Source of the DNA: Nitrospirota bacterium | Lineage (GTDB): Bacteria; Nitrospirota; Leptospirillia; Leptospirillales; Leptospirillaceae | NCBI GenBank assembly: GCA_027314645.1 | Contig: DAHVAL010000002.1 | Coordinates: 124,001-188,000, forward strand | DNA length: 64,000 nt | Direction: 5' to 3' | In this document: positions 1-64,000 of the stretch, in pieces | Numbering within the stretch: position 1 is the first letter of the stretch | Layout of the letters: each line of letters opens with the position of its first letter | Made by a program: the position numbers and the translations under genes | The notes under the pieces: model-generated | Seen by the model: the letters and a program-made list of their open reading frames with translations, nothing else | The model's database searches: none | What the model was told of the DNA's origin: nothing

Positions 1-57
1 GAGGACGCCTGGTCCCCTGCGAACGCAATTTGGACTCCCTGGTCAAGGAGGCATCCG

Positions 58-255
58 ATGAAGGTCAATGAGGGGATGATTGATAGAGCGGTTCGGATCT
101 TGCTTGGGCTGGCCCTTATCTCCCTTGTGTACGTCGGGCCGAAAACCCCGTGGGGATGGGTGGGAATTGTTCCTCTGGTGACAGGAGTGTTGGGGTTCTG
201 TGGCCTGTACGCCATACTCGGCATCACTACCTGTCCATCGAAAAAAGATTCCTGA
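58..255 (+). CDS. DUF2892 small inner-membrane protein
   Basis: This 65-residue protein has two hydrophobic segments (about residues 12-27 and 34-54) separated by a short loop, and ends with a Cys-Pro-Ser-Lys-Lys tail. The start Val-Asn-Glu-Gly and the run Asp-Arg-Ala-Val-Arg-Ile-Leu-Leu-Gly are typical of the DUF2892/YgaP-like membrane domain. In other bacteria this domain is found alone or fused to rhodanese, and its function as a stand-alone protein is unknown. An AAGGAGG ribosome site lies 6 bases before the ATG. It is probably not co-transcribed with lepA, because a weak terminator-like hairpin and a promoter lie between them. Confidence 0.8.
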   Translation: MKVNEGMIDRAVRILLGLALISLVYVGPKTPWGWVGIVPLVTGVLGFCGLYAILGITTCPSKKDS

Positions 256-286
256 CCCCTGCCGGGAGGGGAGGTCCTGCCTTTTT
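254..286 (+). terminator. weak candidate terminator after the DUF2892 gene
   Basis: A GC-rich inverted repeat (CCCCT at 256-260 against AGGGG at 267-271, with GACC/GGTC outside it) is followed by five T residues at 282-286. The gap between the stem and the T run is longer than in a textbook intrinsic terminator, so this is only a candidate. Confidence 0.3.
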
Positions 287-361
287 CGCCGTTTCCTGCC
301 TGTTCCCCTCTCCGGACCGATCCTGGAGAAGGAAAGGGATTTTGCGGCTTCTTTCATTTTC

Positions 362-390
362 TTGAACCTCTTAGATCCCTCTGTTAATAT
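362..390 (+). promoter_or_regulatory. sigma-70-type promoter for lepA operon
   Basis: TTGAAC (362-367) and TAATAT (385-390) are separated by 17 bases, in the gap before lepA. The expected transcript start is about 135 bases upstream of the lepA ATG. It would drive lepA-lepB and probably the Kdo genes that follow with little or no gap. Confidence 0.5.
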
Positions 391-533
391 AGTCTCGGCA
401 TGGTGGGTTTCATTTTCCCACATTTCGGCACTCTCTATCCTCCTTTCGGAGTGGCTGACAGTCTGCCTGGCCGGTCCAACTCCGCCACACCCGAATACAA
501 TCCAGGGGGCCGCAAGATGCCCTGGCAGAAGGA

Positions 534-2363
534 ATGCATTTTTTGGACTATCCGATTGAGCGAATTCGCAATTTCTGCATCATCGCCCATATCGACCATG
601 GGAAATCGACCTTGGCCGACCGCCTTCTGGATCTTACGGGAGCGGTGTCGAAACGCGAGGCCCGTGACCAGATCCTCGACGCGATGGACTTGGAGCGGGA
701 GCGTGGAATCACGATCAAAGCCCATAACGTGCGCCTCAACTATCGCGCCCGGGATGGGCAGGATTACCTCCTCAACCTGATCGACACCCCCGGGCATGTG
801 GACTTCACCTACGAGGTCTCCCGTTCCCTGGCGGCTTGCGAGGGAGCGCTGCTTGTCGTGGACGCCTCTCAGGGGGTTGAAGCCCAAACCATCGCGAACG
901 CCTATCTCGCCCTTGAAAACGACGTCCATATGATTCCGGTCATCAACAAGATCGACCTTCCGGGCGCGGACGTTCCCGGAACGCGCGAACAGATTGAAGA
1001 CGCCGTGGGACTCGATGCCTCGGAGGCCATTCTCATCTCTGCCAAGGAAGGAATCGGCATCGAGGACGTGCTGGAATCCATCGTCCAACGCGTTCCCCAT
1101 CCCAAAGGGAACAGGGAAGCCCCTCTCCGAGCGCTGCTCTTCGATGCATGGTTCGACCCCTACCTCGGAGCGGTCATTCTCGTTCGGGTCTTTGACGGAC
1201 GCATCACGCCTGGGCATTCGATCCGCCTTCTTTCGACAGGCCGCGATTATCCGGTCCTCTCGGTGGGTGCGTTCACTCCGAAACGCATGGAGCTGGGTTC
1301 CCTCGTGGCGGGAGAGGTGGGATTCGTCGTCACCGGGATCAAGTCGGTCCGTGAGACCCGGATCGGCGATACCTTGGCCGATGCGGGAAACACGGAGGCT
1401 CAACCCTATCCGGGCTTTCAGGAAACCAAGCCGATGGTGTTTTGCGGTCTTTTCCCAACCGATTCCGACCAGTACGAGGACCTCAAGGAGGCTCTGGATA
1501 AGCTCCGGATGAACGATGCCTCCTTTTCGTTTGAAATGGAAACCTCGCTCGCCCTGGGATTCGGCTTCCGGTGCGGCTTTCTTGGGCTCCTTCATATGGA
1601 AATCGTTCAGGAGCGCCTCGAGCGGGAATTCTCCCTGTCCCTGATCAGCACGGCGCCCACCGTGGTCTACCAGGTTCGGCTGGTCGACGGGGAGGAAATC
1701 ACGGTGGTGAACCCCGCCGAAATGCCCTCACCCAACAAAATCGGCTCTATTTTTGAACCCTTCATTCTCGGCTCCCTTTACATGCCGACCGAATTTCTTG
1801 GCCCCATCATGACTCTTTGCCAGGAAAGGCGGGGCATCCAGCGCGACCTGAAGTACCTCGACACCCGCCGTGTCCAGGTCCAGTACGAACTCCCCTTAAA
1901 TGAGGTCGTCCTCGATTTCTACGACCGCCTGAAAAGCCTTTCCAAGGGATACGCGTCCTTCGATTACGAATGGCTGGGATATCGACCCGCCGATCTCGAA
2001 AAAGTGGATGTGATGGTGTCGGGGGAAAGGGTGGACGCGCTGTCTTTCATTGTTCACAGGGACCGGGCCTATTCCCGGGCACGCCTGCTCGTGGAGAAGC
2101 TGAAGGAGGTCATCCCCCGCCAGATGTTCGAGGTCGCCATTCAGGCCGCGATCGGGTCCCGCGTGATCGCCCGGGAAACGATCGGGGCCATGCGGAAAAA
2201 TGTTCTGGCAAAATGTTACGGTGGGGATATTACCCGAAAAAGGAAACTTCTCGAAAAGCAGAAAGAGGGCAAGAAGCGGATGAAACAGATCGGTCGCGTC
2301 GAAGTCCCTCAAGAAGCCTTCATGGCTGTCCTGAAAGTCTCGGAAGGAAGTAAGGAAAAGTGA
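534..2363 (+). CDS. lepA: Elongation factor 4 (LepA)
   Basis: This translational GTPase back-translocates stalled ribosomes and affects initiation and biogenesis. The 609 residues match the usual LepA length (about 600). The G1 loop reads Ala-His-Ile-Asp-His-Gly-Lys-Ser-Thr at residues 18-26, followed by Asp-Thr-Pro-Gly-His and Asn-Lys-Ile-Asp motifs. The C-terminal part has the LepA-specific segment Arg-Lys-Lys-type run ([16 protein letters not shown]). The N-terminus (His-Phe-Leu-Asp-Tyr-Pro-x-Glu-Arg-Ile-Arg-Asn-Phe) fits the family, supporting this ATG. The stop overlaps the start of lepB, the classic lepA-lepB pairing, so the two are translationally coupled. Confidence 0.97.
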
Positions 2364-3007
2364 CAGAGAATCCCGATAAGTCCAACATCGCAGGAACGGA
2401 CCCGGCGCTCAAGAAAAAAGGGCTGATTCGGGAGCTGACGGAAGGCCTTTTGACCGCCTTCATCATCGCGGCCATCCTAAAACTCTTCATCGTCCAGGCA
2501 TTCAGGATTCCCTCGGGATCGATGATCCCGACTCTTCTCGTCGGGGACCAGATCCTGGTGTCAAAGCTCGCCTACGGTCTTAAAAATCCTTTTCACGACC
2601 GCTACCTCTTTCGAACCGGCCATCCCCATCATGGGGACATCGTCGTCTTCAAGTACCCGAAGGATGAATCGAAGGACTTTATAAAACGGGTCATCGGACT
2701 CCCGGGCGACCATATCAAGATTGTCAAGAAACAGCTTTTCGTCAACGGGGTCCTGCAACACGAGCCCTACATCCAAACGCTCGACCCCTCCGGCATCGAT
2801 CAGATCCCCCGAGACAACTTCGATGCGGTCGTGCCGCCTCATTCCTATTTCGTCATGGGAGACAATCGGGACGACTCCTACGATTCTCGTTTCTGGGGAT
2901 TTGTCAAAAGCCGAAAGATCGTCGGGCGGGCCGTCCTGATCTATTGGTCCTGGAATAAACACTCCGGGTCACCTCGTTTTTCCAGGCTCGGAAAATTGAT
3001 TCATTAA
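2360..3007 (+). CDS. lepB: Signal peptidase I
   Basis: This membrane serine protease removes signal peptides from exported proteins. It is 215 residues long. One N-terminal membrane segment (about residues 28-46) precedes the catalytic Ser54 in Pro-Ser-Gly-Ser-Met. The general base Lys109 lies in the [11 protein letters not shown] box, and the Gly-Asp-Asn-Arg-Asp-x-Ser-x-Asp-Ser-Arg box E is near residue 170. The GTG start overlaps the lepA TGA stop (GTGA). A single membrane anchor is a common non-enterobacterial form. Confidence 0.96.
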
Positions 3008-3021
3008 CGAAGGAGCGAACG

Positions 3022-4095
3022 GTGAGTACTGGCGTCTTGGGAGAGGTGCTCCTCTCCCGACTGCTCGATACCATGGAACGGTTTTCCGAGACTCGGGTCC
3101 TTGTGGTGGGGGATGTGATGCTGGACCATTATATATGGGGGCAGGTCGACCGGATTTCTCCCGAAGCGCCCGTCGCCGTGGTCGGAGTGACAAGCGATAC
3201 CTACCGCCTCGGGGGGGCTGCAAACGTGGCCCACAACATCAACCGGCTGGGGGGGGCCGCATCCATCATCTCCGTTGCCGGACAGGACGGGGAGGGAGCG
3301 CGCCTTCGGGAAGAAATGAAACGGATCGGCATCGACACCACCGGTCTTCTGTCTCTCCCCGATCGCGCGACAACCACCAAATCCAGGATCATGGCCCACA
3401 ATCAGCAGCTTCTCCGCATCGACCGTGAAGTCCGATCGGACATTTCGGAGGATGCGCGAAAGGAAGCCCTGGAGAGCTTTTTGACCAAGATCGACACGGC
3501 TCAGGCGATCATCTTTTCGGACTATGCCAAGGGCATGCTCGTGGCTCCGATGGTCCGCTCCATGATCGACCTCGCGAAGAAGAAAGGGGTCCCCGTGTTT
3601 GTCGATCCGAAGGTCGCCTCGATCGATTCCTATCGGGGAGCAACCTTGCTGACGCCCAATCATTTGGAGGCCTCACGCTCCTCGGGGGTCGAAATCACCG
3701 ACGAGGGATCTTTGCTTCTGGCAGGACAAGGGTTGATGGCCCGAACCGAATCCCAGGCCGTTCTCATCACCCGCGGGGAAGCCGGAATGACGCTGTTCGA
3801 AGGAGGGGACTCCATCCATGCCTCTCACATTCCTGCGGTGGCCCAAGACGTGTTCGATGTCACCGGAGCCGGAGACACGGTGATGGCGACCCTTTCGCTC
3901 GCCCACGCGGCGGGGGCCTCCCTTCTGGAGGCGGCAGTTCTTTCCAATCTTGCCGCAGGAATTGTGGTCGGCATGGTGGGCACCTCCACCGTGAGCTTAG
4001 ACGAGTTGCGTGAGGTCGTGACCTTTTCCTCCCTGTTCGAAACCTCGCGGGGGGTTTTCAGGCCGGCGGGCTTCCGGGCCCGCGTCCGACTCTAG
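3022..4095 (+). CDS. hldE: PfkB-family heptose-7-phosphate kinase (HldE/RfaE domain I)
   Basis: This ribokinase-fold sugar kinase most likely phosphorylates D-glycero-beta-D-manno-heptose 7-phosphate for ADP-heptose synthesis. The 357 residues include Val-Gly-Asp-Val-Met-Leu-Asp-His-Tyr near residue 30, the Gly-Gly-Ala-Ala-Asn-Val-Ala sugar-binding motif, and the catalytic Asp-Val-Thr-Gly-Ala-Gly-Asp-Thr box near residues 279-286. The second (cytidylyl/adenylyltransferase) domain of bifunctional HldE is absent, so a partner enzyme must be encoded elsewhere. The GTG start follows a GGAG-type site 14 bases after lepB. The Kdo genes next to it support a lipopolysaccharide-core role. Another PfkB specificity cannot be excluded. 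Confidence 0.87.
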   Translation: MSTGVLGEVLLSRLLDTMERFSETRVLVVGDVMLDHYIWGQVDRISPEAPVAVVGVTSDTYRLGGAANVAHNINRLGGAASIISVAGQDGEGARLREEMKRIGIDTTGLLSLPDRATTTKSRIMAHNQQLLRIDREVRSDISEDARKEALESFLTKIDTAQAIIFSDYAKGMLVAPMVRSMIDLAKKKGVPVFVDPKVASIDSYRGATLLTPNHLEASRSSGVEITDEGSLLLAGQGLMARTESQAVLITRGEAGMTLFEGGDSIHASHIPAVAQDVFDVTGAGDTVMATLSLAHAAGASLLEAAVLSNLAAGIVVGMVGTSTVSLDELREVVTFSSLFETSRGVFRPAGFRARVRL

Positions 4096-4106
4096 AAGGA
4101 GAGGCT

Positions 4107-4937
4107 TTGGCTTCGTTGGCGGATCATCCATTTTTTGCAGCCTTTCCGGGGGCCATGCCTTCCGTCCCCCTTTCCCAGGAAGAGGGGGAACCGGAAGTGG
4201 TGGTCGTGATTCCCGCCAGAATGGGCTCAACCCGGTTTCCCGGAAAGCCGCTGGCCGACGTGAACGGGTTGCCCCTCATCATTCACGTCGCACGCATGGC
4301 TCAAAAATCGGAGGTCGTGGATCGGGTCATCATTGCGACGGACGCCCCCGAAATTTCCGATGCCGTCAAAAAATATGGATTCGAACCCGCCATGACATCC
4401 TCCGGCGCCCATACAGGGTCGGACCGTGTTGCCGAGGTGGCGAAAACGCTTTCGGCAGAGATCATCGTCAACCTCCAGGCGGACGAAATCATCGGAGATG
4501 CACGCATCATCGACCAAGCCGTGTTTCCGCTCCTGAAGGATGACCGTCTTCCCATGGCGACCGTGCGCCGGTCCTTTGGGGATACGTCTGAGATCCTGAA
4601 CCCCAACATCGTCAAAGTGGTCTGCAATCAGCGAAGCTTTGCCCTCTATTTTTCAAGAAGTCCGATCCCGATGGACCGGGACAGCATTGCGGCGGAGCGG
4701 CCCGATCTGAAATGGGACCAGCACCTTGGGATCTATGCGTTCAGGCGCCCAGCGTTGTTGGAATTTGCCAGGCTTCCGGTCTCTCCTCTGGAAGATCTGG
4801 AAAAGCTCGAACAGTTAAGGGCTCTGGACTTCGGATTTTCGATCTATGTCGCCCGAACCGACTACCCTTCATGGAGGGTGGACACGCCGGAGGACCTGAA
4901 ACGTTTTGCCGATTCTCTTCGGGGAAAAAATCCCTAA
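4107..4937 (+). CDS. kdsB: CMP-Kdo synthetase
   Basis: The enzyme activates Kdo with CTP to CMP-Kdo in the cytoplasm, the last step before Kdo is added to lipid A. The core starts with Val-Val-Val-Ile-Pro-Ala-Arg-Met-Gly-Ser-Thr-Arg-Phe-Pro-Gly-Lys-Pro-Leu, the nucleotide-binding signature. The Asn-Leu-Gln-Ala-Asp-Glu and Tyr-x-Arg-x-Ala-type motifs follow. At 276 residues it carries about 30 extra N-terminal residues if the TTG start is right. That start has a strong AGAAGGAGAGG site. An internal ATG at 4155 would shorten the extension. It sits 11 bases after the kinase gene. Confidence 0.95.
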   Translation: MASLADHPFFAAFPGAMPSVPLSQEEGEPEVVVVIPARMGSTRFPGKPLADVNGLPLIIHVARMAQKSEVVDRVIIATDAPEISDAVKKYGFEPAMTSSGAHTGSDRVAEVAKTLSAEIIVNLQADEIIGDARIIDQAVFPLLKDDRLPMATVRRSFGDTSEILNPNIVKVVCNQRSFALYFSRSPIPMDRDSIAAERPDLKWDQHLGIYAFRRPALLEFARLPVSPLEDLEKLEQLRALDFGFSIYVARTDYPSWRVDTPEDLKRFADSLRGKNP

Positions 4938-4949
4938 GCCAGGGATCGG

Positions 4950-5152
4950 CGCGTTGTCCACTCGGGGTGCTCCTCAGGTCGATGGAACGAGTTCGCGTCC
5001 GGGAAGTGGCTCATTTCAATGGCTCTTCGCTGCCCGGGCCCAAGGACCTTATCAGGACGGGAAGACCTCAGCCGCCACCCATGGGCGGGGGGCACGATGA
5101 AAGGCTTCCAAGGGGAAACGGCGCAAACCGAAAGGAGAATCCGGGACACGGC
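4950..5152 (+). ncRNA. candidate structured RNA (6S-like?) between kdsB and pyrG
   Basis: No convincing protein lies in the 266 bases between kdsB and pyrG. Instead, the ends can pair over a long range: TGTCC (4955-4959) with GGACA (5144-5148), CGG (4963-4965) with CCG (5141-5143), and CTCCT (4970-4974) with AGGAG (5133-5137). A CG pair outside them extends the stem. Near 5071-5088 there is a compact CCGCC/GGCGG hairpin on the 3' side. A roughly 200-base RNA closed by an interrupted stem resembles 6S RNA in size and outline, but I do not see sequence hallmarks that prove it. It could also be a pyrG leader structure. Confidence 0.3.
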
Positions 5153-5155
5153 TAG

Positions 5156-7715
<2,560 letters not shown>

Positions 7716-7719
<4 letters not shown>

Positions 7720-8717
7720 CCGCCCCGGACCCGGAGACCATGCGACTCCGGATGGAGCGGGGTCGAAGGATTCTTGATGAAGAGGCCCAGGCCATCCGGT
7801 CAATCAGCGGACGCCTGGATGAAGCCTTTGCAGGCGCGGCAGGGGCGATTCTTTCAAATCCAGGAAAGCTTGCGGTGACAGGGATGGGAAAGTCCGGCCA
7901 CATCGCCCGCAAGATTTCCGCGACCTTTTCCTCGACTGGAACGCCCGCCTTTTTCCTCCATCCGGGAGAGGCGCTTCATGGCGACCTCGGAATGCTCGAA
8001 TCCAGGGACATCCTCCTGGCTTTTTCCAAGTCCGGAGAAACGGAGGAGATTCGAGCGCTTCTTCCGCTCCTTGAACGCATGGACATTCCCATGATCGGCA
8101 TTCTCGGCAACCCGGAGTCTCTTCTGGGGAAAAAAGCGGCCTGGGTCCTCTCAGCCGCGGTGGACAAAGAGGCCGGTCCGCTGGGGATCGCTCCGACATC
8201 CAGCACCACCGCAATGTTGGCCCTTGGGGACGCATTGGCCATGACCGTCTTGTCCGAAAGGAATTTCGGGATTTCCGATTTCGCGTCGCTCCATCCCGGG
8301 GGCTCCCTGGGACGGCGCTATTTTCTGAAAATCAACGACCTCATGCATTCGGGAGACCGTCTGCCGGTCGTTTCCCCTCACGCGCCCTTGCGGGAGGTGA
8401 TCGTCGAAATCACGGCAAAAAAGCTCGGGATGACCACGGTGATCTCATCCACCGGCCATCTATTGGGTGTCCTGACCGATGGGGACCTCCGTCGGACGCT
8501 CGAATCCGCCCGATCCACCGAGGGAGCCATTCTCAACCTCCATGTGGAGACGCTCATGACGCGCCGTCCAGCCACACTCTCTCCGGACACCCTGGCATCG
8601 GAGGCCTTGAACCTCATGGAGGAGCGCCAAATTACCAGCATTGTCGTCACGGACGAAACGGGTCTTGTGTTGGGCGTCGTCCATCTTCATGATTTATTGA
8701 GAGCCGGAGTCCTTTAA
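7716..8717 (+). CDS. kdsD: Arabinose-5-phosphate isomerase
   Basis: It converts ribulose 5-phosphate to arabinose 5-phosphate, the first committed substrate of the Kdo pathway. The 333 residues carry a SIS sugar-isomerase domain (about residues 45-180, with Gly-Met-Gly-Lys-Ser-Gly-His-Ile-Ala-Arg-Lys and Ser-x-Ser-Gly-Glu-Thr-Glu-Glu), followed by two CBS domains in the last 130 residues. This is the standard KdsD/KpsF layout. The genes immediately around it (kdsA before, kdsC after) confirm the pathway. Confidence 0.97.
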
Positions 8718-9253
8718 TGGGGAGGATGCCGCTCTCCGTCCGACGCCTCCTTCCTTCCATCCATGGTCTCATTCTCGATATCGATGGAATTCTCACCGAT
8801 GGCCGCCTTGTGTACAGCGACACGGAAGAGGCGAAGACCTTTCATGTCCGTGACGGTCACGGGCTGGCCCTCCTCGTGAGGGCTGGCTTTCCCGTCGGCG
8901 TCATCTCGGGAAGGGCGGGGTCTGCCACCGAACGGCGACTTGAAGAACTCGGGATTCGCGATTATTTTTTAGGAATCCGCGATAAAACCGGAGCCTTCGA
9001 AACCCTTCTCGATCGATGGAGGATGAACGACACGGATGTCGGCATGATGGGGGATGACATTACGGATCTCCCCCTTCTAGAACGGGCGGGACTCTCGATC
9101 ACAGTTCCTGATGCCCATCCTGTTGTCAGGCGTCAGGCTGCGTGGCTCACCACCTTGTCTGGAGGAGGCGGGGCTGTCCGCGAGGTGGCCGACGCGCTTC
9201 TTTTCGTCATGAAACGCGGGCGCCTTCCGGCCCAAGAGGGATATCTGTGCTGA
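8717..9253 (+). CDS. kdsC: Kdo-8-phosphate phosphatase
   Basis: This HAD-family hydrolase removes the phosphate from Kdo 8-phosphate. It is 178 residues long. The nucleophile motif Asp21-Ile-Asp23-Gly-Ile-Leu-Thr-Asp-Gly is at the N-terminus, and the Gly-Asp-Asp-x-x-Asp-Leu-Pro motif IV lies near residue 118. It lacks a large cap domain, as is normal for tetrameric KdsC. The ATG shares its first base with the kdsD stop, and its end overlaps pgsA. Confidence 0.96.
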   Translation: MGRMPLSVRRLLPSIHGLILDIDGILTDGRLVYSDTEEAKTFHVRDGHGLALLVRAGFPVGVISGRAGSATERRLEELGIRDYFLGIRDKTGAFETLLDRWRMNDTDVGMMGDDITDLPLLERAGLSITVPDAHPVVRRQAAWLTTLSGGGGAVREVADALLFVMKRGRLPAQEGYLC

Positions 9254-9819
9254 ACCTGCCAAACGGACTGACTCTGATACGCCTTCTGCTGATTCCTGCC
9301 GTCATCGTCGCGGATCATCCCCCCAAGGATGGTCCAAGCCATCTGGCCGCGATCCTGTTTCTCGTGGCGTCGCTTACAGACATTCTCGACGGATTCATCG
9401 CCCGGCGCTATAACATGGTCACCTCCATGGGCAAGCTCCTCGATCCCGTTGCCGATAAAATCCTTGTCAGCTCCGTTCTCTTTCTTCTGGTCGCCCATGG
9501 CCTCCTTCCGGCCATTCTCGCCATCATTGTCGTCGCCCGTGAATTCGCCGTCTCCGGGCTCCGTTCCGTCGCCGCCTCCCAAGGAATCATCATCCCCGCG
9601 GAAAAAAGCGGGAAGGCGAAAATGGTTGTCCAAACGACCTCGATCGCGCTCCTTCTCGATAACAACCGTCACCTCCCCATCCCCGGATCGAACTTTCTGT
9701 TGAACTTCCACTGGATCGGACTTTTGATCTTCTGGGTCGCCATTGCGCTCACCATTGTTTCCGGGGTCCAATACGTGCTGTGGTATCTCTGGATCACCAG
9801 CCAGGACGGCTCTCAATGA
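9247..9819 (+). CDS. pgsA: CDP-diacylglycerol-glycerol-3-phosphate 3-phosphatidyltransferase
   Basis: This membrane enzyme makes phosphatidylglycerol phosphate from CDP-diacylglycerol. I place the start at the GTG (Leu-Asn-Leu-Pro-Asn-Gly-Leu-Thr), giving 190 residues that match the PgsA N-terminus. A longer reading frame upstream only shadows kdsC. The CDP-alcohol transferase signature is complete: Asp-Gly-x2-Ala-Arg-x8-Gly-x3-Asp-x3-Asp at about residues 42-66. There are 4-5 further hydrophobic segments. It overlaps kdsC by 7 bases and plsY by 4. Confidence 0.94.
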   Translation: MLNLPNGLTLIRLLLIPAVIVADHPPKDGPSHLAAILFLVASLTDILDGFIARRYNMVTSMGKLLDPVADKILVSSVLFLLVAHGLLPAILAIIVVAREFAVSGLRSVAASQGIIIPAEKSGKAKMVVQTTSIALLLDNNRHLPIPGSNFLLNFHWIGLLIFWVAIALTIVSGVQYVLWYLWITSQDGSQ

Positions 9820-10427
9820 CCCTCCTCCTCATCCTGGGCGCCTACCTTCTCGGCTCGATCCCCACGGGCCTTCTGCTGGCCCGGCTCAAGGGGGTGGACA
9901 TCCGGCAATCGGGAAGCGGAAACATCGGGTTCAGCAACGTGATGCGGGTCATCGGCAAGGACCGGCAAGGAAAATTGCTGGGCCTGCTCACGTTGACCGG
10001 AGACATGGGGAAAGGCATTCTCGCCGTCATGGTCGGCCTCCACTTTGGAGGTCCCAACGATCCATTCCTGACCGGCCTTTTCGTGTTTCTCGGACATATC
10101 TTTTCGGTGTGGCTCCGGGGAAGGGGCGGCAAGGGTGTCGCCACCGGACTCGGGGTGGCCTTGGGGATCGAGCCGTTTCTCGGCCTCCTGATCTGCGCTC
10201 CATGGGCCCTTCTCTACCTCGGGACCAGAACCGCCTCCCTCTCGTCCCTCGGGACCTTTGCCCTCATGCCGGTCCTGTCTATCCTTTGGGTCCGATTTCC
10301 GCTCTCGGAGAAGCACCCCCTTCCAAACCACTCGGTCCTTCTCTTTACAATCATGGCCACTTTTGTGTTTCTGCGGCACCGGGACAATATCCATAGGCTT
10401 CTTAGTAACAATGAAAACAAATTATGA
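9816..10427 (+). CDS. plsY: Glycerol-3-phosphate acyltransferase PlsY
   Basis: It acylates glycerol 3-phosphate using acyl-phosphate, the first step of phospholipid synthesis in the membrane. With the ATG that overlaps the pgsA stop the protein has 203 residues. It shows the family motifs Leu-Gly-Ser-Ile-Pro-Thr-Gly, Gly-Ser-Gly-Asn-Ile-Gly-x-x-Asn-Val and Gly-Gly-Lys-Gly-Val-Ala-Thr-Gly, with about 5-6 membrane segments. It pairs functionally with pgsA upstream. The gene ends in a very AT-rich stretch that separates this operon from the next. Confidence 0.95.
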   Translation: MTLLLILGAYLLGSIPTGLLLARLKGVDIRQSGSGNIGFSNVMRVIGKDRQGKLLGLLTLTGDMGKGILAVMVGLHFGGPNDPFLTGLFVFLGHIFSVWLRGRGGKGVATGLGVALGIEPFLGLLICAPWALLYLGTRTASLSSLGTFALMPVLSILWVRFPLSEKHPLPNHSVLLFTIMATFVFLRHRDNIHRLLSNNENKL

Positions 10428-10531
10428 ATTTATAACTTAGATAAAGCTTATTATTGTAAAAAAAATATTATATTTATTGTACTTACGAATTTCCTTGAAC
10501 ATAATTTCACTATATAGATCCCTAATGGAAC

Positions 10532-10559
10532 TTGACATTTCATTGTTTTGCGCCATAAT
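10532..10559 (+). promoter_or_regulatory. sigma-70-type promoter for the M23 peptidase gene
   Basis: TTGACA (10532-10537) and CATAAT (10554-10559) are 16 bases apart, about 85 bases before the chosen start. The 100 bases upstream (10428-10530) are strikingly AT-rich for this genome and could act as an UP-like element. Confidence 0.55.
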
Positions 10560-10647
10560 CGTACATGGGTGACGCCACCCCTCTTCATCATCGAGGCGGA
10601 ACGGAACATTAAGAATGCTTTCTTCCCAGACCAAGGAGGAAGACCTA

Positions 10648-11583
10648 ATGGGAATGAAGTCTCTCAAGGAAAAAACCTTCACGGTCCTTTTGGTTCCCTC
10701 TCCGAACGATCGAATTCGCCGATATGAAATTTCAGGCCGATGGATTCGATGGGGCGGATTGGCTTCGCTGATCGTTGTCGCATTTACCGGCGTCTTTTTC
10801 GTGATGGCCCTTCTCCTGTTCGAGAAGGAGGCCCGCATGATTGCCCTCCAACATGAAAGCCGGGTGCAAAAAGAGGAGATTGTCCGCATCTACCGTCGCC
10901 TGCAGGACATCCATTCCACCATGCTAGATGTCGCAAAGTTCGAGCGGAAGGTCCGTCTCATCATGAACACCTCAGAATCGAACAGCTCCAACGTCATTCT
11001 TGGTTTGGGGGGTCCTGAAACCTCCGTGGCTCCCTCCGTCCTCATCCAGAAGGGGAAAAAAGGGATGGACGACCTCATGACCGAAATGGACCGCCAGATT
11101 GGGGACATCAGCCATGGAGTCCTGAACCAGGAAGAGTCCTTGTCGGGATTGATGCGGGTCATCCGAAACCAGCAGATGGAATGGGCCTTTACTCCAAGCA
11201 TCTGGCCGACCCACGGGGTTCTTACCTCACGGTTCGGGTGGAGAACCTCCCCTTTCGGCCTGGGGCGCGACTTTCATCCGGGAGTGGACATTGCGGGTTC
11301 GATGGGAACCCCGATCATCGCAACCGCTTCAGGAACAGTGTTTCTCGCGGGATGGGACCAAGGCTTCGGGAAAACCGTTATCATCCACCATTCGGGATCG
11401 ATCTCAACCCTTTATGGACATCTTGAAAAAGTGGCGGTATTTGAAGGGGAGCATGTCAAACGGGGTGACGTCATCGGTTATCTTGGAAACTCGGGACTTT
11501 CGACCGGTCCTCATCTCCATTATCAGATCATGGTCAACAAAGCCCCCGTCAATCCCCGGAGATATATCCTAAACCGCTTCTGA
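10648..11583 (+). CDS. M23 (LytM-type) membrane-anchored metallopeptidase
   Basis: This is probably a periplasmic peptidoglycan endopeptidase or a divisome regulator. With the ATG that follows AAGGAGGA by 7 bases it has 311 residues. There is one membrane segment (about residues 32-56), a charged coiled region (about 57-110) and a C-terminal peptidase M23 domain. The zinc ligands are visible: His210 and Asp214 in Phe-His-Pro-Gly-Val-Asp, and His289-x-His291. All four are present, so it looks catalytically competent, unlike EnvC/NlpD-type activators. It stands alone between two operons. Confidence 0.9.
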   Translation: MGMKSLKEKTFTVLLVPSPNDRIRRYEISGRWIRWGGLASLIVVAFTGVFFVMALLLFEKEARMIALQHESRVQKEEIVRIYRRLQDIHSTMLDVAKFERKVRLIMNTSESNSSNVILGLGGPETSVAPSVLIQKGKKGMDDLMTEMDRQIGDISHGVLNQEESLSGLMRVIRNQQMEWAFTPSIWPTHGVLTSRFGWRTSPFGLGRDFHPGVDIAGSMGTPIIATASGTVFLAGWDQGFGKTVIIHHSGSISTLYGHLEKVAVFEGEHVKRGDVIGYLGNSGLSTGPHLHYQIMVNKAPVNPRRYILNRF

Positions 11584-11720
11584 CGCGGCGAACCGGACTT
11601 CGGGATTGTGAACCACTGATGCTGGTTTAATTCCTTCATTTGTTCTAAAATTTCCCTGTCGCCTAGGTTATCTCCCTCAAGGGAGCCGATGAAAATCCCA
11701 GTTGAAGGCAGGGGACTGGA

Positions 11721-13211
11721 TTGAGCCAACAAAGACGGGGCTTTCGGCTCCGAACCAAAATCTTTCTTTTTTCATCCGTTCTCCTCGGGATCATTCTCTC
11801 ATCGAACCTTTATGCCATTGTCAGTCTTTACGCCCTCCACAAGATCCTTCTCGAAATCAAGAACCAATCGGTCTCGGGCCTGCTTCTGATCTCCCAGATA
11901 AAAAACCGCGTGGGGGTCATTCTGGCGGAGGACAAGCGGTATATTTTTTTCGCCCCCCTTCCCCCCAATGCGCCTTCCCCGGTCGAAGCCGAATTGCCCC
12001 TCCTTCTTGCCCAACTCAAGACTCTTCCTCAGCCGGACATTGCGACCACCAATCTGGTTCGGGGGACCCAAGCCGCCGAGTTCGGGCTTTTGAATGCCAT
12101 CCGCTCCGAAACGGACGCCCTTGAGCATGGAAACAGAACACTCGCAATTGCGGTCAGCAGAGGCTCGACCGCCCCTCTGCTGATTTATATGGCGAGGCTT
12201 CTGAGGGAACTCGAAGAGAGCTACCAGCACGCCCTCGAGCGGAAAATCGCCGAAACAACCGCCCGGGAGGAGCAAATGACAACCGTCAGCATCGAGATGA
12301 CCGCCGTCGGCTCTCTCCTGGTCCTTCTTCTCCTGGTCTCCTTTTCACGGATGGTGCTCGTCCCGATCAATGCCCTCATTGCGGGGACGAAACGGATTTC
12401 CCAGGGGGCCTTCCACAATCCCGTCACGATCGGAAACACCGACGAGATGGGCGACCTCGCCAAAGCGTTGAACGAAATGGCTCTCAGGCTGGGAGAACTC
12501 TCGAGGAAAAAGTCGGAGTTCGTGACGGTGGCCTCCCATGAACTCCGAACCCCCCTGACGAGCATTCGGGGATTCATCGCGATGTTGAAGCGTCAAGCGC
12601 TGGGACCTTTAAACGACGAACAGCAGAAAAGCCTGACGGTGGTGGGGGAAGAGATCGACCATCTGGTCGATCTGGTCAATCAGCTGCTTGATCTCGGGCG
12701 CATCGAGGCGGGACAGATGCGCCTTGATATTCATCCTCTGGAACTCCTTACTTTTCTTGACAGAATCATCAAACGCTACCGCCTCTCCGCGGAAAGTTCC
12801 GGCAAGAGATTCATTGCGAAGATCGATCACGAACTCCCCCACACCATCCATACCGATGCCAACAAATTGGCCCAGGTCCTGGACAATCTTTTGGGAAACG
12901 CCTTCAAGTTCACCCAGGAGGGGGAGGAAATCCGATTATCGATCACACGGGAGCTCACCGCCCTCCGATTCGAAATTGCCGACACCGGCATCGGCATTCC
13001 TCCCGAAAACCATCCCTTTTTATTCGACAAGTTTTACCAAGTCGCTCCGTTCGACATACGGACCAAGGAAGGGCTCGGGCTTGGCCTCGCCGTCACGAGA
13101 GGAATCGTCATCACCATGGGGGGAACAATCGAGATCGCCCAGAACACCCCGAAAGGAACCGTCTTCATCATCTCCCTCCCCCTACATCTTGAAGAGGAAT
13201 CCAGTGAATAG
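11721..13211 (+). CDS. Sensor histidine kinase (QseE/GlrK-like)
   Basis: This 496-residue two-component sensor has a membrane segment near residues 13-35, a periplasmic region of about 150 residues, a second segment near 195-215, then HAMP and HisKA domains. The phospho-acceptor is His273 in Ser-His-Glu-Leu-Arg-Thr-Pro. The ATPase domain has N, G1 and G2 boxes (Asp-Asn-Leu-Leu-Gly-Asn-Ala, Asp-Thr-Gly-Ile-Gly-Ile, Gly-Leu-Gly-Leu-Gly-Leu-Ala). The start is a TTG. It overlaps the next gene by 8 bases, and a sigma-54 regulator follows, so the three act together. Confidence 0.92.
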   Translation: MSQQRRGFRLRTKIFLFSSVLLGIILSSNLYAIVSLYALHKILLEIKNQSVSGLLLISQIKNRVGVILAEDKRYIFFAPLPPNAPSPVEAELPLLLAQLKTLPQPDIATTNLVRGTQAAEFGLLNAIRSETDALEHGNRTLAIAVSRGSTAPLLIYMARLLRELEESYQHALERKIAETTAREEQMTTVSIEMTAVGSLLVLLLLVSFSRMVLVPINALIAGTKRISQGAFHNPVTIGNTDEMGDLAKALNEMALRLGELSRKKSEFVTVASHELRTPLTSIRGFIAMLKRQALGPLNDEQQKSLTVVGEEIDHLVDLVNQLLDLGRIEAGQMRLDIHPLELLTFLDRIIKRYRLSAESSGKRFIAKIDHELPHTIHTDANKLAQVLDNLLGNAFKFTQEGEEIRLSITRELTALRFEIADTGIGIPPENHPFLFDKFYQVAPFDIRTKEGLGLGLAVTRGIVITMGGTIEIAQNTPKGTVFIISLPLHLEEESSE

Positions 13212-13734
13212 CCCCTCCATATCCCCCCTTTTTCGCACCCTATTGCCCGTCCTTTTGTGCGTGGTGGCGTCTTGCCAAACGCTTCCGGAGGGCAAAAAAA
13301 TGGCGCCCTGTCCTCATCCGGTGGTCAACCTTCCTCCCTTTGCGATCGCCGAAATAAGCCACCAGGACGCGAAATATTTCGAGGGCATGTCCTTTCTTTT
13401 CTCGAAGGGATATTACGTGGCGGCCCGGTCCCTCCTGAAAAGGCGCGCGTCCCTCCCCAATCTTTCCGGCCATGTCCGGGACCGGCTCGTGTTCGCCTGG
13501 GCTCTGGCGGATCTCCATCTTGGCCCCGCCGAACGGAATGAAGGACACGACCTCCTCGCGACGCTGAACGAGGTAGGAACGCCCTACGAATTGAAGGAAG
13601 CGTCTCAAAGACTGATGGAGTATGCCGAAGAAACCGCCAAACTCCGCAGGGAGCAGGTGCTTCTCCGCCAAAAGATTTCCCAGGTTAAAAAAACGCTCAA
13701 GGAATTTTCCAACCTGGAAAAATCCTTGAAATGA
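13204..13734 (+). CDS. Small lipoprotein between kinase and regulator (QseG-like position)
   Basis: The GTG start overlaps the kinase stop (GTGAATAG) and gives 176 residues. A signal peptide with a lipobox-like Val-Ala-Ser-Cys ends near residue 20, so it should be lipid-anchored. The middle region (about 60-130) is helical with TPR-like spacing. The C-terminus is a charged coiled coil (Arg-Arg-Glu-Gln-Val-Leu-Leu-Arg-Gln-Lys). Sequence similarity to a named family is not obvious to me. Its place between a sensor and a sigma-54 regulator matches QseG/YfhG in qseE-qseG-qseF, which is needed for kinase signalling there. Confidence 0.75.
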   Translation: MNSPSISPLFRTLLPVLLCVVASCQTLPEGKKMAPCPHPVVNLPPFAIAEISHQDAKYFEGMSFLFSKGYYVAARSLLKRRASLPNLSGHVRDRLVFAWALADLHLGPAERNEGHDLLATLNEVGTPYELKEASQRLMEYAEETAKLRREQVLLRQKISQVKKTLKEFSNLEKSLK

Positions 13735-15110
13735 AAAACCAGGGACATATTCTCATCGTCGACGATCACACCAATACCCGGCTTTATCTGAAGACGCTTC
13801 TGACGCACGAAGGGTTTGAGGTCTCTGAAGCGGGGACCGGAGGGGAAGCTCTCCAGGTCCTCCATGAGAGTCCCCATCCGGCGCACCGCTCGGCGATCCT
13901 TCTCGACCTCAAGCTCCCCGATACCACCGGGACAGAAATGCTGGAACCGCTCCAGACCCTTTATCCCCAGGTTCCCGTGGTCATCATGACGGCACATGCG
14001 ACGGTCGAGACGGCGGTCGAGGCGATCCGAAAGGGGGCCGCCAACTATCTCGAAAAGCCGATCGATGAAAAAAAGCTTTTGGCCCTCCTCGAGGATTTGA
14101 CCTCCGCCCCGAAAAACGTTGAACGCGGCCTTCTCGGTCACGGGGACCTTCCGATCCCTCTGCTCCAGGGGGAAAGTCCTGTCATGAGAGCGCTGGCCGA
14201 CCGGATCCGGAAGGCCTCCTCCCATTCCATTCCGATCCTGATCACCGGAGAGTCCGGAACGGGAAAGGAGCTGGTCGCCCGCTCCATTCACCAGCTTTCT
14301 CCCAGACGGGAGGAGCCCTTTATCGCCGTCAACACGGGTGCGATCTCAAGAGAGCTGGTCAATTCCGAACTGTTTGGCCATGAGAAGGGCTCCTTCACCA
14401 ATGCCCACTCCAGGAAGGAAGGATGGCTGTCCACCGCCGGCCAGGGAACCCTCTTTCTCGACGAAATTGGAACCATGGAACTGTCGACACAAATCGCCCT
14501 TCTCCGGGTTCTGGAGAACCGGACCTTCTACCGGGTGGGGGGAACGGAGGAAATCTCTTTTCATGCCCGGATCATCGGAGCCAGCAATATCGACCCGCTC
14601 CTCCTGGTCAATCAGGGACGGTTGAGGGAGGATCTCTATTACCGGATGAATGTGTTCCCGATCAATGTCCCCCCCTTGCGGGAACGGGGCGAAGATATCC
14701 TTCTTCTCGCCAGGAAGTGTCTCTCCGAGGCTTTCGACATTCCCGGGGTCGAAGTCGAGCTTTCTTTGGACGCCAAAAGCGTCCTGATGGGCTATACGTG
14801 GCCAGGCAACGTTCGGGAGCTCAAAAACCGAATGATCGAGGTGGCGGTCGTCCACGGACTCACCGGCCCCAACCGGTTCGAATTGTCGAAAGAGATGATC
14901 GCCCCCTTGCTCCAGTTCGGATCCTCCTCCTATTCCCCGACCGTCCTTTCCTCCCAATCGATGACCCTCAAGGAAAGTGAGCGGGAACAGATCCGACGGG
15001 CCCTTGCCGAGGCCGAAGGGAACAAAAGCCGTGCGGCCCGTACCCTTGGAATCAGCCGAAAAGCGCTCTATGCAAAGATGCGCGAGTACGGGATCGAGGA
15101 GGGAGAGTGA
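13731..15110 (+). CDS. Sigma-54-dependent response regulator (NtrC/QseF family)
   Basis: The 459 residues divide into a receiver domain (phospho-acceptor Asp59 with Asp11/Asp12), an AAA+ domain with Walker A Gly-Glu-Ser-Gly-Thr-Gly-Lys-Glu near residue 175, and a C-terminal Fis-type helix-turn-helix (Asn-Lys-Ser-Arg-Ala-Ala-Arg-Thr-Leu-Gly-Ile-Ser). The sigma-54 contact loop reads Gly-Ser-Phe-Thr-Asn-Ala rather than the consensus Gly-Ala-Phe-Thr-Gly-Ala. It overlaps the lipoprotein gene by 4 bases. A sigma-54 promoter elsewhere in this window (22364) is a possible but untested target. Confidence 0.95.
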   Translation: MKNQGHILIVDDHTNTRLYLKTLLTHEGFEVSEAGTGGEALQVLHESPHPAHRSAILLDLKLPDTTGTEMLEPLQTLYPQVPVVIMTAHATVETAVEAIRKGAANYLEKPIDEKKLLALLEDLTSAPKNVERGLLGHGDLPIPLLQGESPVMRALADRIRKASSHSIPILITGESGTGKELVARSIHQLSPRREEPFIAVNTGAISRELVNSELFGHEKGSFTNAHSRKEGWLSTAGQGTLFLDEIGTMELSTQIALLRVLENRTFYRVGGTEEISFHARIIGASNIDPLLLVNQGRLREDLYYRMNVFPINVPPLRERGEDILLLARKCLSEAFDIPGVEVELSLDAKSVLMGYTWPGNVRELKNRMIEVAVVHGLTGPNRFELSKEMIAPLLQFGSSSYSPTVLSSQSMTLKESEREQIRRALAEAEGNKSRAARTLGISRKALYAKMREYGIEEGE

Positions 15111-15168
15111 GGGATCGATCGGAGCCTCCTGCCCCCTGATCCGCCCTCTCCCTTCCCGCCTGAAGCGG

Positions 15169-15960
15169 TCATCCTTTCTCCCATAGACTCCAAAGAAGCC
15201 TGAGAATCGTCACTCCAAGAAGGGTTCCCTGAAGAATCCGGATCCACCGGGACCCGATTCTTTTCGTGAATCGGGCGCCCACACTGGATCCGGCCAACGC
15301 TCCAAGAACGACGGGAAGGGTCTGGGGGGCGATCGATCCGGAGGCCACCACCTTGGAGATGGCGGCAGAGGCTGCCATGGGAAACATCACTCCAAGGCTT
15401 GAACCCACGGCGACGTAGGACGGATACCCAAAAAATAAGGTGAGGACCGGATAGAAGAGAAATCCCCCGCCGACACCCAGGATGCCGCTGGTGAGTCCGA
15501 TGGTGGACATGACCGGAAACTCCAGAACGGACCCCGAAGGCCGGCCGGCCCCCCCCGTTTTGCCGCGGGGGGGGATGCAAAGAAGGGTGAGGGCCAGGAG
15601 GGCCTCCGCAAGAAATAGAAGGAGGATCACCTTTCCGGAGAAGTGATAGGAGAGAAGCCCTCCGACCACCCCTCCGACCAGCGCCGAGAGGGCCCACAGG
15701 GCAAGGCGCATCACAGGGACGTAGGCGGTGGGCCTGTGAAGATAGAGGCCCATCAGGGCGGCAAAAGCGACCTGAACCATCGAGATCTCGGTCGCCTGAA
15801 AGGGGGTGACCCCGTGTCCGGACACCAAAGGAAGCAAAAACAGCAAAGCCGGAAGAAGCACCACCCCGCCGCCGATTCCGAGAAGGCCGGATAGCGCCCC
15901 CGACACCATGCCCAACCCGAGATAAAGGCCGGTCATTTCCCAAGTCTGAACCACGGTCAT
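15169..15960 (-). CDS. TauE/SafE-family (DUF81) membrane exporter
   Basis: This 263-residue membrane protein has about eight hydrophobic segments and the duplicated Gly-Ile-Gly-Gly-Gly (near residue 28) and Gly-Val-Gly-Gly-Gly (near residue 165) motifs of the TauE/SafE family. Family members are proposed to export sulfite, sulfoacetate or other organosulfur anions, but the substrate cannot be read from sequence. It is the last gene of a minus-strand group with a lipoprotein and an antiporter, 18 bases downstream of the lipoprotein. Confidence 0.9.
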   Translation of the reverse strand: MTVVQTWEMTGLYLGLGMVSGALSGLLGIGGGVVLLPALLFLLPLVSGHGVTPFQATEISMVQVAFAALMGLYLHRPTAYVPVMRLALWALSALVGGVVGGLLSYHFSGKVILLLFLAEALLALTLLCIPPRGKTGGAGRPSGSVLEFPVMSTIGLTSGILGVGGGFLFYPVLTLFFGYPSYVAVGSSLGVMFPMAASAAISKVVASGSIAPQTLPVVLGALAGSSVGARFTKRIGSRWIRILQGTLLGVTILRLLWSLWEKG

Positions 15961-15978
15961 CTCCCCCCGCCTGCGGTG

Positions 15979-17010
15979 TCAGGAACTCCCCGTGTAGGAC
16001 GTGATCGATTGGAAGGTCTGATCGGGAAGCGCTCCAAGAGTGCCAAGGGGAGACAGGGTTCCCCCGGGATTGAGAATCGCATTGAGCCCGAACAGCGACA
16101 CTTGACCCGTTGAGCCCGCCATCAGAAAATCCTGGGAGGGATCCGTTTGAAGAAGGGTCGGCGGGGCGGAAAGATTGAGCGCGGTCTGCCAATCCCACGT
16201 CAAAGGCCCGGTTGATGAGCTATCATACAACTTCGTCACCTGATAAATGTCCACCTTCGGGGAAGTCGGATCGGGAAGAAGGACCGCTTCCAAAAGGGCG
16301 GCCCCGGAAAGAGGCACCCCCGCTTTATAGGACGCAGAAAGGGTCCAGGAGTTTTGGAGGGTGAGCCCCGAGCCGGAAAGGACGCTCTGTTGGGTCAGGA
16401 GATAAAGCGTCGTGCTCGGGCCTGACGGGTTCACAAGACCCGCCAGAAACATGACTCCGTCGGCCAGCGGCAGCAGGAACCCCCCCGAAATGGCCCCAGA
16501 GGCAATTTTCTGGCAGGAGCCGGTTGGATCAATCGTTTGGCCCCCCCCCATCGAAATCAGGGTGTTCACATCAAAAAGCTCGAGGCATCCATAGGAATTG
16601 GTGGAATACTTTTCGAGCACCACAATTCTCTGGGTGGTGACGAGGGCAAGGGCGTAAGGGGTTCCTAACCCATTCTCTATCTTCACCTGGACGAAGGAGG
16701 AGGCCGTGGAAAGAGGAACGGGGGCGACGAGGAAGGTTCCCGCCCCCGACCCGTCCTGGGAGAGGAGGATCAGATGGCCATCGACATAGGCACTCCCCCA
16801 GAGGGAATATCCCGCCGGAATCGGAAGGCTGGACACTGGAGTCGGAGTGGATCCGGTGAAGGGGACGGCCGTCCCAAGGGCTGTTCCTGCGGTCGCTCCC
16901 CCCTCCCCCGTGACCATCACCTCGGGGGGGATCGGGGAGGTTGACGGAAGCCCGCAGCTTGTCAGAAGGAGAGCGGCAAAGAACGTCACCAGACGGGGAC
17001 CGGGCCTCAC
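15979..17010 (-). CDS. Secreted lipoprotein of unknown function
   Basis: I do not recognise this 343-residue protein. It begins with a short signal peptide and the lipobox Leu-Leu-Thr-Ser-Cys near residue 19, followed by a Pro/Ser/Thr-rich linker. The rest is rich in Gly, Ser, Thr and short hydrophobic strands, as in beta-propeller or beta-rich surface proteins. The GTG start overlaps the antiporter stop by 4 bases, so the two are probably translated together. Confidence 0.72.
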   Translation of the reverse strand: MRPGPRLVTFFAALLLTSCGLPSTSPIPPEVMVTGEGGATAGTALGTAVPFTGSTPTPVSSLPIPAGYSLWGSAYVDGHLILLSQDGSGAGTFLVAPVPLSTASSFVQVKIENGLGTPYALALVTTQRIVVLEKYSTNSYGCLELFDVNTLISMGGGQTIDPTGSCQKIASGAISGGFLLPLADGVMFLAGLVNPSGPSTTLYLLTQQSVLSGSGLTLQNSWTLSASYKAGVPLSGAALLEAVLLPDPTSPKVDIYQVTKLYDSSSTGPLTWDWQTALNLSAPPTLLQTDPSQDFLMAGSTGQVSLFGLNAILNPGGTLSPLGTLGALPDQTFQSITSYTGSS

Positions 17011-18227
17011 AGCTGGTCTCCCCGGACGCCGTGGAATCCCAGGGCCCGCGCCATGGGAGCGGACCCCAAGGCCCCGATGGCGATCGTTCCCGCCACAACG
17101 GAGAAGACGATCAGTGTGGCCGAGGAAGGGAGGACATCGTGGGTGAGCCCCAGCAAGGCGCCCGCCATGATTCCCGTTTCGCGCACCACCGCCATGAAGC
17201 CCATCTCAGGCACGGAAAACCGGGACCGCCGGTCAAGAGGCAAGAGAGAGAAGACCACGGCGGGACGGACCACGAGGACGAGAAAAAGAACCAGCATGAT
17301 CAGGCGCCACCAGGAAACCCCTCCCGTCGACCCAGGAATAAGGGTCCCCATCACCAGAAAGACAAAAAAGCTCGCCAGATAGACGACCAGATCGTTCACC
17401 GTCTTGAACGCCTCGCTGGAAAAGGGAGCTCCGTCCTTCTTAAGAAACCTCGACGCCCCGCCGGCGACGATTCCCAACACATAGCCACAGAGAAGCGTCT
17501 GCCCGTGCAAGGCGAGGGAAAGGCCGAATCCTGCCAAAAGGCCGGACAGCATAAGAATGGGAAGATTTTGGCGAAAAAGGCCGATCCGCGGATGGATCGC
17601 AAGAAGGATCACCACCCCTCCCATGATCGCCCCGATCAATCCTCCCCAGAGCACCGAGAGGGAAAAATTGAGGAATGTTCCCGAAAAGGTATGCCCCGGC
17701 GTCGACAGGGAAAGAATGAAAAGCGTCAAAAGGCTTCCCGTCACGTCCCCCAGGGCGCTTTCCGCCACGAGCGTCTCAGTCAGCCGTGAGGGAATGGGGA
17801 GCCGGCGGAGGATCGGTAGAATCGAGGCAGGATCGGTCGTGGAGAGGATCGCCCCCAGCAGAAGACCCTCATAGAGCGTCATTCCGAAAAGAAAATGCAG
17901 CGCGAACGACAGGAGAATCGCTGTGAGCAAAAGCCCAAACGTCACGAGGAGAGAGATGGCGATGCCGTGATCCCTGACGCGGTCGAGCCGGGTTCGGAGC
18001 CCTGCTTCGTACAAGACGAGAAAGACGGCCCCAAGGAGAAAGACATGGCCGGTTCCCATGAGCGCCTCCCCCGACAGGATGCCGAACCCGGTGGGACCCA
18101 GGGCCAGTCCCAAAAGCATGAACCACAGGATGTCGGGAGTGCGAAGACGTTCGGAAAGATGGGAGAGGAAAAGGGCGCCCACGAGAAGGCCTGACAGAAG
18201 CAGAAAAATGAGGGAGTCTTTTTCCAC
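17007..18227 (-). CDS. Cation:proton antiporter (CPA1/NhaP-like)
   Basis: A 406-residue sodium/hydrogen-exchanger-family protein with 11-13 hydrophobic segments. The ion-binding region shows Ser-Thr-Thr-Asp-Pro-Ala near residue 135 and Glu-Ser-Ala-Leu-Gly-Asp-Val near residue 160. The latter corresponds to the Glu-Ser-x-x-Asn-Asp motif of NhaP, with Gly-Asp in place of Asn-Asp. No cytosolic TrkA/RCK domain is attached. In an acidophile it could serve pH or Na+/K+ homeostasis. It leads a three-gene minus-strand group. Confidence 0.88.
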   Translation of the reverse strand: MEKDSLIFLLLSGLLVGALFLSHLSERLRTPDILWFMLLGLALGPTGFGILSGEALMGTGHVFLLGAVFLVLYEAGLRTRLDRVRDHGIAISLLVTFGLLLTAILLSFALHFLFGMTLYEGLLLGAILSTTDPASILPILRRLPIPSRLTETLVAESALGDVTGSLLTLFILSLSTPGHTFSGTFLNFSLSVLWGGLIGAIMGGVVILLAIHPRIGLFRQNLPILMLSGLLAGFGLSLALHGQTLLCGYVLGIVAGGASRFLKKDGAPFSSEAFKTVNDLVVYLASFFVFLVMGTLIPGSTGGVSWWRLIMLVLFLVLVVRPAVVFSLLPLDRRSRFSVPEMGFMAVVRETGIMAGALLGLTHDVLPSSATLIVFSVVAGTIAIGALGSAPMARALGFHGVRGDQL

Positions 18228-18330
18228 GGAATCCTTTCGCGATCGGCCAATGTACCGGGAGCGGGTTATTCGTGTATAATACCTTCAAACGTCTCTCCAA
18301 ATCACTCACCACCGCAGGAGTCCTCATCCC

Positions 18331-18624
18331 ATGCCCGTTTATTCTCTCGTGAGCCGGGATCCGGAACATTCAGGGGAGATCGATCTGTGGCATCCCGATC
18401 GGCTCTCGGAGGAAGAATTCGGGGAGCTGGTCCTTGAAAGTATGCGATGGACGAGCTCTTCTGCCTGGAGGGAGCAGATTTTCGAGGTGTCCCGCTACCT
18501 GATCGAAAAGCATGGATTTTCTGAAGCCGGCGGTGTCTTCCGAATCTCCTACCCCTCGGACTGGGCCAAATCCGCTGTCCAGGGCCGCCTCCAGTCCATT
18601 CTTGCCAGAGACCGATCAGACTAG
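18331..18624 (+). CDS. Small soluble protein of unknown function
   Basis: A 97-residue protein I do not recognise. It is mostly alpha-helical and rich in Glu, Ser and Trp, with no signal peptide or membrane segment. Support comes from an AGGAG site 9 bases before the ATG, codon use like its neighbours, and a TATAAT hexamer at 18275-18280 upstream without a clear -35. It is followed after 28 bases by the PAP2 gene. Confidence 0.65.
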   Translation: MPVYSLVSRDPEHSGEIDLWHPDRLSEEEFGELVLESMRWTSSSAWREQIFEVSRYLIEKHGFSEAGGVFRISYPSDWAKSAVQGRLQSILARDRSD

Positions 18625-18652
18625 CATTTTTTTCTCTCTCCCGAAAGGACAG

Positions 18653-19246
18653 ATGAACAGCCTCATCCATGCCGACCAGAGCCTCTTTCTCTGGATCAAC
18701 AATTCATTGGACCGGTCCTGGCTCGATCCGGTCATGGAGTCGGCCACCGCACTCGGAAACGGATTCTACCTTTTTCCTCTGGGTCTTGCCCTCATGGCAC
18801 TCTTTGCAAGAAAGAACTTTCGGAGGGATTTTATCCTCTGGGCCTCCACGTCCTTTGTGTCCTTCATCATCGGAACCACGCTCAAGCATCTCATCCATCG
18901 GGACCGGCCACTGGCGGCCATGCACACGGCGATCGTCCACCATTCGGTGACCGTTCATGTCCTTGGGCCCGCCCTCTATGCCAACTCCTTTCCTTCGGGG
19001 CACACGTTTACCGCCTTTTCCACCGCGTCACTCTTCTCAGCCCTCTACCCTCCCCTCTCCCTCCCCCTTTACGCGGCGGCAACCCTGACAGGCCTTTCAA
19101 GAATCTATGTGGGGGCCCACTTTCCGTTCGATGTTCTGGGAGGGGCCCTCATCGGCCTTGTCTCGACCGCCCTTGTCATGCGATGGATCGCACCCAAATG
19201 GGCGCCTGAGGAGGCGCGATCGGGCCAAGGGGGGGCAACGCCATGA
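18653..19246 (+). CDS. PAP2-family membrane phosphatase
   Basis: This is a lipid phosphatase, possibly acting on undecaprenyl diphosphate or phosphatidic/PG phosphate. With the ATG after AAAGGAC the protein has 197 residues and about six membrane segments. All three catalytic motifs are present: Lys-x6-Arg-Pro (KHLIHRDRP), Pro-Ser-Gly-His, and Ser-Arg-x5-His-x3-Asp (SRIYVGAHFPFD). A longer frame upstream only overlaps the preceding gene. The stop overlaps the rlmN start. Confidence 0.92.
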   Translation: MNSLIHADQSLFLWINNSLDRSWLDPVMESATALGNGFYLFPLGLALMALFARKNFRRDFILWASTSFVSFIIGTTLKHLIHRDRPLAAMHTAIVHHSVTVHVLGPALYANSFPSGHTFTAFSTASLFSALYPPLSLPLYAAATLTGLSRIYVGAHFPFDVLGGALIGLVSTALVMRWIAPKWAPEEARSGQGGATP

Positions 19247-20325
19247 ACCTTTTGGACCTCCCTGTCCCGCTGTGGGGGGAGACCTTGTCCCAATACGGCG
19301 AGGTCCCCTACCGGGGACGGCAGATCTCACATTGGGTGTTCAAGAAGCTTGTGACCGACCTGTCCCAGATGACCAACCTTCCGCTCTCCTCCCGTGCCCT
19401 CCCTCCCGGGAATCTTTCGTTCGACTTGCCGGAAGTGGTGACCTCTGAAACATCGGTCGACGGGACCCGGAAAATCGCCTTGAGACTCCATGACGGCCCG
19501 ATCATCGAATCGGTCCTGATCCCCCGAAAGGGCCGCATGACCCTGTGTCTCTCCACGCAGGCCGGATGCGGAATCGGATGCCGGTTTTGCCGAACGGCCG
19601 CCATGGGTCTCATCAGAAACCTCGGCGTCTCTGAAATTCTGGGTCAATGGATAGAGGCCATGCGCCTGCTGGTCCGGGAAGGTTGGGGGGAGAGAGAAGG
19701 CCCTCCGATCGACCATATCGTCTTCATGGGAATGGGGGAACCGCTTGCCAATCTCGATGTCCTGATCCCGGCGATCCGCACCTTGACGCATCCTGACGGG
19801 GTGGGGCTTTCTCCGAGGAGAATCACGGTATCGACCTCGGGACTCGTCCCCAAGATCGATCTCCTCGGGAGGGCCAATCTCGGCGTCCAATTGGCGGTGA
19901 GCCTTTGTGCCCCCACCGATGAATTGAGGCGTGAGATCATGCCCGTGGGGCGGGTTTACCCCATCGGAGAGATCCTTGACGTCTGCCGCAGGTATCCGCT
20001 CAGGAACCGCGAACGGGTCACCTTCGAATATGTCCTGCTGAGCGGAGTCAACGATTCCCGGGAACAGGCCCGGTTGCTGGGACGGCTGCTCGCGCCCTTC
20101 CGCTCAAAGGTCAACCTGATCCCGTTCAATCCCTTTCCGGGATCCCCCTTCGGGCGGCCCTCCGATCAAACGGTTGCCCTGTTTGCGGAAATTCTTGCAG
20201 GGTTTCATATCACCGCCACGGTCAGGAAATCCATGGGGCCCGACGTCCTGGCCGCTTGTGGCCAACTGGCCCGGGAACATCAGACAATGGTCCATGCCTT
20301 AGAGAAGGGAGACCCCTCCACGTGA
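19243..20325 (+). CDS. rlmN: 23S rRNA A2503 / tRNA A37 C2-methyltransferase
   Basis: This radical SAM methyltransferase has dual rRNA/tRNA activity. The 360 residues hold the cluster motif Cys109-x3-Cys113-x2-Cys116. The conserved Cys near the C-terminus (Asp-Val-Leu-Ala-Ala-Cys-Gly-Gln) is the second catalytic cysteine of the family. Gly-Met-Gly-Glu-Pro and Ser-Thr-Ser-Gly motifs lie between. It overlaps the PAP2 gene and the following small gene by 4 bases each. Confidence 0.97.
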   Translation: MNLLDLPVPLWGETLSQYGEVPYRGRQISHWVFKKLVTDLSQMTNLPLSSRALPPGNLSFDLPEVVTSETSVDGTRKIALRLHDGPIIESVLIPRKGRMTLCLSTQAGCGIGCRFCRTAAMGLIRNLGVSEILGQWIEAMRLLVREGWGEREGPPIDHIVFMGMGEPLANLDVLIPAIRTLTHPDGVGLSPRRITVSTSGLVPKIDLLGRANLGVQLAVSLCAPTDELRREIMPVGRVYPIGEILDVCRRYPLRNRERVTFEYVLLSGVNDSREQARLLGRLLAPFRSKVNLIPFNPFPGSPFGRPSDQTVALFAEILAGFHITATVRKSMGPDVLAACGQLAREHQTMVHALEKGDPST

Positions 20326-20639
20326 CACACAGCCAGCCCTTCATCCTCAAACTGATCCTTTATCTCGGAATCGAATTTTTGCTGATCCAGGGGGGAATGA
20401 CCCTGAACATGTACGCCTCGAAGTACGATATCGGGGCACTGGAGCTGATTTCCTGGTCGGCCATCACGGGAAGCCTTGCGGCGGCAGTGGGATTTGGGGC
20501 GCTCCTCTCGGAAGCGCGCATGGAGCCGGAGCCAGGGAGGGACCCAGGGCTTCTCTGGAGGGTTTCGCCCCAGCTTCCATGGATTTTCGCTCTGGTCCTG
20601 ATGTACGGGGAATCCTTTTTCTATTTCCCCAAATTTTGA
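20322..20639 (+). CDS. Small membrane protein of unknown function
   Basis: A GTG overlapping the rlmN stop gives a 105-residue protein with three hydrophobic stretches (about residues 8-25, 36-60 and 85-102). I do not recognise a family. The 4-base overlap and strong hydrophobic periodicity make it a likely real gene. It converges on cheV with a 25-base gap. Confidence 0.65.
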   Translation: MTHSQPFILKLILYLGIEFLLIQGGMTLNMYASKYDIGALELISWSAITGSLAAAVGFGALLSEARMEPEPGRDPGLLWRVSPQLPWIFALVLMYGESFFYFPKF

Positions 20640-20664
20640 TCAGGCCATCGGCGATGGCGCCTCG

Positions 20665-21663
20665 TCAGGAGACTTTTTCGGGTTTCGGGAGTATCCCTTT
20701 CTGCCGATGCAGGGCAGAATCCAGGGCATCGAGGAACCGGTGGGGCTCGAACTTCACCACGTAATCCTCGATTCCCAGCTCCCGGCCTCTCCGAATATTT
20801 TCTCTTCCGCTCATCGAAGAATTAATGACGACAGGAATCTCTTTCCAGGCTTGATTTTCCTTGATCTTCTGGATGAAGGTGTATCCGTCCATGACGGGCA
20901 TCTCCACATCGCAAATAATGGCTGCCAGGGCGTCAGGATTTTTCTGCCACAACTTTTTGAGCGCCGTCAGGCCCTCTTCCCCGTTTCTCGCCAGGACCAC
21001 CCTGTAGCCTTGTTTCCCCAGGACTTTCGACACCATGGAGCGCGCCACGGCGCTATCGTCGAGCACGAGAACAGTCTTTCCGGTCGGATCATTCTTTGGA
21101 AGGGCTTCGATGTCGTGGTTTGACCGCGAATAGAGTCCCATATCTTCGACGATGCCTTCAAAATCCAAAATGAGCAGGACCTTCCCGGCGTCCGTACCGT
21201 CGGTCAGCTTGACCGTCCCGACCACATTGGAGTCCTTGTGGTTGGCGGAAGACGGAAGATCGATCGGAACGATGCTTTTCCAGGAGACACGGCGGATCTG
21301 GACGCTCTGATGGACGAGAAAGCCGAGCCGTATATTGGAGAATTCTGTCACGATCACCTGTAAGGATGCAGGGGAAATGCCCGGAGGTTCGATCACCTGC
21401 ATCCACCGGGCAATATTGATGATCGGAATCACAATCCCCCTCAGAATGATGACGCCCTCCTGAAAAGGATTGGCATTCGGAACCGGGGTGATTTCGGGCA
21501 GCTTGATGATCTCGATCACCTTGGCGACATTGACCCCGTAAATTCCTTCCAGGATCTTTTCAGGATCGTTTTTGTCCACCTGATAGATCCTGAAGTCCAC
21601 CAGTTCCATCTGGTTCGTTCCAACTTGAAGAACCAGATTTTCAAGATGGGTTTTTCCGCTCAT
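20665..21663 (-). CDS. cheV: Chemotaxis protein CheV (CheW-receiver fusion)
   Basis: This 332-residue coupling protein has an N-terminal CheW domain (about 1-160), linking receptors to CheA, and a C-terminal receiver domain with Val-Leu-Asp-Asp-Ser and the phospho-acceptor Asp in Ile-Ile-Cys-Asp-Val-Glu-Met-Pro. I chose the ATG preceded by GGAGAGAAG. An upstream in-frame codon would add 12 poorly supported residues. No other chemotaxis gene is adjacent. Confidence 0.93.
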   Translation of the reverse strand: MSGKTHLENLVLQVGTNQMELVDFRIYQVDKNDPEKILEGIYGVNVAKVIEIIKLPEITPVPNANPFQEGVIILRGIVIPIINIARWMQVIEPPGISPASLQVIVTEFSNIRLGFLVHQSVQIRRVSWKSIVPIDLPSSANHKDSNVVGTVKLTDGTDAGKVLLILDFEGIVEDMGLYSRSNHDIEALPKNDPTGKTVLVLDDSAVARSMVSKVLGKQGYRVVLARNGEEGLTALKKLWQKNPDALAAIICDVEMPVMDGYTFIQKIKENQAWKEIPVVINSSMSGRENIRRGRELGIEDYVVKFEPHRFLDALDSALHRQKGILPKPEKVS

Positions 21664-22363
21664 CGTCTTCTCTCCAAAAGGGTCTTGAGTGAGAATCACC
21701 GTCCGGATACTGCCATCCTGGGCACTGGAACGGCGGCATTAATTGCGAGGAGAGGCCGGGGCTGGGATGCCGTCGAGAACCTCCATTTCCTTTCCGGATT
21801 TTCGGGATCGGCCGTTGCGTCCGATCAGGATTGGGGAGGGTGATCGGTGTCCCCAATGTCGGAATACGATCAATAACCCATTTTAAAATACATGAGTCCT
21901 GGAGAAAAGCCTATTCATCCCTCTCTTCTCTCCACTTCGCCGACGCCGTTTCTTCCTTTGGGCGTCACCCTCTCCCACCCGGACAGCCCCATTCCCCTTC
22001 CAGTTTCATACCCTTTGATGAAGGCGCGCCGATAGCGCTGACCATAATACTCTTATCGGGAAATAATTCAAAAGCTGAAGAGTGAACATTTGGTTAAACC
22101 TTCTCTGGGACGACGTTTCCGCCCTTCAATGAACAATTTCCTGCTTCTCTTCCCGATATTTCAGATCCTCTCTCCATGGGGGTCGCATCTCCTGGCCTTT
22201 CAGGATTTTCTTGATCCCCCCTCCCCCAAAAAGACGGGTCCTCCTCCAAAAACCTCCGAAAGGGCCCCCACGCTCCTTCTCATTCGCCCATAAGTCGACC
22301 TTTTTGCATGAGACAGAACAACATTATCAGGCTTCATCCCCCCACGTCCTTCGCCCATCACAT
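21664..22363 (+). other. 700-base stretch without a supported gene
   Basis: Only short open frames occur here. None has a good ribosome site with plausible protein content, and the codon use is unlike neighbouring genes. The first bases hold the upstream region of cheV (minus strand). I see no tRNA and no convincing terminator. The stretch ends at the sigma-54 promoter described separately, so upstream activator sites for it may lie in this sequence. Confidence 0.5.
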
Positions 22364-22378
22364 TGGCACTTTTTTTGC
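22364..22378 (+). promoter_or_regulatory. sigma-54 (RpoN) promoter
   Basis: TGGCAC (22364-22369), five T residues and TTGC (22375-22378) give the invariant GG and GC with exactly 10 bases between them. This matches the -24/-12 consensus almost perfectly. It lies 49 bases before the start codon of a 50-residue protein. Confidence 0.75.
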
Positions 22379-22427
22379 GTATTGTCAGACAGGGTGCACC
22401 GATCCATTGCATGGGAAGGAGAACCGA

Positions 22428-22580
22428 ATGGAAGATCAAGACGCGAAGGGACTGGAAAGTCCACCTGAATCCCTCAACAACCCGGAGGAGCCGCCCCTCA
22501 TCCCGGAAGACGGCCTGAGCCTGATCGATCAAAGATTAAATCGTTTGACCGAACGGGTGGATACTCTTTTTTCGGAATGA
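22428..22580 (+). CDS. 50-residue acidic protein under a sigma-54 promoter
   Basis: The protein is not recognisable. It is acidic and Pro/Glu-rich in its first 30 residues, and ends in a predicted amphipathic helix (Leu-Ile-Asp-Gln-Arg-Leu-Asn-Arg-Leu-Thr-Glu-Arg-Val). The ATG has an AAGGAG site at the right distance, and the sigma-54 promoter sits just upstream, so expression is likely. No membrane segment or cysteines are present. It could be a small adaptor or regulator, which is speculation. Confidence 0.6.
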   Translation: MEDQDAKGLESPPESLNNPEEPPLIPEDGLSLIDQRLNRLTERVDTLFSE

Positions 22581-22669
22581 CCCGTTCTATGAATGTCTTG
22601 GCTTGAGATCCTTGCATGAATCCGGCACAGAGGGGTCCGGAGGGGGCGCGAACGTCCTTCCCTGCTGGT

Positions 22670-23467
22670 TTACAGGATGAGTGGGTCGAAGCTTGCCAAT
22701 ATCTGAACCAGCCCAGGAATGCGCTCCTTGGCCCATAGGCGGCCCCCATGGACATCCAACCCCTTGAGAAGGTGCAGCTCCCGGAGCCTCCCCGGAGGAT
22801 CCAGTCGGTCCAGGATGTCTCGATTCAGGGCGGGAAGGAATCCCCAATCCGGGTCCTTCCCGCCCAGTACCCCCGCAATCATTTTATCCATCCAAAAAGG
22901 AATCAGGGGATCCTCCCGTCCTCTCGCCATTTCCATCGGATTCTGCGACCAGATGCCTGAAAGAAGAAGAAGAATTTTTCCTCTCCCAGAGCCGACTTTC
23001 AACCGCCGCAGGGATTCTCCCAGAAGAAATGCCTGCCGCACCCCGTAAAGAGACTGCGAAACGGGAACCACCGGGGTCGTCCCTTCCGGGAGAAGAAAGA
23101 AAAGGGGAATGGACATGGCATGGTCGATGCCATGGATTCCCTCCGCAACGGGCATGCCGCACGAACGGGCGGCCAAGATCAACGAACGTCCGATCTCAGG
23201 CTCACCCGGGGGATCATATTGGTAATGATGCCCGAATCCCGAGAAATCCCGAGAGGACCGATGCTCGGCCGAAAGATCGATGAGGGTGGCATGCCGTGCC
23301 TGCCACCCGGGGGAATAGGCGATGACCGCCCTAAACGGTTCGGCAGATCTTGAAAAGAGATCCTGGCGCATCTTCACGAACGCCCCGAGGATCTCTCGAT
23401 CCAGTCCGCTCTTCCAGGAGGAGAGCAGATCCGGGGTATGGGGGGCCATGACCGGCCAAAGTTCCAC
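22670..23467 (-). CDS. LigB/DODA-like (extradiol dioxygenase-fold) protein
   Basis: 265 residues resembling the class III extradiol dioxygenase LigB family (YgiD, also related to MEMO). The parts I can align are Pro-His-Thr-Pro near the N-terminus, a Ser-Pro-Gly-Trp motif near residue 52, an Ile-Asp-His-Ala-Met-Ser-Ile-Pro-Leu segment, and Pro-Val-Val-Pro-Val-Ser. In active relatives the second motif is Ser-x-His-Trp and the His binds iron. Here it is Gly, so metal binding or activity may differ. It is the next gene after the methyltransferase in the same direction with almost no gap. Confidence 0.6.
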   Translation of the reverse strand: MELWPVMAPHTPDLLSSWKSGLDREILGAFVKMRQDLFSRSAEPFRAVIAYSPGWQARHATLIDLSAEHRSSRDFSGFGHHYQYDPPGEPEIGRSLILAARSCGMPVAEGIHGIDHAMSIPLFFLLPEGTTPVVPVSQSLYGVRQAFLLGESLRRLKVGSGRGKILLLLSGIWSQNPMEMARGREDPLIPFWMDKMIAGVLGGKDPDWGFLPALNRDILDRLDPPGRLRELHLLKGLDVHGGRLWAKERIPGLVQILASFDPLIL

Positions 23468-24595
23468 CTATTCCTCCTCCGAAGACTCCCAGGGAGTCCC
23501 GTTTGGCCTTAAAACTCCCGTCACGGGAACCTCTTTGGGCCAATCCTCAAAGGGCGATGACCCCTTGTTGAAACCGGCGTCCATGGGAGCCCATGGGGCA
23601 AGGACCGATTCCCCCCGCTTAAGGTGCCAGAAGACCCGATTGTCACCTGTTCTGTTTCTGTTGAGGAGACGCAATTTATGGATCCGCTCACCGTCGCAGA
23701 AAAGTCCCCAGGCCATTCCTTTTTCCCGGTGAAGGGGAGACACGAGGCGGATCAGGGGGGAGAAAGAAAGGCGGCGGGGGTCCCCGGTCCGGGAAAGAAT
23801 CAGGTAGGTCATTTTCAGCGCATCCTTGATATGTCCCAGGACACTGGCCGTCTTTTTCGTTTCCTCAGAAAAGACGGCGGGCCTGTCTTCATGACACCAA
23901 TCCTCCGGAGAGCGGAGGGCGGGGCAAGAACCCAGCCGGTCATTCGGGCAGGGAGCTAAAATATGCAGATCGGGACACGCAGTCCTCAATTCATCGCCCA
24001 GAAACAGGAGGGCGCGCGAGGACAGCCGGTCCGCAGGTTCGGCGAAAATCATCATTCCACCGGGAGAGAGCGTGTCATGGACCCGGCGGAGCAGCGTGAG
24101 GAACCCAGAGAGATCCGCTCCGTTTTCGGCAAGAAGATTGCCGGCCGTCAACAGATCAATCGGGGTCCTTCCCTCGATCCATGAGAGGAACCCCGGAAGC
24201 GTTCCGACCGCCAGACGAAGAGACAGATTCTCCACTTGGCCCAGCCCCCGGGAGGCTTCTTCCAGAACTCCCTTTGACCGGTCGACCAGGAGGAGGTCGA
24301 AGGAAGCTGGAATGTGGTCCCGAAGTCCTGACACAAGTCCACGGATAAACTCACCGGTTCCGGTCCCCAGGTCGACGATGGACAGACGTTCCTGTCCCAT
24401 GAGATCGGCGCCATTTCTCCGAAGGATCTCCTCCGAAAGAGCCCTCCCTTTTTTTAGGCTTACCGCCCCGTAGTATTCCCCATAAGCCTCCCGGGTCTCC
24501 GGATCGTCCATGTAACTTCCGGGGACGCTCCGCTCCGTGAAGCCTCGGGAAAGTCCGGAAAGAATCGTCAGTTTCTTGTTTTTTGGGTTTACCAT
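23468..24595 (-). CDS. Rsm22/METTL17-like SAM-dependent methyltransferase
   Basis: A 375-residue protein with a Rossmann SAM-binding motif (Val-Asp-Leu-Gly-Thr-Gly-Thr-Gly) near residue 75. A cysteine-rich segment follows (Pro-Cys-Pro, Ser-Cys-Pro, Trp-Cys-His) around residues 218-238. That segment and the domain order are characteristic of the Rsm22 family, whose mitochondrial members act in small-subunit ribosome assembly and carry an iron-sulfur cluster on these cysteines. The bacterial role is largely undefined. It is divergent from hisS. Confidence 0.75.
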   Translation of the reverse strand: MVNPKNKKLTILSGLSRGFTERSVPGSYMDDPETREAYGEYYGAVSLKKGRALSEEILRRNGADLMGQERLSIVDLGTGTGEFIRGLVSGLRDHIPASFDLLLVDRSKGVLEEASRGLGQVENLSLRLAVGTLPGFLSWIEGRTPIDLLTAGNLLAENGADLSGFLTLLRRVHDTLSPGGMMIFAEPADRLSSRALLFLGDELRTACPDLHILAPCPNDRLGSCPALRSPEDWCHEDRPAVFSEETKKTASVLGHIKDALKMTYLILSRTGDPRRLSFSPLIRLVSPLHREKGMAWGLFCDGERIHKLRLLNRNRTGDNRVFWHLKRGESVLAPWAPMDAGFNKGSSPFEDWPKEVPVTGVLRPNGTPWESSEEE

Positions 24596-24611
24596 TGCCC
24601 TCTGCTAGAAT
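24583..24611 (+). promoter_or_regulatory. sigma-70 promoter for hisS
   Basis: TTGGGT (24583-24588), a 17-base spacer and TAGAAT (24606-24611) preceded by TGC, giving an extended -10. It lies about 80 bases before the chosen hisS start, across the start of the divergent methyltransferase gene. Confidence 0.5.
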
Positions 24612-24693
24612 GATCTACCGATGATTTTCAAAATCCGGGATCGTGAAGGGTCCCTGGACCCAGAACAATGTTCATTCCATAGATCGGATCACC

Positions 24694-25971
24694 ATGAAAT
24701 TTCAGGCTCCCCGCGGGGTCAAGGACCTTCTCCCCCCCGCATCGGAATCCTTTCGGCGTCTCGAGGACGAAATAAGAGCCTTGTTCGTCCTCGCAGGGTT
24801 CCGGGAAATCAGACTCCCCATCTTCGAATCGGCCGAGTTGTTCGCCCGATCGATCGGCGAGTCCACCGACATCGTCGAAAAAGAAATGTACGTCTTTTCC
24901 ACCAAAGGCGGAGAAACCTTGGCGTTAAGGCCTGAAGGAACCGCCTCGCTGATCCGGGCGGCCCTTGAACACCGCCTCGCCGACCCGGGCCGAATCGAAC
25001 GGCTTTACTACCAAGGCCCGATGTTCCGTCATGAACGCCCCCAGGCTGGTCGACTTCGGCAGTTTCACCAAGCGGGAGCAGAGCTCATTGGATCCTCCGA
25101 CCCCGATGATGATGTGGATTTGATCGCGACCGTCAGCCGCCACGCTCAGGCCACCTCCATTCCTTCTTCCCGGCTGCTCATCAACAGCATGGGATGCGCG
25201 GAATGTCGGCCGGCCTATCGCGAAGTTCTCGTCCGATACCTGGAAAAATACAGGGCGGATCTCTGCGAAACATGCCGGAAAAGGACAGAGACCAATCCTC
25301 TGAGGGTGCTGGACTGCAAAATCCCCCAGTGTCAACCGATCCTTGAAAGCGCCCCTCACATCACTGATTTTCTGTGTCCGGATTCCCGGAACCATTTCGA
25401 CCATGTCTCGAGAGGCCTGGAGGGAGAAGGCATTCCCTTCACCCTCACGCACCGGCTTGTCCGGGGCCTGGATTATTATACAGAAACAGCCTTCGAGTGG
25501 GTTTCCGATGCCCTCGGAGCTCAATCCACCTGGGCAGCGGGCGGGCGCTACAACGGTCTCGTGCGTCAATTGGGCGGAGGGGATGTTCCCGGGGTAGGAC
25601 TTGCCATCGGGTTCGAGCGGCTCTTCCTTCTTCGGGAACTTGCCGGGACGCTCCCACATTTTCCGGACCCCGCCGTTCTCCTCGCGATTCACCCCTTGGA
25701 GGAGGCCGCTCGGCCCTATGCGCACCGGATCATGGCCTCGCTGAGAGAGCATGGGATTCCCGTGGTCGGCCTCTTCGGAAAGACCCGGATGAAAAAGGCG
25801 TTCGTTCAAGCGGAGCGGGAAGGGGTTCGTTTCATCGGTCTTCTGGGAGGGGATGAACTCTCAGGAGGGACGATCACGATCAAACATTTGCAGTCGGGAA
25901 TCCAGAAAACCGTTTCTGCCTTTCCTCCCGAGGACCTCGCCAAAACCCTCAGGGAGACCTGGTCTCCCTGA
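24694..25971 (+). CDS. hisS: Histidyl-tRNA synthetase
   Basis: A class II synthetase that charges tRNA-His. With the ATG before Lys-Phe-Gln-Ala-Pro-Arg-Gly-Val-Lys-Asp it has 425 residues, the family length. Upstream in-frame codons would add an unlikely extension. Motif 2 (Phe-Arg-His-Glu-Arg-Pro-Gln-x-Gly-Arg-x-Arg-Gln-Phe) is near residue 112, and the HisRS-specific Leu-Val-Arg-Gly-Leu-Asp-Tyr-Tyr near residue 263. The C-terminal anticodon-binding domain follows. It converges on ccoG with 8 bases between. Confidence 0.97.
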   Translation: MKFQAPRGVKDLLPPASESFRRLEDEIRALFVLAGFREIRLPIFESAELFARSIGESTDIVEKEMYVFSTKGGETLALRPEGTASLIRAALEHRLADPGRIERLYYQGPMFRHERPQAGRLRQFHQAGAELIGSSDPDDDVDLIATVSRHAQATSIPSSRLLINSMGCAECRPAYREVLVRYLEKYRADLCETCRKRTETNPLRVLDCKIPQCQPILESAPHITDFLCPDSRNHFDHVSRGLEGEGIPFTLTHRLVRGLDYYTETAFEWVSDALGAQSTWAAGGRYNGLVRQLGGGDVPGVGLAIGFERLFLLRELAGTLPHFPDPAVLLAIHPLEEAARPYAHRIMASLREHGIPVVGLFGKTRMKKAFVQAEREGVRFIGLLGGDELSGGTITIKHLQSGIQKTVSAFPPEDLAKTLRETWSP

Positions 25972-25979
25972 GAAGGGTC

Positions 25980-27308
25980 TCACGAGGATTTTCCAAGCAC
26001 ATACACTGTCGCGTTCTGGCTGAACTCCCCCGGCTGTGGGGTTTTTTCATGCACCCTCACGATAAAATTGTGAAGGCCAGGCCCCAGGTCTTTTCCAGGT
26101 TCCACCGTAAACCGAATCTTTTGATGCGCTCCTGGCGGAAGACTCACCCGGGTGGTCTCAAATTTCACCCTGTCGGCGGGAATTCCTGTTTCCCCAATCA
26201 AGAATTGTTCCGGCTTCGGGGTCTTATTGTAGAGTCCCACCTCAAACTGGTCCAGGCGCCCAGGAACTTGGCTGACCGTGACGTGGTACGGCAAATAGGT
26301 GAGGATTCCATAAATAAACAAGCTCAAGGGGATCAGGCTCCCAACCCCTGAGAGAAGGAACCGCACTGTTCCGGGGGAGAGCTTCCGCCCTTTCATTGTC
26401 CCATCGGGCTTGACGAAGACTCCGTTCTTGTGGAAGGTCAGAAGTGAGGGAACCCCGCGTTTCAACGAATAATCCTCGCAGGCAACCACACATTCTCCGC
26501 AATTGATGCACCGCGAATAGTTTTTGGTATCCCGCGGATCAATATCAATAAAGCAGGACTTGACGCAAAGATTGCAGCCGGTGCATTCGTTTCGCCGCTT
26601 GTGGTCGAAGGCCACCTTCAAGGTGTCGTCCGTCTTGAACATATGTTGCCAAAGGGGGTAGGGGCAGACCCATTTGCACCAATAATGACGGACGAGGAGC
26701 AGGTTCATGAACATCACTCCCCCGACTCCGAACACAAGCCAGTAAACCGTTTGGCTCCGGCCGGAAAGAAGGTCTTGGATCAACGTTTTCGGGGGAATGA
26801 CATACGCCGATATAAGGATCGACACTGTCAGGGAAAAAAGAACGACCCCTCCAAGAAAAATTGACCATTGAAAGATTTTTCGCGGCACCGAGGTTTTTTT
26901 GGGCTTTGGGCCGGACAGGGAAATCTCCCCGATTCCAGGGCCGAGAGTCGCCGCACCGAACGCGAATCTGGCAAGAGCATTGGTCCATTCTGAGAACGTG
27001 TTCTGAATGCAGGCCCATCCGCAATACACCATCCCGAACACAGCATAGACGGCTGTCATCGCAAAGATGAGGAAGAGCCAAAAAGGAAGAATCAGATAAA
27101 AGTCGCTCCACCAGATCTGATAACCGAAAAGGTCGAAGCGTCCCGTGGAGAGATCGATATGAAAAATTCCGGTGAACGGAAAGAGAATAAGCAAAAGAAT
27201 GAAAGCCACTTGGACGGCATAGCGCACTTGCGTGACGCGGATCCCGCGCGAGGGGAGAGGGCGGTTGCCGATTTTGGGCATGGGGATGAGCGGTTGGGTC
27301 TGTTCCAT
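25980..27308 (-). CDS. ccoG: Cytochrome oxidase accessory protein CcoG (RdxA/FixG)
   Basis: This membrane ferredoxin is implicated in copper reduction during cbb3 oxidase assembly. The 442 residues include about five membrane helices and an internal 2[4Fe-4S] ferredoxin domain (Cys-Thr-Gly-Cys-Asn-Leu-Cys-x3-Cys and Cys-Ile-Asn-Cys-Gly-Glu-Cys-x3-Cys). A C-terminal immunoglobulin-like periplasmic domain ends the protein. It is the last gene of the respiratory cluster, about 50 bases after a small membrane-protein gene. Confidence 0.95.
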   Translation of the reverse strand: MEQTQPLIPMPKIGNRPLPSRGIRVTQVRYAVQVAFILLLILFPFTGIFHIDLSTGRFDLFGYQIWWSDFYLILPFWLFLIFAMTAVYAVFGMVYCGWACIQNTFSEWTNALARFAFGAATLGPGIGEISLSGPKPKKTSVPRKIFQWSIFLGGVVLFSLTVSILISAYVIPPKTLIQDLLSGRSQTVYWLVFGVGGVMFMNLLLVRHYWCKWVCPYPLWQHMFKTDDTLKVAFDHKRRNECTGCNLCVKSCFIDIDPRDTKNYSRCINCGECVVACEDYSLKRGVPSLLTFHKNGVFVKPDGTMKGRKLSPGTVRFLLSGVGSLIPLSLFIYGILTYLPYHVTVSQVPGRLDQFEVGLYNKTPKPEQFLIGETGIPADRVKFETTRVSLPPGAHQKIRFTVEPGKDLGPGLHNFIVRVHEKTPQPGEFSQNATVYVLGKSS

Positions 27309-27357
27309 ATATGAGGGCTCCCGTTATTCCTTCTCAGAATAAACATTCCCACAGAGC

Positions 27358-27642
27358 CTACTCTTCTGTGTCTTCATCCCGGGAACCCTTTCCTGGTCCG
27401 GCTTTCTCGAGATCCCGTTTAAAATACCAGGCAACCCCAAGATACAAGAAAACCGGGACGAGGACTCCCATTAAAAAGACCAGGTAGGCAAACCAGGGCA
27501 ATCCCAAAGTGACGTGCACATAACGGGGGAGGTAGGCCCAGGATTTCTCCGGGATCCACATGTCCCCTACTCCCCATATTGCCCCCAACAGCAGGGATTT
27601 GTAAAGCCGGGAGATTTTCCCGATTCTACCCATTGGCTCCAC
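27358..27642 (-). CDS. Small membrane protein in the oxidase cluster
   Basis: 94 residues with two hydrophobic segments (about 15-30 and 45-72) and a charged tail rich in Lys, Asp and Glu. I do not recognise a family. A GTG start shares a base with the stop of the CcoN-like gene before it. An ATG three codons further in is equally possible. Co-transcription with oxidase genes suggests a subunit or assembly factor. Confidence 0.65.
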   Translation of the reverse strand: MEPMGRIGKISRLYKSLLLGAIWGVGDMWIPEKSWAYLPRYVHVTLGLPWFAYLVFLMGVLVPVFLYLGVAWYFKRDLEKAGPGKGSRDEDTEE

Positions 27643-28232
27643 TACTGGTGCACCTGACCGGAAGACCTCGGTACGGGAGCCATGAGGCGTGCAGGGGCTT
27701 CTTCCCGTTCGCCAAGCGGAAGCGCGCGCCGCCCTTTGGCCACCTGGACGGTCATATAGATGTTATAGGCAAAGATGATATTGGCCAACAACACAAAGAG
27801 TCCAAAGATCCCCACCATTTCCATGTATGGGGCTTCCACGGGTTTGATATCGGCGACATTTCCGTGAAGAAGGATCATGCCTCCCTTGTATCCGGCAATG
27901 CAGAAGGCCAGCACCATTCCGACCAGGCTGATGTTGTGCATCCAAAAATGGATTTTCAGGAGACGATAGCTGTACAGCGGCCCTTGAAAGATTTTCGGAA
28001 CAATAAAATACATGGACCCAAAGATCGCCATTTCCACCCAGCCAAGGAGATTGATATGGGTGTGTCCCAGAACGATGAGATCCGAAGGACCTCCAGCCCC
28101 GGCCTGGACAAAATTCCTGAAGCTTTCAACTCCGCCCATGACCGCCCCCCAGGAAAAGCCGACGATCGCGTACAAGAGGCAGGCGTAGTAGAACTTCATG
28201 ATGTAATCCTTGATCCTTTCATCCCTTGTCAT
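27642..28232 (-). CDS. Short CcoN-like haem-copper-oxidase subunit I homologue (B)
   Basis: 196 residues with about five membrane helices. The core Leu-Gly-His57-Thr-His59-Ile-Asn-Leu-Leu-Gly-Trp-Val followed by Met-Tyr-Phe-Ile-Val-Pro and Ile-His-Phe-Trp resembles the late helices of cbb3 subunit I (CcoN). In CcoN the two histidines spaced by one residue bind haems b3 and b. The earlier half of CcoN, with the copper-binding histidines, is missing. A truncated pseudogene is unlikely: the frame is intact, it is coupled to its neighbours, and a similar paralogue lies two genes upstream. Confidence 0.75.
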   Translation of the reverse strand: MTRDERIKDYIMKFYYACLLYAIVGFSWGAVMGGVESFRNFVQAGAGGPSDLIVLGHTHINLLGWVEMAIFGSMYFIVPKIFQGPLYSYRLLKIHFWMHNISLVGMVLAFCIAGYKGGMILLHGNVADIKPVEAPYMEMVGIFGLFVLLANIIFAYNIYMTVQVAKGRRALPLGEREEAPARLMAPVPRSSGQVHQ

Positions 28233-28258
28233 GGCATTCTCCTTGGGTCTTCAAAGTA

Positions 28259-29395
28259 TTATCGACGGGCATCCATGCAAAGGCGGAAGCCAAAAAAGTC
28301 CGATGCATAAAATGCCCATGTCGGGTTTCTTGCGCTCACCCGGGCGCTATACTGGTCGCTTTTCCAAGAACCGCCCCGCAGGACGAAATAACTCTTTCCC
28401 TTGACCGGATGGAGCGCCCCGGTCGCATCCACCTTATACGAATAGAATCGCGCCTTATTGGCCGTATTTCCCGGATATGGCCGATATTTTGAGCTGGTCC
28501 ATTCGAAGACATTCCCGGCCATGTCAAGGACGCCATAGGGGCTGGCTCCCATCGGATAGCGATTGACCGGAGAGGTGTCTCCTACCGTGTAATTGGCATT
28601 CGCCCTTCTGGGGTCCCATGTATTTCCCCAGGGCCACATCCGTTTATCATCTCCCCGGGCCGCTTTTTCCCACTCCTCTTCTGTACAAAGGCGGGCGCGC
28701 CTGAACTGGGCGTAATCCTTGGCATTATCCATCGACACAAAGGTCACGGGATAGTCTCCTCTGTCGGGAAGATATTGGCCGTTTTTCCAGTTTCCGGGAG
28801 GAATGTAATGGGCATTGTCGACAAAATCCTTGTATTCTTTATTCGTAACGAGATGTTTTTCGATCAGATAGGGAGGAAGATAGACCTTGTGAATCGGTTT
28901 TTCGTCAAAATTGGCGAATGAATCCTCCGATCCCATCCAGAAGGGACCTGCAGGGATGAGGACAAACCCTTCGGAAATTTTGTAGCCGGAGGAATCCACC
29001 TTTATTTGTGCCGTGGGAGCAAGATTTTTCCCTTCATGAAGATTTTTGGAAGCGGTCATTTGCTGAGCCGTTTTTCCTCCGGGCTGGACCCCGGTCAACA
29101 CTCCCCCCATCGGCCGGAATTCCCCGGGCGCCTCCCCATGCTTTCGAATACTGGCGGTCGACAACCGGACGATCCGGTTCGAGGCCAATCCCACCACATG
29201 GACCGCCCCAGCAATGAGGATCAAGAGAACGAATGTGATGGTAATAGCCTTCCAGGGAAGTTGCCAGGGAGACATTTCCGAAGGGGTCAGATCATCGTCA
29301 TCGGCCGTCGTCAGCGTTCGACCTTCTGGGGGGGGATTTTCCTTTTGGTGTTGACTCGCTCCATTGCCCTCTCTCTTGTCCTCTTCCATTCCCAT
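28259..29395 (-). CDS. SUMF1/FGE-domain membrane-anchored protein
   Basis: 378 residues: an acidic N-terminal stretch, one membrane segment (about residues 50-70), a linker, then a SUMF1 (formylglycine-generating enzyme) domain from about residue 145. The latter has Gly-Phe-Val-Leu-Ile-Pro-Ala-Gly-Pro-Phe-Trp-Met-Gly-Ser, Trp-Glu-Lys-Ala-Ala-Arg-Gly and Met-Ala-Gly-Asn-Val-x-Glu-Trp. The paired catalytic cysteines of true FGE near the C-terminus are absent, so sulfatase activation is unlikely. NirV-like relatives accompany respiratory enzymes. The ATG overlaps the stop of the paralogue-A gene (TGATG). Confidence 0.87.
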   Translation of the reverse strand: MGMEEDKREGNGASQHQKENPPPEGRTLTTADDDDLTPSEMSPWQLPWKAITITFVLLILIAGAVHVVGLASNRIVRLSTASIRKHGEAPGEFRPMGGVLTGVQPGGKTAQQMTASKNLHEGKNLAPTAQIKVDSSGYKISEGFVLIPAGPFWMGSEDSFANFDEKPIHKVYLPPYLIEKHLVTNKEYKDFVDNAHYIPPGNWKNGQYLPDRGDYPVTFVSMDNAKDYAQFRRARLCTEEEWEKAARGDDKRMWPWGNTWDPRRANANYTVGDTSPVNRYPMGASPYGVLDMAGNVFEWTSSKYRPYPGNTANKARFYSYKVDATGALHPVKGKSYFVLRGGSWKSDQYSARVSARNPTWAFYASDFFGFRLCMDARR

Positions 29396-29970
29396 CAAAC
29401 CCTTTCCTTCACAACCCCTGCCGTAGTTTTCACCATCTTCCTTTTATCGCGCGCCCAGACCGTAGCAAAAACATTGAAAACAAAGGTCCAATGCCCGATC
29501 CCCATCAACAGCGCTGAAAGGACGAACCCGATTTGATGGTACGGCTGGTAGACCGCCCGCGCCATCGGGTACACCTCCCCCTGATCCAACATCCTGTTCC
29601 CTTCAAGAATTCCGAAGGTCAAAAGGACCGAATAGAAGGCCACGACCCCCGCGACCATGAATACATAGCTCAATTCCCCCAGCATCTGACTCCATATCTG
29701 CTTTCCCGAAAGGCGCGGGAGAAGGTAATACACCATGGCCATCACGACGGACACCACTCCCCCGATCAGGTTGATATGGGCATGGGCTAAGGGATCCACC
29801 AAATGTCCCGCCTGACCGGTCATGTGAATCCAATGCCGAATTCGGGGGGTTGACTGAATGAAGCCTTGCAGAGTGCCGACGAACAGGCAAAACACTCCAA
29901 AAAGGATGAAGCGGAGTCCCAAGCGATCTGTCGAAGAATTGAGGGGTACTTCCTCTTGGCGTTGAATCAT
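29395..29970 (-). CDS. Short CcoN-like haem-copper-oxidase subunit I homologue (A)
   Basis: 191 residues with about five membrane helices. It carries Leu-Ala-His63-Ala-His65-Ile-Asn-Leu-Ile-Gly-Gly followed by Tyr-Tyr-Leu-Leu-Pro, aligning with the paired-histidine helix of CcoN/NorB, plus His46, His49 and His56 before it and Gly-Ile-Gly-His-Trp near residue 158. Like its paralogue it lacks the rest of a subunit I. It may bind haem b. Whether the two proteins assemble together is unknown. Confidence 0.75.
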   Translation of the reverse strand: MIQRQEEVPLNSSTDRLGLRFILFGVFCLFVGTLQGFIQSTPRIRHWIHMTGQAGHLVDPLAHAHINLIGGVVSVVMAMVYYLLPRLSGKQIWSQMLGELSYVFMVAGVVAFYSVLLTFGILEGNRMLDQGEVYPMARAVYQPYHQIGFVLSALLMGIGHWTFVFNVFATVWARDKRKMVKTTAGVVKERV

Positions 29971-29990
29971 GGTTGACCTCGCTTAAACAT

Positions 29991-30449
29991 TCAGGACACC
30001 CTTTCCGGCCCACGGGACCTGGGCTGTCTCGCCTTTGGAGGTCCGGAAGAGCGTCTTCGGCGCAGGACCTCCCCGACATATCCTCCAAGGAAAGACACCT
30101 CGGGAACCGTGATAAAGAAAATCATCATGAAAGGGGCGACTGGGATGCCGACCGCCATACCTGAAGGATGATAAACCTCATTCAGATATGCGATCAGCAA
30201 ATACCCCATGGGGGGGATTGGGCCGACAAATTTTCCGTAGGGGCCGGTGATGTATCCGGTAACAAAGGAAACGAACAGGGGAGCAAGGAGATAGGAAAAA
30301 AGGATTCCCGTTCCAAAAATGTGATGAAAAGCCCCACTTGTGAGTCCAAAGAATCGGTCGGATAACCAGAAAAGTGCGAATCCCGAAATGACGGCTAACC
30401 CAGCGTTGATTCGGTTCAGAGTTTTTTTCAATATTCCCGCCTCGTCCAA
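29991..30449 (-). CDS. Multi-pass membrane protein in the oxidase cluster
   Basis: 152 residues with about four hydrophobic segments and a basic tail of Arg, Lys and Pro. I do not recognise a family. Conserved-looking features are a Phe-His-His-Ile-Phe motif near residue 40 and several Pro-Gly pairs in loops. It lies 20 bases before paralogue A on the minus strand and is probably a subunit or assembly protein. Confidence 0.68.
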   Translation of the reverse strand: MDEAGILKKTLNRINAGLAVISGFALFWLSDRFFGLTSGAFHHIFGTGILFSYLLAPLFVSFVTGYITGPYGKFVGPIPPMGYLLIAYLNEVYHPSGMAVGIPVAPFMMIFFITVPEVSFLGGYVGEVLRRRRSSGPPKARQPRSRGPERVS

Positions 30450-30464
30450 AGATCCAATGGGGGG

Positions 30465-30677
30465 TTACTTGCCTTTGGGGGCTGACTGATGAGACTCCGG
30501 TTGTTCATGCGGAGGTTTCTGGGTGTCCCCGTCTTCGTCATTAAAAATGATGTATTTGATATTTTCATCAAATTGGCCATTTTTATAGGCCCAGTAGATT
30601 CCAAAAATAATAATGACAAGGGAAACAAGTCCGGTCGCCGTCCACAAATAGGCAACAATACCCTCCGGTAACTTCAT
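30465..30677 (-). CDS. ccoS: CcoS-like oxidase maturation protein
   Basis: 70 residues with one membrane segment (about 12-31) followed by Trp-Ala-Tyr-Lys-Asn-Gly-Gln-Phe-Asp-Glu and an Asn-Asp-Glu-Asp acidic patch. This pattern (Trp-Ala-x-Lys-x-Gly-Gln-Phe-Asp-Asp ... Asp-Asp-Asp) is that of CcoS, needed for cofactor insertion into cbb3 oxidase. The start is the ATG with AGGAGCG upstream. Longer versions begin in sequence without a ribosome site. Confidence 0.75.
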   Translation of the reverse strand: MKLPEGIVAYLWTATGLVSLVIIIFGIYWAYKNGQFDENIKYIIFNDEDGDTQKPPHEQPESHQSAPKGK

Positions 30678-30719
30678 TTTTGCGCTCCTTTTCCACAGGC
30701 ATTCATCGTGGTCCAATCC

Positions 30720-31151
30720 TCATTTTGGCGGTTTCGGATAATTCGGCGATCCTGGGAGAGACTTAAGACTCATCAAGAGGTCCACCAATTTATTCCGTTC
30801 CTCGGACGTCAGCTTGGAAAAGGTCGGTGCAAACTTTCCATCATGAGCTGTGCCAGGAACCAAGGACCCTGGATTATCAAAATAACGATGAAGCCAGTCC
30901 GAAGTTCGCCGGGTCCCTTCTCCATCCATATCGGGACCGTCATAATCCCCTTCTCCATAAACGACGTGACAGTCTCTGCATCCATACTTCTGAAAGACTT
31001 GGAACCCTGCATTCGATTTTTTGGAAAACAGGTAGACATCATTGGTCGTCCAAAATGTCAGGATATTCATTCGAGCCAAAACATATAGGACCACTACCGA
31101 GAGTACCATCAATCCAGAGAGCAAAAAAACAACCTTTTCGCCTGTTTTCAT
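30720..31151 (-). CDS. Membrane-anchored mono-haem cytochrome c
   Basis: 143 residues: an uncleaved membrane anchor (about 8-28), then a periplasmic cytochrome c domain with one haem site Cys58-Arg-Asp-Cys61-His62. A Met in the last helix (Leu-Met-Ser-Leu-Lys) is a probable sixth ligand. It resembles one half of a CcoP-type subunit. It should pass electrons to the membrane complex encoded around it. Confidence 0.9.
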   Translation of the reverse strand: MKTGEKVVFLLSGLMVLSVVVLYVLARMNILTFWTTNDVYLFSKKSNAGFQVFQKYGCRDCHVVYGEGDYDGPDMDGEGTRRTSDWLHRYFDNPGSLVPGTAHDGKFAPTFSKLTSEERNKLVDLLMSLKSLPGSPNYPKPPK

Positions 31152-31158
31152 TCGGCAG

Positions 31159-31365
31159 CTACACCAGAATTCTTAAGAGAAGTTGAATGATCGCAAAGGA
31201 AATAACGCTGATGATTCCGACAAAGCTCATCGCAATGATAACCTGCTCTCCGCGTTTGAGCTTTTTGAAGGGGCCGATAATGTAACGGGACATAATAGCA
31301 AAGGTTATCACCGATGCCGTAAGAAAGGTAAAGATTACGATCGAAACCGACATCTTGATCGACAT
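31159..31365 (-). CDS. Small two-helix membrane protein
   Basis: 68 residues, almost all hydrophobic, with two helices (about 5-24 and 43-66) joined by a Lys-Lys-Leu-Lys-Arg loop. The family is not known to me. It is 7 bases upstream of the cytochrome c gene and is the first gene after the internal terminator of this cluster. A TTGCGG-18-TACAAT promoter-like pair lies just before it. Confidence 0.65.
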   Translation of the reverse strand: MSIKMSVSIVIFTFLTASVITFAIMSRYIIGPFKKLKRGEQVIIAMSFVGIISVISFAIIQLLLRILV

Positions 31366-31427
31366 TCACCACCTCGCAAACCGATTGTACACCCACGGCG
31401 CAAAAAACCGCAACTTATAAAGGCAAC

Positions 31428-31456
31428 AAAAAAGGCGGTTCCTCAAGGAAACCGCC
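31428..31456 (-). terminator. intrinsic terminator inside the oxidase cluster
   Basis: GGCGGTT (31434-31440) pairs with AACCGCC (31450-31456), and on the minus strand the stem is followed by six T residues (31433-31428). It separates the upstream group (CcoO-like and three to four tiny genes) from the downstream group (cytochrome c, CcoS, CcoN-like proteins, CcoG). A T run also follows on the plus strand, but no plus-strand gene needs it. Confidence 0.75.
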
Positions 31457-31515
31457 CTTTTATGTATACGGAGTGGTGTTGTTCTCCGTGAGCCTTCTTC
31501 AGAAACGCAGAGACG

Positions 31516-31620
31516 TCACTCTGGCTTCACGTCATCGATGAAGAAGGAATAAATGAGTGAGGAAAAGAGCATAATCAATGTAATACACCAAAAGACCATT
31601 GGACTATTTACATTCCACAA
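31516..31620 (-). CDS. 34-residue single-helix membrane protein
   Basis: A TTG start, 8 bases after an AGGGAGG ribosome site, opens a 34-residue frame. It has one hydrophobic helix (about residues 8-27), Trp-Asn-Val-Asn-Ser-Pro before it and a short acidic tail. An in-frame ATG seven codons further in would give 27 residues. Its size and place between a membrane subunit gene and a terminator suggest a tiny oxidase subunit, comparable in size to CcoQ/CcoH-type peptides. Confidence 0.5.
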   Translation of the reverse strand: MWNVNSPMVFWCITLIMLFSSLIYSFFIDDVKPE

Positions 31621-31692
31621 AGGACTCACCTCCCTTTGGATTGTGAGTGTCACCTTTAGAAAGAGCCAAGTACATCCTAATAAAGTCCCTTA

Positions 31693-32025
31693 CTAGAAAT
31701 CTCTGGCAACTTCCGTTCTTTTCATCAGCAAGCCAACCCAAACAAAAAAGACGCACACATAGACGGAATTGATCACATACCCTTGATCCCACCAAGGACG
31801 AGCCAGATTGGGGGAAGTATGGGCTTTAAGCGTCGGCACACCCTGCACCAACCAGTAATGAAGGTGTCCCGGAAGCTGAGGACGGGCTCCAAACAACGGG
31901 AAAGTCAAAAGTGCTGCCGTCACAACGACCATCACGAGAAGCAGGATGATAATCCCTGGAACGTTGTTGGTCCCTTCGAGCATTCCGTCAAATCTCTCAT
32001 TTAGAAGCTCTTCAACATCAGCCAT
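31693..32025 (-). CDS. Two-helix membrane protein of the oxidase cluster
   Basis: 110 residues with hydrophobic segments at about 24-46 and 84-101. Between them is an aromatic loop with His-Leu-His-Tyr-Trp-Leu and Arg-Pro-Trp-Trp-Asp, which should face the periplasm. I do not recognise a family. It follows the CcoO-like gene in the same direction (about 110 bases). Confidence 0.68.
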   Translation of the reverse strand: MADVEELLNERFDGMLEGTNNVPGIIILLLVMVVVTAALLTFPLFGARPQLPGHLHYWLVQGVPTLKAHTSPNLARPWWDQGYVINSVYVCVFFVWVGLLMKRTEVARDF

Positions 32026-32138
32026 TACGGCTCTCCTTTCAGCAACTCTAATGGAATTAGTTCACCCATTCACAAGAATTCTCTGGAGCCTGCCGCTCTC
32101 CGAAAATTTCATTCCGGAGAGCGATCCACTTTTCAGAC

Positions 32139-32669
32139 CTATTTAAGGCTCATCATGTAATCTGCAAGCGCGTTGAGATCACGCCTGGAGAGATAGCTAA
32201 ATGACGGCATCTGAGACATCGGCTGAACCGAACGAGGATTGGCGTGATGCACGAGATGCCAACCTTTGATCGGAAGACGGCTTCCCACATGGAGAAGGTC
32301 CGGCGCCTTTCGGTCAGATCCGAACACGGTTGGAGCTTCTCCCACAAAGTCAGCAATTCTTGGGGGTGCTCCGAAATACTGCCAGTCCTGAGTTTGCTCT
32401 GGAAGAAGGGTATGACACCACCAGCATCCTTCGCGGACGAAGATCACCTTTCCTTTTCCGATCATGGTCGGTCGATCTTCTCCAGTCATGAATGGATCCT
32501 CAATCGTGAATCCACTGTCCGGACCATAGTCCTTTGCCTTCTGAATGGCCGTCGCAGAGGGAGGAACCTTGCTCATCTGCATGCTGGGGAACAACACTGT
32601 GATGGAGAGAGTTACGGCAAAAACCGTTCCAGTCATCATCACACCAAATTTATACTCGCGAAATGCCAT
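32139..32669 (-). CDS. CcoO-like membrane-anchored mono-haem cytochrome c
   Basis: 176 residues from an ATG with an AAGGAG site. One membrane anchor (about 8-28) precedes a cytochrome c domain with Cys82-Trp-Trp-Cys85-His86. The flanking Val-Arg-Glu-Gly-Cys, Pro-Asp-Leu-x-x-Val-Gly-Ser-Arg, Trp-His-Leu-Val-His-His-Ala-Asn-Pro-Arg and Met-Pro-Ser-Phe are diagnostic of CcoO/FixO, the electron-entry subunit of cbb3 oxidases. It is shorter than typical CcoO (about 200-240). A full CcoN is not encoded beside it, which is unusual. Confidence 0.9.
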   Translation of the reverse strand: MAFREYKFGVMMTGTVFAVTLSITVLFPSMQMSKVPPSATAIQKAKDYGPDSGFTIEDPFMTGEDRPTMIGKGKVIFVREGCWWCHTLLPEQTQDWQYFGAPPRIADFVGEAPTVFGSDRKAPDLLHVGSRLPIKGWHLVHHANPRSVQPMSQMPSFSYLSRRDLNALADYMMSLK

Positions 32670-32806
32670 CTCGCACTCCTTAGCGCTCTTGAGTTTTAAT
32701 CTGCCATCCACATGTCATGGATAACAATCCAGTTGCAAAGGGGAAAAACCCAATCCAAGAGAAGAAGACCGAGTCATCCCGGCAGACTTCTTCCCTCTGC
32801 AATCAC

Positions 32807-33031
32807 CTACTTCTTGCGTGCAGGATCGAACTTGGCATTCCCGCCAATTCCGGAAAAGCAGACAAACAACAGAACAATGCTCCCAATGGCCGAAGCTGTT
32901 CCCATAAAAGCGGCAAAGGAGGCCACGCCCTGGCTAGCCCCACCAGGCGTCATGCCGCAACAATGACTTGGATCGGATAGCTCTTTAAGCTGATCGGGAG
33001 TAAATGACGAAATCGCACTCAACATCCACAT
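32807..33031 (-). CDS. Small membrane protein of unknown function
   Basis: 74 residues with one hydrophobic, Gly/Ala/Ser-rich segment (about 32-62) preceded by a Cys-Cys-Gly-Met motif and followed by a short basic tail. The family is not recognised. It is the second gene of the respiratory cluster, between another tiny membrane protein and the CcoO-like gene. Confidence 0.6.
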   Translation of the reverse strand: MWMLSAISSFTPDQLKELSDPSHCCGMTPGGASQGVASFAAFMGTASAIGSIVLLFVCFSGIGGNAKFDPARKK

Positions 33032-33082
33032 ACTGGAACCTCCTCAGATTTTGGCTGGATTATTCGGATGTCCGGGATCTTC

Positions 33083-33319
33083 TCACCAACCTTCGCGCTT
33101 TCTGTGATAGGAGTAAGAATACAAACCGATAAGCGCTCCAGTAATGGTCGAAAGAACCATGATCCAATAAATCCACACATAGGATTCACGCCATGTTTCA
33201 AAACGATGGGCACCGAACCATTCTTGGAGACAGAAGCCGACAACGGATCCGCTCCCGACAGCCGAAAAAGCTCCTCCGAGCCAATAGGCCACAATCCCTT
33301 TCTGACTGCTTTCAGCCAC
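33083..33319 (-). CDS. Small two-helix membrane protein, first gene of the oxidase cluster
   Basis: 78 residues with hydrophobic segments at about 9-32 and 46-69 and a Tyr/His/Lys/Arg-rich tail. I do not recognise it. It is the first gene behind the TTGACA-17-TATTCT promoter, with an untranslated leader of roughly 90 bases. Confidence 0.62.
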   Translation of the reverse strand: MAESSQKGIVAYWLGGAFSAVGSGSVVGFCLQEWFGAHRFETWRESYVWIYWIMVLSTITGALIGLYSYSYHRKREGW

Positions 33320-33414
33320 GACTACCCCCTTATAAAATGGAGACTAAAGAATAAGTGCCACGGTCCGCGCCATATCATACGGACCCTTATTTTTTTGAGG
33401 GCATTACACAACGA

Positions 33415-33443
33415 AGAATACGCTTTGAAGAATGGCTTGTCAA
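33415..33443 (-). promoter_or_regulatory. sigma-70 promoter of the oxidase cluster
   Basis: On the minus strand a perfect TTGACA (33443-33438) and TATTCT (33420-33415) are 17 bases apart, about 95 bases upstream of the first small gene. It is one of the best consensus promoters in the window. Confidence 0.65.
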
Positions 33444-33526
33444 GAAAAAATGTGAAAAGGATCCCTGCGCGTCCTTTCAAGTTTTTATCGCTGGCATCCC
33501 ATTCTTTTTTTCGTTAAGATCCCGTC

Positions 33527-34267
33527 ATGGATTCGACTAACCCTTCATTTTCCCCTCCCATATCCTCCGAAGGCGGACACCTTCCGTCCGGGCGAAGAAT
33601 CCGCGACTTTATCCTGGGATTGAACGACGGCATGGTCACGCTCATCAGTTTTCTTGGGGGTCTGACCGGATCTTCCCTTTCTCGAAGCTCGATCCTTTAT
33701 GCGGGAATCATGACCGCCATTGCCGGTTCCATTTCCATGGGGGCCGGCGGATATCTTGCCTCACGAAGCCAAAACGATATTTTCAAACGGGAAATCGAAC
33801 GGGAAAAGTGGGAGATCGAGCATATCCCGGATACTGAACGGGAAGAGGTTCGACACCTCTTTGTTTCTTTTGGCTTGAGCCCGGAAGAGGCGAACAGCGT
33901 GACCGAGAGAATTACTTCCAACCCCATCGCGTGGCACCGATTTATGGTCAGGGAAGAATTGGGGATTCATGAAGAAACCATCGAAAATCCACTCTCCGGC
34001 TCACTGGTCCTCGGAGGGTCTTTCCTCATCGGGGCCATCCCCCCGATTCTTCCTTATTTTTTACTGGATATGATCGGCACGGCATTTACATGGTCCCTCA
34101 TTTTCTCTTCCTTGACACTTGCCGTCGCAGGGGGCATCAAATCGCGTCTCTCCAACGAACCCCCCTCCAAGGGGGCGGGGGAAATGCTTCTTCTGGGCGG
34201 AATGGCGGGAGTGTCCGGATTGTTCATCGGGACACTGCTTCCCCGGATACTCTCGCTTCTCCATTGA
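33527..34267 (+). CDS. VIT1/CCC1-family iron/manganese transporter
   Basis: 246 residues with five hydrophobic segments. The first contains the family motif Gly-Leu-Asn-Asp-Gly near residue 31, and Gly-Ala-Gly-Gly-Tyr-Leu-Ala follows. A charged, Glu-rich cytoplasmic domain lies between helices 2 and 3 (about residues 88-150) and in VIT1 binds metal. Relatives move Fe2+ or Mn2+ out of the cytoplasm, which would suit an iron oxidiser. The ribosome site is weak. It is divergent from the oxidase cluster. Confidence 0.87.
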   Translation: MDSTNPSFSPPISSEGGHLPSGRRIRDFILGLNDGMVTLISFLGGLTGSSLSRSSILYAGIMTAIAGSISMGAGGYLASRSQNDIFKREIEREKWEIEHIPDTEREEVRHLFVSFGLSPEEANSVTERITSNPIAWHRFMVREELGIHEETIENPLSGSLVLGGSFLIGAIPPILPYFLLDMIGTAFTWSLIFSSLTLAVAGGIKSRLSNEPPSKGAGEMLLLGGMAGVSGLFIGTLLPRILSLLH

Positions 34268-34359
34268 ACCAAGACGACGCATTCCTTCTTTCTATGTTAG
34301 GATAATCCCGGCAGGCCGCGATCCGGAAAACATCATCCCCAGGGAAGGATCCCTTACCC

Positions 34360-35307
34360 ATGTCAGGCAGGCTCCCATCATCCCCTATCACCGTTTACGC
34401 CCCCGCTTCGGTCGGCAATATCGGCCCGGGATTCGACACGCTTGGGATGGCGGTGACCAAAATGGGAGACCTCATTTCCGGGCATCTTGACCCCTCCCTG
34501 AAGAGTGATCAGATTGACGAAATCACAGGAGCTTGGACGCCGATCCCCTTAACTCACCGGGAAAATACCGCCAGCATCGCGGCCCGACTGCTTCTTGACC
34601 GGGCGGGCATCAAGACCCCCTTCCGCATGAAAATCGCCAAGGGAGTGCCAGGATCGGGCCTCGGCTCATCCGCAGCCTCGGCCGTCGGGGGCGCCTACCT
34701 CGGGCATGTGCTCTCCGGCGCATGCTTTTCTATGAATGAAATCCTCGAGGCGGCGCTGACTGCAGAGGCCGGTGTCAGCGGAGGCGTGTTCCTTGACAAT
34801 ATTTCAGCCTGTCTCTTCGGAGGTGTTACTGTCAGCCACGGGGAGACACACTCCGCGGTTCCCGTCGGCTATATTGAGGGAATTTCTCTGATTTTCGTCG
34901 TTCCAAAGGCCACCATCAAAACCTCAGACGCCCGGAGGATCCTTCCAGAGATCGTTCCTCGTCGCGATGCTGTGGGAGCCATTTCAAACACGGCAGGCAT
35001 CCTTGCCGGATTGCTCAGAAAAGATCCCCTTCTCTTTTGCCAACGAGTCTCTGACCCCCTCATCGAACCCTACAGGAAAACCTTGCTTCCCGGCTTCGAG
35101 GCCTTAAAAAAAGCCGCTCTTTCTTCAGGGGCCGCTGGGTTTGCCATTTCAGGAGCCGGATCGACCACTGTCGCCTTGACACCTGATCCAGAAATGGTTC
35201 AGAAAATTCATAAAAATCTTAGGAATGTTTTGGATGCCCATGGGATCGAGGCGTCGATTTTCCTGTCGACTATTGACCCGAAAGGAGTGCGCGTTGCAGA
35301 TTCCTGA
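34360..35307 (+). CDS. thrB: Homoserine kinase
   Basis: This GHMP kinase phosphorylates homoserine in threonine synthesis. It is 315 residues long. Pro-Ala-Ser-Val-Gly-Asn-Ile-Gly-Pro-Gly-Phe-Asp is near the N-terminus, the ATP-binding Pro-Gly-Ser-Gly-Leu-Gly-Ser-Ser-Ala-Ala loop near residue 97, and the C-terminal Ile-Ser-Gly-Ala-Gly-Ser-Thr motif 3 is present. An extended -10 (TGTTAGGAT near 34295) lies upstream. The next gene starts inside its last codons. Confidence 0.95.
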   Translation: MSGRLPSSPITVYAPASVGNIGPGFDTLGMAVTKMGDLISGHLDPSLKSDQIDEITGAWTPIPLTHRENTASIAARLLLDRAGIKTPFRMKIAKGVPGSGLGSSAASAVGGAYLGHVLSGACFSMNEILEAALTAEAGVSGGVFLDNISACLFGGVTVSHGETHSAVPVGYIEGISLIFVVPKATIKTSDARRILPEIVPRRDAVGAISNTAGILAGLLRKDPLLFCQRVSDPLIEPYRKTLLPGFEALKKAALSSGAAGFAISGAGSTTVALTPDPEMVQKIHKNLRNVLDAHGIEASIFLSTIDPKGVRVADS

Positions 35308-36376
35308 ACCCGTTTACAACATTCAGCGGTCCTACGATGACAATTACCGGGAGGGCCCTGTCTTTCGGGGGCGCATTCCAGAACACATCCCCAATGGCCC
35401 TCCTGTGTCCTTCCTGGGAATCCCGGCAAACAGCAGGCTGGGCATCCCGGCAGGGCCTTTACTCAACTCGGAGTGGATCGAGTTCTACGCCTCCATGGGC
35501 TTCGACCTTCTCGTATACAAGACAGTCCGGACCCATCCCCACCCATCATACCCTCCCCCCAATTGCCTCTATGTCGCTGTTGAGGGGGATCTCTCCCCCG
35601 AGTCGCTTAACAGGCCGATCATCGGACTCCCTTACAAGGACCCGAAATCTATGCGGGATATCACGATCACCAACTCCTTCGGAATGCCAAGCAAGGCGCC
35701 CTCTGTGTGGCAGGAGGACGTGTCGCGAGCCCTTAAGAGAATCGCGCCCGGTCAAGTATTGATCGTGAGTGTTGTCGGGACAGAACGCGAGGGGGAGTCG
35801 ATCGCAGGAAATTTTGCCCGGGCGGCAAGGATGGCGCAAGAAGCCGGGGCCATGGCGATCGAAGTCAATTTTTCCTGCCCGAACGTCAAGGGAACAGAAG
35901 GACAAATCTTTCAAGACCCCCAAAATGCCGGTTGGGTGGCCAAAACCGTCCGGGAAGCGATCGGCCCTGAAATGCCGCTCATCGTAAAAATCGGCTATCT
36001 CGACACCGATGCCCAAGCCGAGACCCTGCTCAAATCGATTGCTCCTTATATTCATGCCGTTTCTGCGATCAACACTCTCTCCGCAACCGTCATCAACCCG
36101 GAGGGGCGATCGGCACTTCCTGGCCCCGGACGTGAAAAATCCGGAATTTGCGGAAATGGGATACGCAGGGCGGCCCTTACGGTCGTCAATCGACTTTCCC
36201 GGGCCATCTCTTCGATGAAATTCCCTGTCTCTCTCATCGGAGTGGGGGGAATCATGACCGTGGAAGATTACGATCTTTTCCGTGCTTCAGGAGCCGATTT
36301 TGCCATGACCGCAACGGGGGCTATGTGGGATCCTTACTTGGCCTACCATCAAAAACAGCAAAACCTTCGCGAGTAA
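35294..36376 (+). CDS. Dihydroorotate dehydrogenase-family protein
   Basis: 360 residues of flavin-dependent TIM-barrel protein. Family marks are Gly-Ile-Pro-Ala-Gly-Pro-Leu near residue 50, Thr-Asn-Ser-Phe-Gly-Met-Pro, Asn-Phe-Ser-Cys-Pro-Asn-Val near residue 195 and the Gly-Val-Gly-Gly-Ile phosphate loop near the C-terminus. The TTG start sits 6 bases after AAAGGAG and overlaps the thrB stop. It could be the pyrimidine enzyme PyrD or a related dehydrogenase. The N-terminus is longer than usual, so I leave the symbol open. Confidence 0.82.
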   Translation: MQIPEPVYNIQRSYDDNYREGPVFRGRIPEHIPNGPPVSFLGIPANSRLGIPAGPLLNSEWIEFYASMGFDLLVYKTVRTHPHPSYPPPNCLYVAVEGDLSPESLNRPIIGLPYKDPKSMRDITITNSFGMPSKAPSVWQEDVSRALKRIAPGQVLIVSVVGTEREGESIAGNFARAARMAQEAGAMAIEVNFSCPNVKGTEGQIFQDPQNAGWVAKTVREAIGPEMPLIVKIGYLDTDAQAETLLKSIAPYIHAVSAINTLSATVINPEGRSALPGPGREKSGICGNGIRRAALTVVNRLSRAISSMKFPVSLIGVGGIMTVEDYDLFRASGADFAMTATGAMWDPYLAYHQKQQNLRE

Positions 36377-36451
36377 AGTCGGCGATTGTATGAGCGGCAA
36401 TACTTCGGCGATGAGGGAATTTTCCGGAAAATCCTGTGACGAAACGAGGAA

Positions 36452-37900
36452 TCAGGCGGAGAAATCAGTTTTTTCAGCCTCCAGAAAATAGGAGGCGACC
36501 TCTTTACGATACGTTTTGAAGGGGTCGAGCATGTAGAGAATTTCTCCGCTCTCGACCTGGACCCCAAACCATTGGATGATGTAGTCATGGTAGGTGCGTC
36601 CGGAGTGACCCTTCAAAATCCGGTGAACGGCCTCCGACCTTCCCTGGGCCCTGGTCCCTGCCGGGCCATCCTCGGTGGCGGCCCGTACCGCCGTCGGCGA
36701 GACGAGTCGCCGATGCACGCCATCCTCTTCCAAGGGAAAGAAGAGACCTCTGACTTGATCAAGGTCGTGGTAGGCCAAATCCAGACTTTCCATCCACGGA
36801 TCATCCCAAGAAAGGTTTTCAGCCTGCCGGAACGCGTCCAAGAGAACATATTTCTGAGCCCAATCAATCCGGTCGGATACGAGGGAGGGGTCTTTCTTCT
36901 CCAAATCGGTCAAAATTTCCTTCCATGCGTCCAGAACCCAGTCCGTATCGTCGTTCTCTCCCCGAAAAGCCCTTTCCGCCGCGTCAAAAAACCTCCACTG
37001 AATATCGATGGCTCCGACCACGCCCTCGTCGTTGACCTCGAGCGGCCAATTCATCGACATATCATGCGAAATGGCCCGGACGGCTTGAACGGGATCGCTG
37101 ACCGGGATCCAGGGCGCCTGCCCACGTTCGATCAGGCCAAGGACCAGCCTTGTGGTTCCAACCTTCAAGGCAAAAGCGAATTGTGACATGTTGGAATCAC
37201 CCAGCAGCAAGTGAATCCGCCGAAACTGAAGAGGGTCCGCCAAGGGTTCATCCCGCGTGTTCACGATCGAGCGATTCATCTGAACCCATTGATAAAACTT
37301 GTTGACGACATAATCTGCGCGCTGGGATATCTGGAATGGAATCGATCGAATTTCATCGTCGAGCGTAATCAGACTGTCATTAATAATGGACGCTCCGACC
37401 CGTCCGGCCCCGGAAAAAATCTGGCGCGTGGCCAAAAAGGCCACCAGCGGATCAAGCCCCTTTTCATTGAATGGAAAACTTCGAGGAACCGAATAATTTT
37501 CATGGGATCCGAAGGTCGCAAGGGTCTGATGATCGATATTGTTCTTGATGAAGGAAACATTGTTGGAGAGCCCCAACTCGCGGAGGGCATCCTCCAGAAG
37601 CAAGTCCCCTGCCCTGTCCATGGCGACCATGTCATGAATGGTCCCGCATTCCGGGGAGGCATATTCGACATGTCCCATATCGATGTACAATCGTCCCCCA
37701 TTTTTCAGGAATCCGCCGTTTCCCGGAGGCTCGTCATAGGCCCGTTGATGCAAATCGATCAATCCGGTCTTTTTCTCAAAGAACAGATAATCCCGAACCC
37801 GTCGAAAGAGCTCTTCCTGGCGGATCATGGAAGATCCCCGTCCTTCGCTGTCCCTGATCAAGAGCCCATATTCCGTTTCAATTCCGCAGAGGAACCTCAC
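36452..37900 (-). CDS. pafA: Pup/UBact ligase PafA
   Basis: This glutamine-synthetase-fold ligase attaches the small modifier to lysines of target proteins. At 482 residues it starts Gly-Ile-Glu-Thr-Glu-Tyr-Gly. The catalytic region Gly-Gly-Arg-Leu-Tyr-Ile-Asp-Met-Gly-His-Val-Glu-Tyr lies near residues 67-79 and matches PafA (Arg-Leu-Tyr-x-Asp) rather than Dop (Phe-Tyr-x-Asp-His). Asp-Ser-Asn-Met-Ser and the C-terminal helical domain follow. The GTG start overlaps the prcA stop. It is the last gene of the proteasome locus, as in actinobacteria. Confidence 0.92.
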   Translation of the reverse strand: MRFLCGIETEYGLLIRDSEGRGSSMIRQEELFRRVRDYLFFEKKTGLIDLHQRAYDEPPGNGGFLKNGGRLYIDMGHVEYASPECGTIHDMVAMDRAGDLLLEDALRELGLSNNVSFIKNNIDHQTLATFGSHENYSVPRSFPFNEKGLDPLVAFLATRQIFSGAGRVGASIINDSLITLDDEIRSIPFQISQRADYVVNKFYQWVQMNRSIVNTRDEPLADPLQFRRIHLLLGDSNMSQFAFALKVGTTRLVLGLIERGQAPWIPVSDPVQAVRAISHDMSMNWPLEVNDEGVVGAIDIQWRFFDAAERAFRGENDDTDWVLDAWKEILTDLEKKDPSLVSDRIDWAQKYVLLDAFRQAENLSWDDPWMESLDLAYHDLDQVRGLFFPLEEDGVHRRLVSPTAVRAATEDGPAGTRAQGRSEAVHRILKGHSGRTYHDYIIQWFGVQVESGEILYMLDPFKTYRKEVASYFLEAEKTDFSA

Positions 37901-38649
37901 CGGCCCATATCCTCGGGGTGAATGACCTTTTTGACCCTCGCGGGAGAGGTTCTGTCAAGCAACACCCCCTCCCAGCTTTTTTCTTTGAAAAGCCTGGATT
38001 TGCACTCCTCGAGCTTATCGGGGGTGATCACATTGCCCGACCCATCCATTCCCAGCTCTTCCTGCGAATACAAAATTTCCATGAAAACGCGAGATAATAC
38101 CGGAAGAACTTCATCGAGCGTCCGGTCCTTGGGAGGAAGTCTTTCCTCCAGCAACCCGTCCATTTTTGACGACATTTCATCCGAAGGCGCCAGGACAGTC
38201 AGCCCTTTCGAACGTTGCAGGTTTCCATCGAACGACACCTGGAGAAAAAGGTCCTCCTTGGAGGATTGACCGACTTCTGCCAAAAGAACATCGAGAATCA
38301 GAGGGGGAGCCGCAATGTCTTCAAATGCCGCCTTCAATCTGGGAGCGATGCCGAACAGGGCGAGTCGCTCGATGCTTACGTCGAACGCAGAACGCTGGTA
38401 ACCTTCGACATGAGCCATATTCAGGAGCAGTTCCCTCACCGTTTCCAAATCAGCCGGATGGCCGATCCCTCCCATGGCAATCCGATCATATATCTCGTAG
38501 AGTTTCGGATTCTGCCGGTGGAAAGTGGCGAGCAAAATTCCTTCTCTGACGGAAAGGCCCACCACCGGGGTGGCCCGGTTAATTTGTTCGGCAATGTAGT
38601 CCCGCCGCTGGTGGATGGCGTCAATCCAACGGTAGGGCTCATCGAACAC
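37897..38649 (-). CDS. prcA: Proteasome alpha subunit
   Basis: 250 residues forming the outer, gating ring of the 20S core. The N-terminus carries Arg-Arg-Asp-Tyr-Ile-Ala-Glu-Gln-Ile-Asn-Arg-Ala, then Val-Val-Gly-Leu and Lys-Leu-Tyr-Glu-Ile-Tyr-Asp-Arg-Ile-Ala, as in actinobacterial PrcA. There is no catalytic threonine. The GTG start overlaps the prcB end by 11 bases, so the two subunits are translationally coupled. Confidence 0.9.
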   Translation of the reverse strand: MFDEPYRWIDAIHQRRDYIAEQINRATPVVGLSVREGILLATFHRQNPKLYEIYDRIAMGGIGHPADLETVRELLLNMAHVEGYQRSAFDVSIERLALFGIAPRLKAAFEDIAAPPLILDVLLAEVGQSSKEDLFLQVSFDGNLQRSKGLTVLAPSDEMSSKMDGLLEERLPPKDRTLDEVLPVLSRVFMEILYSQEELGMDGSGNVITPDKLEECKSRLFKEKSWEGVLLDRTSPARVKKVIHPEDMGR

Positions 38650-39448
38650 GCATCACCTCATTTCGGTATATGGTGGAAATGGCTTCTTCCTCGATTGTCT
38701 CAAGAGACTCGGGGGTCAGGAGCTTGATGAGAGGCCAAATGGGATCCTGGCCACCGACTCCCCCGGTCGCCGAATCAAAATATGAGGCTGTTTCAAGAAG
38801 CCGGAGAGCCAACAGGATGGCTTCGTCCCTCGACAATTCCCGAAGAGGCCGGGGGCTCCAACGATCAAGGTATCGAAGGATTCCCTGCACTTCGGGCGAT
38901 CCAGACCCCCCGACCGAAAACTCGACCCCTTCAAAATGAGCCCCCAGAATATCGTAGAAAAAGATACGAACGACCCTTGTCGCTCCATCTCGAGCGATGA
39001 ACAGGGGGGCCACCGCCCCGATCCCCTCCACGGCCATTGGAAGATTTTCCTTGAGAAGCTGGGCAAGGATCCGCACCTTTCCTTCGAGGGAAATATCCGT
39101 CAATTGGCTCCTTCGATAGTATTTAAGGGAATGGTCAAGAACCCGCCCCATCTCCAAGGCCATGGCCGGGGATCCTGAAATGGCAAGCAATGCCGAGTCA
39201 TCAATTTCCAAGACCTTATCGACCCGGTTGGACATAATTCTATTCGAGGCGGTTGCGCGACGGTCTCCGGCCACCAGAACCCCATCCTTGAAATGAAAAG
39301 CCAGGATCGTCGTTCCGTGGGCAACCCCCGAAAGGGGTCTTCCCTCGTCACTTTTTATCCTGAACCAGGGCTGATCCTTTTTTATGAGGTCCGGAAAGAA
39401 TCCCGGCCGCGGGAATGAAAACGCCTCCCCCTTATTTTCCATTCTCAA
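38639..39448 (-). CDS. prcB: Proteasome beta subunit (catalytic)
   Basis: 269 residues. A 45-residue propeptide should be cleaved before Thr46 in His-Gly-Thr-Thr-Ile-Leu, exposing the N-terminal nucleophile. Gly-Asp-Arg-Arg-Ala-Thr (with the conserved Asp), a downstream Lys and Ser-Gly-Ser-Pro complete the active-site frame. The start is either TTG at 39448, with GGAAAAG upstream, or ATG two codons later. It lies 36 bases after the modifier gene. Confidence 0.94.
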   Translation of the reverse strand: MRMENKGEAFSFPRPGFFPDLIKKDQPWFRIKSDEGRPLSGVAHGTTILAFHFKDGVLVAGDRRATASNRIMSNRVDKVLEIDDSALLAISGSPAMALEMGRVLDHSLKYYRRSQLTDISLEGKVRILAQLLKENLPMAVEGIGAVAPLFIARDGATRVVRIFFYDILGAHFEGVEFSVGGSGSPEVQGILRYLDRWSPRPLRELSRDEAILLALRLLETASYFDSATGGVGGQDPIWPLIKLLTPESLETIEEEAISTIYRNEVMRVR

Positions 39449-39484
39449 TGGCTTTTCCTTTCCTGTCCCGACCTGTTGACGAAG

Positions 39485-39712
39485 CTATTCTCCCGTCCTC
39501 TGACGATAGCGCTCCGATTGTTTGGGGTCCACCTTCCGCATGCGATCCATCATGCGATCTTTTAATGGCTTGGGATCAAGATTCTTTGGAGATGGTCCCT
39601 CCGGAGTTCCTCCCTTCTTGGAAGGGAAAGGAACCCTCTCCTGTTCATCCAAGCCGATCGCCTCAAGGTGGTGAGAATATAAATGAAAGGGTTGCTCAGC
39701 CGAGAAATTCAT
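39485..39712 (-). CDS. ubact: Pup/UBact-like protein modifier ending in Arg-Thr-Gly-Glu
   Basis: A small, hydrophilic, probably disordered protein. The last residues Arg-Tyr-Arg-Gln-Arg-Thr-Gly-Glu match the Arg-(Thr/Ser)-Gly-(Glu/Gln) tail published for UBact, a Pup-like modifier of Gram-negatives including Leptospirillum. The preceding Met-Arg-Lys-Val-Asp-Pro helix is also typical. The ATG (75 residues) has a strong GGGAGGAGG site. A TTG at 39652 would give a more usual length of about 55 residues. Position between dop and prcB is the same as pup in actinobacteria. A C-terminal Glu needs no deamidation before ligation. Confidence 0.88.
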   Translation of the reverse strand: MNFSAEQPFHLYSHHLEAIGLDEQERVPFPSKKGGTPEGPSPKNLDPKPLKDRMMDRMRKVDPKQSERYRQRTGE

Positions 39713-39849
39713 GACCTTTGCCTCCTCCCTTTAAATAATAGTGGGTTAGACTGGTTGATTGTCCCCTTGGTCAGGGAGCCAGACCGAGAAACGAGGAACC
39801 ATTGCCTTTCCTCTCCGGCGCATTTAGAAGGGATCTTAAAAAGCCCCTC

Positions 39850-41391
39850 TCACAAGGACGCCTTGAGAAGGCGCTCAAGATCTTCCTTGCCCTTGCAACA
39901 CCCGATCTGGTTGCAAAGGAGCAAAACTGCATTCTTATCCAGCTCCTGAAAGAGAGGCAATTTTAGGGTCATCCCATTGGTAAAATGGATCCGCTCCCAC
40001 CCGGCATCCCGGATCTCCCCTTCAAATCGACGAATAATGGCAGCTCTGACCGGCGCCCTTCCATAGGAAGGGGGATGGAGGGTGGCTCGCTCCACATCCC
40101 TTGGATCGGTGAGCCGTCGAATGCGGCCTTCTTCTTCCATAGGCCAAAACATTCCTTCGTCGGAATCGAGGTCATGGTAGGCAAGGTCGAGACTTTGAAG
40201 CCACGGGTCCCCGTCCTGAATCCCCTCTTCCGCACAAAAAAGATCGAGAAGCTGGCGTTTGGCGACCCAATCCACCCGGTCCGAAAGGAGATGCGGGTTT
40301 TTCCTGTAGTCGGAGGACGCCTTCTTCCACTCTTCCAGGACCCAGCGATCTTCCCCTTCATCCGCGAACGCCTCGGCCAACGAAAGGTAAACCTCCAGGA
40401 TCTCCATGGAAGACATTGTTCTTCCATCGATAAGCTTAAGGAGGGCATTTCCATTTTCAGCCCTCGAAACCTGACGGAACGCATGAACAGGATCTTCAAG
40501 AACCGGGGGACCCCATGAGGGGGTTGACGCGATCCCCGCAAGAACAAGCCGCGACATACCGATCTTCATGGCGGTCTGCCACTCCGACATATTCGCATCC
40601 CCGCAAATCAGATGAAGGCGACGGTAGAGCGTTGGTTCGGCGTGAGGTTCATCCCTGCTGTTGACGACAGGACGATGGTGCATGGTGTCCACACCGATCC
40701 GCTCCTCTATGAAATCCGCCCGCTGGGATATCTGAAAGAAACCCTTTGAAAGCCCATCCTCTCCTTCCCGCCCAACCTTCCCCGCTCCAAGAAAAAGGGA
40801 GCGGCACACAAGAAAGGGGGTCATTCCCTCCACGATCCGATCGAACGGGAGGCTCCTGGGAAGAAGATAGTTTTCATGACAGCCATAGCTATGACCATGA
40901 AAATCCGTATTGTTCCGGTAAAGCCCCAGGGATCCCTTCCGGCCGATCTCTTCCTCTCTCGACTTGGCGGCGCTTCTGACAATTTCCGTCCCGGCCCGGT
41001 CATACAGGACAAGATCATGAAGTGTCAGACACTCCGGAGTCGAGTATTCCGGATGGGTATGATCGTTGTAAAAGCGGGCCCCGTTCTGAAGGATGCGATC
41101 GCTCTTTGACTCCCTGAAAGACATAAAGCGACGCCGCTCCGACCGCGAAAATGCCTCCTCCTCTTCGTCCTGGGCCAAACGATCCACTCTGAAGCCCCGC
41201 GCATCAGCGCGTGGATCCTCGGAATCATAAGCCCAAGCGCCAAAGGACTCGGAACGGTAGGCCTTCACAAGGGCCATCGACTCGCTGACAGGATCGGATT
41301 CCTCCTGGTCTTTCCGGATGATCCCAAATTCGGTCTCGATCCCGGCGACGATTTCCCTTGTGGACAGGTTGTGGGTTTTCTTTCCCGGCAT
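39850..41391 (-). CDS. dop: Dop-type deconjugase (PafA/Dop family)
   Basis: 513 residues, a paralogue of PafA. The active region Gly-Ala-Arg-Phe-Tyr-Asn-Asp-His-Thr-His-Pro-Glu-Tyr near residue 105 matches Dop. A longer N-terminal segment before it (Glu-rich, then Arg-Phe-Met-Ser-Phe-Arg) fits the Dop-specific loop. In actinobacteria Dop deamidates Pup and removes it from targets. Here the modifier already ends in Glu, so deconjugation is the likelier job. It lies 17 bases after the ATPase gene. Confidence 0.9.
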   Translation of the reverse strand: MPGKKTHNLSTREIVAGIETEFGIIRKDQEESDPVSESMALVKAYRSESFGAWAYDSEDPRADARGFRVDRLAQDEEEEAFSRSERRRFMSFRESKSDRILQNGARFYNDHTHPEYSTPECLTLHDLVLYDRAGTEIVRSAAKSREEEIGRKGSLGLYRNNTDFHGHSYGCHENYLLPRSLPFDRIVEGMTPFLVCRSLFLGAGKVGREGEDGLSKGFFQISQRADFIEERIGVDTMHHRPVVNSRDEPHAEPTLYRRLHLICGDANMSEWQTAMKIGMSRLVLAGIASTPSWGPPVLEDPVHAFRQVSRAENGNALLKLIDGRTMSSMEILEVYLSLAEAFADEGEDRWVLEEWKKASSDYRKNPHLLSDRVDWVAKRQLLDLFCAEEGIQDGDPWLQSLDLAYHDLDSDEGMFWPMEEEGRIRRLTDPRDVERATLHPPSYGRAPVRAAIIRRFEGEIRDAGWERIHFTNGMTLKLPLFQELDKNAVLLLCNQIGCCKGKEDLERLLKASL

Positions 41392-41408
41392 TTCAGGCGG
41401 ATCCCCGT

Positions 41409-43121
41409 TTATTCTATCGCTCGGATGGATCGGGAGGACAGGGTGTCGGGACGCACTTTTCTAACATCCACGACATCCTGCGCATCAAGGTCGAGAAGGT
41501 TCATCCATTCGAAGGCGATTTCCGTCGGGGGAAGGATGTCTCCTTCGTCATATTCGCATCGCGAAGCCCAAAGAAGATCCTCAAGGGTCAATCCTCCGTT
41601 TTCATTCTCGACTTCCCGAAGAAGGGCTCGTTCCTTGGCCCGGAGAACGATGGATTCAAGAATGGCCCCGCTCACAAGATCAGACCAGTACACAGAAGAC
41701 CGCTTCCCCGACCGGCGAAACACTTCGAAAAGGGAATTCTGTTCGGTTCTGGCAAAAAAACGATCCCGAAAAGCTTCGAGAAGGGCCTCCCGATCGTCCT
41801 TTTGCAATTCTCCCGTGGAAGATTTTTGAATGGGAACATTCGGTCCAAGATGGATCTTTAGAATGTCCAGGGCCGACTCATAGGTCGGCCGGGTGACCTT
41901 GATCTTTCGGTCAATGCGTCCTGGCCGAAGAATTGCCGGATCAATCATCTCAGGCCGGTTGGTCGCCAGGATGACCATCTGGAAGCCTCCTGGTCCTGCC
42001 AAGCCGTCCAGTTCCGCGCAGAACATCGGGACGATGGTATTGTGGATATTAAATCCTCGACCGTTCCGGCGTGTTCCCAGGATCGCTTCGGCCTCATCGA
42101 TAAAGAGGACAGGAAAGTCACCGGATTTCCGGATTTTTTCTCCCTCATCAAAAAGCTCCCGAACGATCCGTTCTGATTCCCCCAACCACATATTCAGAAT
42201 TTCGGGCCCTTTGATATGGAAAAAGACCCCTTTCACCGGCCGTCCTTCTTTCAAGGCCAGTCTATTTGCAATCTCATGGGCGGTCGCTTTCCCGATCAGG
42301 GTCTTCCCGCATCCAGGGGGGCCATGGAGCAGAAAACCCCGAGGAGATTTGAAGGAGTAACGCGAATAGGCCTCCGGATAAAGGAGGGGGTTCAGAATGG
42401 CCTTCTGTATCTCGTGAATGGCGTCTTCTTGGCCGCCAATGGACTCCCACCCGACAGTGGGGACTTCGGCGAGAAGGTAATTTTCTTCCCGCTTCCGGAT
42501 TTTTTCGACCGCGAGCCGCGAGGTGCTGTCAAGACGGACAAAGTCGCCCGTTGACAAGACTTCATCCTTGAGGTGATCGGACCGATCAAGGATCGTCCCA
42601 AGGGTATTGTCCGGACGGTCCGAAGCGATTTCAAGGCGCCCGTCGGGAAACAGTCTTCCAACGCGGACGATGGGCCCTGAAAGATCCGGCCCCACGGTTC
42701 CCAGAATGGAAAGGGCCTCGTTGAGACGAACCCGCTCTCCTTTTTTCAGGGATTCGCTCGGGACCCTCGGATCGACCGTCGCCTGATAATCTCCTCCCCC
42801 GACCGAAACCCAGACCAAGCCGTCGTCCGTCGCTCCGAGACAGGTTCCGATCCGAAAAGCCGGTTTGGTCACTTTTTCGAGAACTTCAGAAAGGCGAGAC
42901 GCTTCATTCTGCATACGCTGCCATTCATTCTCGAATTCCTGAAGCTTCTTTCTGATCCTGTAGGCTTCCCGCATTTCCTCTTCCCGCCCATCAAGAAGGC
43001 GGATCAGCCGCTCCATCGCCGTCACAAGATCGGAAAAAGGTTCCACCCCTTGTCCTTCTTTTTTGTCGCTGCGCGTTTCGGATTCATTGTTTTTTCGATA
43101 AAAGGGGTCGGTCTTGTCCAT
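41409..43121 (-). CDS. arc: Proteasome-associated AAA ATPase (ARC/Mpa)
   Basis: 570 residues: an N-terminal coiled coil (about 30-80), tandem OB domains (about 85-220) and one AAA+ module with Walker A Gly-Pro-Pro-Gly-Cys-Gly-Lys-Thr near residue 270, Walker B Leu-Phe-Ile-Asp-Glu-Ala and a second region of homology with Arg-Pro-Gly-Arg-Ile-Asp. It unfolds modified proteins and feeds them to the 20S core. The C-terminus ends Ser-Ile-Arg-Ala-Ile-Glu, without the Gln-Tyr-Leu (HbYX-like) docking tail of Mpa. Confidence 0.94.
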   Translation of the reverse strand: MDKTDPFYRKNNESETRSDKKEGQGVEPFSDLVTAMERLIRLLDGREEEMREAYRIRKKLQEFENEWQRMQNEASRLSEVLEKVTKPAFRIGTCLGATDDGLVWVSVGGGDYQATVDPRVPSESLKKGERVRLNEALSILGTVGPDLSGPIVRVGRLFPDGRLEIASDRPDNTLGTILDRSDHLKDEVLSTGDFVRLDSTSRLAVEKIRKREENYLLAEVPTVGWESIGGQEDAIHEIQKAILNPLLYPEAYSRYSFKSPRGFLLHGPPGCGKTLIGKATAHEIANRLALKEGRPVKGVFFHIKGPEILNMWLGESERIVRELFDEGEKIRKSGDFPVLFIDEAEAILGTRRNGRGFNIHNTIVPMFCAELDGLAGPGGFQMVILATNRPEMIDPAILRPGRIDRKIKVTRPTYESALDILKIHLGPNVPIQKSSTGELQKDDREALLEAFRDRFFARTEQNSLFEVFRRSGKRSSVYWSDLVSGAILESIVLRAKERALLREVENENGGLTLEDLLWASRCEYDEGDILPPTEIAFEWMNLLDLDAQDVVDVRKVRPDTLSSRSIRAIE

Positions 43122-43200
43122 GAAAAAGCCCTCATGATGGGAGAAAAGAAGCGTCCAGAGGCATTTCTGGCACTTTTGGAAGACTCTGGTCCTCTGTTAC

Positions 43201-43229
43201 ATCCTAAGCCCCCCGGACGCTCTCGTCAA
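43201..43229 (-). promoter_or_regulatory. sigma-70 promoter of the proteasome locus
   Basis: On the minus strand TTGACG (43229-43224) and TAGGAT (43206-43201) are separated by 17 bases, about 80 bases before the ATPase ATG. It lies in the gap after the oxidoreductase gene. Confidence 0.55.
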
Positions 43230-43249
43230 TTTTGGGACAGATGGGCCCA

Positions 43250-43933
43250 TCAGATGTTTTGGAGGATCAGCTCTTCGGGAATCGCCCGCCCTTTCAAGAC
43301 GGAAATCGTTTCCTCAACCATCTCTTTCATTCCGCAGACATACGCCACAGTCTGGTGCAAGGGGTCGCTCTGGGATTGAAGAATATGCTGGACGAATCCT
43401 GAATGACGGTCCCAATGCTCATCCGGGAAAGTCACGGTGATCACAACGTTGACGCCTTGGGCATGCCAGGCGGCAAGCTCCTCTCCAAAATACAGGTGCT
43501 CCGGGGTAAGCGTGCCGAAGTAGAACTCGATCTTCCCGAATTCCTCGCGCCGGCGAAGCGCCTCGAGAATGGTGGAGCGAAGGGGGGCGATGGCCGTTCC
43601 AACCCCCACAAAAAGGAGATTTTTTTCCCGATGAAGGTCGAGCGGAAACCCGTGCCCGAGGGGGCCTTCGAAGGAAATCTTGTCCCCCGGTTGGGCGGAG
43701 AACAGGCGCTCCGACACACCCTTTCCTTTTTTGACGAGGACTTCGGTAAACCTTGTTTCATAGGGCGGGGACGCGATCGCAAAATAGGACCCCTTTTCAC
43801 CCTCCCAAAGGACTTTGATGAATTGCCCCTGGACAAAAGATAAGGGCGCCCCTTCCGGGACAAGGCGGAAGAGTCTTACATCTTCTGCAAAAGGTTCGAT
43901 TGTCTCAATGGTTGCATTGATCACTTCCGCCAT
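43250..43933 (-). CDS. FNR-type FAD/NAD(P)-binding oxidoreductase
   Basis: 227 residues with an N-terminal FAD-binding barrel (Gly-Gln-Phe-Ile-Lys, Tyr-Phe-Ala-Ile-Ala-Ser-Pro-Pro near residue 55) and a NAD(P)-binding domain (Gly-Val-Gly-Thr-Ala-Ile-Ala-Pro near residue 112, Tyr-Val-Cys-Gly-Met-Lys-Glu-Met near residue 198). No [2Fe-2S] domain is attached, so an external partner is expected. The start is the ATG before Ala-Glu-Val-Ile, since the longer frame runs antisense into the RuBisCO-like gene. It is divergent from that gene. Confidence 0.87.
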   Translation of the reverse strand: MAEVINATIETIEPFAEDVRLFRLVPEGAPLSFVQGQFIKVLWEGEKGSYFAIASPPYETRFTEVLVKKGKGVSERLFSAQPGDKISFEGPLGHGFPLDLHREKNLLFVGVGTAIAPLRSTILEALRRREEFGKIEFYFGTLTPEHLYFGEELAAWHAQGVNVVITVTFPDEHWDRHSGFVQHILQSQSDPLHQTVAYVCGMKEMVEETISVLKGRAIPEELILQNI

Positions 43934-43962
43934 GAATCCCCATCCTTTCGTTATGCGTCGGG

Positions 43963-43992
43963 TTGCTTGAATCTGCTCATTTGTCCTATTGT
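43963..43992 (+). promoter_or_regulatory. candidate promoter for the RuBisCO-like gene
   Basis: TTGCTT (43963-43968) and TATTGT (43987-43992) are 18 bases apart, about 60 bases before the start, in the 123-base divergent gap with the oxidoreductase gene. Confidence 0.35.
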
Positions 43993-44056
43993 AAGGGGAA
44001 TAACTCAAAATTCCCATATCCTTCAACCGATCGCCAAGAGTAAAGGACACGTTTCC

Positions 44057-45238
44057 ATGAGTAAAATGGAACTGATCAAGACGACCTATACGATCCGTTC
44101 GGCCGACGTTCCCAAAGCCGCCGCCCTCATTGCCCGGGAAATGAGTCTGGGGGTAAAGAAAACCTCCTATGAGACGGCTGGAACGGAATCCTTTGCCGCC
44201 AAACCGTTTACCGTCAAAGAAGGAAAGAAAAAAGCCGTGATCGAGATCATGGTCCCTTCCCAGAGGATTTCCTCGGGGTACGGATTGGTGCTGTCCATTG
44301 CGGGTGAAATCAGTTGCCTCAATATTCTCAAATCGATCGAACTGACAGACTTCGATCCCCCCGCCAAGCTCCTCTCCAGGCTCCCGGGTCCCCAATTCGG
44401 TCTCGAAGGGATCGCCGCCAGGCGGAATGCCCCCAAGCGTCCTCTTTTCATTACCGTGCTGAAACCTTCCCAGGGGCTGACGATCGATGAGTATGCCCAT
44501 ATCGCGTTCGAGAGTCTCGTGGGAGGCATGGACGTCGTCAAATCGGATGAACTTCTTCAGGAACCCGAGGGCGATTATCTTAAACGCCTTCAGGCGACCG
44601 TTGAAGCGGCAAAAAGAGCGGAAGAGGAGACGGGTGAGCCCAAGTGGGTCATGATGCATACCGTGGACAGACCGCAAGCCATGATCGACCGGTATCTTAA
44701 AGGGTCCTCGGCAGGGGCCAAGATTGCCATGCTGAGCCCGGCGGCCAGCGGCTTCCCGATGCTCGAAGAGCTGGCAAGGCACTCCCAGGTCCCCATCATG
44801 GCCCATATGGCGACCAGCGACTGGCTATGGCAAAAACATGGGATGTCCGTCCGATCCTGGGCCAAATTCATGCGCATTCTCGGTTCCGACCTCATCCTCT
44901 ACCCCGCCCTTTCCGGAACCCTCAAGGCCAAAAAATCCCTCCTCAAGGATGTCTTGGAGGTGTGCCGAATGCCTCTGGAAGGGATGAAACCTTCGATGAT
45001 CGCCGTCGGTGGGGGAATGCATGCGGGCACCCTGGGCGTTCATGCCGATCTTTTCGGGCCCGATTTTGCCTACCTCTGTGGTGGAGGGGTCTGCGGGCAC
45101 CCCGATGGAGCCCGGGCTGGAGGACAATCGATTCGCCAGGCCTGGGACGCCTGGTCCCAAGGCATCTCCCTTGAAAAGTACCGGAAGAAGCACAAGGCCT
45201 TGGACCGGGCGCTGGCAGCGTTTGCGGTCTATGTGTGA
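44057..45238 (+). CDS. RuBisCO-like protein (form IV)
   Basis: 393 residues from the ATG with AAAGG upstream. The large-subunit fold is recognisable: Thr-Val-Leu-Lys-Pro-Ser near residue 138, and Gly-Gly-Met-Asp-Val-Val-Lys162-Ser-Asp164-Glu165 matching the carbamylated-Lys/Asp/Glu metal site. A Gly-Gly-Gly phosphate-type loop lies near residue 320. Loop 6 with its catalytic Lys and other carboxylase residues are not recognisable, so CO2 fixation is unlikely. Known form IV proteins act in methionine salvage or unknown sulfur reactions. Leptospirillum is known to carry one. Confidence 0.92.
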   Translation: MSKMELIKTTYTIRSADVPKAAALIAREMSLGVKKTSYETAGTESFAAKPFTVKEGKKKAVIEIMVPSQRISSGYGLVLSIAGEISCLNILKSIELTDFDPPAKLLSRLPGPQFGLEGIAARRNAPKRPLFITVLKPSQGLTIDEYAHIAFESLVGGMDVVKSDELLQEPEGDYLKRLQATVEAAKRAEEETGEPKWVMMHTVDRPQAMIDRYLKGSSAGAKIAMLSPAASGFPMLEELARHSQVPIMAHMATSDWLWQKHGMSVRSWAKFMRILGSDLILYPALSGTLKAKKSLLKDVLEVCRMPLEGMKPSMIAVGGGMHAGTLGVHADLFGPDFAYLCGGGVCGHPDGARAGGQSIRQAWDAWSQGISLEKYRKKHKALDRALAAFAVYV

Positions 45239-45257
45239 ACTTTGGGCCGGGGGGGCC

Positions 45258-46491
45258 TCATTCACTCTCGAGGGACCCGCAGTGGAGAATTTCTCCCCGA
45301 CGTTCCGGTCCGCGAGCGATCAAGAAGATCAAGGAGAGTGTGGAAAGGCCGGCCACCATCATCAGGGCTAAATCGAGCCGGCCATTCCACCGCTGGGCAA
45401 GCATTGACTGAAGTGTCGCGTTTGCCGACGCCAGAAGGTTTCCGGTCTGATAGACCAATCCTGGAAAGACCCCGCGAATAGGGGCGGGGGACACTTCGTT
45501 CAAGTATGCAGGAACGACTCCCCAGGCCCCTTGAACGGCAAACTGCATCATAAACGCCCCCAAGGCAAGTCCCACAGGACCCGCCGCTTCACCCCATAAG
45601 GGCAACAGCACCAACACGACGATCCCGGCAAGGAGAATCGCCCTCCTGCGTCCGATCCGCTCCGAAAAAGTCCCCAGCACGATCCCGCCCAGAATCGCCC
45701 CGACATTATAAATGACGGCAATTGCCCCCACTGTATGCGGGGACAAGTGGTGAACCGTTTGAAGAAAGGTCGGATACATGTCCTGAGTGCCGTGACCCAG
45801 AAAGTTGAAGGCCGTCATCAGAAAAATGGCAAAAACCGCCAGCTTCCAGTGGTCCACCACAAGCGTCTTAAGGTCAGGGGAAGGGGTGTTCCGTTTCTTT
45901 TGAAAGGAGGGGGATTCAGGAACCTTTCTCCTGATGAAGTAAACCAGAAAGGCAGGAAGGATTCCCAACATCAAAAGGCCTCTCCAACCCGTCAGGGGAT
46001 AGACGAGCGCGTAGGCAAGCGATGCCAGCAAATACCCGGCCGGATACCCTCCCTGCAGGATTCCGGACACGAATCCCCGACAGTGGCTGGGGAATGCTTT
46101 CCATGACCAATGAAGAGCCTGCCCCCCACTCTCCTCCCATCGCGACCCCAAACAATGCCCTCAAGAGGAGAAAAACCCCGATGGATTGCGCCAGGGCCGA
46201 GGCAAATCCAAAAATCGGATAGAGAAGCACCACCACCATGAGGACCGGTCGCCGACCGATCCGGTCGGCCAGCGCTCCGAAAATGAGGGCCCCCAACGGT
46301 CTGGTCGCCAACGTCAAAAAGATCGCCTCCGTCACGGTTGTCAGGGAGACGGAAAAAGTATGGGCCACATCTTTTAGGACAAAAACCAAAAGAAAAAAGT
46401 CAAAAGCATCAAGGGTCCAGCCCAGGAAAGCCGCGGCGACGATTTGCCGTTCCTTGGGCCCCATGGAATTCCAGTCATGGAGGAAGATCAC
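45258..46491 (-). pseudogene. MFS transporter split by a single-base frameshift
   Basis: Two overlapping frames together make one normal major-facilitator protein of about 410 residues. The first holds helices 1-5 (Gly-Trp-Thr-Leu-Asp-Ala-Phe-Asp-Phe-Phe and Asp-Arg-Ile-Gly-Arg-Arg). The second continues Cys-Arg-Gly-Phe-Val-Ser-Gly to the last helix. The break is at a run of four identical bases (46089-46092), where removing one base restores the frame. The motifs resemble sialate/carboxylate:proton symporters. It may be a true pseudogene or a sequencing error. The GTG at 46491 follows an AGGGGG site. Confidence 0.75.
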
Positions 46492-46609
46492 AGAACCCCC
46501 TGTCAGGGACTCGAACACTCTCGGTCCATATCAAGGGCCGAGGAGGTTTCGGCCTCTCAGGTTATTATCGCGGGCATCACAAACGGCGGAAAACTCTGGG
46601 AATCGAAAA

Positions 46610-46685
46610 TGGCTCCCCGGGCAGGGATCGAACCTGCGACATGGTGATTAACAGTCACCCGCTCTGCCGACTGAGCTACCGGGGA
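46610..46685 (-). tRNA. tRNA-Asn (GTT)
   Basis: A complete cloverleaf on the minus strand: acceptor TCCCCGG pairs with CCGGGGA, D arm with AGCTCAGTCGGCAGAGC, anticodon loop CTGTTAA giving GTT, and T arm with GGTTCGATCC. The CCA end is encoded (46612-46610). Confidence 0.97.
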
Positions 46686-46752
46686 ATGGGAAGAAGGATC
46701 TGCGTTACCGCATATCTTTTGATGGTATTTTTTTTTGTCCTAAAAATCAATC

Positions 46753-47871
46753 CTAGGGGGCGTTCTTCTCGGCGACGTTAAAATCATTAATAAAATAACG
46801 ACTGATATTAAGTCCTTGGTGGGTGTAACTGGAGCCGATTCCTTGACCGTAGGGAAGATCCGGCGGCCGTTCCATCCGTTCATACCGCAACTTGAACACA
46901 GGCTGACCATCCACCACCCGGAATGGAACGTCATGAGGGCGCACCTCGAGAACCCCCCGGGCTCCCTCTCCGGACATTCCAAAGCCGGGGTCGAAAAATC
47001 CTGCATAGTGGGTTCTCAACTCTCCGGCGGCGGCATCGAAGGGGAGCATTTCGGCGGCCAAATCCAGAGGGACACGAATTTTTGCTTTTGAGGCAAAAAG
47101 ATAAAATTTTTCGGGTTCGAGGATCAACTCCCCTCGGGACACCTCTCGGATCGGCTCCCAAAACTCCGTGGCGCGTTGCGAATCCCCCGGAACAAGGCTC
47201 AATATCCCCGCGTCCGGTCGCGCCCGGAATCCGGCAATCGGGTCTCCAAGGAGGCGAACTCCCAAATAGAGCCCTCCGTCAACGATCCTGTCGCGCGTTC
47301 CCTGACCAATTTCTCCCGGAAAATGGTAGAGAGGAGATTGCTGGTGCCGAAGCATCATTTCTTCATCCGACAAAAACCTCCGATCGACAAAAAACCGCAT
47401 CTGACAAAGAGCCAGCCCAGGATGGATCTTCAATGTAAAGGACCGGGAAAAAATTTCGAGGTAGAGCTTTCCTGAATATCCGGCAGGAATGTCATCAAAC
47501 CGGTCGCCCTGTTCGGTCAAGACCCTCGTGAAGACATCCAGACGCCCGGTCGATGATTTTGGATTGGCCTTTGCCGAAAGAAATGGCGGAAGAGCAAGGG
47601 ATTCGAACAAAGGGACAAGATAGACCGCCCCTTTTTCAAGGAATGGGGAGGATTGAATGTCGAAGGAATAGAGAGAGAGATCGGGCAGGAGTTCCGACAC
47701 GGAAGATTCGAGCGGAAGAAAACTTGAACGGAGACGGTAGGCCACCGATCCAATTCTTAAATCCAAAGAGGCTGGCTGGACTTGGCGGCCGCCCCATTCC
47801 ATGGCCGAGGCCACACATCCGTCCGCAATAAGGCCACGGATCTGGCAATCGCTTAATGTTCCCAAGGCCAA
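46753..47871 (-). CDS. dcd: 2'-deoxycytidine 5'-triphosphate deaminase (duplicated DCD type)
   Basis: It deaminates dCTP to dUTP for thymidylate synthesis. The 372 residues are about twice the length of the enterobacterial enzyme and fit the duplicated form known in alphaproteobacteria. The first repeat has Pro-Ala-Ser-Leu-Asp-Leu-Arg-Ile-Gly near residue 33, and Ala-Lys-Ala-Asn-Pro-Lys-Ser-Ser-Thr-Gly-Arg near residue 100. The TTG start lies inside the end of bluB. A second TTG two codons later has better spacing from AAGGA. Confidence 0.85.
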   Translation of the reverse strand: MALGTLSDCQIRGLIADGCVASAMEWGGRQVQPASLDLRIGSVAYRLRSSFLPLESSVSELLPDLSLYSFDIQSSPFLEKGAVYLVPLFESLALPPFLSAKANPKSSTGRLDVFTRVLTEQGDRFDDIPAGYSGKLYLEIFSRSFTLKIHPGLALCQMRFFVDRRFLSDEEMMLRHQQSPLYHFPGEIGQGTRDRIVDGGLYLGVRLLGDPIAGFRARPDAGILSLVPGDSQRATEFWEPIREVSRGELILEPEKFYLFASKAKIRVPLDLAAEMLPFDAAAGELRTHYAGFFDPGFGMSGEGARGVLEVRPHDVPFRVVDGQPVFKLRYERMERPPDLPYGQGIGSSYTHQGLNISRYFINDFNVAEKNAP

Positions 47872-48602
47872 TCTTCCTTCGCATCAAGGCTGTCTTTAAT
47901 ATTGTCCCAAAGCCCGCCCGCTTGATTCCCCCACCCGTCGATATACACATGTTTCGAGAGGGGTTGACGATAGGCCCAATCTTCCGTTTCAAGCATCGGC
48001 CTCCGGGGAAATTCCCGCACATACCCCAGACACAGAAGCCCGATGGGTTTGATGTGGTAGGGCAGATTCAAGATCCCCTGAACGTCCTCTCTCCTGAATA
48101 TCGTCACCCATCCCATTCCGATCCCTTCCGCACGCGCCGCCAGCCAAAGATTCATGATGGCGCAGGACGCGCTGTAGACATCGGTATCGGGATCCGAGAG
48201 CCGGCCCAGAACAAAGGGACCTTCGCGGGCGGGATCAATGGTCACGGCGATGAGGACCGGAGCGTCCAGGATCGCTTCAACCTTCAGGGACAGAAACTTT
48301 TCCGAGCGGGGTGACTCGAACACGATGGCGGCCGCCCTGCGCTCCTTGTCCACAACGCGTTTCAACTCCTGGCGAATGGAGGATTTATCGACCAAGATAA
48401 AGTTCCATGGCTGCATGAACCCTACAGAAGGCGCATGATGGGCCGCTTTCAGGAGCCGGGTCAGGGTCTCGTAAGGGACCGGGTCCGGCAAGAACTCCCT
48501 CCGAATATCCCGCCTCGTATAAATCGCATGGTAGACCCCAACCCTTTCCGCTTCCGGCAAAGAGAGGTCAGGGTGCCCTTTTTCCGGAGCCGGGTCTGTC
48601 AT
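47853..48602 (-). CDS. bluB: 5,6-dimethylbenzimidazole synthase BluB
   Basis: This flavin-destroying nitroreductase-fold enzyme makes the lower ligand of vitamin B12. The 249 residues show Tyr-x-Arg-Arg-Asp-Ile-Arg-Arg-Glu-Phe near residue 30 and Ala-Pro-Ser-Val-Gly-Phe-Met-Gln-Pro-Trp-Asn-Phe-Ile near residue 58. Leu-Trp-Leu-Ala-Ala-Arg-Ala-Glu-Gly-Ile-Gly and a Leu-Cys-Leu-Gly-Tyr-Val motif follow. All are typical of BluB rather than generic nitroreductases. The ATG overlaps the kamA stop by 4 bases. No other cobalamin gene or riboswitch is adjacent. Confidence 0.87.
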   Translation of the reverse strand: MTDPAPEKGHPDLSLPEAERVGVYHAIYTRRDIRREFLPDPVPYETLTRLLKAAHHAPSVGFMQPWNFILVDKSSIRQELKRVVDKERRAAAIVFESPRSEKFLSLKVEAILDAPVLIAVTIDPAREGPFVLGRLSDPDTDVYSASCAIMNLWLAARAEGIGMGWVTIFRREDVQGILNLPYHIKPIGLLCLGYVREFPRRPMLETEDWAYRQPLSKHVYIDGWGNQAGGLWDNIKDSLDAKEDWPWEH

Positions 48603-49861
48603 AGGGGGCTCCGCTCGGGTGTCTTGGATGCAGAAGATCCGATCCCTCCGGAGGGATAGAATTTCCTTTCATGGTGGATGGACCGGTCATCCGGAATTCC
48701 CGGCCGGGGAGATCCCTGCGTAAGGGACTCCCCATGGGGGGGTGCACTGTTGGACGGGGTTGGTTCCGGCTCCGGATGAGTCCCAGGATTTTTTTCGTTG
48801 GCCACGAAAGGGTCCGCATCCGGATAGGAAAATACACGATTTTCGTAGTTTTTTAGAATAATGGCTCCATCTTCCTTGCCAAGGAGATAATCGTCGGGCA
48901 AAACGGGAATCTTTCCCCCTCCTCCGGGCGCATCGATGACAAAGTGGGGAATGGCCATTCCAGAAATGTTTCCCTGAAGCGCCCGCATGATTTCAAGGCC
49001 CTTCGACAGAGGTGTCCTGAAATGGTTGGCCCCCCGCGTCAAGTCTGCCTGATAAAGGTAATAGGGTTTGACCCGGATGCGGAGCAGCTGTTTGAACAAC
49101 GTGCCAAGAACCTCGGCATCGTCGTTGACCCCCTTCATCAAGACGGTCTGGCATCCCAAGGGTATCCCTGCATCGGCCAGCCGGGTGCATGCGTCGGAGG
49201 ACTCAGGGGTAATTTCTCGTGGATGATTGAAATGGAGGTTCATAAAAAGAGGGTGGTACCGCTTCAGCATATCACACAAGGCCGGAGTCACTCTCTGTGG
49301 AAGCGCCGAGGGGACGCGAGTCCCGATGCGGATGATCTCGAGATGGGGAATCGCCCGCAGGCCCGCCAGAATCTCCTCCAGCATGGCATCTTTGAGCATG
49401 AGCGGATCCCCGCCCGAAAGGACCACGTCCCGAACCTCCGGGTGGTCCCGGATATAGTCGATCCCTTCCTGAATCTCGTTTCTCGTGACCACGCCTTCCG
49501 GTTTGCCGACCAGCCTTTTTCGAGTGCAGTAACGGCAATAGATTGGACATTGGTTCGTCACAAGAAAAAGAACCCTGTCAGGATACCGATGCACGATCGA
49601 GGAGACGGGGCTATCCTCGTCCTCTCCAAGCGGATCGAGAGGACTGTCTCCGTCCATCCATTCGACCGGATCGGGGATGACCTGGAGTCCCACGGGATCA
49701 TCCGGACGTTCGATCAGAGACCGGTAATAGGAATTGATTCTTAAAGGATAGAGGGATTCCACATTTTCAGGGCCGATCCCCTCCTTATTTTGGATCCATT
49801 CGGGGGGGAGATCGCTACTGCGGCGAATGCCGTTGACTAGCAGCTCCTGCCATTCTTCCAT
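48599..49861 (-). CDS. kamA: Lysine 2,3-aminomutase family radical SAM enzyme
   Basis: It probably converts L-alpha-lysine to beta-lysine using SAM and PLP. About 420 residues. The cluster motif is Cys-Pro-Ile-Tyr-Cys-Arg-Tyr-Cys near residue 127, followed by Leu-Ser-Gly-Gly-Asp-Pro-Leu, Arg-Ile-Gly-Thr-Arg-Val-Pro and the PLP region Pro-Gly-Gly-Gly-Gly-Lys near residue 335. Length and C-terminus are closer to KamA than to the shorter EpmB that modifies EF-P. I chose the ATG with AGAGAGG upstream. A GTG two codons earlier is possible. The tail is a Pro/Ser-rich extension. Confidence 0.9.
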   Translation of the reverse strand: MEEWQELLVNGIRRSSDLPPEWIQNKEGIGPENVESLYPLRINSYYRSLIERPDDPVGLQVIPDPVEWMDGDSPLDPLGEDEDSPVSSIVHRYPDRVLFLVTNQCPIYCRYCTRKRLVGKPEGVVTRNEIQEGIDYIRDHPEVRDVVLSGGDPLMLKDAMLEEILAGLRAIPHLEIIRIGTRVPSALPQRVTPALCDMLKRYHPLFMNLHFNHPREITPESSDACTRLADAGIPLGCQTVLMKGVNDDAEVLGTLFKQLLRIRVKPYYLYQADLTRGANHFRTPLSKGLEIMRALQGNISGMAIPHFVIDAPGGGGKIPVLPDDYLLGKEDGAIILKNYENRVFSYPDADPFVANEKNPGTHPEPEPTPSNSAPPHGESLTQGSPRPGIPDDRSIHHERKFYPSGGIGSSASKTPERSPL

Positions 49862-49935
49862 CTGCACCTCTCTTCCCGACCGGGAAGGTTCGGGATCAAC
49901 GCAGAAACCGCTACGGTCAAATTTTCGATGCCCTG

Positions 49936-51321
49936 CTAAACGTCCCGTTCGGCCGTCAGACCGGGTCCGTTTTGGGACCAGACGGGAGACAGGACCGCGT
50001 CGACCATTCCATGAATGAGTTTTTTATCCTTGGGACAGCTTGTGGCAAGAACGCCACCGGTCCTAACCTGGTCAGTCCCTGTCACAAAATAATAGGGGCA
50101 GACCCGCACACGGTACCCTTCCCGCCGGAGGTCGCTTGTCGAAAAATCATACCCCGACATATCCAGAACGCTCGTCGAGCGAAATGGTTGCAATACGAAA
50201 GGAACGGAGTCGAAGGAGCTAAAAGCCGATTCCAAGGCATTACGCCAGGACTCCTCGGAGACGTCATGTCCCACAACGACCCCCCGGCTTCCCCATGCCT
50301 GCGGAGAAAAGCCGGATGGCTTAATAATGAATCGGCGCTCCTTCTGAGTCAACCCGAAGAGACCATAAAAATCCCTCATGATACGGTCTCCGACCGGGAG
50401 CGGGGGAACCACGGCCGAAGAAAACGGAACCGGGGAAGGATCCAGGACCCAGGTCGGAGGAATGATCCGGTCAAGCAAATTCCTGGACACGTCCGGCATC
50501 TCCTGCAGCCAGAACGAACGCAACTCGGGATGATGCCATAGAGCCATTCCGGCCTTCTCTTCAAGCCAGGGCTTGAGCGGAGGAGTGATCGTGACCTTCC
50601 CCCCCTTCACGAAATACAGGATGAGCTCGGATTTCGGAATATTGGGAAGATCAAAAAGTTCAAAAAATCGATAAATGATATTCACCCGGAGGGAGCCATC
50701 GGGGGTGGCAATAAAGAGGCCGTCGTCATTAAAGCGGAGAGCCCGTGGATGGATGCAAAAAGCGGGGAAATGGGCTCTTGAGAGACTCTCAGCAAGAAGG
50801 ATCATTTCCGCCCTGTAGTCCTCCGATTCGTCGGAGACCACGATGGCCAGCACCGGATCCTTTTCGAGGGAGCGGATCATCGCCGCGAATCCTTCAAGAA
50901 TCCCCTCCGGACCCCCGATCATCCCTCCCTCCCCCGTGTCCCGATAGATCCGTGACAGGGCAAGGAGCAGTCCCGGGCCGCCAGGAACAGAATCCATTTC
51001 CGTGAGAATCGGCCCCTCCGGGGTCAGGAGGAGATCCGGTCTGAGAAGTCTCGGGAGGTCATGACGGAACCTGCGTCCAAGCCCGAAATCGAGAAGGTCG
51101 GAAGGTTTTCCACGATCGAGGTAGGCCCGTACAAAGGGATGGTTCTGGGTGGCCTCCCTGTAAAGGACGTCGAGCGCCCGGTAAAAATGGAGCAAGGCCT
51201 GACCGAGTTGATCGAGAAATTCTTCGTTGATTCCCGGCAGGACGACAGGCGAGGGCGAGACCCTGAAAGGGCGGTCAAAAAGGCCTTGCGCCTTGAGTGC
51301 ATAGTGGAAATTGCCGAACAA
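49936..51321 (-). CDS. ATP-grasp-like protein of unknown function
   Basis: 461 residues, not assigned to a named family. Features recall circularly permuted ATP-grasp ligases: Arg-Pro-Asp-Leu-Leu-Leu-Thr-Pro-Glu-Gly-Pro-Ile-Leu-Thr-Glu-Met-Asp near residue 95, a Phe-Ile-Ile-Lys-Pro-Ser-Gly segment followed by Ser-Arg-Gly-Val-Val-Val-Gly near residue 345, then Phe-Val-Leu-Gln-Pro-Phe. Its start is a TTG after GGAGG. It is the first gene of a minus-strand group with kamA 74 bases later, so a ligase using beta-lysine is one idea, not a demonstrated function. Confidence 0.7.
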   Translation of the reverse strand: MFGNFHYALKAQGLFDRPFRVSPSPVVLPGINEEFLDQLGQALLHFYRALDVLYREATQNHPFVRAYLDRGKPSDLLDFGLGRRFRHDLPRLLRPDLLLTPEGPILTEMDSVPGGPGLLLALSRIYRDTGEGGMIGGPEGILEGFAAMIRSLEKDPVLAIVVSDESEDYRAEMILLAESLSRAHFPAFCIHPRALRFNDDGLFIATPDGSLRVNIIYRFFELFDLPNIPKSELILYFVKGGKVTITPPLKPWLEEKAGMALWHHPELRSFWLQEMPDVSRNLLDRIIPPTWVLDPSPVPFSSAVVPPLPVGDRIMRDFYGLFGLTQKERRFIIKPSGFSPQAWGSRGVVVGHDVSEESWRNALESAFSSFDSVPFVLQPFRSTSVLDMSGYDFSTSDLRREGYRVRVCPYYFVTGTDQVRTGGVLATSCPKDKKLIHGMVDAVLSPVWSQNGPGLTAERDV

Positions 51322-51367
51322 GAGGCCTCCGACTTGCGAAAACGCTCAACAGGCTCCAAAGGGTCAC

Positions 51368-51382
51368 GAGGCCTTTGGCCTC
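51368..51382 (+). repeat. short inverted repeat in the divergent promoter region
   Basis: GAGGCC-TTT-GGCCTC is a perfect 6-base inverted repeat in the 242-base gap between the ATP-grasp-like gene and the haem operon. No T run follows, so it is more likely an operator or leader hairpin than a terminator. The rest of the gap holds an AT-rich segment (51405-51445) but no promoter I can defend. Confidence 0.3.
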
Positions 51383-51563
51383 TGCTGCGCCATTTATGGT
51401 AAACTTGCTCAATATTATTTTTATGAGAGGAAATTTTCCTAATCATCATAACAGAACGAACGGGCTTCATGCTCTTTCTTATCGCGGCCTCAAAAAATCA
51501 ATATCGGTCTGGTCATCGGTCAACCCGCCTCCATCCTCCGCGGAGTTGCCGGAGTGGACCATC

Positions 51564-52412
51564 ATGAAAATTTCCCCCCTAGAATTGCTTCTCCTCGAAA
51601 TGGCCAGCGGGTTTTACCTGGGAGCCTTCGTCCTATACATGTCTGAAATCCTTCTGTCCCGTCCGACACGAGTTCCCTGGGCTCCCGTCACCGCCGGGAT
51701 CGGAGGGGTCCTTTTCCAGTCTCTTGCGATCTTCATCCGTTTCGGCTTCCAAGGACATGTGGCGCTGCTTTCACTCCGGGAAGTCCTTTCCTTTTTCTCA
51801 TGGACCCTCGTCCTCGCGTTCCTCTATCTCGAACATCAGAGGAAAGTGAGAATTCTCGGCCTCTTCATATTTGGCATCGCCTCCCTCTCCACCCTCATGG
51901 TCATCGGGATCTCGTTCCATTCGCCCATTTTTTCCTCCCGAGCCCCCATCGGCCTCCTGCTCTCGCTTCATACCATCCTGATCGATTTAGGGCTGGCTTC
52001 AGCGGCACTGGCCTTTATCGTCTCCCTCCTCTATCTGATTCTCGATTTCTTCCTTCGGAACAAGATCTTTAATCGTTTCTTCAGCCGCATTCCGTCCCTC
52101 GAAACCCTCGACCAGCTCAATAACAATTTCAGCGGACTCGGGTTTGTTTTCTTGACCACCGGATTGATTTTTGCCATGATCTGGTCATGGGAAAAGTTCG
52201 GGCGAACCCTTCCCCATGCCTCACAGGGAGGGCTCGCGTTCATTGGGGCATTCCTGGTTTGGGTGGCCTACGCAGCGACTGTGTTGCTCCGGTGGAGCAA
52301 GCGTTTCCGGGGAAAACAGGCTGCCTACCTATCCATTTCCGGATTCCTCATTTTTGCGGCCACAATCACGGCCCTGGCATTATTTTCGAAGGGATCACAC
52401 TTCATTCTGTAG
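51564..52412 (+). CDS. HemX/CcsA-like membrane protein
   Basis: 282 residues with eight hydrophobic segments, similar in layout to the CcsA/HemX cytochrome c assembly family. Upstream of hemA such proteins (HemX) influence glutamyl-tRNA reductase level in Bacillus. I do not see the full Trp-rich WWD motif, so haem handling is uncertain. The ATG has a GGAG site 9 bases before it. A longer upstream frame is antisense to the divergent gene. The gene heads the tetrapyrrole operon. Confidence 0.78.
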   Translation: MKISPLELLLLEMASGFYLGAFVLYMSEILLSRPTRVPWAPVTAGIGGVLFQSLAIFIRFGFQGHVALLSLREVLSFFSWTLVLAFLYLEHQRKVRILGLFIFGIASLSTLMVIGISFHSPIFSSRAPIGLLLSLHTILIDLGLASAALAFIVSLLYLILDFFLRNKIFNRFFSRIPSLETLDQLNNNFSGLGFVFLTTGLIFAMIWSWEKFGRTLPHASQGGLAFIGAFLVWVAYAATVLLRWSKRFRGKQAAYLSISGFLIFAATITALALFSKGSHFIL

Positions 52413-52463
52413 GCGGTTGGAACGGCCTCGGGAGGAGAACCGGGTGACTGTGGAGGCAGGCAG

Positions 52464-53843
52464 GTGATCAAGATAACCCTTGCAGGAGTCAATCACAAAA
52501 CCGCTCCTGTTGAGATCAGGGAGAAAATCGCCTACCCGAAGGACACCTTCATCCCAGCCATAGACGCCCTCTCCAAGGAAGAAAGTGTCCTAGAGTGCGT
52601 CATTCTCTCTACCTGCAACCGGGTGGAAATCCTCACGATTACCTCGAACATTTATCCCGAACCTGAGTTTTTCACCGGCTTTTTCTCCCGCACCCATCCG
52701 TCGCTCGCATCGATTCCCATTCGCCCCCACCTCTACTACAAAACCGATATCGACGCCGTCGAACATCTCTTCAATGTGACCTCAAGTCTCGACTCCATGA
52801 TCGTGGGAGAACCGCAAATCACTGGACAGGTCAAAGAGGCCTTCGAATCCTGCAGGCGGGAAAATACCATCGGCCCCTATCTCAACCAGATTTTTCAACG
52901 GGCGGTGAGCACGGCAAAACGTGTCCGTTCGGAGACGGCCATCAGCCATCTTCCGGTCTCCATCAGCTATGCCGCCTGCCAACTGGCCCGAAAAATTTTC
53001 CAGAATATGTCCAATAAATCCGTCCTTCTCCTAGGCGGCGGGGAAATGGCCCAGCTGACCGCCAGACATATGAAGAAGATGGGGGTCCACTCCTTGACAG
53101 TCATGACCCGGGATCCCCAAAAAGGGATGCTTCTCGCCGGGGAATATGAGGCGGCTTTCGCGCCGATGGAGCGCCTGTCCGATGTGATGGCCGAGTCCGA
53201 CATGGTCGTATGTTCAACGGGAGCCGACACCTATCTCCTGACGGTCCCGATCATGGAAAAGGCCATGGAACAGAGAGGCTTCAAACCCCTTTTCCTCATC
53301 GATATCGCCGTCCCAAGGAATATCGATCCTGAGATTTCAAGGCTGTCCAACACCTTCCTGTACAATATCGATGATCTGAAAACGGTCGTGGAATCAAACC
53401 AAAAAGAACGGGAAATGGAAACCTTTGCCGCCCGTGAGATTGTCCAGCATGAGATCGCCCTCTTCCAGAAATGGCGCTCCGAGCGTTCCGCTGTTCCCTT
53501 GATTCAGGCCCTTCGGCGTCATACCGAAAAAATGTACAAATCCGAACTCGACCGTTTTTCAGGAACCCTCGACGGTCTTCCGGAAGAATCCAGAAAACAA
53601 GTCAAAATCCTGACCCAGTCCCTGATCAACAAGATGCTTCACCCCACCTACCAAACCCTGAGAAACTCCTCCAATATCGAGGAAGCATGGGAATGGATTT
53701 CCAGGTGCTATGGACTGCCACCGGAAATCCTGTCCCAGGAGGCCCTCTCTCCCTCCGAAGATTCCGAGAAAAAAGAGCCGGCTGACGCCGCCCTCGACTC
53801 TCCCCACTCAAATTTCCCCATTCCCGGCGAGCAATCCTGTTGA
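52464..53843 (+). CDS. hemA: Glutamyl-tRNA reductase
   Basis: It reduces glutamyl-tRNA to glutamate-1-semialdehyde, the first step of C5-pathway haem synthesis. The 459 residues include Gly-Val-Asn-His-Lys-Thr-Ala-Pro-Val-Glu-Ile-Arg-Glu at the N-terminus, catalytic Cys in Leu-Ser-Thr-Cys-Asn-Arg-Val-Glu near residue 51, and an NADPH-binding Leu-Leu-Gly-Gly-Gly-Glu-Met near residue 192. The C-terminal dimerisation helix is extended by a Pro/Ser/Glu-rich tail of about 30 residues. The GTG start follows GGAGG. It overlaps hemC by 4 bases. Confidence 0.97.
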   Translation: MIKITLAGVNHKTAPVEIREKIAYPKDTFIPAIDALSKEESVLECVILSTCNRVEILTITSNIYPEPEFFTGFFSRTHPSLASIPIRPHLYYKTDIDAVEHLFNVTSSLDSMIVGEPQITGQVKEAFESCRRENTIGPYLNQIFQRAVSTAKRVRSETAISHLPVSISYAACQLARKIFQNMSNKSVLLLGGGEMAQLTARHMKKMGVHSLTVMTRDPQKGMLLAGEYEAAFAPMERLSDVMAESDMVVCSTGADTYLLTVPIMEKAMEQRGFKPLFLIDIAVPRNIDPEISRLSNTFLYNIDDLKTVVESNQKEREMETFAAREIVQHEIALFQKWRSERSAVPLIQALRRHTEKMYKSELDRFSGTLDGLPEESRKQVKILTQSLINKMLHPTYQTLRNSSNIEEAWEWISRCYGLPPEILSQEALSPSEDSEKKEPADAALDSPHSNFPIPGEQSC

Positions 53844-54781
53844 CCACACCACGTTCTGTCTCTCCGATAAAAATTGGAACCCGTGGATCCGAACTTGCCC
53901 TATGGCAGGCCCGTCACGTCGCGGAATTAATCGAAAAGATCACTGGGATTCCTTCCGAACTGACGATTATCAAAACGACGGGCGATATGATTCTGGCGGT
54001 TCCCCTTTCGGAAGTTGGAGGAAAAGGTCTTTTCGTCAAGGAAATCGAAGAAGCCCTTCTCGACCGCTCGATCGATCTTGCCGTTCACAGCATGAAGGAT
54101 GTTCCTGCCTATCTACCGGAAGGGCTGATTCTCGGGGCAATCCTTTCCCGGGAAGATCCCAGGGATGCCTTCGTCTCCGTCAATTTTCCCGCCCTGGAGG
54201 CGCTCCCGCCGGGGGCCCGCGTCGGAACCTCCTCTCTCAGGAGGATCGCCCAACTTCGTCATTTTCGTTCGGACCTTGAATTTAAAGCGCTTCGCGGAAA
54301 TGTGGGAACGCGGCTCAGAAAGCTTGAAGAAGGGCAGGTCGACGCGATCATCCTTGCCGCTGCAGGACTGATCAGACTCGGATTTGCCGAACGAATCCGC
54401 CAGTATCTTCCCCCCTCCCTGTCCCTTCCGGCCGTCGGTCAGGGAGCCCTGGGGCTGGAGATCCGGCAAGAAGACAGCCGGATGGGCGAGATTCTTTCAC
54501 GCATCAACGACAAAGAAACCTCTCTGTGCGTCCAGGCCGAACGAGGATTTCTTGAAATCCTCAATGGTGGGTGCCAGCTCCCCCTTGCCGCCCAGGCCAG
54601 GTTTCTTCCGGACAGCCGTCTTGAAATCGTCGCCCGAGTGCTCAATCCGGAAGGGACCGTTCTTCTTGAGGAAATCCTGACAGGTGAGACCGACCGCGCG
54701 TATGAGCTGGGAGCGCGGGCCGGGAAAAAGCTCCTCGAGAGAGGTGGCAAGGCGTTGCTTGAGGCCGTTCTGTCCCGTTGA
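53840..54781 (+). CDS. hemC: Porphobilinogen deaminase
   Basis: It polymerises four porphobilinogens to hydroxymethylbilane. The 313 residues contain Ile-Gly-Thr-Arg-Gly-Ser-Glu-Leu-Ala-Leu-Trp-Gln-Ala near the N-terminus and the dipyrromethane-binding Cys in Leu-Asn-Gly-Gly-Cys-Gln-Leu-Pro near residue 240. The start is TTG, overlapping the hemA stop (TTGA). Confidence 0.97.
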   Translation: MTTPRSVSPIKIGTRGSELALWQARHVAELIEKITGIPSELTIIKTTGDMILAVPLSEVGGKGLFVKEIEEALLDRSIDLAVHSMKDVPAYLPEGLILGAILSREDPRDAFVSVNFPALEALPPGARVGTSSLRRIAQLRHFRSDLEFKALRGNVGTRLRKLEEGQVDAIILAAAGLIRLGFAERIRQYLPPSLSLPAVGQGALGLEIRQEDSRMGEILSRINDKETSLCVQAERGFLEILNGGCQLPLAAQARFLPDSRLEIVARVLNPEGTVLLEEILTGETDRAYELGARAGKKLLERGGKALLEAVLSR

Positions 54782-54907
54782 CCCGTTCAGGACATTTCCT
54801 TCCCCGGTTCTCTTGAAGACCCGGCACCCCCCGCCTCATAATAAAATTTCGAACAAAGAATTCAGGGACATCCGCTCATTTTCCAATACCCGAGATACGA
54901 GGAGTTC

Positions 54908-56560
54908 ATGACAGATCCACCCGCCGATTTGAGCTCGACCTTCAAAAACCTCCTTCCCCGAGTCCACCTCGTCGGGGCTGGGCCGGGAGACCCCGGTCTC
55001 CTCACGCAAAAAGGGGCCCAGCTTCTTTCGACCGCGGATGTCATCCTCTACGACCATCTCGTTCCCCTCGAACTTTTGGATCTCGCCTCCCCCGCCGCTC
55101 TTTTGATCGACGTGGGAAAGATTCGCAACCATCCCGTGATGACTCAGCAGGAAATCGAGGCCACCATGATCGACCATGCGCGTCAAGGCCGCATCGTGGT
55201 TCGGCTCAAAGGCGGGGACCCCTTCATGTTTGGACGGGGAGGGGAGGAAGCCCAGGCTCTTCAAAAGGCGGGCATTCCCTTTGCGGTTGTCCCCGGCATC
55301 TCCTCTCCCATCGCGGTTCCGGCCTATGCAGGCGTCCCGGTGACTCACCGGGATTTCAACTCCCGGCTTGTCATCCTGACGGGCCATGACAACCCTTCAG
55401 TGTGGAGCGACAACGATCTTGCCTCCCTGGCTCTTCCGAACCAGACGATTGTTGTTCTCATGGGCGTGATGTACATGAAGCAGTTCGCCAAAAGACTGGT
55501 TCATGCCGGACTTCCCAAGGAAACCCCCGCCTTGATCGTCCGATGGGGAACCACAGCCAGACAGGAAAGCTTTGAAACCCCCCTTGGAGACCTTGAGAAT
55601 TTTCTCGAAGAGAATCCGGTGTCTCCCCCTGCCATTCTTCTGATCGGAGAAGTGGTCCGCGTCCGCTCGGAAATCGGATGGGTTCACCGACTCCCCCTCT
55701 TCGGGAAACGGATCCTTTTGACCCGTGAACGAGAACGTTCCGAGGAATTGGGAAGAATGTTCGAAACTCTTGGGGCCTCTGTCGTTTCTTGCCCCACAGT
55801 GTCGATCATTCCTGCGCTTTCGGAAAACTTCGACACCGCCCTTTCGCATCTCAAGGAATACGCCTGGCTCGTTTTCCTGAGCCCCAACGGAGTCCGGCAC
55901 TTTTTCCGGGAACTCTCAAGACGACACTGGGATCTACGTGTCCTTGCGGGTCTTAGGATATTTTCCATGGGATCTTCGACGACCGAGGCCCTCTCCTCGG
56001 TCGGCATCCTTCCCGACGCATCTCCGGAGAGTTCCCATGGAGCGGGAGTGGTCAACGCCTTCGCCGCGTTCTCCCTTCCCGATCGCAGCAAGATTCTCCT
56101 TGTGAGGGGAGACAGGGGCTCCGGAGTGATTCCGGAGGGCCTCAAAAAACTCGGGCACGACGTCGACACCATCGGGGTCTATGAAAATATCCTTCCCGAA
56201 ATCCCCCCCTACAAAAGAGAGCGCCTGAACACCTTCATCGAGGATCACTCGATAGACCTGGCGATTTATTACAGCCCCTCGGCCTTTACAGGTCTTTGCG
56301 AACTGTTCCCCGAGCTTCTCCCTCGAATCATGTCGATTCCGAGCCTTGCCATCGGTCCTACGACGAAGGCGGCACTTGAGAAGGGCCCGGCATCAACGAT
56401 CCTCCTTTCCAGATTGCCCACCAACTCAGGAATTCTTGAAGCCGCACTGGATTTCCTTTCCCCAATGGGGAATAATTCTGGTGGCTTCGGAAGATCCAAC
56501 ACCACAGCCTCCTCTTCCGAGGAGTCCACCTTTAATAACGAGGAACAGGTATCCCCTTGA
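54908..56560 (+). CDS. cobA-hemD: CobA-HemD fusion: uroporphyrinogen-III methyltransferase and synthase
   Basis: 550 residues with two domains. Residues 15-260 are a SAM uroporphyrinogen-III C-methyltransferase (Leu-Val-Gly-Ala-Gly-Pro-Gly-Asp-Pro-Gly-Leu-Leu-Thr, Arg-Leu-Lys-Gly-Gly-Asp-Pro-Phe-x-Phe-Gly-Arg-Gly). From about 268 onward is a HemD synthase domain (Ile-Leu-Leu-Thr-Arg, Leu-Val-Phe-Leu-Ser-Pro-Asn-Gly-Val). One protein thus closes the ring and can divert it to sirohaem/cobalamin. The ATG has GAGGAG upstream. There is no CysG-type dehydrogenase part. Confidence 0.94.
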   Translation: MTDPPADLSSTFKNLLPRVHLVGAGPGDPGLLTQKGAQLLSTADVILYDHLVPLELLDLASPAALLIDVGKIRNHPVMTQQEIEATMIDHARQGRIVVRLKGGDPFMFGRGGEEAQALQKAGIPFAVVPGISSPIAVPAYAGVPVTHRDFNSRLVILTGHDNPSVWSDNDLASLALPNQTIVVLMGVMYMKQFAKRLVHAGLPKETPALIVRWGTTARQESFETPLGDLENFLEENPVSPPAILLIGEVVRVRSEIGWVHRLPLFGKRILLTRERERSEELGRMFETLGASVVSCPTVSIIPALSENFDTALSHLKEYAWLVFLSPNGVRHFFRELSRRHWDLRVLAGLRIFSMGSSTTEALSSVGILPDASPESSHGAGVVNAFAAFSLPDRSKILLVRGDRGSGVIPEGLKKLGHDVDTIGVYENILPEIPPYKRERLNTFIEDHSIDLAIYYSPSAFTGLCELFPELLPRIMSIPSLAIGPTTKAALEKGPASTILLSRLPTNSGILEAALDFLSPMGNNSGGFGRSNTTASSSEESTFNNEEQVSP

Positions 56561-57537
56561 GCCATCCCATCGAACGTCCCAGGCGCCTTCGAAAATCCCC
56601 CTCCATTCGAAATCTGGTCCGGGAAGTGGACCTCGCTCCTGAACATCTGATTCTTCCGCTCTTCGTGACATGGGGAAAAAACCGCAAGGAACCGATCTCG
56701 TCCATGCCGAATGTCTTTCGGTACTCCACCGACCTGCTTCCGGACATTCTCGACGAGGCTTGGAATGCCGGGGTCCGAACCGTCCTGCTCTTCGGAATCC
56801 CTGAAATCAAGGATGACTCTGGCTCGGAAGCGCTCAATCCCGACGGACCGGTCCCCCTTGCAATCGGAGCGATCCGAACCCATAATCCCGGTTTCGTCAT
56901 CATGACGGACGTCTGCATCGACGAATACACGACCCACGGCCATTGCGGCCTCGTGTGCGGCGACACGATCCAGAACGATCCCACGCTCGACATCCTCGCC
57001 AACATGGCGCTCCTTCATGCCCAGGCCGGCGCGGATATCGTGGCCCCGTCGGACATGATGGATGGACGTGTCCTCGCGATCAGACACATGCTCGACCAGA
57101 ACGCTTTCACCGATACGCTGATCCTTTCCTACGCCGTCAAATATGCCTCTGCCCTTTACGGCCCCTTTCGCGACGCCATGATGTCGGGCCCCCAGTTTGG
57201 AGACCGCTCCTCGTATCAGATGGATTTCCGGGGCATTAAGGACGCAATGAGAGAAGCACGACTGGATGCGGAAGAAGGGGCCGACATTCTTATGGTCAAA
57301 CCCGCCCAAGCCTATCTCGATATCATTGTCCGTGTTTCCGGAATGACGGATCTTCCCGTTGCGGCCTACCAAGTCTCGGGGGAGTATTCGATGATCGTGG
57401 CCGCCGGACAAAACGGGTGGATCGACCAGGATCGGGTGGTGATCGAAACCCTGACCGCCATTCGTCGGGCCGGGGCCCAGATGATCGTCACCTACTTCGC
57501 CGTCGAGGCGGCAAAGATCCTCTCCCGCCGTCCATGA
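56557..57537 (+). CDS. hemB: Delta-aminolevulinic acid dehydratase
   Basis: It condenses two ALA molecules to porphobilinogen. The 326 residues include Leu-Ile-Leu-Pro-Leu-Phe-Val near residue 28, a metal-site region Asp-Val-Cys-Ile-Asp-Glu-Tyr-Thr-x-His-Gly-His-Cys-Gly near residue 117, and both active-site lysines (Tyr-Ala-Val-Lys-Tyr-Ala; Met-Val-Lys-Pro-Ala). Only some cysteines of the zinc triad are present, so the Zn/Mg class is mixed. The TTG start overlaps the cobA-hemD stop. Confidence 0.97.
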   Translation: MSHPIERPRRLRKSPSIRNLVREVDLAPEHLILPLFVTWGKNRKEPISSMPNVFRYSTDLLPDILDEAWNAGVRTVLLFGIPEIKDDSGSEALNPDGPVPLAIGAIRTHNPGFVIMTDVCIDEYTTHGHCGLVCGDTIQNDPTLDILANMALLHAQAGADIVAPSDMMDGRVLAIRHMLDQNAFTDTLILSYAVKYASALYGPFRDAMMSGPQFGDRSSYQMDFRGIKDAMREARLDAEEGADILMVKPAQAYLDIIVRVSGMTDLPVAAYQVSGEYSMIVAAGQNGWIDQDRVVIETLTAIRRAGAQMIVTYFAVEAAKILSRRP

Positions 57538-58499
57538 AAACCTTCAGGGGAAATCTGAATACGCTCCGAGGAACTCTCCCCCAAGGCCCTCACGCCGTGA
57601 CCATCGGAAACTTCGACGGGATCCATGCCGGCCATCAATTTCTTCTGAAGACCCTGATGGACAAGGCCAAGTCCCTCAAGGTCCCCTCTCTTCTTTTGAC
57701 CTTTGATCCCCATCCTCTTTTCGTCCTGTCTCCAGACACCCCTTTTCGGATGATCATGTCTCCCGAACAAAAGGAAGAGGTTCTCTCCCAACTCGGGCTC
57801 GACACCCTCGTGGTCCTGTCCTTCGACCCTACGATTCGGAGATTGTCCCCCGCGGACTTCTCCCGATTGGTGCTCTGGGATCTTTTCCATCCGGCGGCCC
57901 TGATCATCGGGGAAGGGTTTCGGTTTGGAAGCGGGCGATCAGGTTCGATCGACGACCTCAAATCCGTCCTCGGACCGCTCGGGACAGAGGTTTTTTCCCT
58001 CCCAGCCCTTCAAGAACAGGGGATGCGTGTCTCCAGTTCGCGAATCCGCAAAGCCGTCGACCATGGGGAGATCGAAGAAGCCAATCGTCTTCTGACGCGG
58101 GCGATCGAAATCGCCGGACCCATTTCCACAGGGGAGAGGAGGGGCCGCAAATTGGGATTCCCGACCCTCAACCTCATTCCCCCCGACCATCGCCTCATTC
58201 CCCCTCCCGGAGTCTATGCCACCCGAACCCTGCTCGGCGGAAGGAGCTATGACGGGGCGACCTATATCGGAACGAAGCCCACCTTCGGCACTCACAGGCC
58301 GGTGGTTGAAACCCACCTTTTTGCCTTCGACAGGGAGTGCTACGGAGAATTTCATCGGGTTTTCTTCTTCCACCGAATCCGGGGAGAACGCTCCTTCGGG
58401 AGCATTGATGCCCTCAAGGCCCAGATCGGGGCCGATGTCGAAGAAGCGAGGAAGTTTCTTCATGACCACCCCTTTACAGGATCCCCACGTCCCCTTTGA
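57534..58499 (+). CDS. ribF: Bifunctional riboflavin kinase/FMN adenylyltransferase
   Basis: It makes FMN and FAD from riboflavin. With the ATG overlapping the hemB stop it has 321 residues. The adenylyltransferase domain has Ile-Gly-Asn-Phe-Asp-Gly-Ile-His-x-Gly-His near residue 24 and a Ser-Ser-Ser-Arg-Ile-Arg box near residue 164. The riboflavin kinase domain has Arg-Gly-Arg-Lys-Leu-Gly-Phe-Pro-Thr-Leu-Asn near residue 202. The last 38 bases overlap tilS. Confidence 0.95.
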   Translation: MKTFRGNLNTLRGTLPQGPHAVTIGNFDGIHAGHQFLLKTLMDKAKSLKVPSLLLTFDPHPLFVLSPDTPFRMIMSPEQKEEVLSQLGLDTLVVLSFDPTIRRLSPADFSRLVLWDLFHPAALIIGEGFRFGSGRSGSIDDLKSVLGPLGTEVFSLPALQEQGMRVSSSRIRKAVDHGEIEEANRLLTRAIEIAGPISTGERRGRKLGFPTLNLIPPDHRLIPPPGVYATRTLLGGRSYDGATYIGTKPTFGTHRPVVETHLFAFDRECYGEFHRVFFFHRIRGERSFGSIDALKAQIGADVEEARKFLHDHPFTGSPRPL

Positions 58500-59955
58500 A
58501 GCGAAAATTCGGGATTTTCTTTTGCGCCACCATCTTCTTACGGAGGGGCAGGGAGAGCCGCGGTTCCGGGAATGGGGGGTCGGTCTTTCGGGAGGGGGAG
58601 ATTCGGTGTTTCTCGCCTATTTTCTCTCTCGGCTCTGTCCTTCTTCGGTCTCCCTCTCCCTCGTCCATTTCAATCACCGCACCCACCCCGGGAAAAACCT
58701 GGAAGATGCGGAATTCGTTAGGGATTTTTCCAGAAAGGTCGGCGTCCCTCTCGATTATGGCGAATCTCCCTCAAAGGAGACTCACCGGCCGGGAATTTCG
58801 GAAACGGTCCTTCGTGAGGAACGCCAATATTATTTCCAGGGGCTCCTGAAATCCCGGCCGAAAATGGCCCTGTTTCTCGCCCATCAGAGAGATGACCGCA
58901 TCGAAACCGTCCTTGCGAATCTCTTCAGGGGAGGCGGGCCCCGGTCCATCATCGGCATTTCCCCGGTAACCCGAAAGAGAGTTTTCCGGCCCCTCCTCGA
59001 AATCGGGCGCGAGGAAATCCGCACCTTCCTGCTTCAATCCGCGATCCCGTTCAGAAACGACCCGGAAAATACGAACATGGCCCATCTCAGAAACAGAACC
59101 CGTCATGAACTCAGGGCCGCCATCGATGGCTTCTTTCCTCCCCATGGAACCTCCCATCTCTCTCGCCTAGCGGATTTGATGGAACGGGAGCTTCAAGGAC
59201 CGTCCCTTTCTCCTGCACTTCTGTGCAGGCGGGAGTCAGCGGGCATCATCGGATTTTCCCTCTTTCTTTACAAGTCGCTGCGTCCTTCTGCCCAAGGAGA
59301 CTTCCTGAGGGCCTTGCTGAACCGTCAATCCGACCTGGGTATTCCCGTCCCTCCGGAACGGAATCTCCTTCGGACCCTCGACAACTCTGATCCCGGGACA
59401 AACCGTCAGAACTTTCCCCTTGGTGTGGGATGGTCGATCAGTATTGTCTTTGGACAAGCGGATCTGGTATACAAATACCCTGGCACCGACAAATGGCATC
59501 TTGAGCTCAATAGGACGCGGGTCCCGGATTTCTTAGCCTCCCGCAACATTGCGCTCCCGCGAGGAGGCTCGCTCCTTTTCTCCCGGACGGATCCCCAGGA
59601 GAGCGAGACCCCTCAGAAGGTACGGGCGGGCATATCGGTCCGGGTCAGGCTTTGCGGAGAGAATTCCCCCGACTCCTCCTTCTCCGTCAGATACTGGTCG
59701 CCCGGCCTGGGCCTCTTTCCTGAACCCGAATCGCCTGTTCATAAGACCGTGGCCGCCTTCTGGAAAGATCGTTCCTTGGCCTGGGCGCGAAAGCTGAGAC
59801 TCCCCATCCTTTGCCGGGGGCCTCGCGCGCTCTGGATTCCCTGCATACTCGACAGATCGGGCCATTTACCGGACAATGGACCAGGAGAGGATATCCAAAT
59901 AACATTTCAGGAGCGGGAGCGATCCGAGTGGAAAAAATTTTTGGAAAACCCCTGA
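58462..59955 (+). CDS. tilS: tRNA(Ile)-lysidine synthase
   Basis: It converts C34 of the AUA-reading tRNA-Ile to lysidine. 497 residues. The PP-loop Gly-Leu-Ser-Gly-Gly-Gly-Asp-Ser lies near residue 41, and His-Phe-Asn-His and Ala-His-Gln-Arg-Asp-Asp-x-x-Glu-Thr follow. A central helical domain and a C-terminal substrate-binding domain complete it. The ATG lies inside the end of ribF. The next frame upstream is only the ribF shadow. Confidence 0.92.
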   Translation: MTTPLQDPHVPFEAKIRDFLLRHHLLTEGQGEPRFREWGVGLSGGGDSVFLAYFLSRLCPSSVSLSLVHFNHRTHPGKNLEDAEFVRDFSRKVGVPLDYGESPSKETHRPGISETVLREERQYYFQGLLKSRPKMALFLAHQRDDRIETVLANLFRGGGPRSIIGISPVTRKRVFRPLLEIGREEIRTFLLQSAIPFRNDPENTNMAHLRNRTRHELRAAIDGFFPPHGTSHLSRLADLMERELQGPSLSPALLCRRESAGIIGFSLFLYKSLRPSAQGDFLRALLNRQSDLGIPVPPERNLLRTLDNSDPGTNRQNFPLGVGWSISIVFGQADLVYKYPGTDKWHLELNRTRVPDFLASRNIALPRGGSLLFSRTDPQESETPQKVRAGISVRVRLCGENSPDSSFSVRYWSPGLGLFPEPESPVHKTVAAFWKDRSLAWARKLRLPILCRGPRALWIPCILDRSGHLPDNGPGEDIQITFQERERSEWKKFLENP

Positions 59956-60455
59956 TCACCCAGGAAGAGATTGTCCATCGCATTCGCGAACTCGGCTTAC
60001 GGATCACCCGGGATTATGAAGGGAAAAATCTCGTCCTCATCGGCATATTGAAGGGGGCCTTCGCCTTCACGGCCGACCTTGCCCGATCCATCGGGATTCC
60101 CGCCCAGATCGACTTTCTGATGACCTCTTCCGCCCCCTCCTCCGATGGAACCGGGACGACCCGCCTTCTATCGGAACCCTCCATCAATCTGAAGGGAACG
60201 GATGTCCTTGTCATAGAAGACATCGTGGATTCGGGGAAAACCGCGAAGCTCATCTTGGAGACCCTGGACAAGCATCATCCTGAAAGCATCCGCTTTTGCG
60301 CCCTTCTCGATAAAACGGGCGGCCGGGAGATGCCCTTTTCGCCCGACTACACCGGATTCTCGATCCCGAACCGGTTCGTGATCGGGTACGGGCTCGATTA
60401 CAAAAACAAATATCGCACTCTCCCTTTCATCGCCGTCCTCGAACAGACCTCCTGA
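59928..60455 (+). CDS. hpt: Hypoxanthine phosphoribosyltransferase
   Basis: It salvages hypoxanthine/guanine. The GTG start (Val-Glu-Lys-Ile-Phe-Gly-Lys) gives 175 residues, the normal length. Gly-Ile-Leu-Lys-Gly-Ala near residue 45 and the PRPP-binding Val-Ile-Glu-Asp-Ile-Val-Asp-Ser-Gly-Lys-Thr near residue 98 are intact. It overlaps tilS by 28 bases. The tilS-hpt-ftsH order is widespread in bacteria. Confidence 0.95.
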   Translation: MEKIFGKPLITQEEIVHRIRELGLRITRDYEGKNLVLIGILKGAFAFTADLARSIGIPAQIDFLMTSSAPSSDGTGTTRLLSEPSINLKGTDVLVIEDIVDSGKTAKLILETLDKHHPESIRFCALLDKTGGREMPFSPDYTGFSIPNRFVIGYGLDYKNKYRTLPFIAVLEQTS

Positions 60456-60515
60456 TTTGAAATTAAGAGCCACGAGGAATCCATTCTCCTCCAGCGCTTT
60501 ATCCATGAAATCCGA

Positions 60516-60544
60516 TTGAAGAGGTGTAGGCTCCATGCTAGAAT
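60516..60544 (+). promoter_or_regulatory. sigma-70 promoter for ftsH
   Basis: TTGAAG (60516-60521), a 17-base spacer and TAGAAT (60539-60544) with an upstream TGC (extended -10), 35 bases before the ftsH start. The 120-base gap after hpt shows no clear terminator, so read-through may also occur. Confidence 0.6.
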
Positions 60545-60578
60545 CAAGAAGCGTACCCCTTGAAGGAGGAACCTGTTG

Positions 60579-62375
60579 ATGAAGCCGTTCTACAAGAATC
60601 TTGCCCTCTGGTTGATTATCGGGATTGTCGTGTTTCTCGTGTTTGACATGTTCCAGTTCCGCCAGCCTTCCTCCCAGAACCTGATTTACTCCGACTTCAT
60701 TTCCAAGCTGGATTCGAATCAGATCAGCGAGGTGACCATTAAACAAAATCACATCAACGGCGTCATGAAGGATGGATCGCATTTCCAAACCTATGCCGCC
60801 AATGATCCGAATCTGGTGGAAGAACTTCAGAAGAGAAACGTCCGCATCATCGCCGTTCCTCCCGGAGAAAGCCCCTGGTATATGAGTCTTCTGATCTCGT
60901 GGGGACCGATCATCGTCCTGGTCCTCCTATGGGTCTTTTTCATGCGCCAGATGCAGACCGGCGGGAACAAAGCGATGTCGTTCGGAAAATCGCGCGCAAA
61001 AATGATGACGGAGGACAAAAAGAAAATCACCTTCGCGGATGTTGCCGGAGTCGACGAGGCGAAAGAGGAGGTCTTTGAAATCGTCGAATTTCTGAAAGAT
61101 CCCTCCAAGTTTCAGAGGCTCGGAGGACATATCCCGAAGGGAGTCCTTGTTGTCGGCCCCCCTGGGACGGGAAAGACTTTGCTCGCGAAGGCGATCGCCG
61201 GAGAGGCGGACGTTCCGTTTTTCCATATCAGCGGTTCCGATTTTGTCGAGATGTTTGTCGGCGTCGGAGCATCCCGCGTCCGCGATCTTTTCGAGCAGGG
61301 AAAGAAAAATGCTCCCTGCATCATCTTTATCGATGAAATTGACGCGGTGGGACGCCACCGGGGGGCGGGACTCGGGGGAGGTCACGATGAGCGTGAGCAG
61401 ACCTTAAACCAGCTCCTCGTCGAAATGGACGGCTTCGAAAGCAATGAAGGGGTCATTCTTATCGCCGCGACAAACAGGCCGGATGTTTTGGACCCCGCTC
61501 TTCTGAGGCCAGGGCGCTTTGATCGTCAGATCATTGTCGGAAAGCCGGACCTGAAGGGGCGTATCAAAATCCTGGAAGTTCACACGAAAAAGATCCCCCT
61601 CGACTCCTCGGTCAATCTTGAAACCGTTGCCCGCGGCACCCCCGGTTTTTCGGGAGCCGATCTGGCCAACCTCGTCAACGAGGCGGCCCTTCTTGCGGCG
61701 CGTCGCGACAAGAAGGTTGTCGAGATGAGCGAGTTCGAAGATGCCAAGGACAAGGTGCTTATGGGAGTCGAACGCAAGTCGATCCTCATCACGGAGGACG
61801 AAAAGCGCGTGACGGCTTTCCACGAGGCCGGCCACACCCTTGTGGCCAAGCTCATTCCCGGGACCGATCCGGTTCACAAGGTCTCCATCATCCCGAGAGG
61901 AAGAGCCCTCGGGGTCACCCAACAGCTGCCGACCGATGACCGCTACACCTATGGCAAGGACTTTCTTCTCAACAACATTGCCATCCTCATGGGCGGACGT
62001 GTCGCGGAAGAACTGGTGACTCATTCGATCACCACCGGAGCGGGGAACGACATTGAACGCGCCACCGATCTCGCGCGAAAAATGGTGTGTGAGTGGGGCA
62101 TGAGCGATAAGCTTGGCCCCATCACCTTTGCCCAGAAGAACGATGAGATCTTCCTAGGGCGAGAAATGTTCCAGCGGCGGGACTACAGCGAATCAACCGC
62201 CATCGATATCGACCGGGAGGTGAGCGGCATCATCTTCGATGCCTACGCCAAGGCCAAAAGCCTGATCTCGGGACAAATGAAGGCCCTGACCAATATCGCC
62301 GAAGCTCTCCTGGAAAAAGAAACGCTCGATTCTCCCCAAATCGACGCCCTTATCCAGGCGGCCAATGCCCCCTGA
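60579..62375 (+). CDS. ftsH: ATP-dependent zinc metalloprotease FtsH
   Basis: This membrane AAA+ protease degrades membrane and regulatory proteins (in Gram-negatives including LpxC). 598 residues. Two membrane segments (about 9-25 and 100-120) flank a small periplasmic domain. The AAA domain has Gly-Pro-Pro-Gly-Thr-Gly-Lys-Thr near residue 195, and the zinc site is His415-Glu416-x2-His419. The ATG follows AAGGAGG. A TTG one codon earlier is possible. It overlaps folP by 11 bases. Confidence 0.98.
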
Positions 62376-63216
62376 TCTAAGATCCATCCTTACGCTTGCA
62401 CAAGAGGGGGGGAAACCGCTCCCCCTCATCATGGGGATCATCAATCTGACCCCCGATTCTTTTTCCCAGGACGGTCTGCTCACTAAGGATGCATCGATCG
62501 TGGACTATGCCCGTCACCTCGTCGATTCTGGGGCCGACATCCTCGATATCGGAGCCTCCTCCACCCGGCCGGGTTCAAAGCCCGTCCCTTTGGAGGAGGA
62601 ACGATCCCGTCTGTTCCCAGCGATCGAAGCACTGTCGGAGATCTCCGTCCCACTGTCCATCGACACCCGGCGGCCAGAAATCTTTCAGGAGGCCCTGCCC
62701 CTCGGAGCTTCTCTGATCAACGATGTCGGTGGACTCATGGATCCAGGATTCATGACCATCCTAAAGGAAAATCCGAACGTCATGGCCGTTGTCATGCATA
62801 TGCAGGGGACCCCGGAAACGATGCAGCGCCACCCGACTTACACCCATGTCATCTCCGAAGTTCGTGACTTCCTGCGATCCCGGAAAACCGCCCTTGGCCA
62901 GGAAGGGATCGATCCTTCACGCCTCATCTTTGATCCGGGACTGGGGTTCGGAAAGACCCTCGACCACAACCTGGCTCTTCTCCGGCAGATCGAGGATTTT
63001 TCCGAATTGGGACCCATTCTCGTGGGACCCTCGCGAAAACGCTTTTTGGACGACCCCGCCCATCCGCTCCCGCCGGAAGATCGCGACATTTCCACCGGAG
63101 CCGTCGTGGCGTGGTGCACCCTCCACAAGACGGCGATGATCCGGACCCATCGGCCCGACATCGCCTGGCAGGTCCGCCGGGTCCTTCGGTCGATCGAGGG
63201 GACCCCCCATGTATAA
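62365..63216 (+). CDS. folP: Dihydropteroate synthase
   Basis: It joins p-aminobenzoate to the pterin in folate synthesis. The 283 residues contain [12 protein letters not shown] near residue 23, Ile-Gly-Ala-Ser-Ser-Thr-Arg-Pro-Gly near residue 68, Ile-Asn-Asp-Val-Gly and Phe-Asp-Pro-Gly-Leu-Gly-Phe-Gly-Lys. The ftsH-folP order is common, and cdaA follows with a short overlap. Confidence 0.97.
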
Positions 63217-64000
63217 CGTGATATCGTGGGACTTTTGGCGGAATCTTCTCGACATCCTCGCCGTCTGGTTCATTTTCTATCAGATTCTCCTCCTGATCCG
63301 CGGGACCCGGGCGTTCCAGATGGTGATCGGGGTTCTTGTGTTTTTGCTGGTCTTTTTCGTCTCGGGCTGGTTGAAGCTCTACACGCTCAACTGGCTGATC
63401 ACGAGCTTCTGGTCTCAGATTGTCCTGGCTCTTTTGATTCTTTTCCAGCCGGAAATCAGGAAGGCGCTGGCAAGAGTCGGGAAAAGCCCTCTGCTGCTTG
63501 GAATCCCCTTAGGCGACGCCTCCCTGGACATTGAGGAACTTGTCAAGGCGATCCAGACCCTCAGTCGGCGCGGAATCGGGGGAATCATCGTTGTCGAGCG
63601 CAACACCGATCTCTCGGAGATTGTCGAGGTCGGTGTTGCGCTCGACGCCGTCATCTCCAACGAATTGTTGGTCAGCCTTTTTCTTCCCTATTCCCCCATT
63701 CATGACGGAGCGGCCATCATCCGTAAGAACAGGATCGCCTCCGCGGGATGTTTTCTCCCGATTTCCCTTTCCTCCGACCTGTCCCGGCAATATGGGACCC
63801 GCTACCGCGCCGCTATCGGAATCACCGAGGAAACGGATGCCGTGGCGCTGGTGGTCTCCGAAGAAACCTCCCAAGTGTCCCTGGTGGTGGCGGGAAGGGT
63901 TACGCCGCAAACCGACATGATTCTCTTGAGGCAGACCCTTACGCGACTCTTTCGCAAGGAAAGCCGCCCCTCAAAAAACAGAAAGATTCATACGCTCAGA
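63209..64000 (+). CDS. cdaA: Diadenylate cyclase CdaA (cut by window end)
   Basis: It synthesises c-di-AMP from two ATP. The frame is open from the ATG at 63209 to the last base (264 codons without a stop), so the 3' end is missing. Three N-terminal membrane helices (about residues 10-30, 37-55 and 60-80) precede a DAC domain with Asp166-Gly-Ala and Gly-Thr-Arg-Tyr-Arg-Ala-Ala. The second motif has Tyr where His is usual. The folP-cdaA order, often followed by ybbR and glmM, fits the family. Confidence 0.94.
   Translation, partial: MYNVISWDFWRNLLDILAVWFIFYQILLLIRGTRAFQMVIGVLVFLLVFFVSGWLKLYTLNWLITSFWSQIVLALLILFQPEIRKALARVGKSPLLLGIPLGDASLDIEELVKAIQTLSRRGIGGIIVVERNTDLSEIVEVGVALDAVISNELLVSLFLPYSPIHDGAAIIRKNRIASAGCFLPISLSSDLSRQYGTRYRAAIGITEETDAVALVVSEETSQVSLVVAGRVTPQTDMILLRQTLTRLFRKESRPSKNRKIHTLR

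Follow-up and report, generated by a model that had tools for sequence, protein, structure and literature searches.

The closest described counterparts of the locus studied here are the distal cbb3 oxidases of iron oxidisers (the subtree of Ducluzeau et al. 2008; PMC7029218, PMC8788666), with which it shares a distal CcoN carrying all ligands, a mono-haem CcoO, a distribution among iron oxidisers and, from comparison of the clusters, a haem-less CcoP-like anchor. It departs from them in that the ccoN of Leptospirillaceae is detached from the operon and in that the cluster adds two half-size CcoN-like proteins, here named hcoA and hcoB, and a SUMF1-like gene. The canonical cbb3 oxidase (P. stutzeri, 3MK7) likewise has subunits I and II and homologues of CcoS and CcoG, whereas here CcoN is only ~30% identical to its counterpart, a di-haem CcoP is missing and extra small proteins are present. 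A further likeness is found in the biocathode organism Ca. Tenderia electrophaga, whose complex IV and syntenic polyferredoxin genes include, in the part of the report considered here (PMC5371394), a CcoO homologue, a polyferredoxin and hypothetical genes; that part does not describe a half-size CcoN-like protein. Clusters resembling these genes occur in biocathode metagenome-assembled genomes (locus L095).

Layout and conservation of the cluster

The window, the whole 64,000-nucleotide stretch analysed, belongs to a 2.04 Mb draft genome (95% complete) from the family of Leptospirillum (Nitrospirota); the host, a relative of Leptospirillum, is an acid-loving iron oxidiser. Fourteen genes, all on the minus strand and running from 33319 to 25980, are mostly separated by short gaps or overlap by 1-4 bases:

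33083..33319, minus: s78, small membrane protein (gene call, family conservation)
32807..33031, minus: s74, small membrane protein in the slot held by ccoN in relatives
32139..32711, minus: CcoO-like subunit, one TM, one haem c (CWWCH) (PF02433, FixO, 9e-18; distal clade in tree)
31693..32025, minus: s110, haem-less CcoP (FixP_N) membrane anchor (orthologue in locus L065 passes the PF14715 cut-off with 29.4 bits; window copy E=0.045 only)
31516..31653, minus: s45, single-TM small protein (family conservation)
31159..31365, minus: s68, two-TM small protein (also in Gammaproteobacteria clusters)
30720..31151, minus: membrane-anchored mono-haem cytochrome c, one CxxCH (PF00034, 6e-9)
30465..30716, minus: CcoS/FixS-like maturation protein (PF03597, 4e-4, 20.5 bits, below the cut-off of 23.1)
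29991..30449, minus: s152, multi-TM protein (conserved in relatives)
29395..29970, minus: hcoA, half-size CcoN-like 4-TM protein (PF00115, 55.5 bits; AF2 pLDDT 91; best Foldseek match HCO subunit I)
28259..29398, minus: SUMF1-like (FGE-sulfatase fold) protein, one N-terminal TM (PF03781, 166.8 bits)
27642..28232, minus: hcoB, half-size CcoN-like protein (PF00115, 52.8 bits; PDB profile match CcoN, 1.7e-21)
27358..27642, minus: s94, single-TM small protein (family conservation)
25980..27308, minus: CcoG-like ferredoxin-type accessory protein (TIGR02745, 7e-34, 117.6 bits, below the equivalog cut-off of 316.7)

The components listed by the original prediction were recovered: profile matches identified the CcoO-like protein and the mono-haem cytochrome c, each with one CxxCH, as well as CcoS and CcoG, the last two below their cut-offs, and the tiny membrane proteins, put at no fewer than six, number seven (s78, s74, s110, s45, s68, s152 and s94). 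Instead of the di-haem CcoP of canonical cbb3, the cluster has the CxxCH-less FixP_N-like anchor and the separate mono-haem cytochrome. Profile searches of s152 gave no Pfam or NCBIfam match, and a weak relative of s74 adjoins s78 in locus L142.

Synteny in other Nitrospirota, proposed earlier as a check, proved to be conserved. Gene order is kept in all members of the window's family with intact contigs, while part of it is kept in a second, sister Nitrospirota family (f2), where the FixS-like gene, cytochrome c, s152, hcoA, SUMF1-like gene, hcoB and ccoG stay together and s152 and an s94-like gene were detected in most genomes. Apparent loss of hcoA from two genomes of the window's family (G016 and G014) was rejected as an assembly gap, their contigs ending at ccoO. 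Where dS could be estimated, dN/dS was 0.03-0.09 for hcoA and hcoB and 0.03-0.04 for ccoO, rough values with dS near saturation, by which hcoA and hcoB are under strong purifying selection. The cluster is a real and old block and not a chance arrangement, because its order is conserved and dN/dS is this low.

Location of subunit I and its pairing with CcoO

The original prediction had reported the absence of a full subunit I, which holds for the cluster, where s74 stands in the empty ccoN slot, but not beyond it: full-length CcoN lies outside the cluster, intact in relatives and in pieces in the host's own genome. There, contigs C55 and C38 each end in a COX1 match that adjoins cytochrome c peroxidase genes. 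The two pieces jointly span CcoN, are not contiguous, and show a frame break in one and an unrelated start in the other. Most likely, near-identical copies disrupted the assembly of this gene; several relatives have two ccoN copies. The orthologous CcoN of relatives (460-490 aa) aligns over its full length with that of P. stutzeri (3mk7; 3e-62) and retains the haem and CuB ligands and cross-linked Tyr of a C-type subunit I, namely the helix II His, the helix VI CuB His, the Tyr251 equivalent, the helix VII HH and the helix X HxH.

Judged by sequence, the CcoN of the relatives' genomes is a member of the "distal" cbb3 clade, and we infer, independently of the sequences of that study, that it falls in the distal subtree of Ducluzeau et al. 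2008. The trees of CcoN and CcoO show the same deep split between the distal clade and canonical CcoNO (support 100/99-100). In the window's family, no full-length ccoN locus that was examined adjoins a ccoO, in departure from the canonical adjacency of the two genes in one operon; a mono-haem CcoO of the same clade is encoded beside CcoN in f2 and Gammaproteobacteria, but not in Leptospirillaceae. In f2, ccoN, ccoO and s110 are contiguous in 4/4 genomes, with an s78 orthologue detected just 5' of the full-length ccoN in 3. Gammaproteobacterial counterparts of s78, recognised by position and weak similarity, hold the same place, and the order in Arenicellales and related Gammaproteobacteria (hcoA, s78-like, ccoN, ccoO, s110, s68, cytochrome c, FixS-like) is matched in the window with s74 replacing ccoN. 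Moreover, the gene pair flanking the orphan ccoN in sister genera is found beyond the ccoG end of the cluster in the window's genus, with hisS between, suggesting past linkage of ccoN and the cluster.

The host genome has one clear CcoO. In the complete genome of a relative (G015), the only CcoN is encoded ~100 kb away from the cluster, and a second, solitary ccoO is also present; the system is therefore a distal cbb3 oxidase in split loci. Because of synteny in relatives, matching trees, the single CcoO and CcoN and the shared flanking gene pair, we assign the distal CcoN to the cluster's CcoO. A complete ccoN clearly belonging to this CcoO, which the original prediction had held would speak against its idea, thus exists on the evidence of relatives' synteny and trees. 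For the terminal oxidase of Leptospirillum this is a correction: subunit I is present but genomically detached, and operon-based annotation therefore misses it.

Half-size relatives of CcoN

The proteins hcoA and hcoB, encoded on either side of the SUMF1-like gene, are ~190 residues each and match only the C-terminal part of COX1 (PF00115, positions 309-432 and 305-413, respectively), both passing the cut-off of 34.8 bits. Their best profile match is to CcoN helices IX-XII (4e-13 for hcoA, 1.7e-21 for hcoB), with weak matches to the other two CcoN repeats. As originally noted, the HxH motif is kept, being invariant in both (H63/H65 in hcoA, H57/H59 in hcoB), and neither has the copper-ligand half, no helices with the VI/VII CuB ligands being found in them. 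Hydropathy and the AF2 model give hcoA 4 TMs and hydropathy gives hcoB 3-4, so that with ~4 TMs and no CuB ligands they differ from the 12-TM subunit I of haem-copper oxidases (HCOs) while resembling PF00115 in sequence and fold, hcoB with a weak model. The hcoA model (pLDDT 91) consists of four long membrane helices, and its best PDB matches are all subunit I of haem-copper oxidases or NO reductases (TM-score up to 0.72, with Foldseek E-values just above 0.001). The hcoB model is poor (pLDDT 64, from 11 sequences), its top structural matches still being CcoN. Membership in an unrelated family, raised at the outset as a possible outcome of profile searches, is contradicted, as both are relatives of HCO subunit I.

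Across 71 hcoA sequences, H63, H65, D59, Q39 and several glycines are invariant and H56 is present in 69/71. Outside Nitrospirota conservation does not extend to H145 and H160, so that a single hcoA binding haem by two His is unsupported there; a sixth haem ligand, if any, would have to come from a partner. In hcoB, H57, H59, H95, H99 and E67 are invariant, placing four His in two helices. It is plausible that the HxH of each protein holds a haem.

In a tree of the shared module, from a short alignment with many long branches, hcoA, hcoB, CcoN and a widespread family of 135-145 aa proteins each formed one group. Both hcoA and hcoB fell outside the CcoN clade (99/89), and hcoB, but not hcoA, grouped with the 135-145 aa family (95/90). 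That family resembles them in having ~4 TMs and HxH and differs in being shorter, uncharacterised and encoded outside oxidase clusters. In other Nitrospirota and in Thermus (nic clusters) it adjoins NO-response genes, its neighbours being DUF542/DUF1858-like proteins, CRP/Rrf2 regulators and nir/nor genes. The grouping may point to a role of hcoB other than oxidase accessory.

In a scan of 85,000 species genomes, relatives of hcoA were encoded in 232 stretches; the 80 best of these come from Leptospirillum-type and other Nitrospirota, Gammaproteobacteria, Zetaproteobacteria including Mariprofundus, and a few Betaproteobacteria, with some records labelled as biocathode bacteria. Distal CcoN (54-100% identity, compared to ~30% for canonical CcoN) was present in 34/37 hcoA-bearing proteobacterial genomes tested, and, from one phylum to another, hcoA seems to be a marker for distal CcoN. 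In Nitrospirota, hcoA and hcoB co-occur in 20/20 genomes and distal CcoN is confined to two families that have both. In the gamma- and zetaproteobacterial loci examined hcoB was not found; the matches of its HMM there (~62-107 bits) are full-length CcoN, and hcoB was rejected as a component of those clusters. Its distribution thus appears restricted to Nitrospirota.

These are two conserved components without described function in the oxidase of iron- and electrode-oxidising bacteria; no description of either half-size protein was found in the literature searched. Because they also weakly match the other two CcoN repeats, such a free-standing 4-TM haem-copper unit is relevant to the proposal that repetition of a 4-TM unit gave rise to the 12-TM subunit I.

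Proposed role and competing explanations

We consider it probable that the cluster encodes all parts but subunit I of a distal cbb3 oxidase whose CcoN is encoded elsewhere, with hcoA and hcoB as accessories. The cluster would supply CcoO, the haem-less CcoP anchor and separate mono-haem cytochrome c, the CcoS/CcoG-like maturation proteins and the small subunits, and CcoN from elsewhere in the genome would join the complex. By analogy with the family, periplasmic cytochromes would pass Fe(II)-derived electrons to the mono-haem cytochromes and CcoO, and CcoN would then reduce O2. As 4-TM relatives of CcoN helices IX-XII, hcoA and, in Nitrospirota, hcoB would probably bind haem b through HxH and assist CcoN, as an accessory subunit that stays in place or as an assembly factor loading haem or CuB. 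The two proteins are thus best read as haem-b proteins that either belong to the distal cbb3 oxidase as accessory subunits or help to assemble it. This agrees with one of the three readings offered originally, an accessory complex for a CcoN encoded elsewhere.

Whether they remain in the mature enzyme divides this reading. That they are assembly factors only, which mimic CcoN's haem module, hold or deliver haem b (or CuB copper) while CcoN is being made and form no part of the finished oxidase, is a substantial possibility short of an even chance. They are encoded with CcoS- and CcoG-like maturation proteins, hcoA in Gamma- and Zetaproteobacteria often lies opposite ccoG and away from the structural genes, and in hcoA HxH and H56, not a full ligand set, are conserved; in Arenicellales and related Gammaproteobacteria, however, hcoA lies directly 5' of s78-ccoN-ccoO, as a structural subunit might. 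That hcoB, and possibly hcoA, is a haem protein which handles NO for the oxidase or protects it from NO is unlikely: this is suggested by the grouping of hcoB with the 135-145 aa family and by that family's neighbours, but no NO-response genes were recognised among or seen beside the genes of the cluster, and hcoA lies outside that clade.

The other two original readings fared less well. A fragmented or decaying CcoN, with hcoA and hcoB jointly rebuilding subunit I, would fit their resemblance to CcoN and the lack of a full CcoN in the cluster, but both match the same C-terminal module, nothing supplies the CuB ligands, and they form clades separate from the intact CcoN with which they coexist; trees and purifying selection led us to reject it as extremely improbable. 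A haem-b electron-transfer complex is possible only as an accessory module. We hold it quite unlikely that the two proteins, perhaps together with s152, constitute such a complex in its own right (e.g. from cytochrome c to quinone) that is merely co-operonic. Against it, hcoA goes with distal CcoN from phylum to phylum, L. ferriphilum already has a bc1 complex serving reverse electron flow (PMC5772234) and neither protein gives evidence of a quinone site; in its favour, the sister family keeps hcoA, hcoB, cytochrome c, s152, the SUMF1-like gene and ccoG apart from ccoN-ccoO, and two helices of hcoB carry four invariant His. More speculative, and very unlikely in our estimate, is the idea that hcoA and hcoB, joined by s152 or by forming oligomers, build a haem-b membrane module of single 4-TM HCO repeats docked on the distal cbb3 oxidase; if true, the oxidase would gain a further pathway, for electrons or for NO/quinone, in an as yet undescribed form of haem-copper architecture.

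From taxonomy and the literature (PMC7029218, PMC8788666, PMC5371394), hcoA and the distal oxidase may be tied to iron or electrode oxidation. In Sideroxydans, distal ccoNO is higher on thiosulfate (PMC8788666), and the distal oxidase therefore need not be iron-specific. Lastly, the primers with which a published study measured 'cbb3' of L. ferriphilum by qPCR (PMC6695575) had no match at the DNA level in the loci examined but translate to IKGWHL and KKDLDA, both present in the CcoO of G015; at the level of translation, the gene measured there was probably the ccoO orthologue of this oxidase.

Surroundings of ccoN

The ccoN gene of the window's own genome is split across two contig ends (L035 on contig C38 and L036 on contig C55), with a frame break in one of the two pieces and a cytochrome c peroxidase gene adjoining each. 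In sister genera, the orphan ccoN, encoded apart from the cluster, is directly adjoined by a gene pair that is also found in the window:

Window 22670-24595: genes for a 265 aa protein and a methyltransferase-like 375 aa protein, adjoining hisS

Other genes of the distal cbb3 oxidase clusters

The SUMF1-like protein is kept across phyla in these clusters, the 886 aa protein is kept in the cluster version of Gamma/Zetaproteobacteria, and the extra ccoO of a relative's complete genome stands without other cluster genes.

Window 28259-29398: SUMF1-like protein
L095:6565-9225: spermine-synthase-like/TPR protein, 886 aa
L161:6917-7591: solitary second ccoO copy, complete genome G015

Small CcoN-like HxH proteins

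CcoN-like HxH membrane proteins of 125-145 aa are widespread, neighboured by DUF542/DUF1858-like proteins, CRP/Rrf2 regulators or nir/nor genes.

L038:825-1238: CcoN-like HxH membrane protein
L039:7058-7465: the same
L127:4956-5333: the same

Follow-up and report, generated by a model that had tools for sequence, protein, structure and literature searches.

Bacterial proteasomes are usually described as part of a single Pup system, for which actinobacteria are the best-known source. A UBact conjugation-proteasome system was reportedly described, and UBact named, by Lehmann et al. in 2017 (BBRC 483:946), and a pupylation/proteasome locus in Leptospirillum is said to go back to De Mot in 2007. 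The Leptospirillum locus has been treated as Pup (PMC2588565, PMC3511204, PMC4254994), and UBact is mentioned only in passing in the portions of the searched literature available (e.g. PMC12751074). In the mycobacterial system the ATPase Mpa opens the 20S gate via a C-terminal GQYL; in the M. tuberculosis complex the tail makes bonds through its Tyr to Arg26 or Glu119 and through its Gly to Asp144/Ser146, and Lys52 is a possible partner of its carboxylate (PMC8142254, PMC9599533).

We analysed a 64,000-nucleotide stretch of DNA (the window) from a Nitrospirota bacterium of the Leptospirillaceae. The window carries the following features.

43229-43201, minus strand: candidate sigma-70 promoter TTGACG-17-TAGGAT, upstream of the operon and its ATPase gene
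43121-41409, minus strand: proteasomal ATPase (ARC/Mpa-like) of UBact type, 570 aa, ending ...SIRAIE
41391-39850, minus strand: Dop-like depupylase/deamidase, 513 aa, Dop-loop region kept
39712-39485, minus strand: UBact modifier, 75 aa, C-terminus ERYRQRTGE
39448-38639, minus strand: proteasome beta subunit PrcB with propeptide, catalytic Thr1 after HG
38649-37897, minus strand: proteasome alpha subunit PrcA, divergent, 250 aa
37900-36452, minus strand: PafA-like UBact ligase (GS fold), 482 aa

The original prediction, a complete locus in the order ATPase, Dop, modifier, PrcB, PrcA and PafA, was borne out: all six genes lie on the minus strand, all six frames are open, and the same arrangement recurs in nearly all loci read from Leptospirillaceae and Nitrospirales. 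The genes had been called overlapping, which holds for PrcB/PrcA (11 nt) and PrcA/PafA (4 nt) and for no other pair in the locus; the remaining pairs are separated by gaps of 17 nt (ATPase-Dop), 137 nt (Dop-modifier) and 36 nt (modifier-PrcB). The 137 nt gap is unusually long and exceeds that in sixteen relatives, where the UBact start probably falls about -20 to +51 nt relative to the Dop stop. A ribosome-binding site, GGGAGGAGG, was found 8 nt 5' of the modifier, and a scan of the gap gave no support for a separate promoter there. The single good promoter proposed for the locus fared less well. A consensus scan found 5 promoter-like sites in the region against 4.7 expected, which is chance level; however, the site at 43229-43201 is kept in three close relatives (L041, L042 and L043) as TTGACG-17/18-TA[GC]GAT and is plausible for that reason. 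The catalytic Thr of PrcB is present, but its proposed number, Thr46, depends on the TTG start at 39448 (269 aa); counted from the ATG at 39442 (267 aa) it is Thr44.

The modifier passed the curated UBact cut-offs of both NCBIfam (NF033388, 63 bits, cut-off 35) and Pfam (PF20513, 55 bits, cut-off 27.8), and it ends in the predicted Arg-Thr-Gly-Glu. It gave no match to the Pup family (PF05639 / TIGR03687), only UBact models being listed for it, and it lacks a GG[EQ] ending. The locus thus combines a curated modifier match and an [RK]QRTG[EQ] tail with adjoining PafA and Dop and with an ATPase and 20S alpha and beta subunits. In modifier family, RTGE/RTGQ tail, neighbouring genes and Nitrospirota host it resembles the UBact system credited to Lehmann et al. 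(2017), and no difference in kind was found. The window locus belongs to an already known kind and the system is not new, as the original prediction had itself allowed. Its placement in a Gram-negative is likewise not news (PMC2588565, PMC3511204, PMC4478699).

Degeneration of the modifier tail in relatives had been named as a possible refutation, and none was seen: the 147 open UBact frames, some of them seen twice, end in RQRTGE (116), RQRTGQ (27) or KQRTGE (4). Glu and Gln tails alternate even within the window's family, and actinobacterial Pup likewise varies between Glu and Gln at its terminus (PMC3511204).

The five partner proteins all scored well under the curated NCBIfam equivalog cut-offs: ATPase 371 bits (TIGR03689, cut-off 505), Dop 410 (TIGR03688, 492), PrcB 150 (TIGR03690, 192), PrcA 57 (TIGR03691, 139) and PafA 310 (TIGR03686, 551), PrcA being the most divergent. 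Pfam OB-N, OB-C and AAA domains were nevertheless matched in the ATPase, which has the intact Walker motifs predicted for it (Walker A GPPGCGKT, Walker B FIDE). Both expected GS-fold enzymes are present, Dop and PafA matching Pup_ligase at 494 and 421 bits. The best solved match of Dop was Dop 4b0r (E 1e-90); that of PafA was also 4b0r, with PafA 4b0t close behind. The best solved relatives of the ATPase were mycobacterial Mpa, and those of PrcA and PrcB were actinobacterial 20S subunits. Superposed on M. tuberculosis PrcA 3mfe, the PrcA model (pLDDT 91) gives Z 25.4 and rmsd 2.1 over 207 residues. The ATPase model, in which an N-terminal helix precedes the OB and AAA domains, fits Mpa 7px9 with Z 32 over 447 aligned residues; its high overall rmsd (16.2) is probably due to the placement of domains in the model.

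The locus shares with the actinobacterial Pup-proteasome of M. tuberculosis and C. glutamicum its GS-fold ligase and depupylase, coiled-coil/OB/AAA ATPase, 20S core and gene order. Apart from the low scores of the five partner proteins, it differs as follows: the modifier ends in TGE and not GG[EQ], the ATPase in R-x-I-E and not GQYL, alpha-pocket position 119 is Ile and not Glu, and the pore loop reads MWLG and not K[FY]VG. Divergence of PrcA and PafA from the actinobacterial models is the only feature to suggest that the locus is decaying or silent and kept by chance. Six open frames and catalytic residues kept in relatives, including PrcB T1, D17 and K33 in 30/30 UBact-type sequences, speak against this, as do Leptospirillum proteasome transcripts at 0.44-1.45% in acid mine drainage, for which the part of the source available does not state the locus of origin (PMC4478699). 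We regard decay as very improbable; the sequence shows no sign of it and supports a complete proteasome locus of UBact/Pup type.

The original prediction was incomplete in three respects: besides presenting the Gram-negative host, already on record, as notable, it missed that this genome has a further Pup-proteasome locus, of canonical type, and that the window ATPase has no GQYL/HbYX docking tail. A whole-genome search with ligase and proteasome families revealed the second complete locus on another contig (G000:C18, read as L160), with these genes.

6341-8149: ATPase
8146-9750: Dop
9747-9947: Pup, ending ...DEVLEKNAASFVKSFIQKGGQ (QKGGQ)
9951-10754: PrcB
10757-11449: PrcA
11459-12799: PafA

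This locus has the same six functions as the window locus in the same order, and it holds the only Pup match in the genome. Its ATPase, Pup, PrcB and PrcA scored above the NCBIfam equivalog cut-offs, with Dop (484/492 bits) and PafA (534/551 bits) just under. Its proteins are much nearer to the solved actinobacterial ones than those of the window: 226 versus 31 bits for PrcA, 572 versus 279 for the ATPase and 370 versus 212 for PafA. It encodes a true Pup (QKGGQ) and an ATPase ending in GHYL, whereas the window locus encodes UBact (RTGE) and an ATPase ending in RAIE. The window locus is like the reported Leptospirillum Pup locus in family of organisms and gene order; unlike in those reports, the genome has two loci, the window one of UBact type, and the locus of the papers may be of either type. 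No text on coexisting Pup and UBact, or on an altered ATPase tail, was found in the searched literature, the original 2017 UBact paper lying outside its scope. The interest of the locus as something new lies in the paired systems and in a testable docking code. Two complete, divergent tag-proteasome systems in one genome amount to a natural experiment on recognition among tag, ligase, unfoldase and core.

The pairing is widespread. Among 245 sampled Nitrospirota genomes, UBact was present in 83 and Pup (PF05639) in 112; 76 of the 83 UBact genomes also had Pup (Fisher p 5e-27, uncorrected for relatedness and thus overstating the independence of related genomes). Seven UBact genomes gave no Pup match. 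Three of them (G019, G061 and G071) belong to one Leptospirillaceae genus and G019 is a single-contig genome, 99% complete, so the pairing is not obligatory. Some genomes of a single genus showed no UBact. Of these, G098 (81% complete) and G103 (71%) are fragmented and carry a third ligase-family copy that looks UBact-type, which makes missing sequence likely. In G100 (89% complete) the ligase family is limited to two copies, each within the Pup-type locus, and G092 (66%) has none. UBact was not found in the known phage genomes of INPHARED.

From the gene content of the two loci we infer conjugation and degradation along two lines. In the window system PafA would attach UBact, by its terminal Glu, to lysines on target proteins and Dop would remove the tag. 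The tail is encoded as Glu and deamidation is therefore unneeded, so that the main role of Dop here is probably tag removal, by analogy with the Corynebacterium case (PMC3511204). The N-terminal coiled coil of the ATPase would bind the tag, and the ATPase would thread the target into the PrcA/PrcB 20S core. The second pathway, that of L160, would run alongside and use a separate set of Pup, Dop, PafA, ATPase and 20S core.

The two types of ATPase differ at the C-terminus. All Pup-type ATPases (19/19) end in GHYL, resembling the known GQYL tail that docks on the 20S core, and a GHYL ending was never seen in a UBact-type ATPase among the loci read. Leptospirillaceae UBact ATPases end instead in R-x-I-E, and their 16 distinct tails show no variation at R(-4), I(-2) or E(-1); Nitrospirales UBact ATPases end in a near-invariant x-[IV]-[IV]. 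The pore loop also separates the types, M-W-[LV]-G in UBact-type ATPases versus K-Y-V-G in Pup-type.

The lack of GQYL/HbYX, and a model in which the last 11 residues of the window ATPase are unordered, would fit an ATPase that uses no docking tail at all, another factor opening the 20S gate or the ATPase serving mainly as an unfoldase or depupylation helper. We consider this improbable: the R-x-I-E ending is invariant and x-[IV]-[IV] nearly so, and the tail was lost where the 20S genes were deleted. In the UBact locus of G130 an in-frame deletion has left a single relic of the pair, with prcB contributing the 5' end and prcA the 3' end, and the ATPase ends in APKN. A parallel is described for actinobacteria that have no 20S genes: the docking motif is missing from their ATPases (PMC3511204). 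A search for a Bpa/PafE activator gave 0 matches, in a search with no working positive control, so that absence is not implied.

The alpha subunits vary with the tails. The Pup-type pocket reads [RK]26-K52-E119-D144-[SN]146 in 18/18 loci having PrcA. UBact-type alpha subunits retain Lys52 (30/30) and Asp144 (29/30), whereas residue 119, Glu in all 18 Pup-type sequences, is Ile, Leu or Val in 30/30 of them; the window PrcA keeps K52 and has Ile at the Glu119 position. Arg26 is present with every terminal-Glu tail (17/17) and mostly gone with terminal Ile/Val (12/13). We infer that docking runs through the new tail and that the pocket receiving it changed in step. The Pup ATPase would dock on its own core by GHYL and a Glu119-type pocket, and the UBact ATPase on its own by R-x-I-E (Leptospirillaceae) or x-[IV]-[IV] (Nitrospirales) and an Ile/Leu/Val119-type pocket. 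The GQYL tail would then not be the sole route by which a bacterial ATPase docks on a 20S core, and the named tails and pocket residues are directly testable in vitro.

The docking code is a hypothesis with good grounds but short of proof, because phylogenetically the contrasts are few: the tail and pocket comparisons come to about two contrasts and one loss event, and the differences, besides possibly reflecting co-adaptation, mark clades. A UBact system working with no insulation, its ATPases, cores and ligases interchangeable with those of the Pup system and its tails the product of neutral drift in an ancient second copy, would account for the K52 and D144 kept in both types of pocket and for the similar C-terminal ends of Pup and UBact. 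Drift explains less well why the last residues of the tail are invariant although the linker before them varies, or why Glu119 was replaced in every UBact-type alpha subunit and in 0/18 of the Pup-type, and we hold this account to be unlikely. As the two ATPases would dock on their own cores via different C-terminal codes, there is probably at least partial insulation between the two circuits. We consider it likely that this genome has a complete UBact conjugation/degradation pathway beside a canonical Pup pathway, with separate docking codes and at least partial insulation. The stricter reading, two orthogonal tag-proteasome circuits per cell with a new UBact docking code and an altered alpha pocket, each ATPase serving only its own 20S core, is put forward tentatively, with a little less than even confidence; mixed complexes, such as a UBact ATPase on a Pup core, may be compatible with the sequences.

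In a tree of the ligase family, PafA and Dop of the UBact and Pup types formed four separate supported clades, and the window system is thus no recent duplicate of the Pup system. In a published tree the pupylation genes of Nitrospirae come from actinobacteria, following a single ancient duplication that gave Dop and PafA (PMC7947786). Our 70-row tree placed UBact-type Dop and PafA together against the Pup type and actinobacteria (99/99), but the topology test against one Dop clade was marginal (p 0.044) and a smaller tree built with Pup-type Dop left out recovered the usual grouping. The tree has long branches and only two actinobacterial references; for these reasons, and given the marginal p, we do not claim independent origins of the ligase. 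A contig assigned to Nitrospinota (L074) nested within Nitrospirota in the tree, a placement that suggests transfer or mis-binning.

The genome that carries the UBact operon under study (G000) also encodes a second, canonical Pup-proteasome locus, which lies outside the window:

L160 6341-12799 (G000:C18:15340-21798, another contig of G000), canonical Pup-proteasome locus

The Pup of this second locus ends in QKGGQ and its ATPase in GHYL. A full Pup-type locus (L161) is also retained in genome G130, and in the UBact locus of G130 (L050) the ATPase has lost its tail and the 5' end of prcB is joined in frame to the 3' end of prcA. This fusion is a deletion relic.

L050 6189-6731, prcB-prcA fusion

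Two further UBact loci showed unusual features. One Nitrospira locus contains a second, partial set of genes, which is a tandem duplication or an assembly chimera:

L131 7959-10702, partial extra copy of Dop-UBact-PrcB-PrcA

The other lies on a Nitrospinota contig (L074) and falls inside the Nitrospirota in the tree of Dop and PafA, a placement that suggests transfer or mis-binning.

In Nitrospira genome G140 (L162; G140:C1:4122221), pup was located ~130 kb away from the Dop/PrcB/PrcA/PafA cluster, and stretches read from several further genomes (L177, L179, L180, L181, L184, L185) carried pup without partner genes.

UBact homologues of 53-55 aa were observed on eight viral contigs from IMG/VR (example ending: ...FERMRKVDPKQSEKYKQRTGE); none was found in the named phage genomes of INPHARED.

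L142 6388-6546, L143 3809-3967 and L194-L199, UBact homologues

On the contigs whose genes were read, the homologues adjoin genes for a phage-type dNMP kinase, C5 methylase, Tet/JBP oxygenase, exonuclease, alpha-glucosyltransferase and homing endonuclease. Ligase, depupylase, ATPase and 20S genes were absent from all eight (0/8). The viral homologue might serve a phage as a decoy for a host UBact ligase or as a means to hijack it.

Two other window genes were noted:

60567-62375, plus strand, ordinary FtsH protease
43967-45238, plus strand, RuBisCO-large-chain-like protein (Pfam RuBisCO_large, 137 bits)

The former had a low score for proteasomal ATPase when search settings were permissive; its FtsH score is 881 bits (cut-off 600). 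The latter adjoins the UBact operon.
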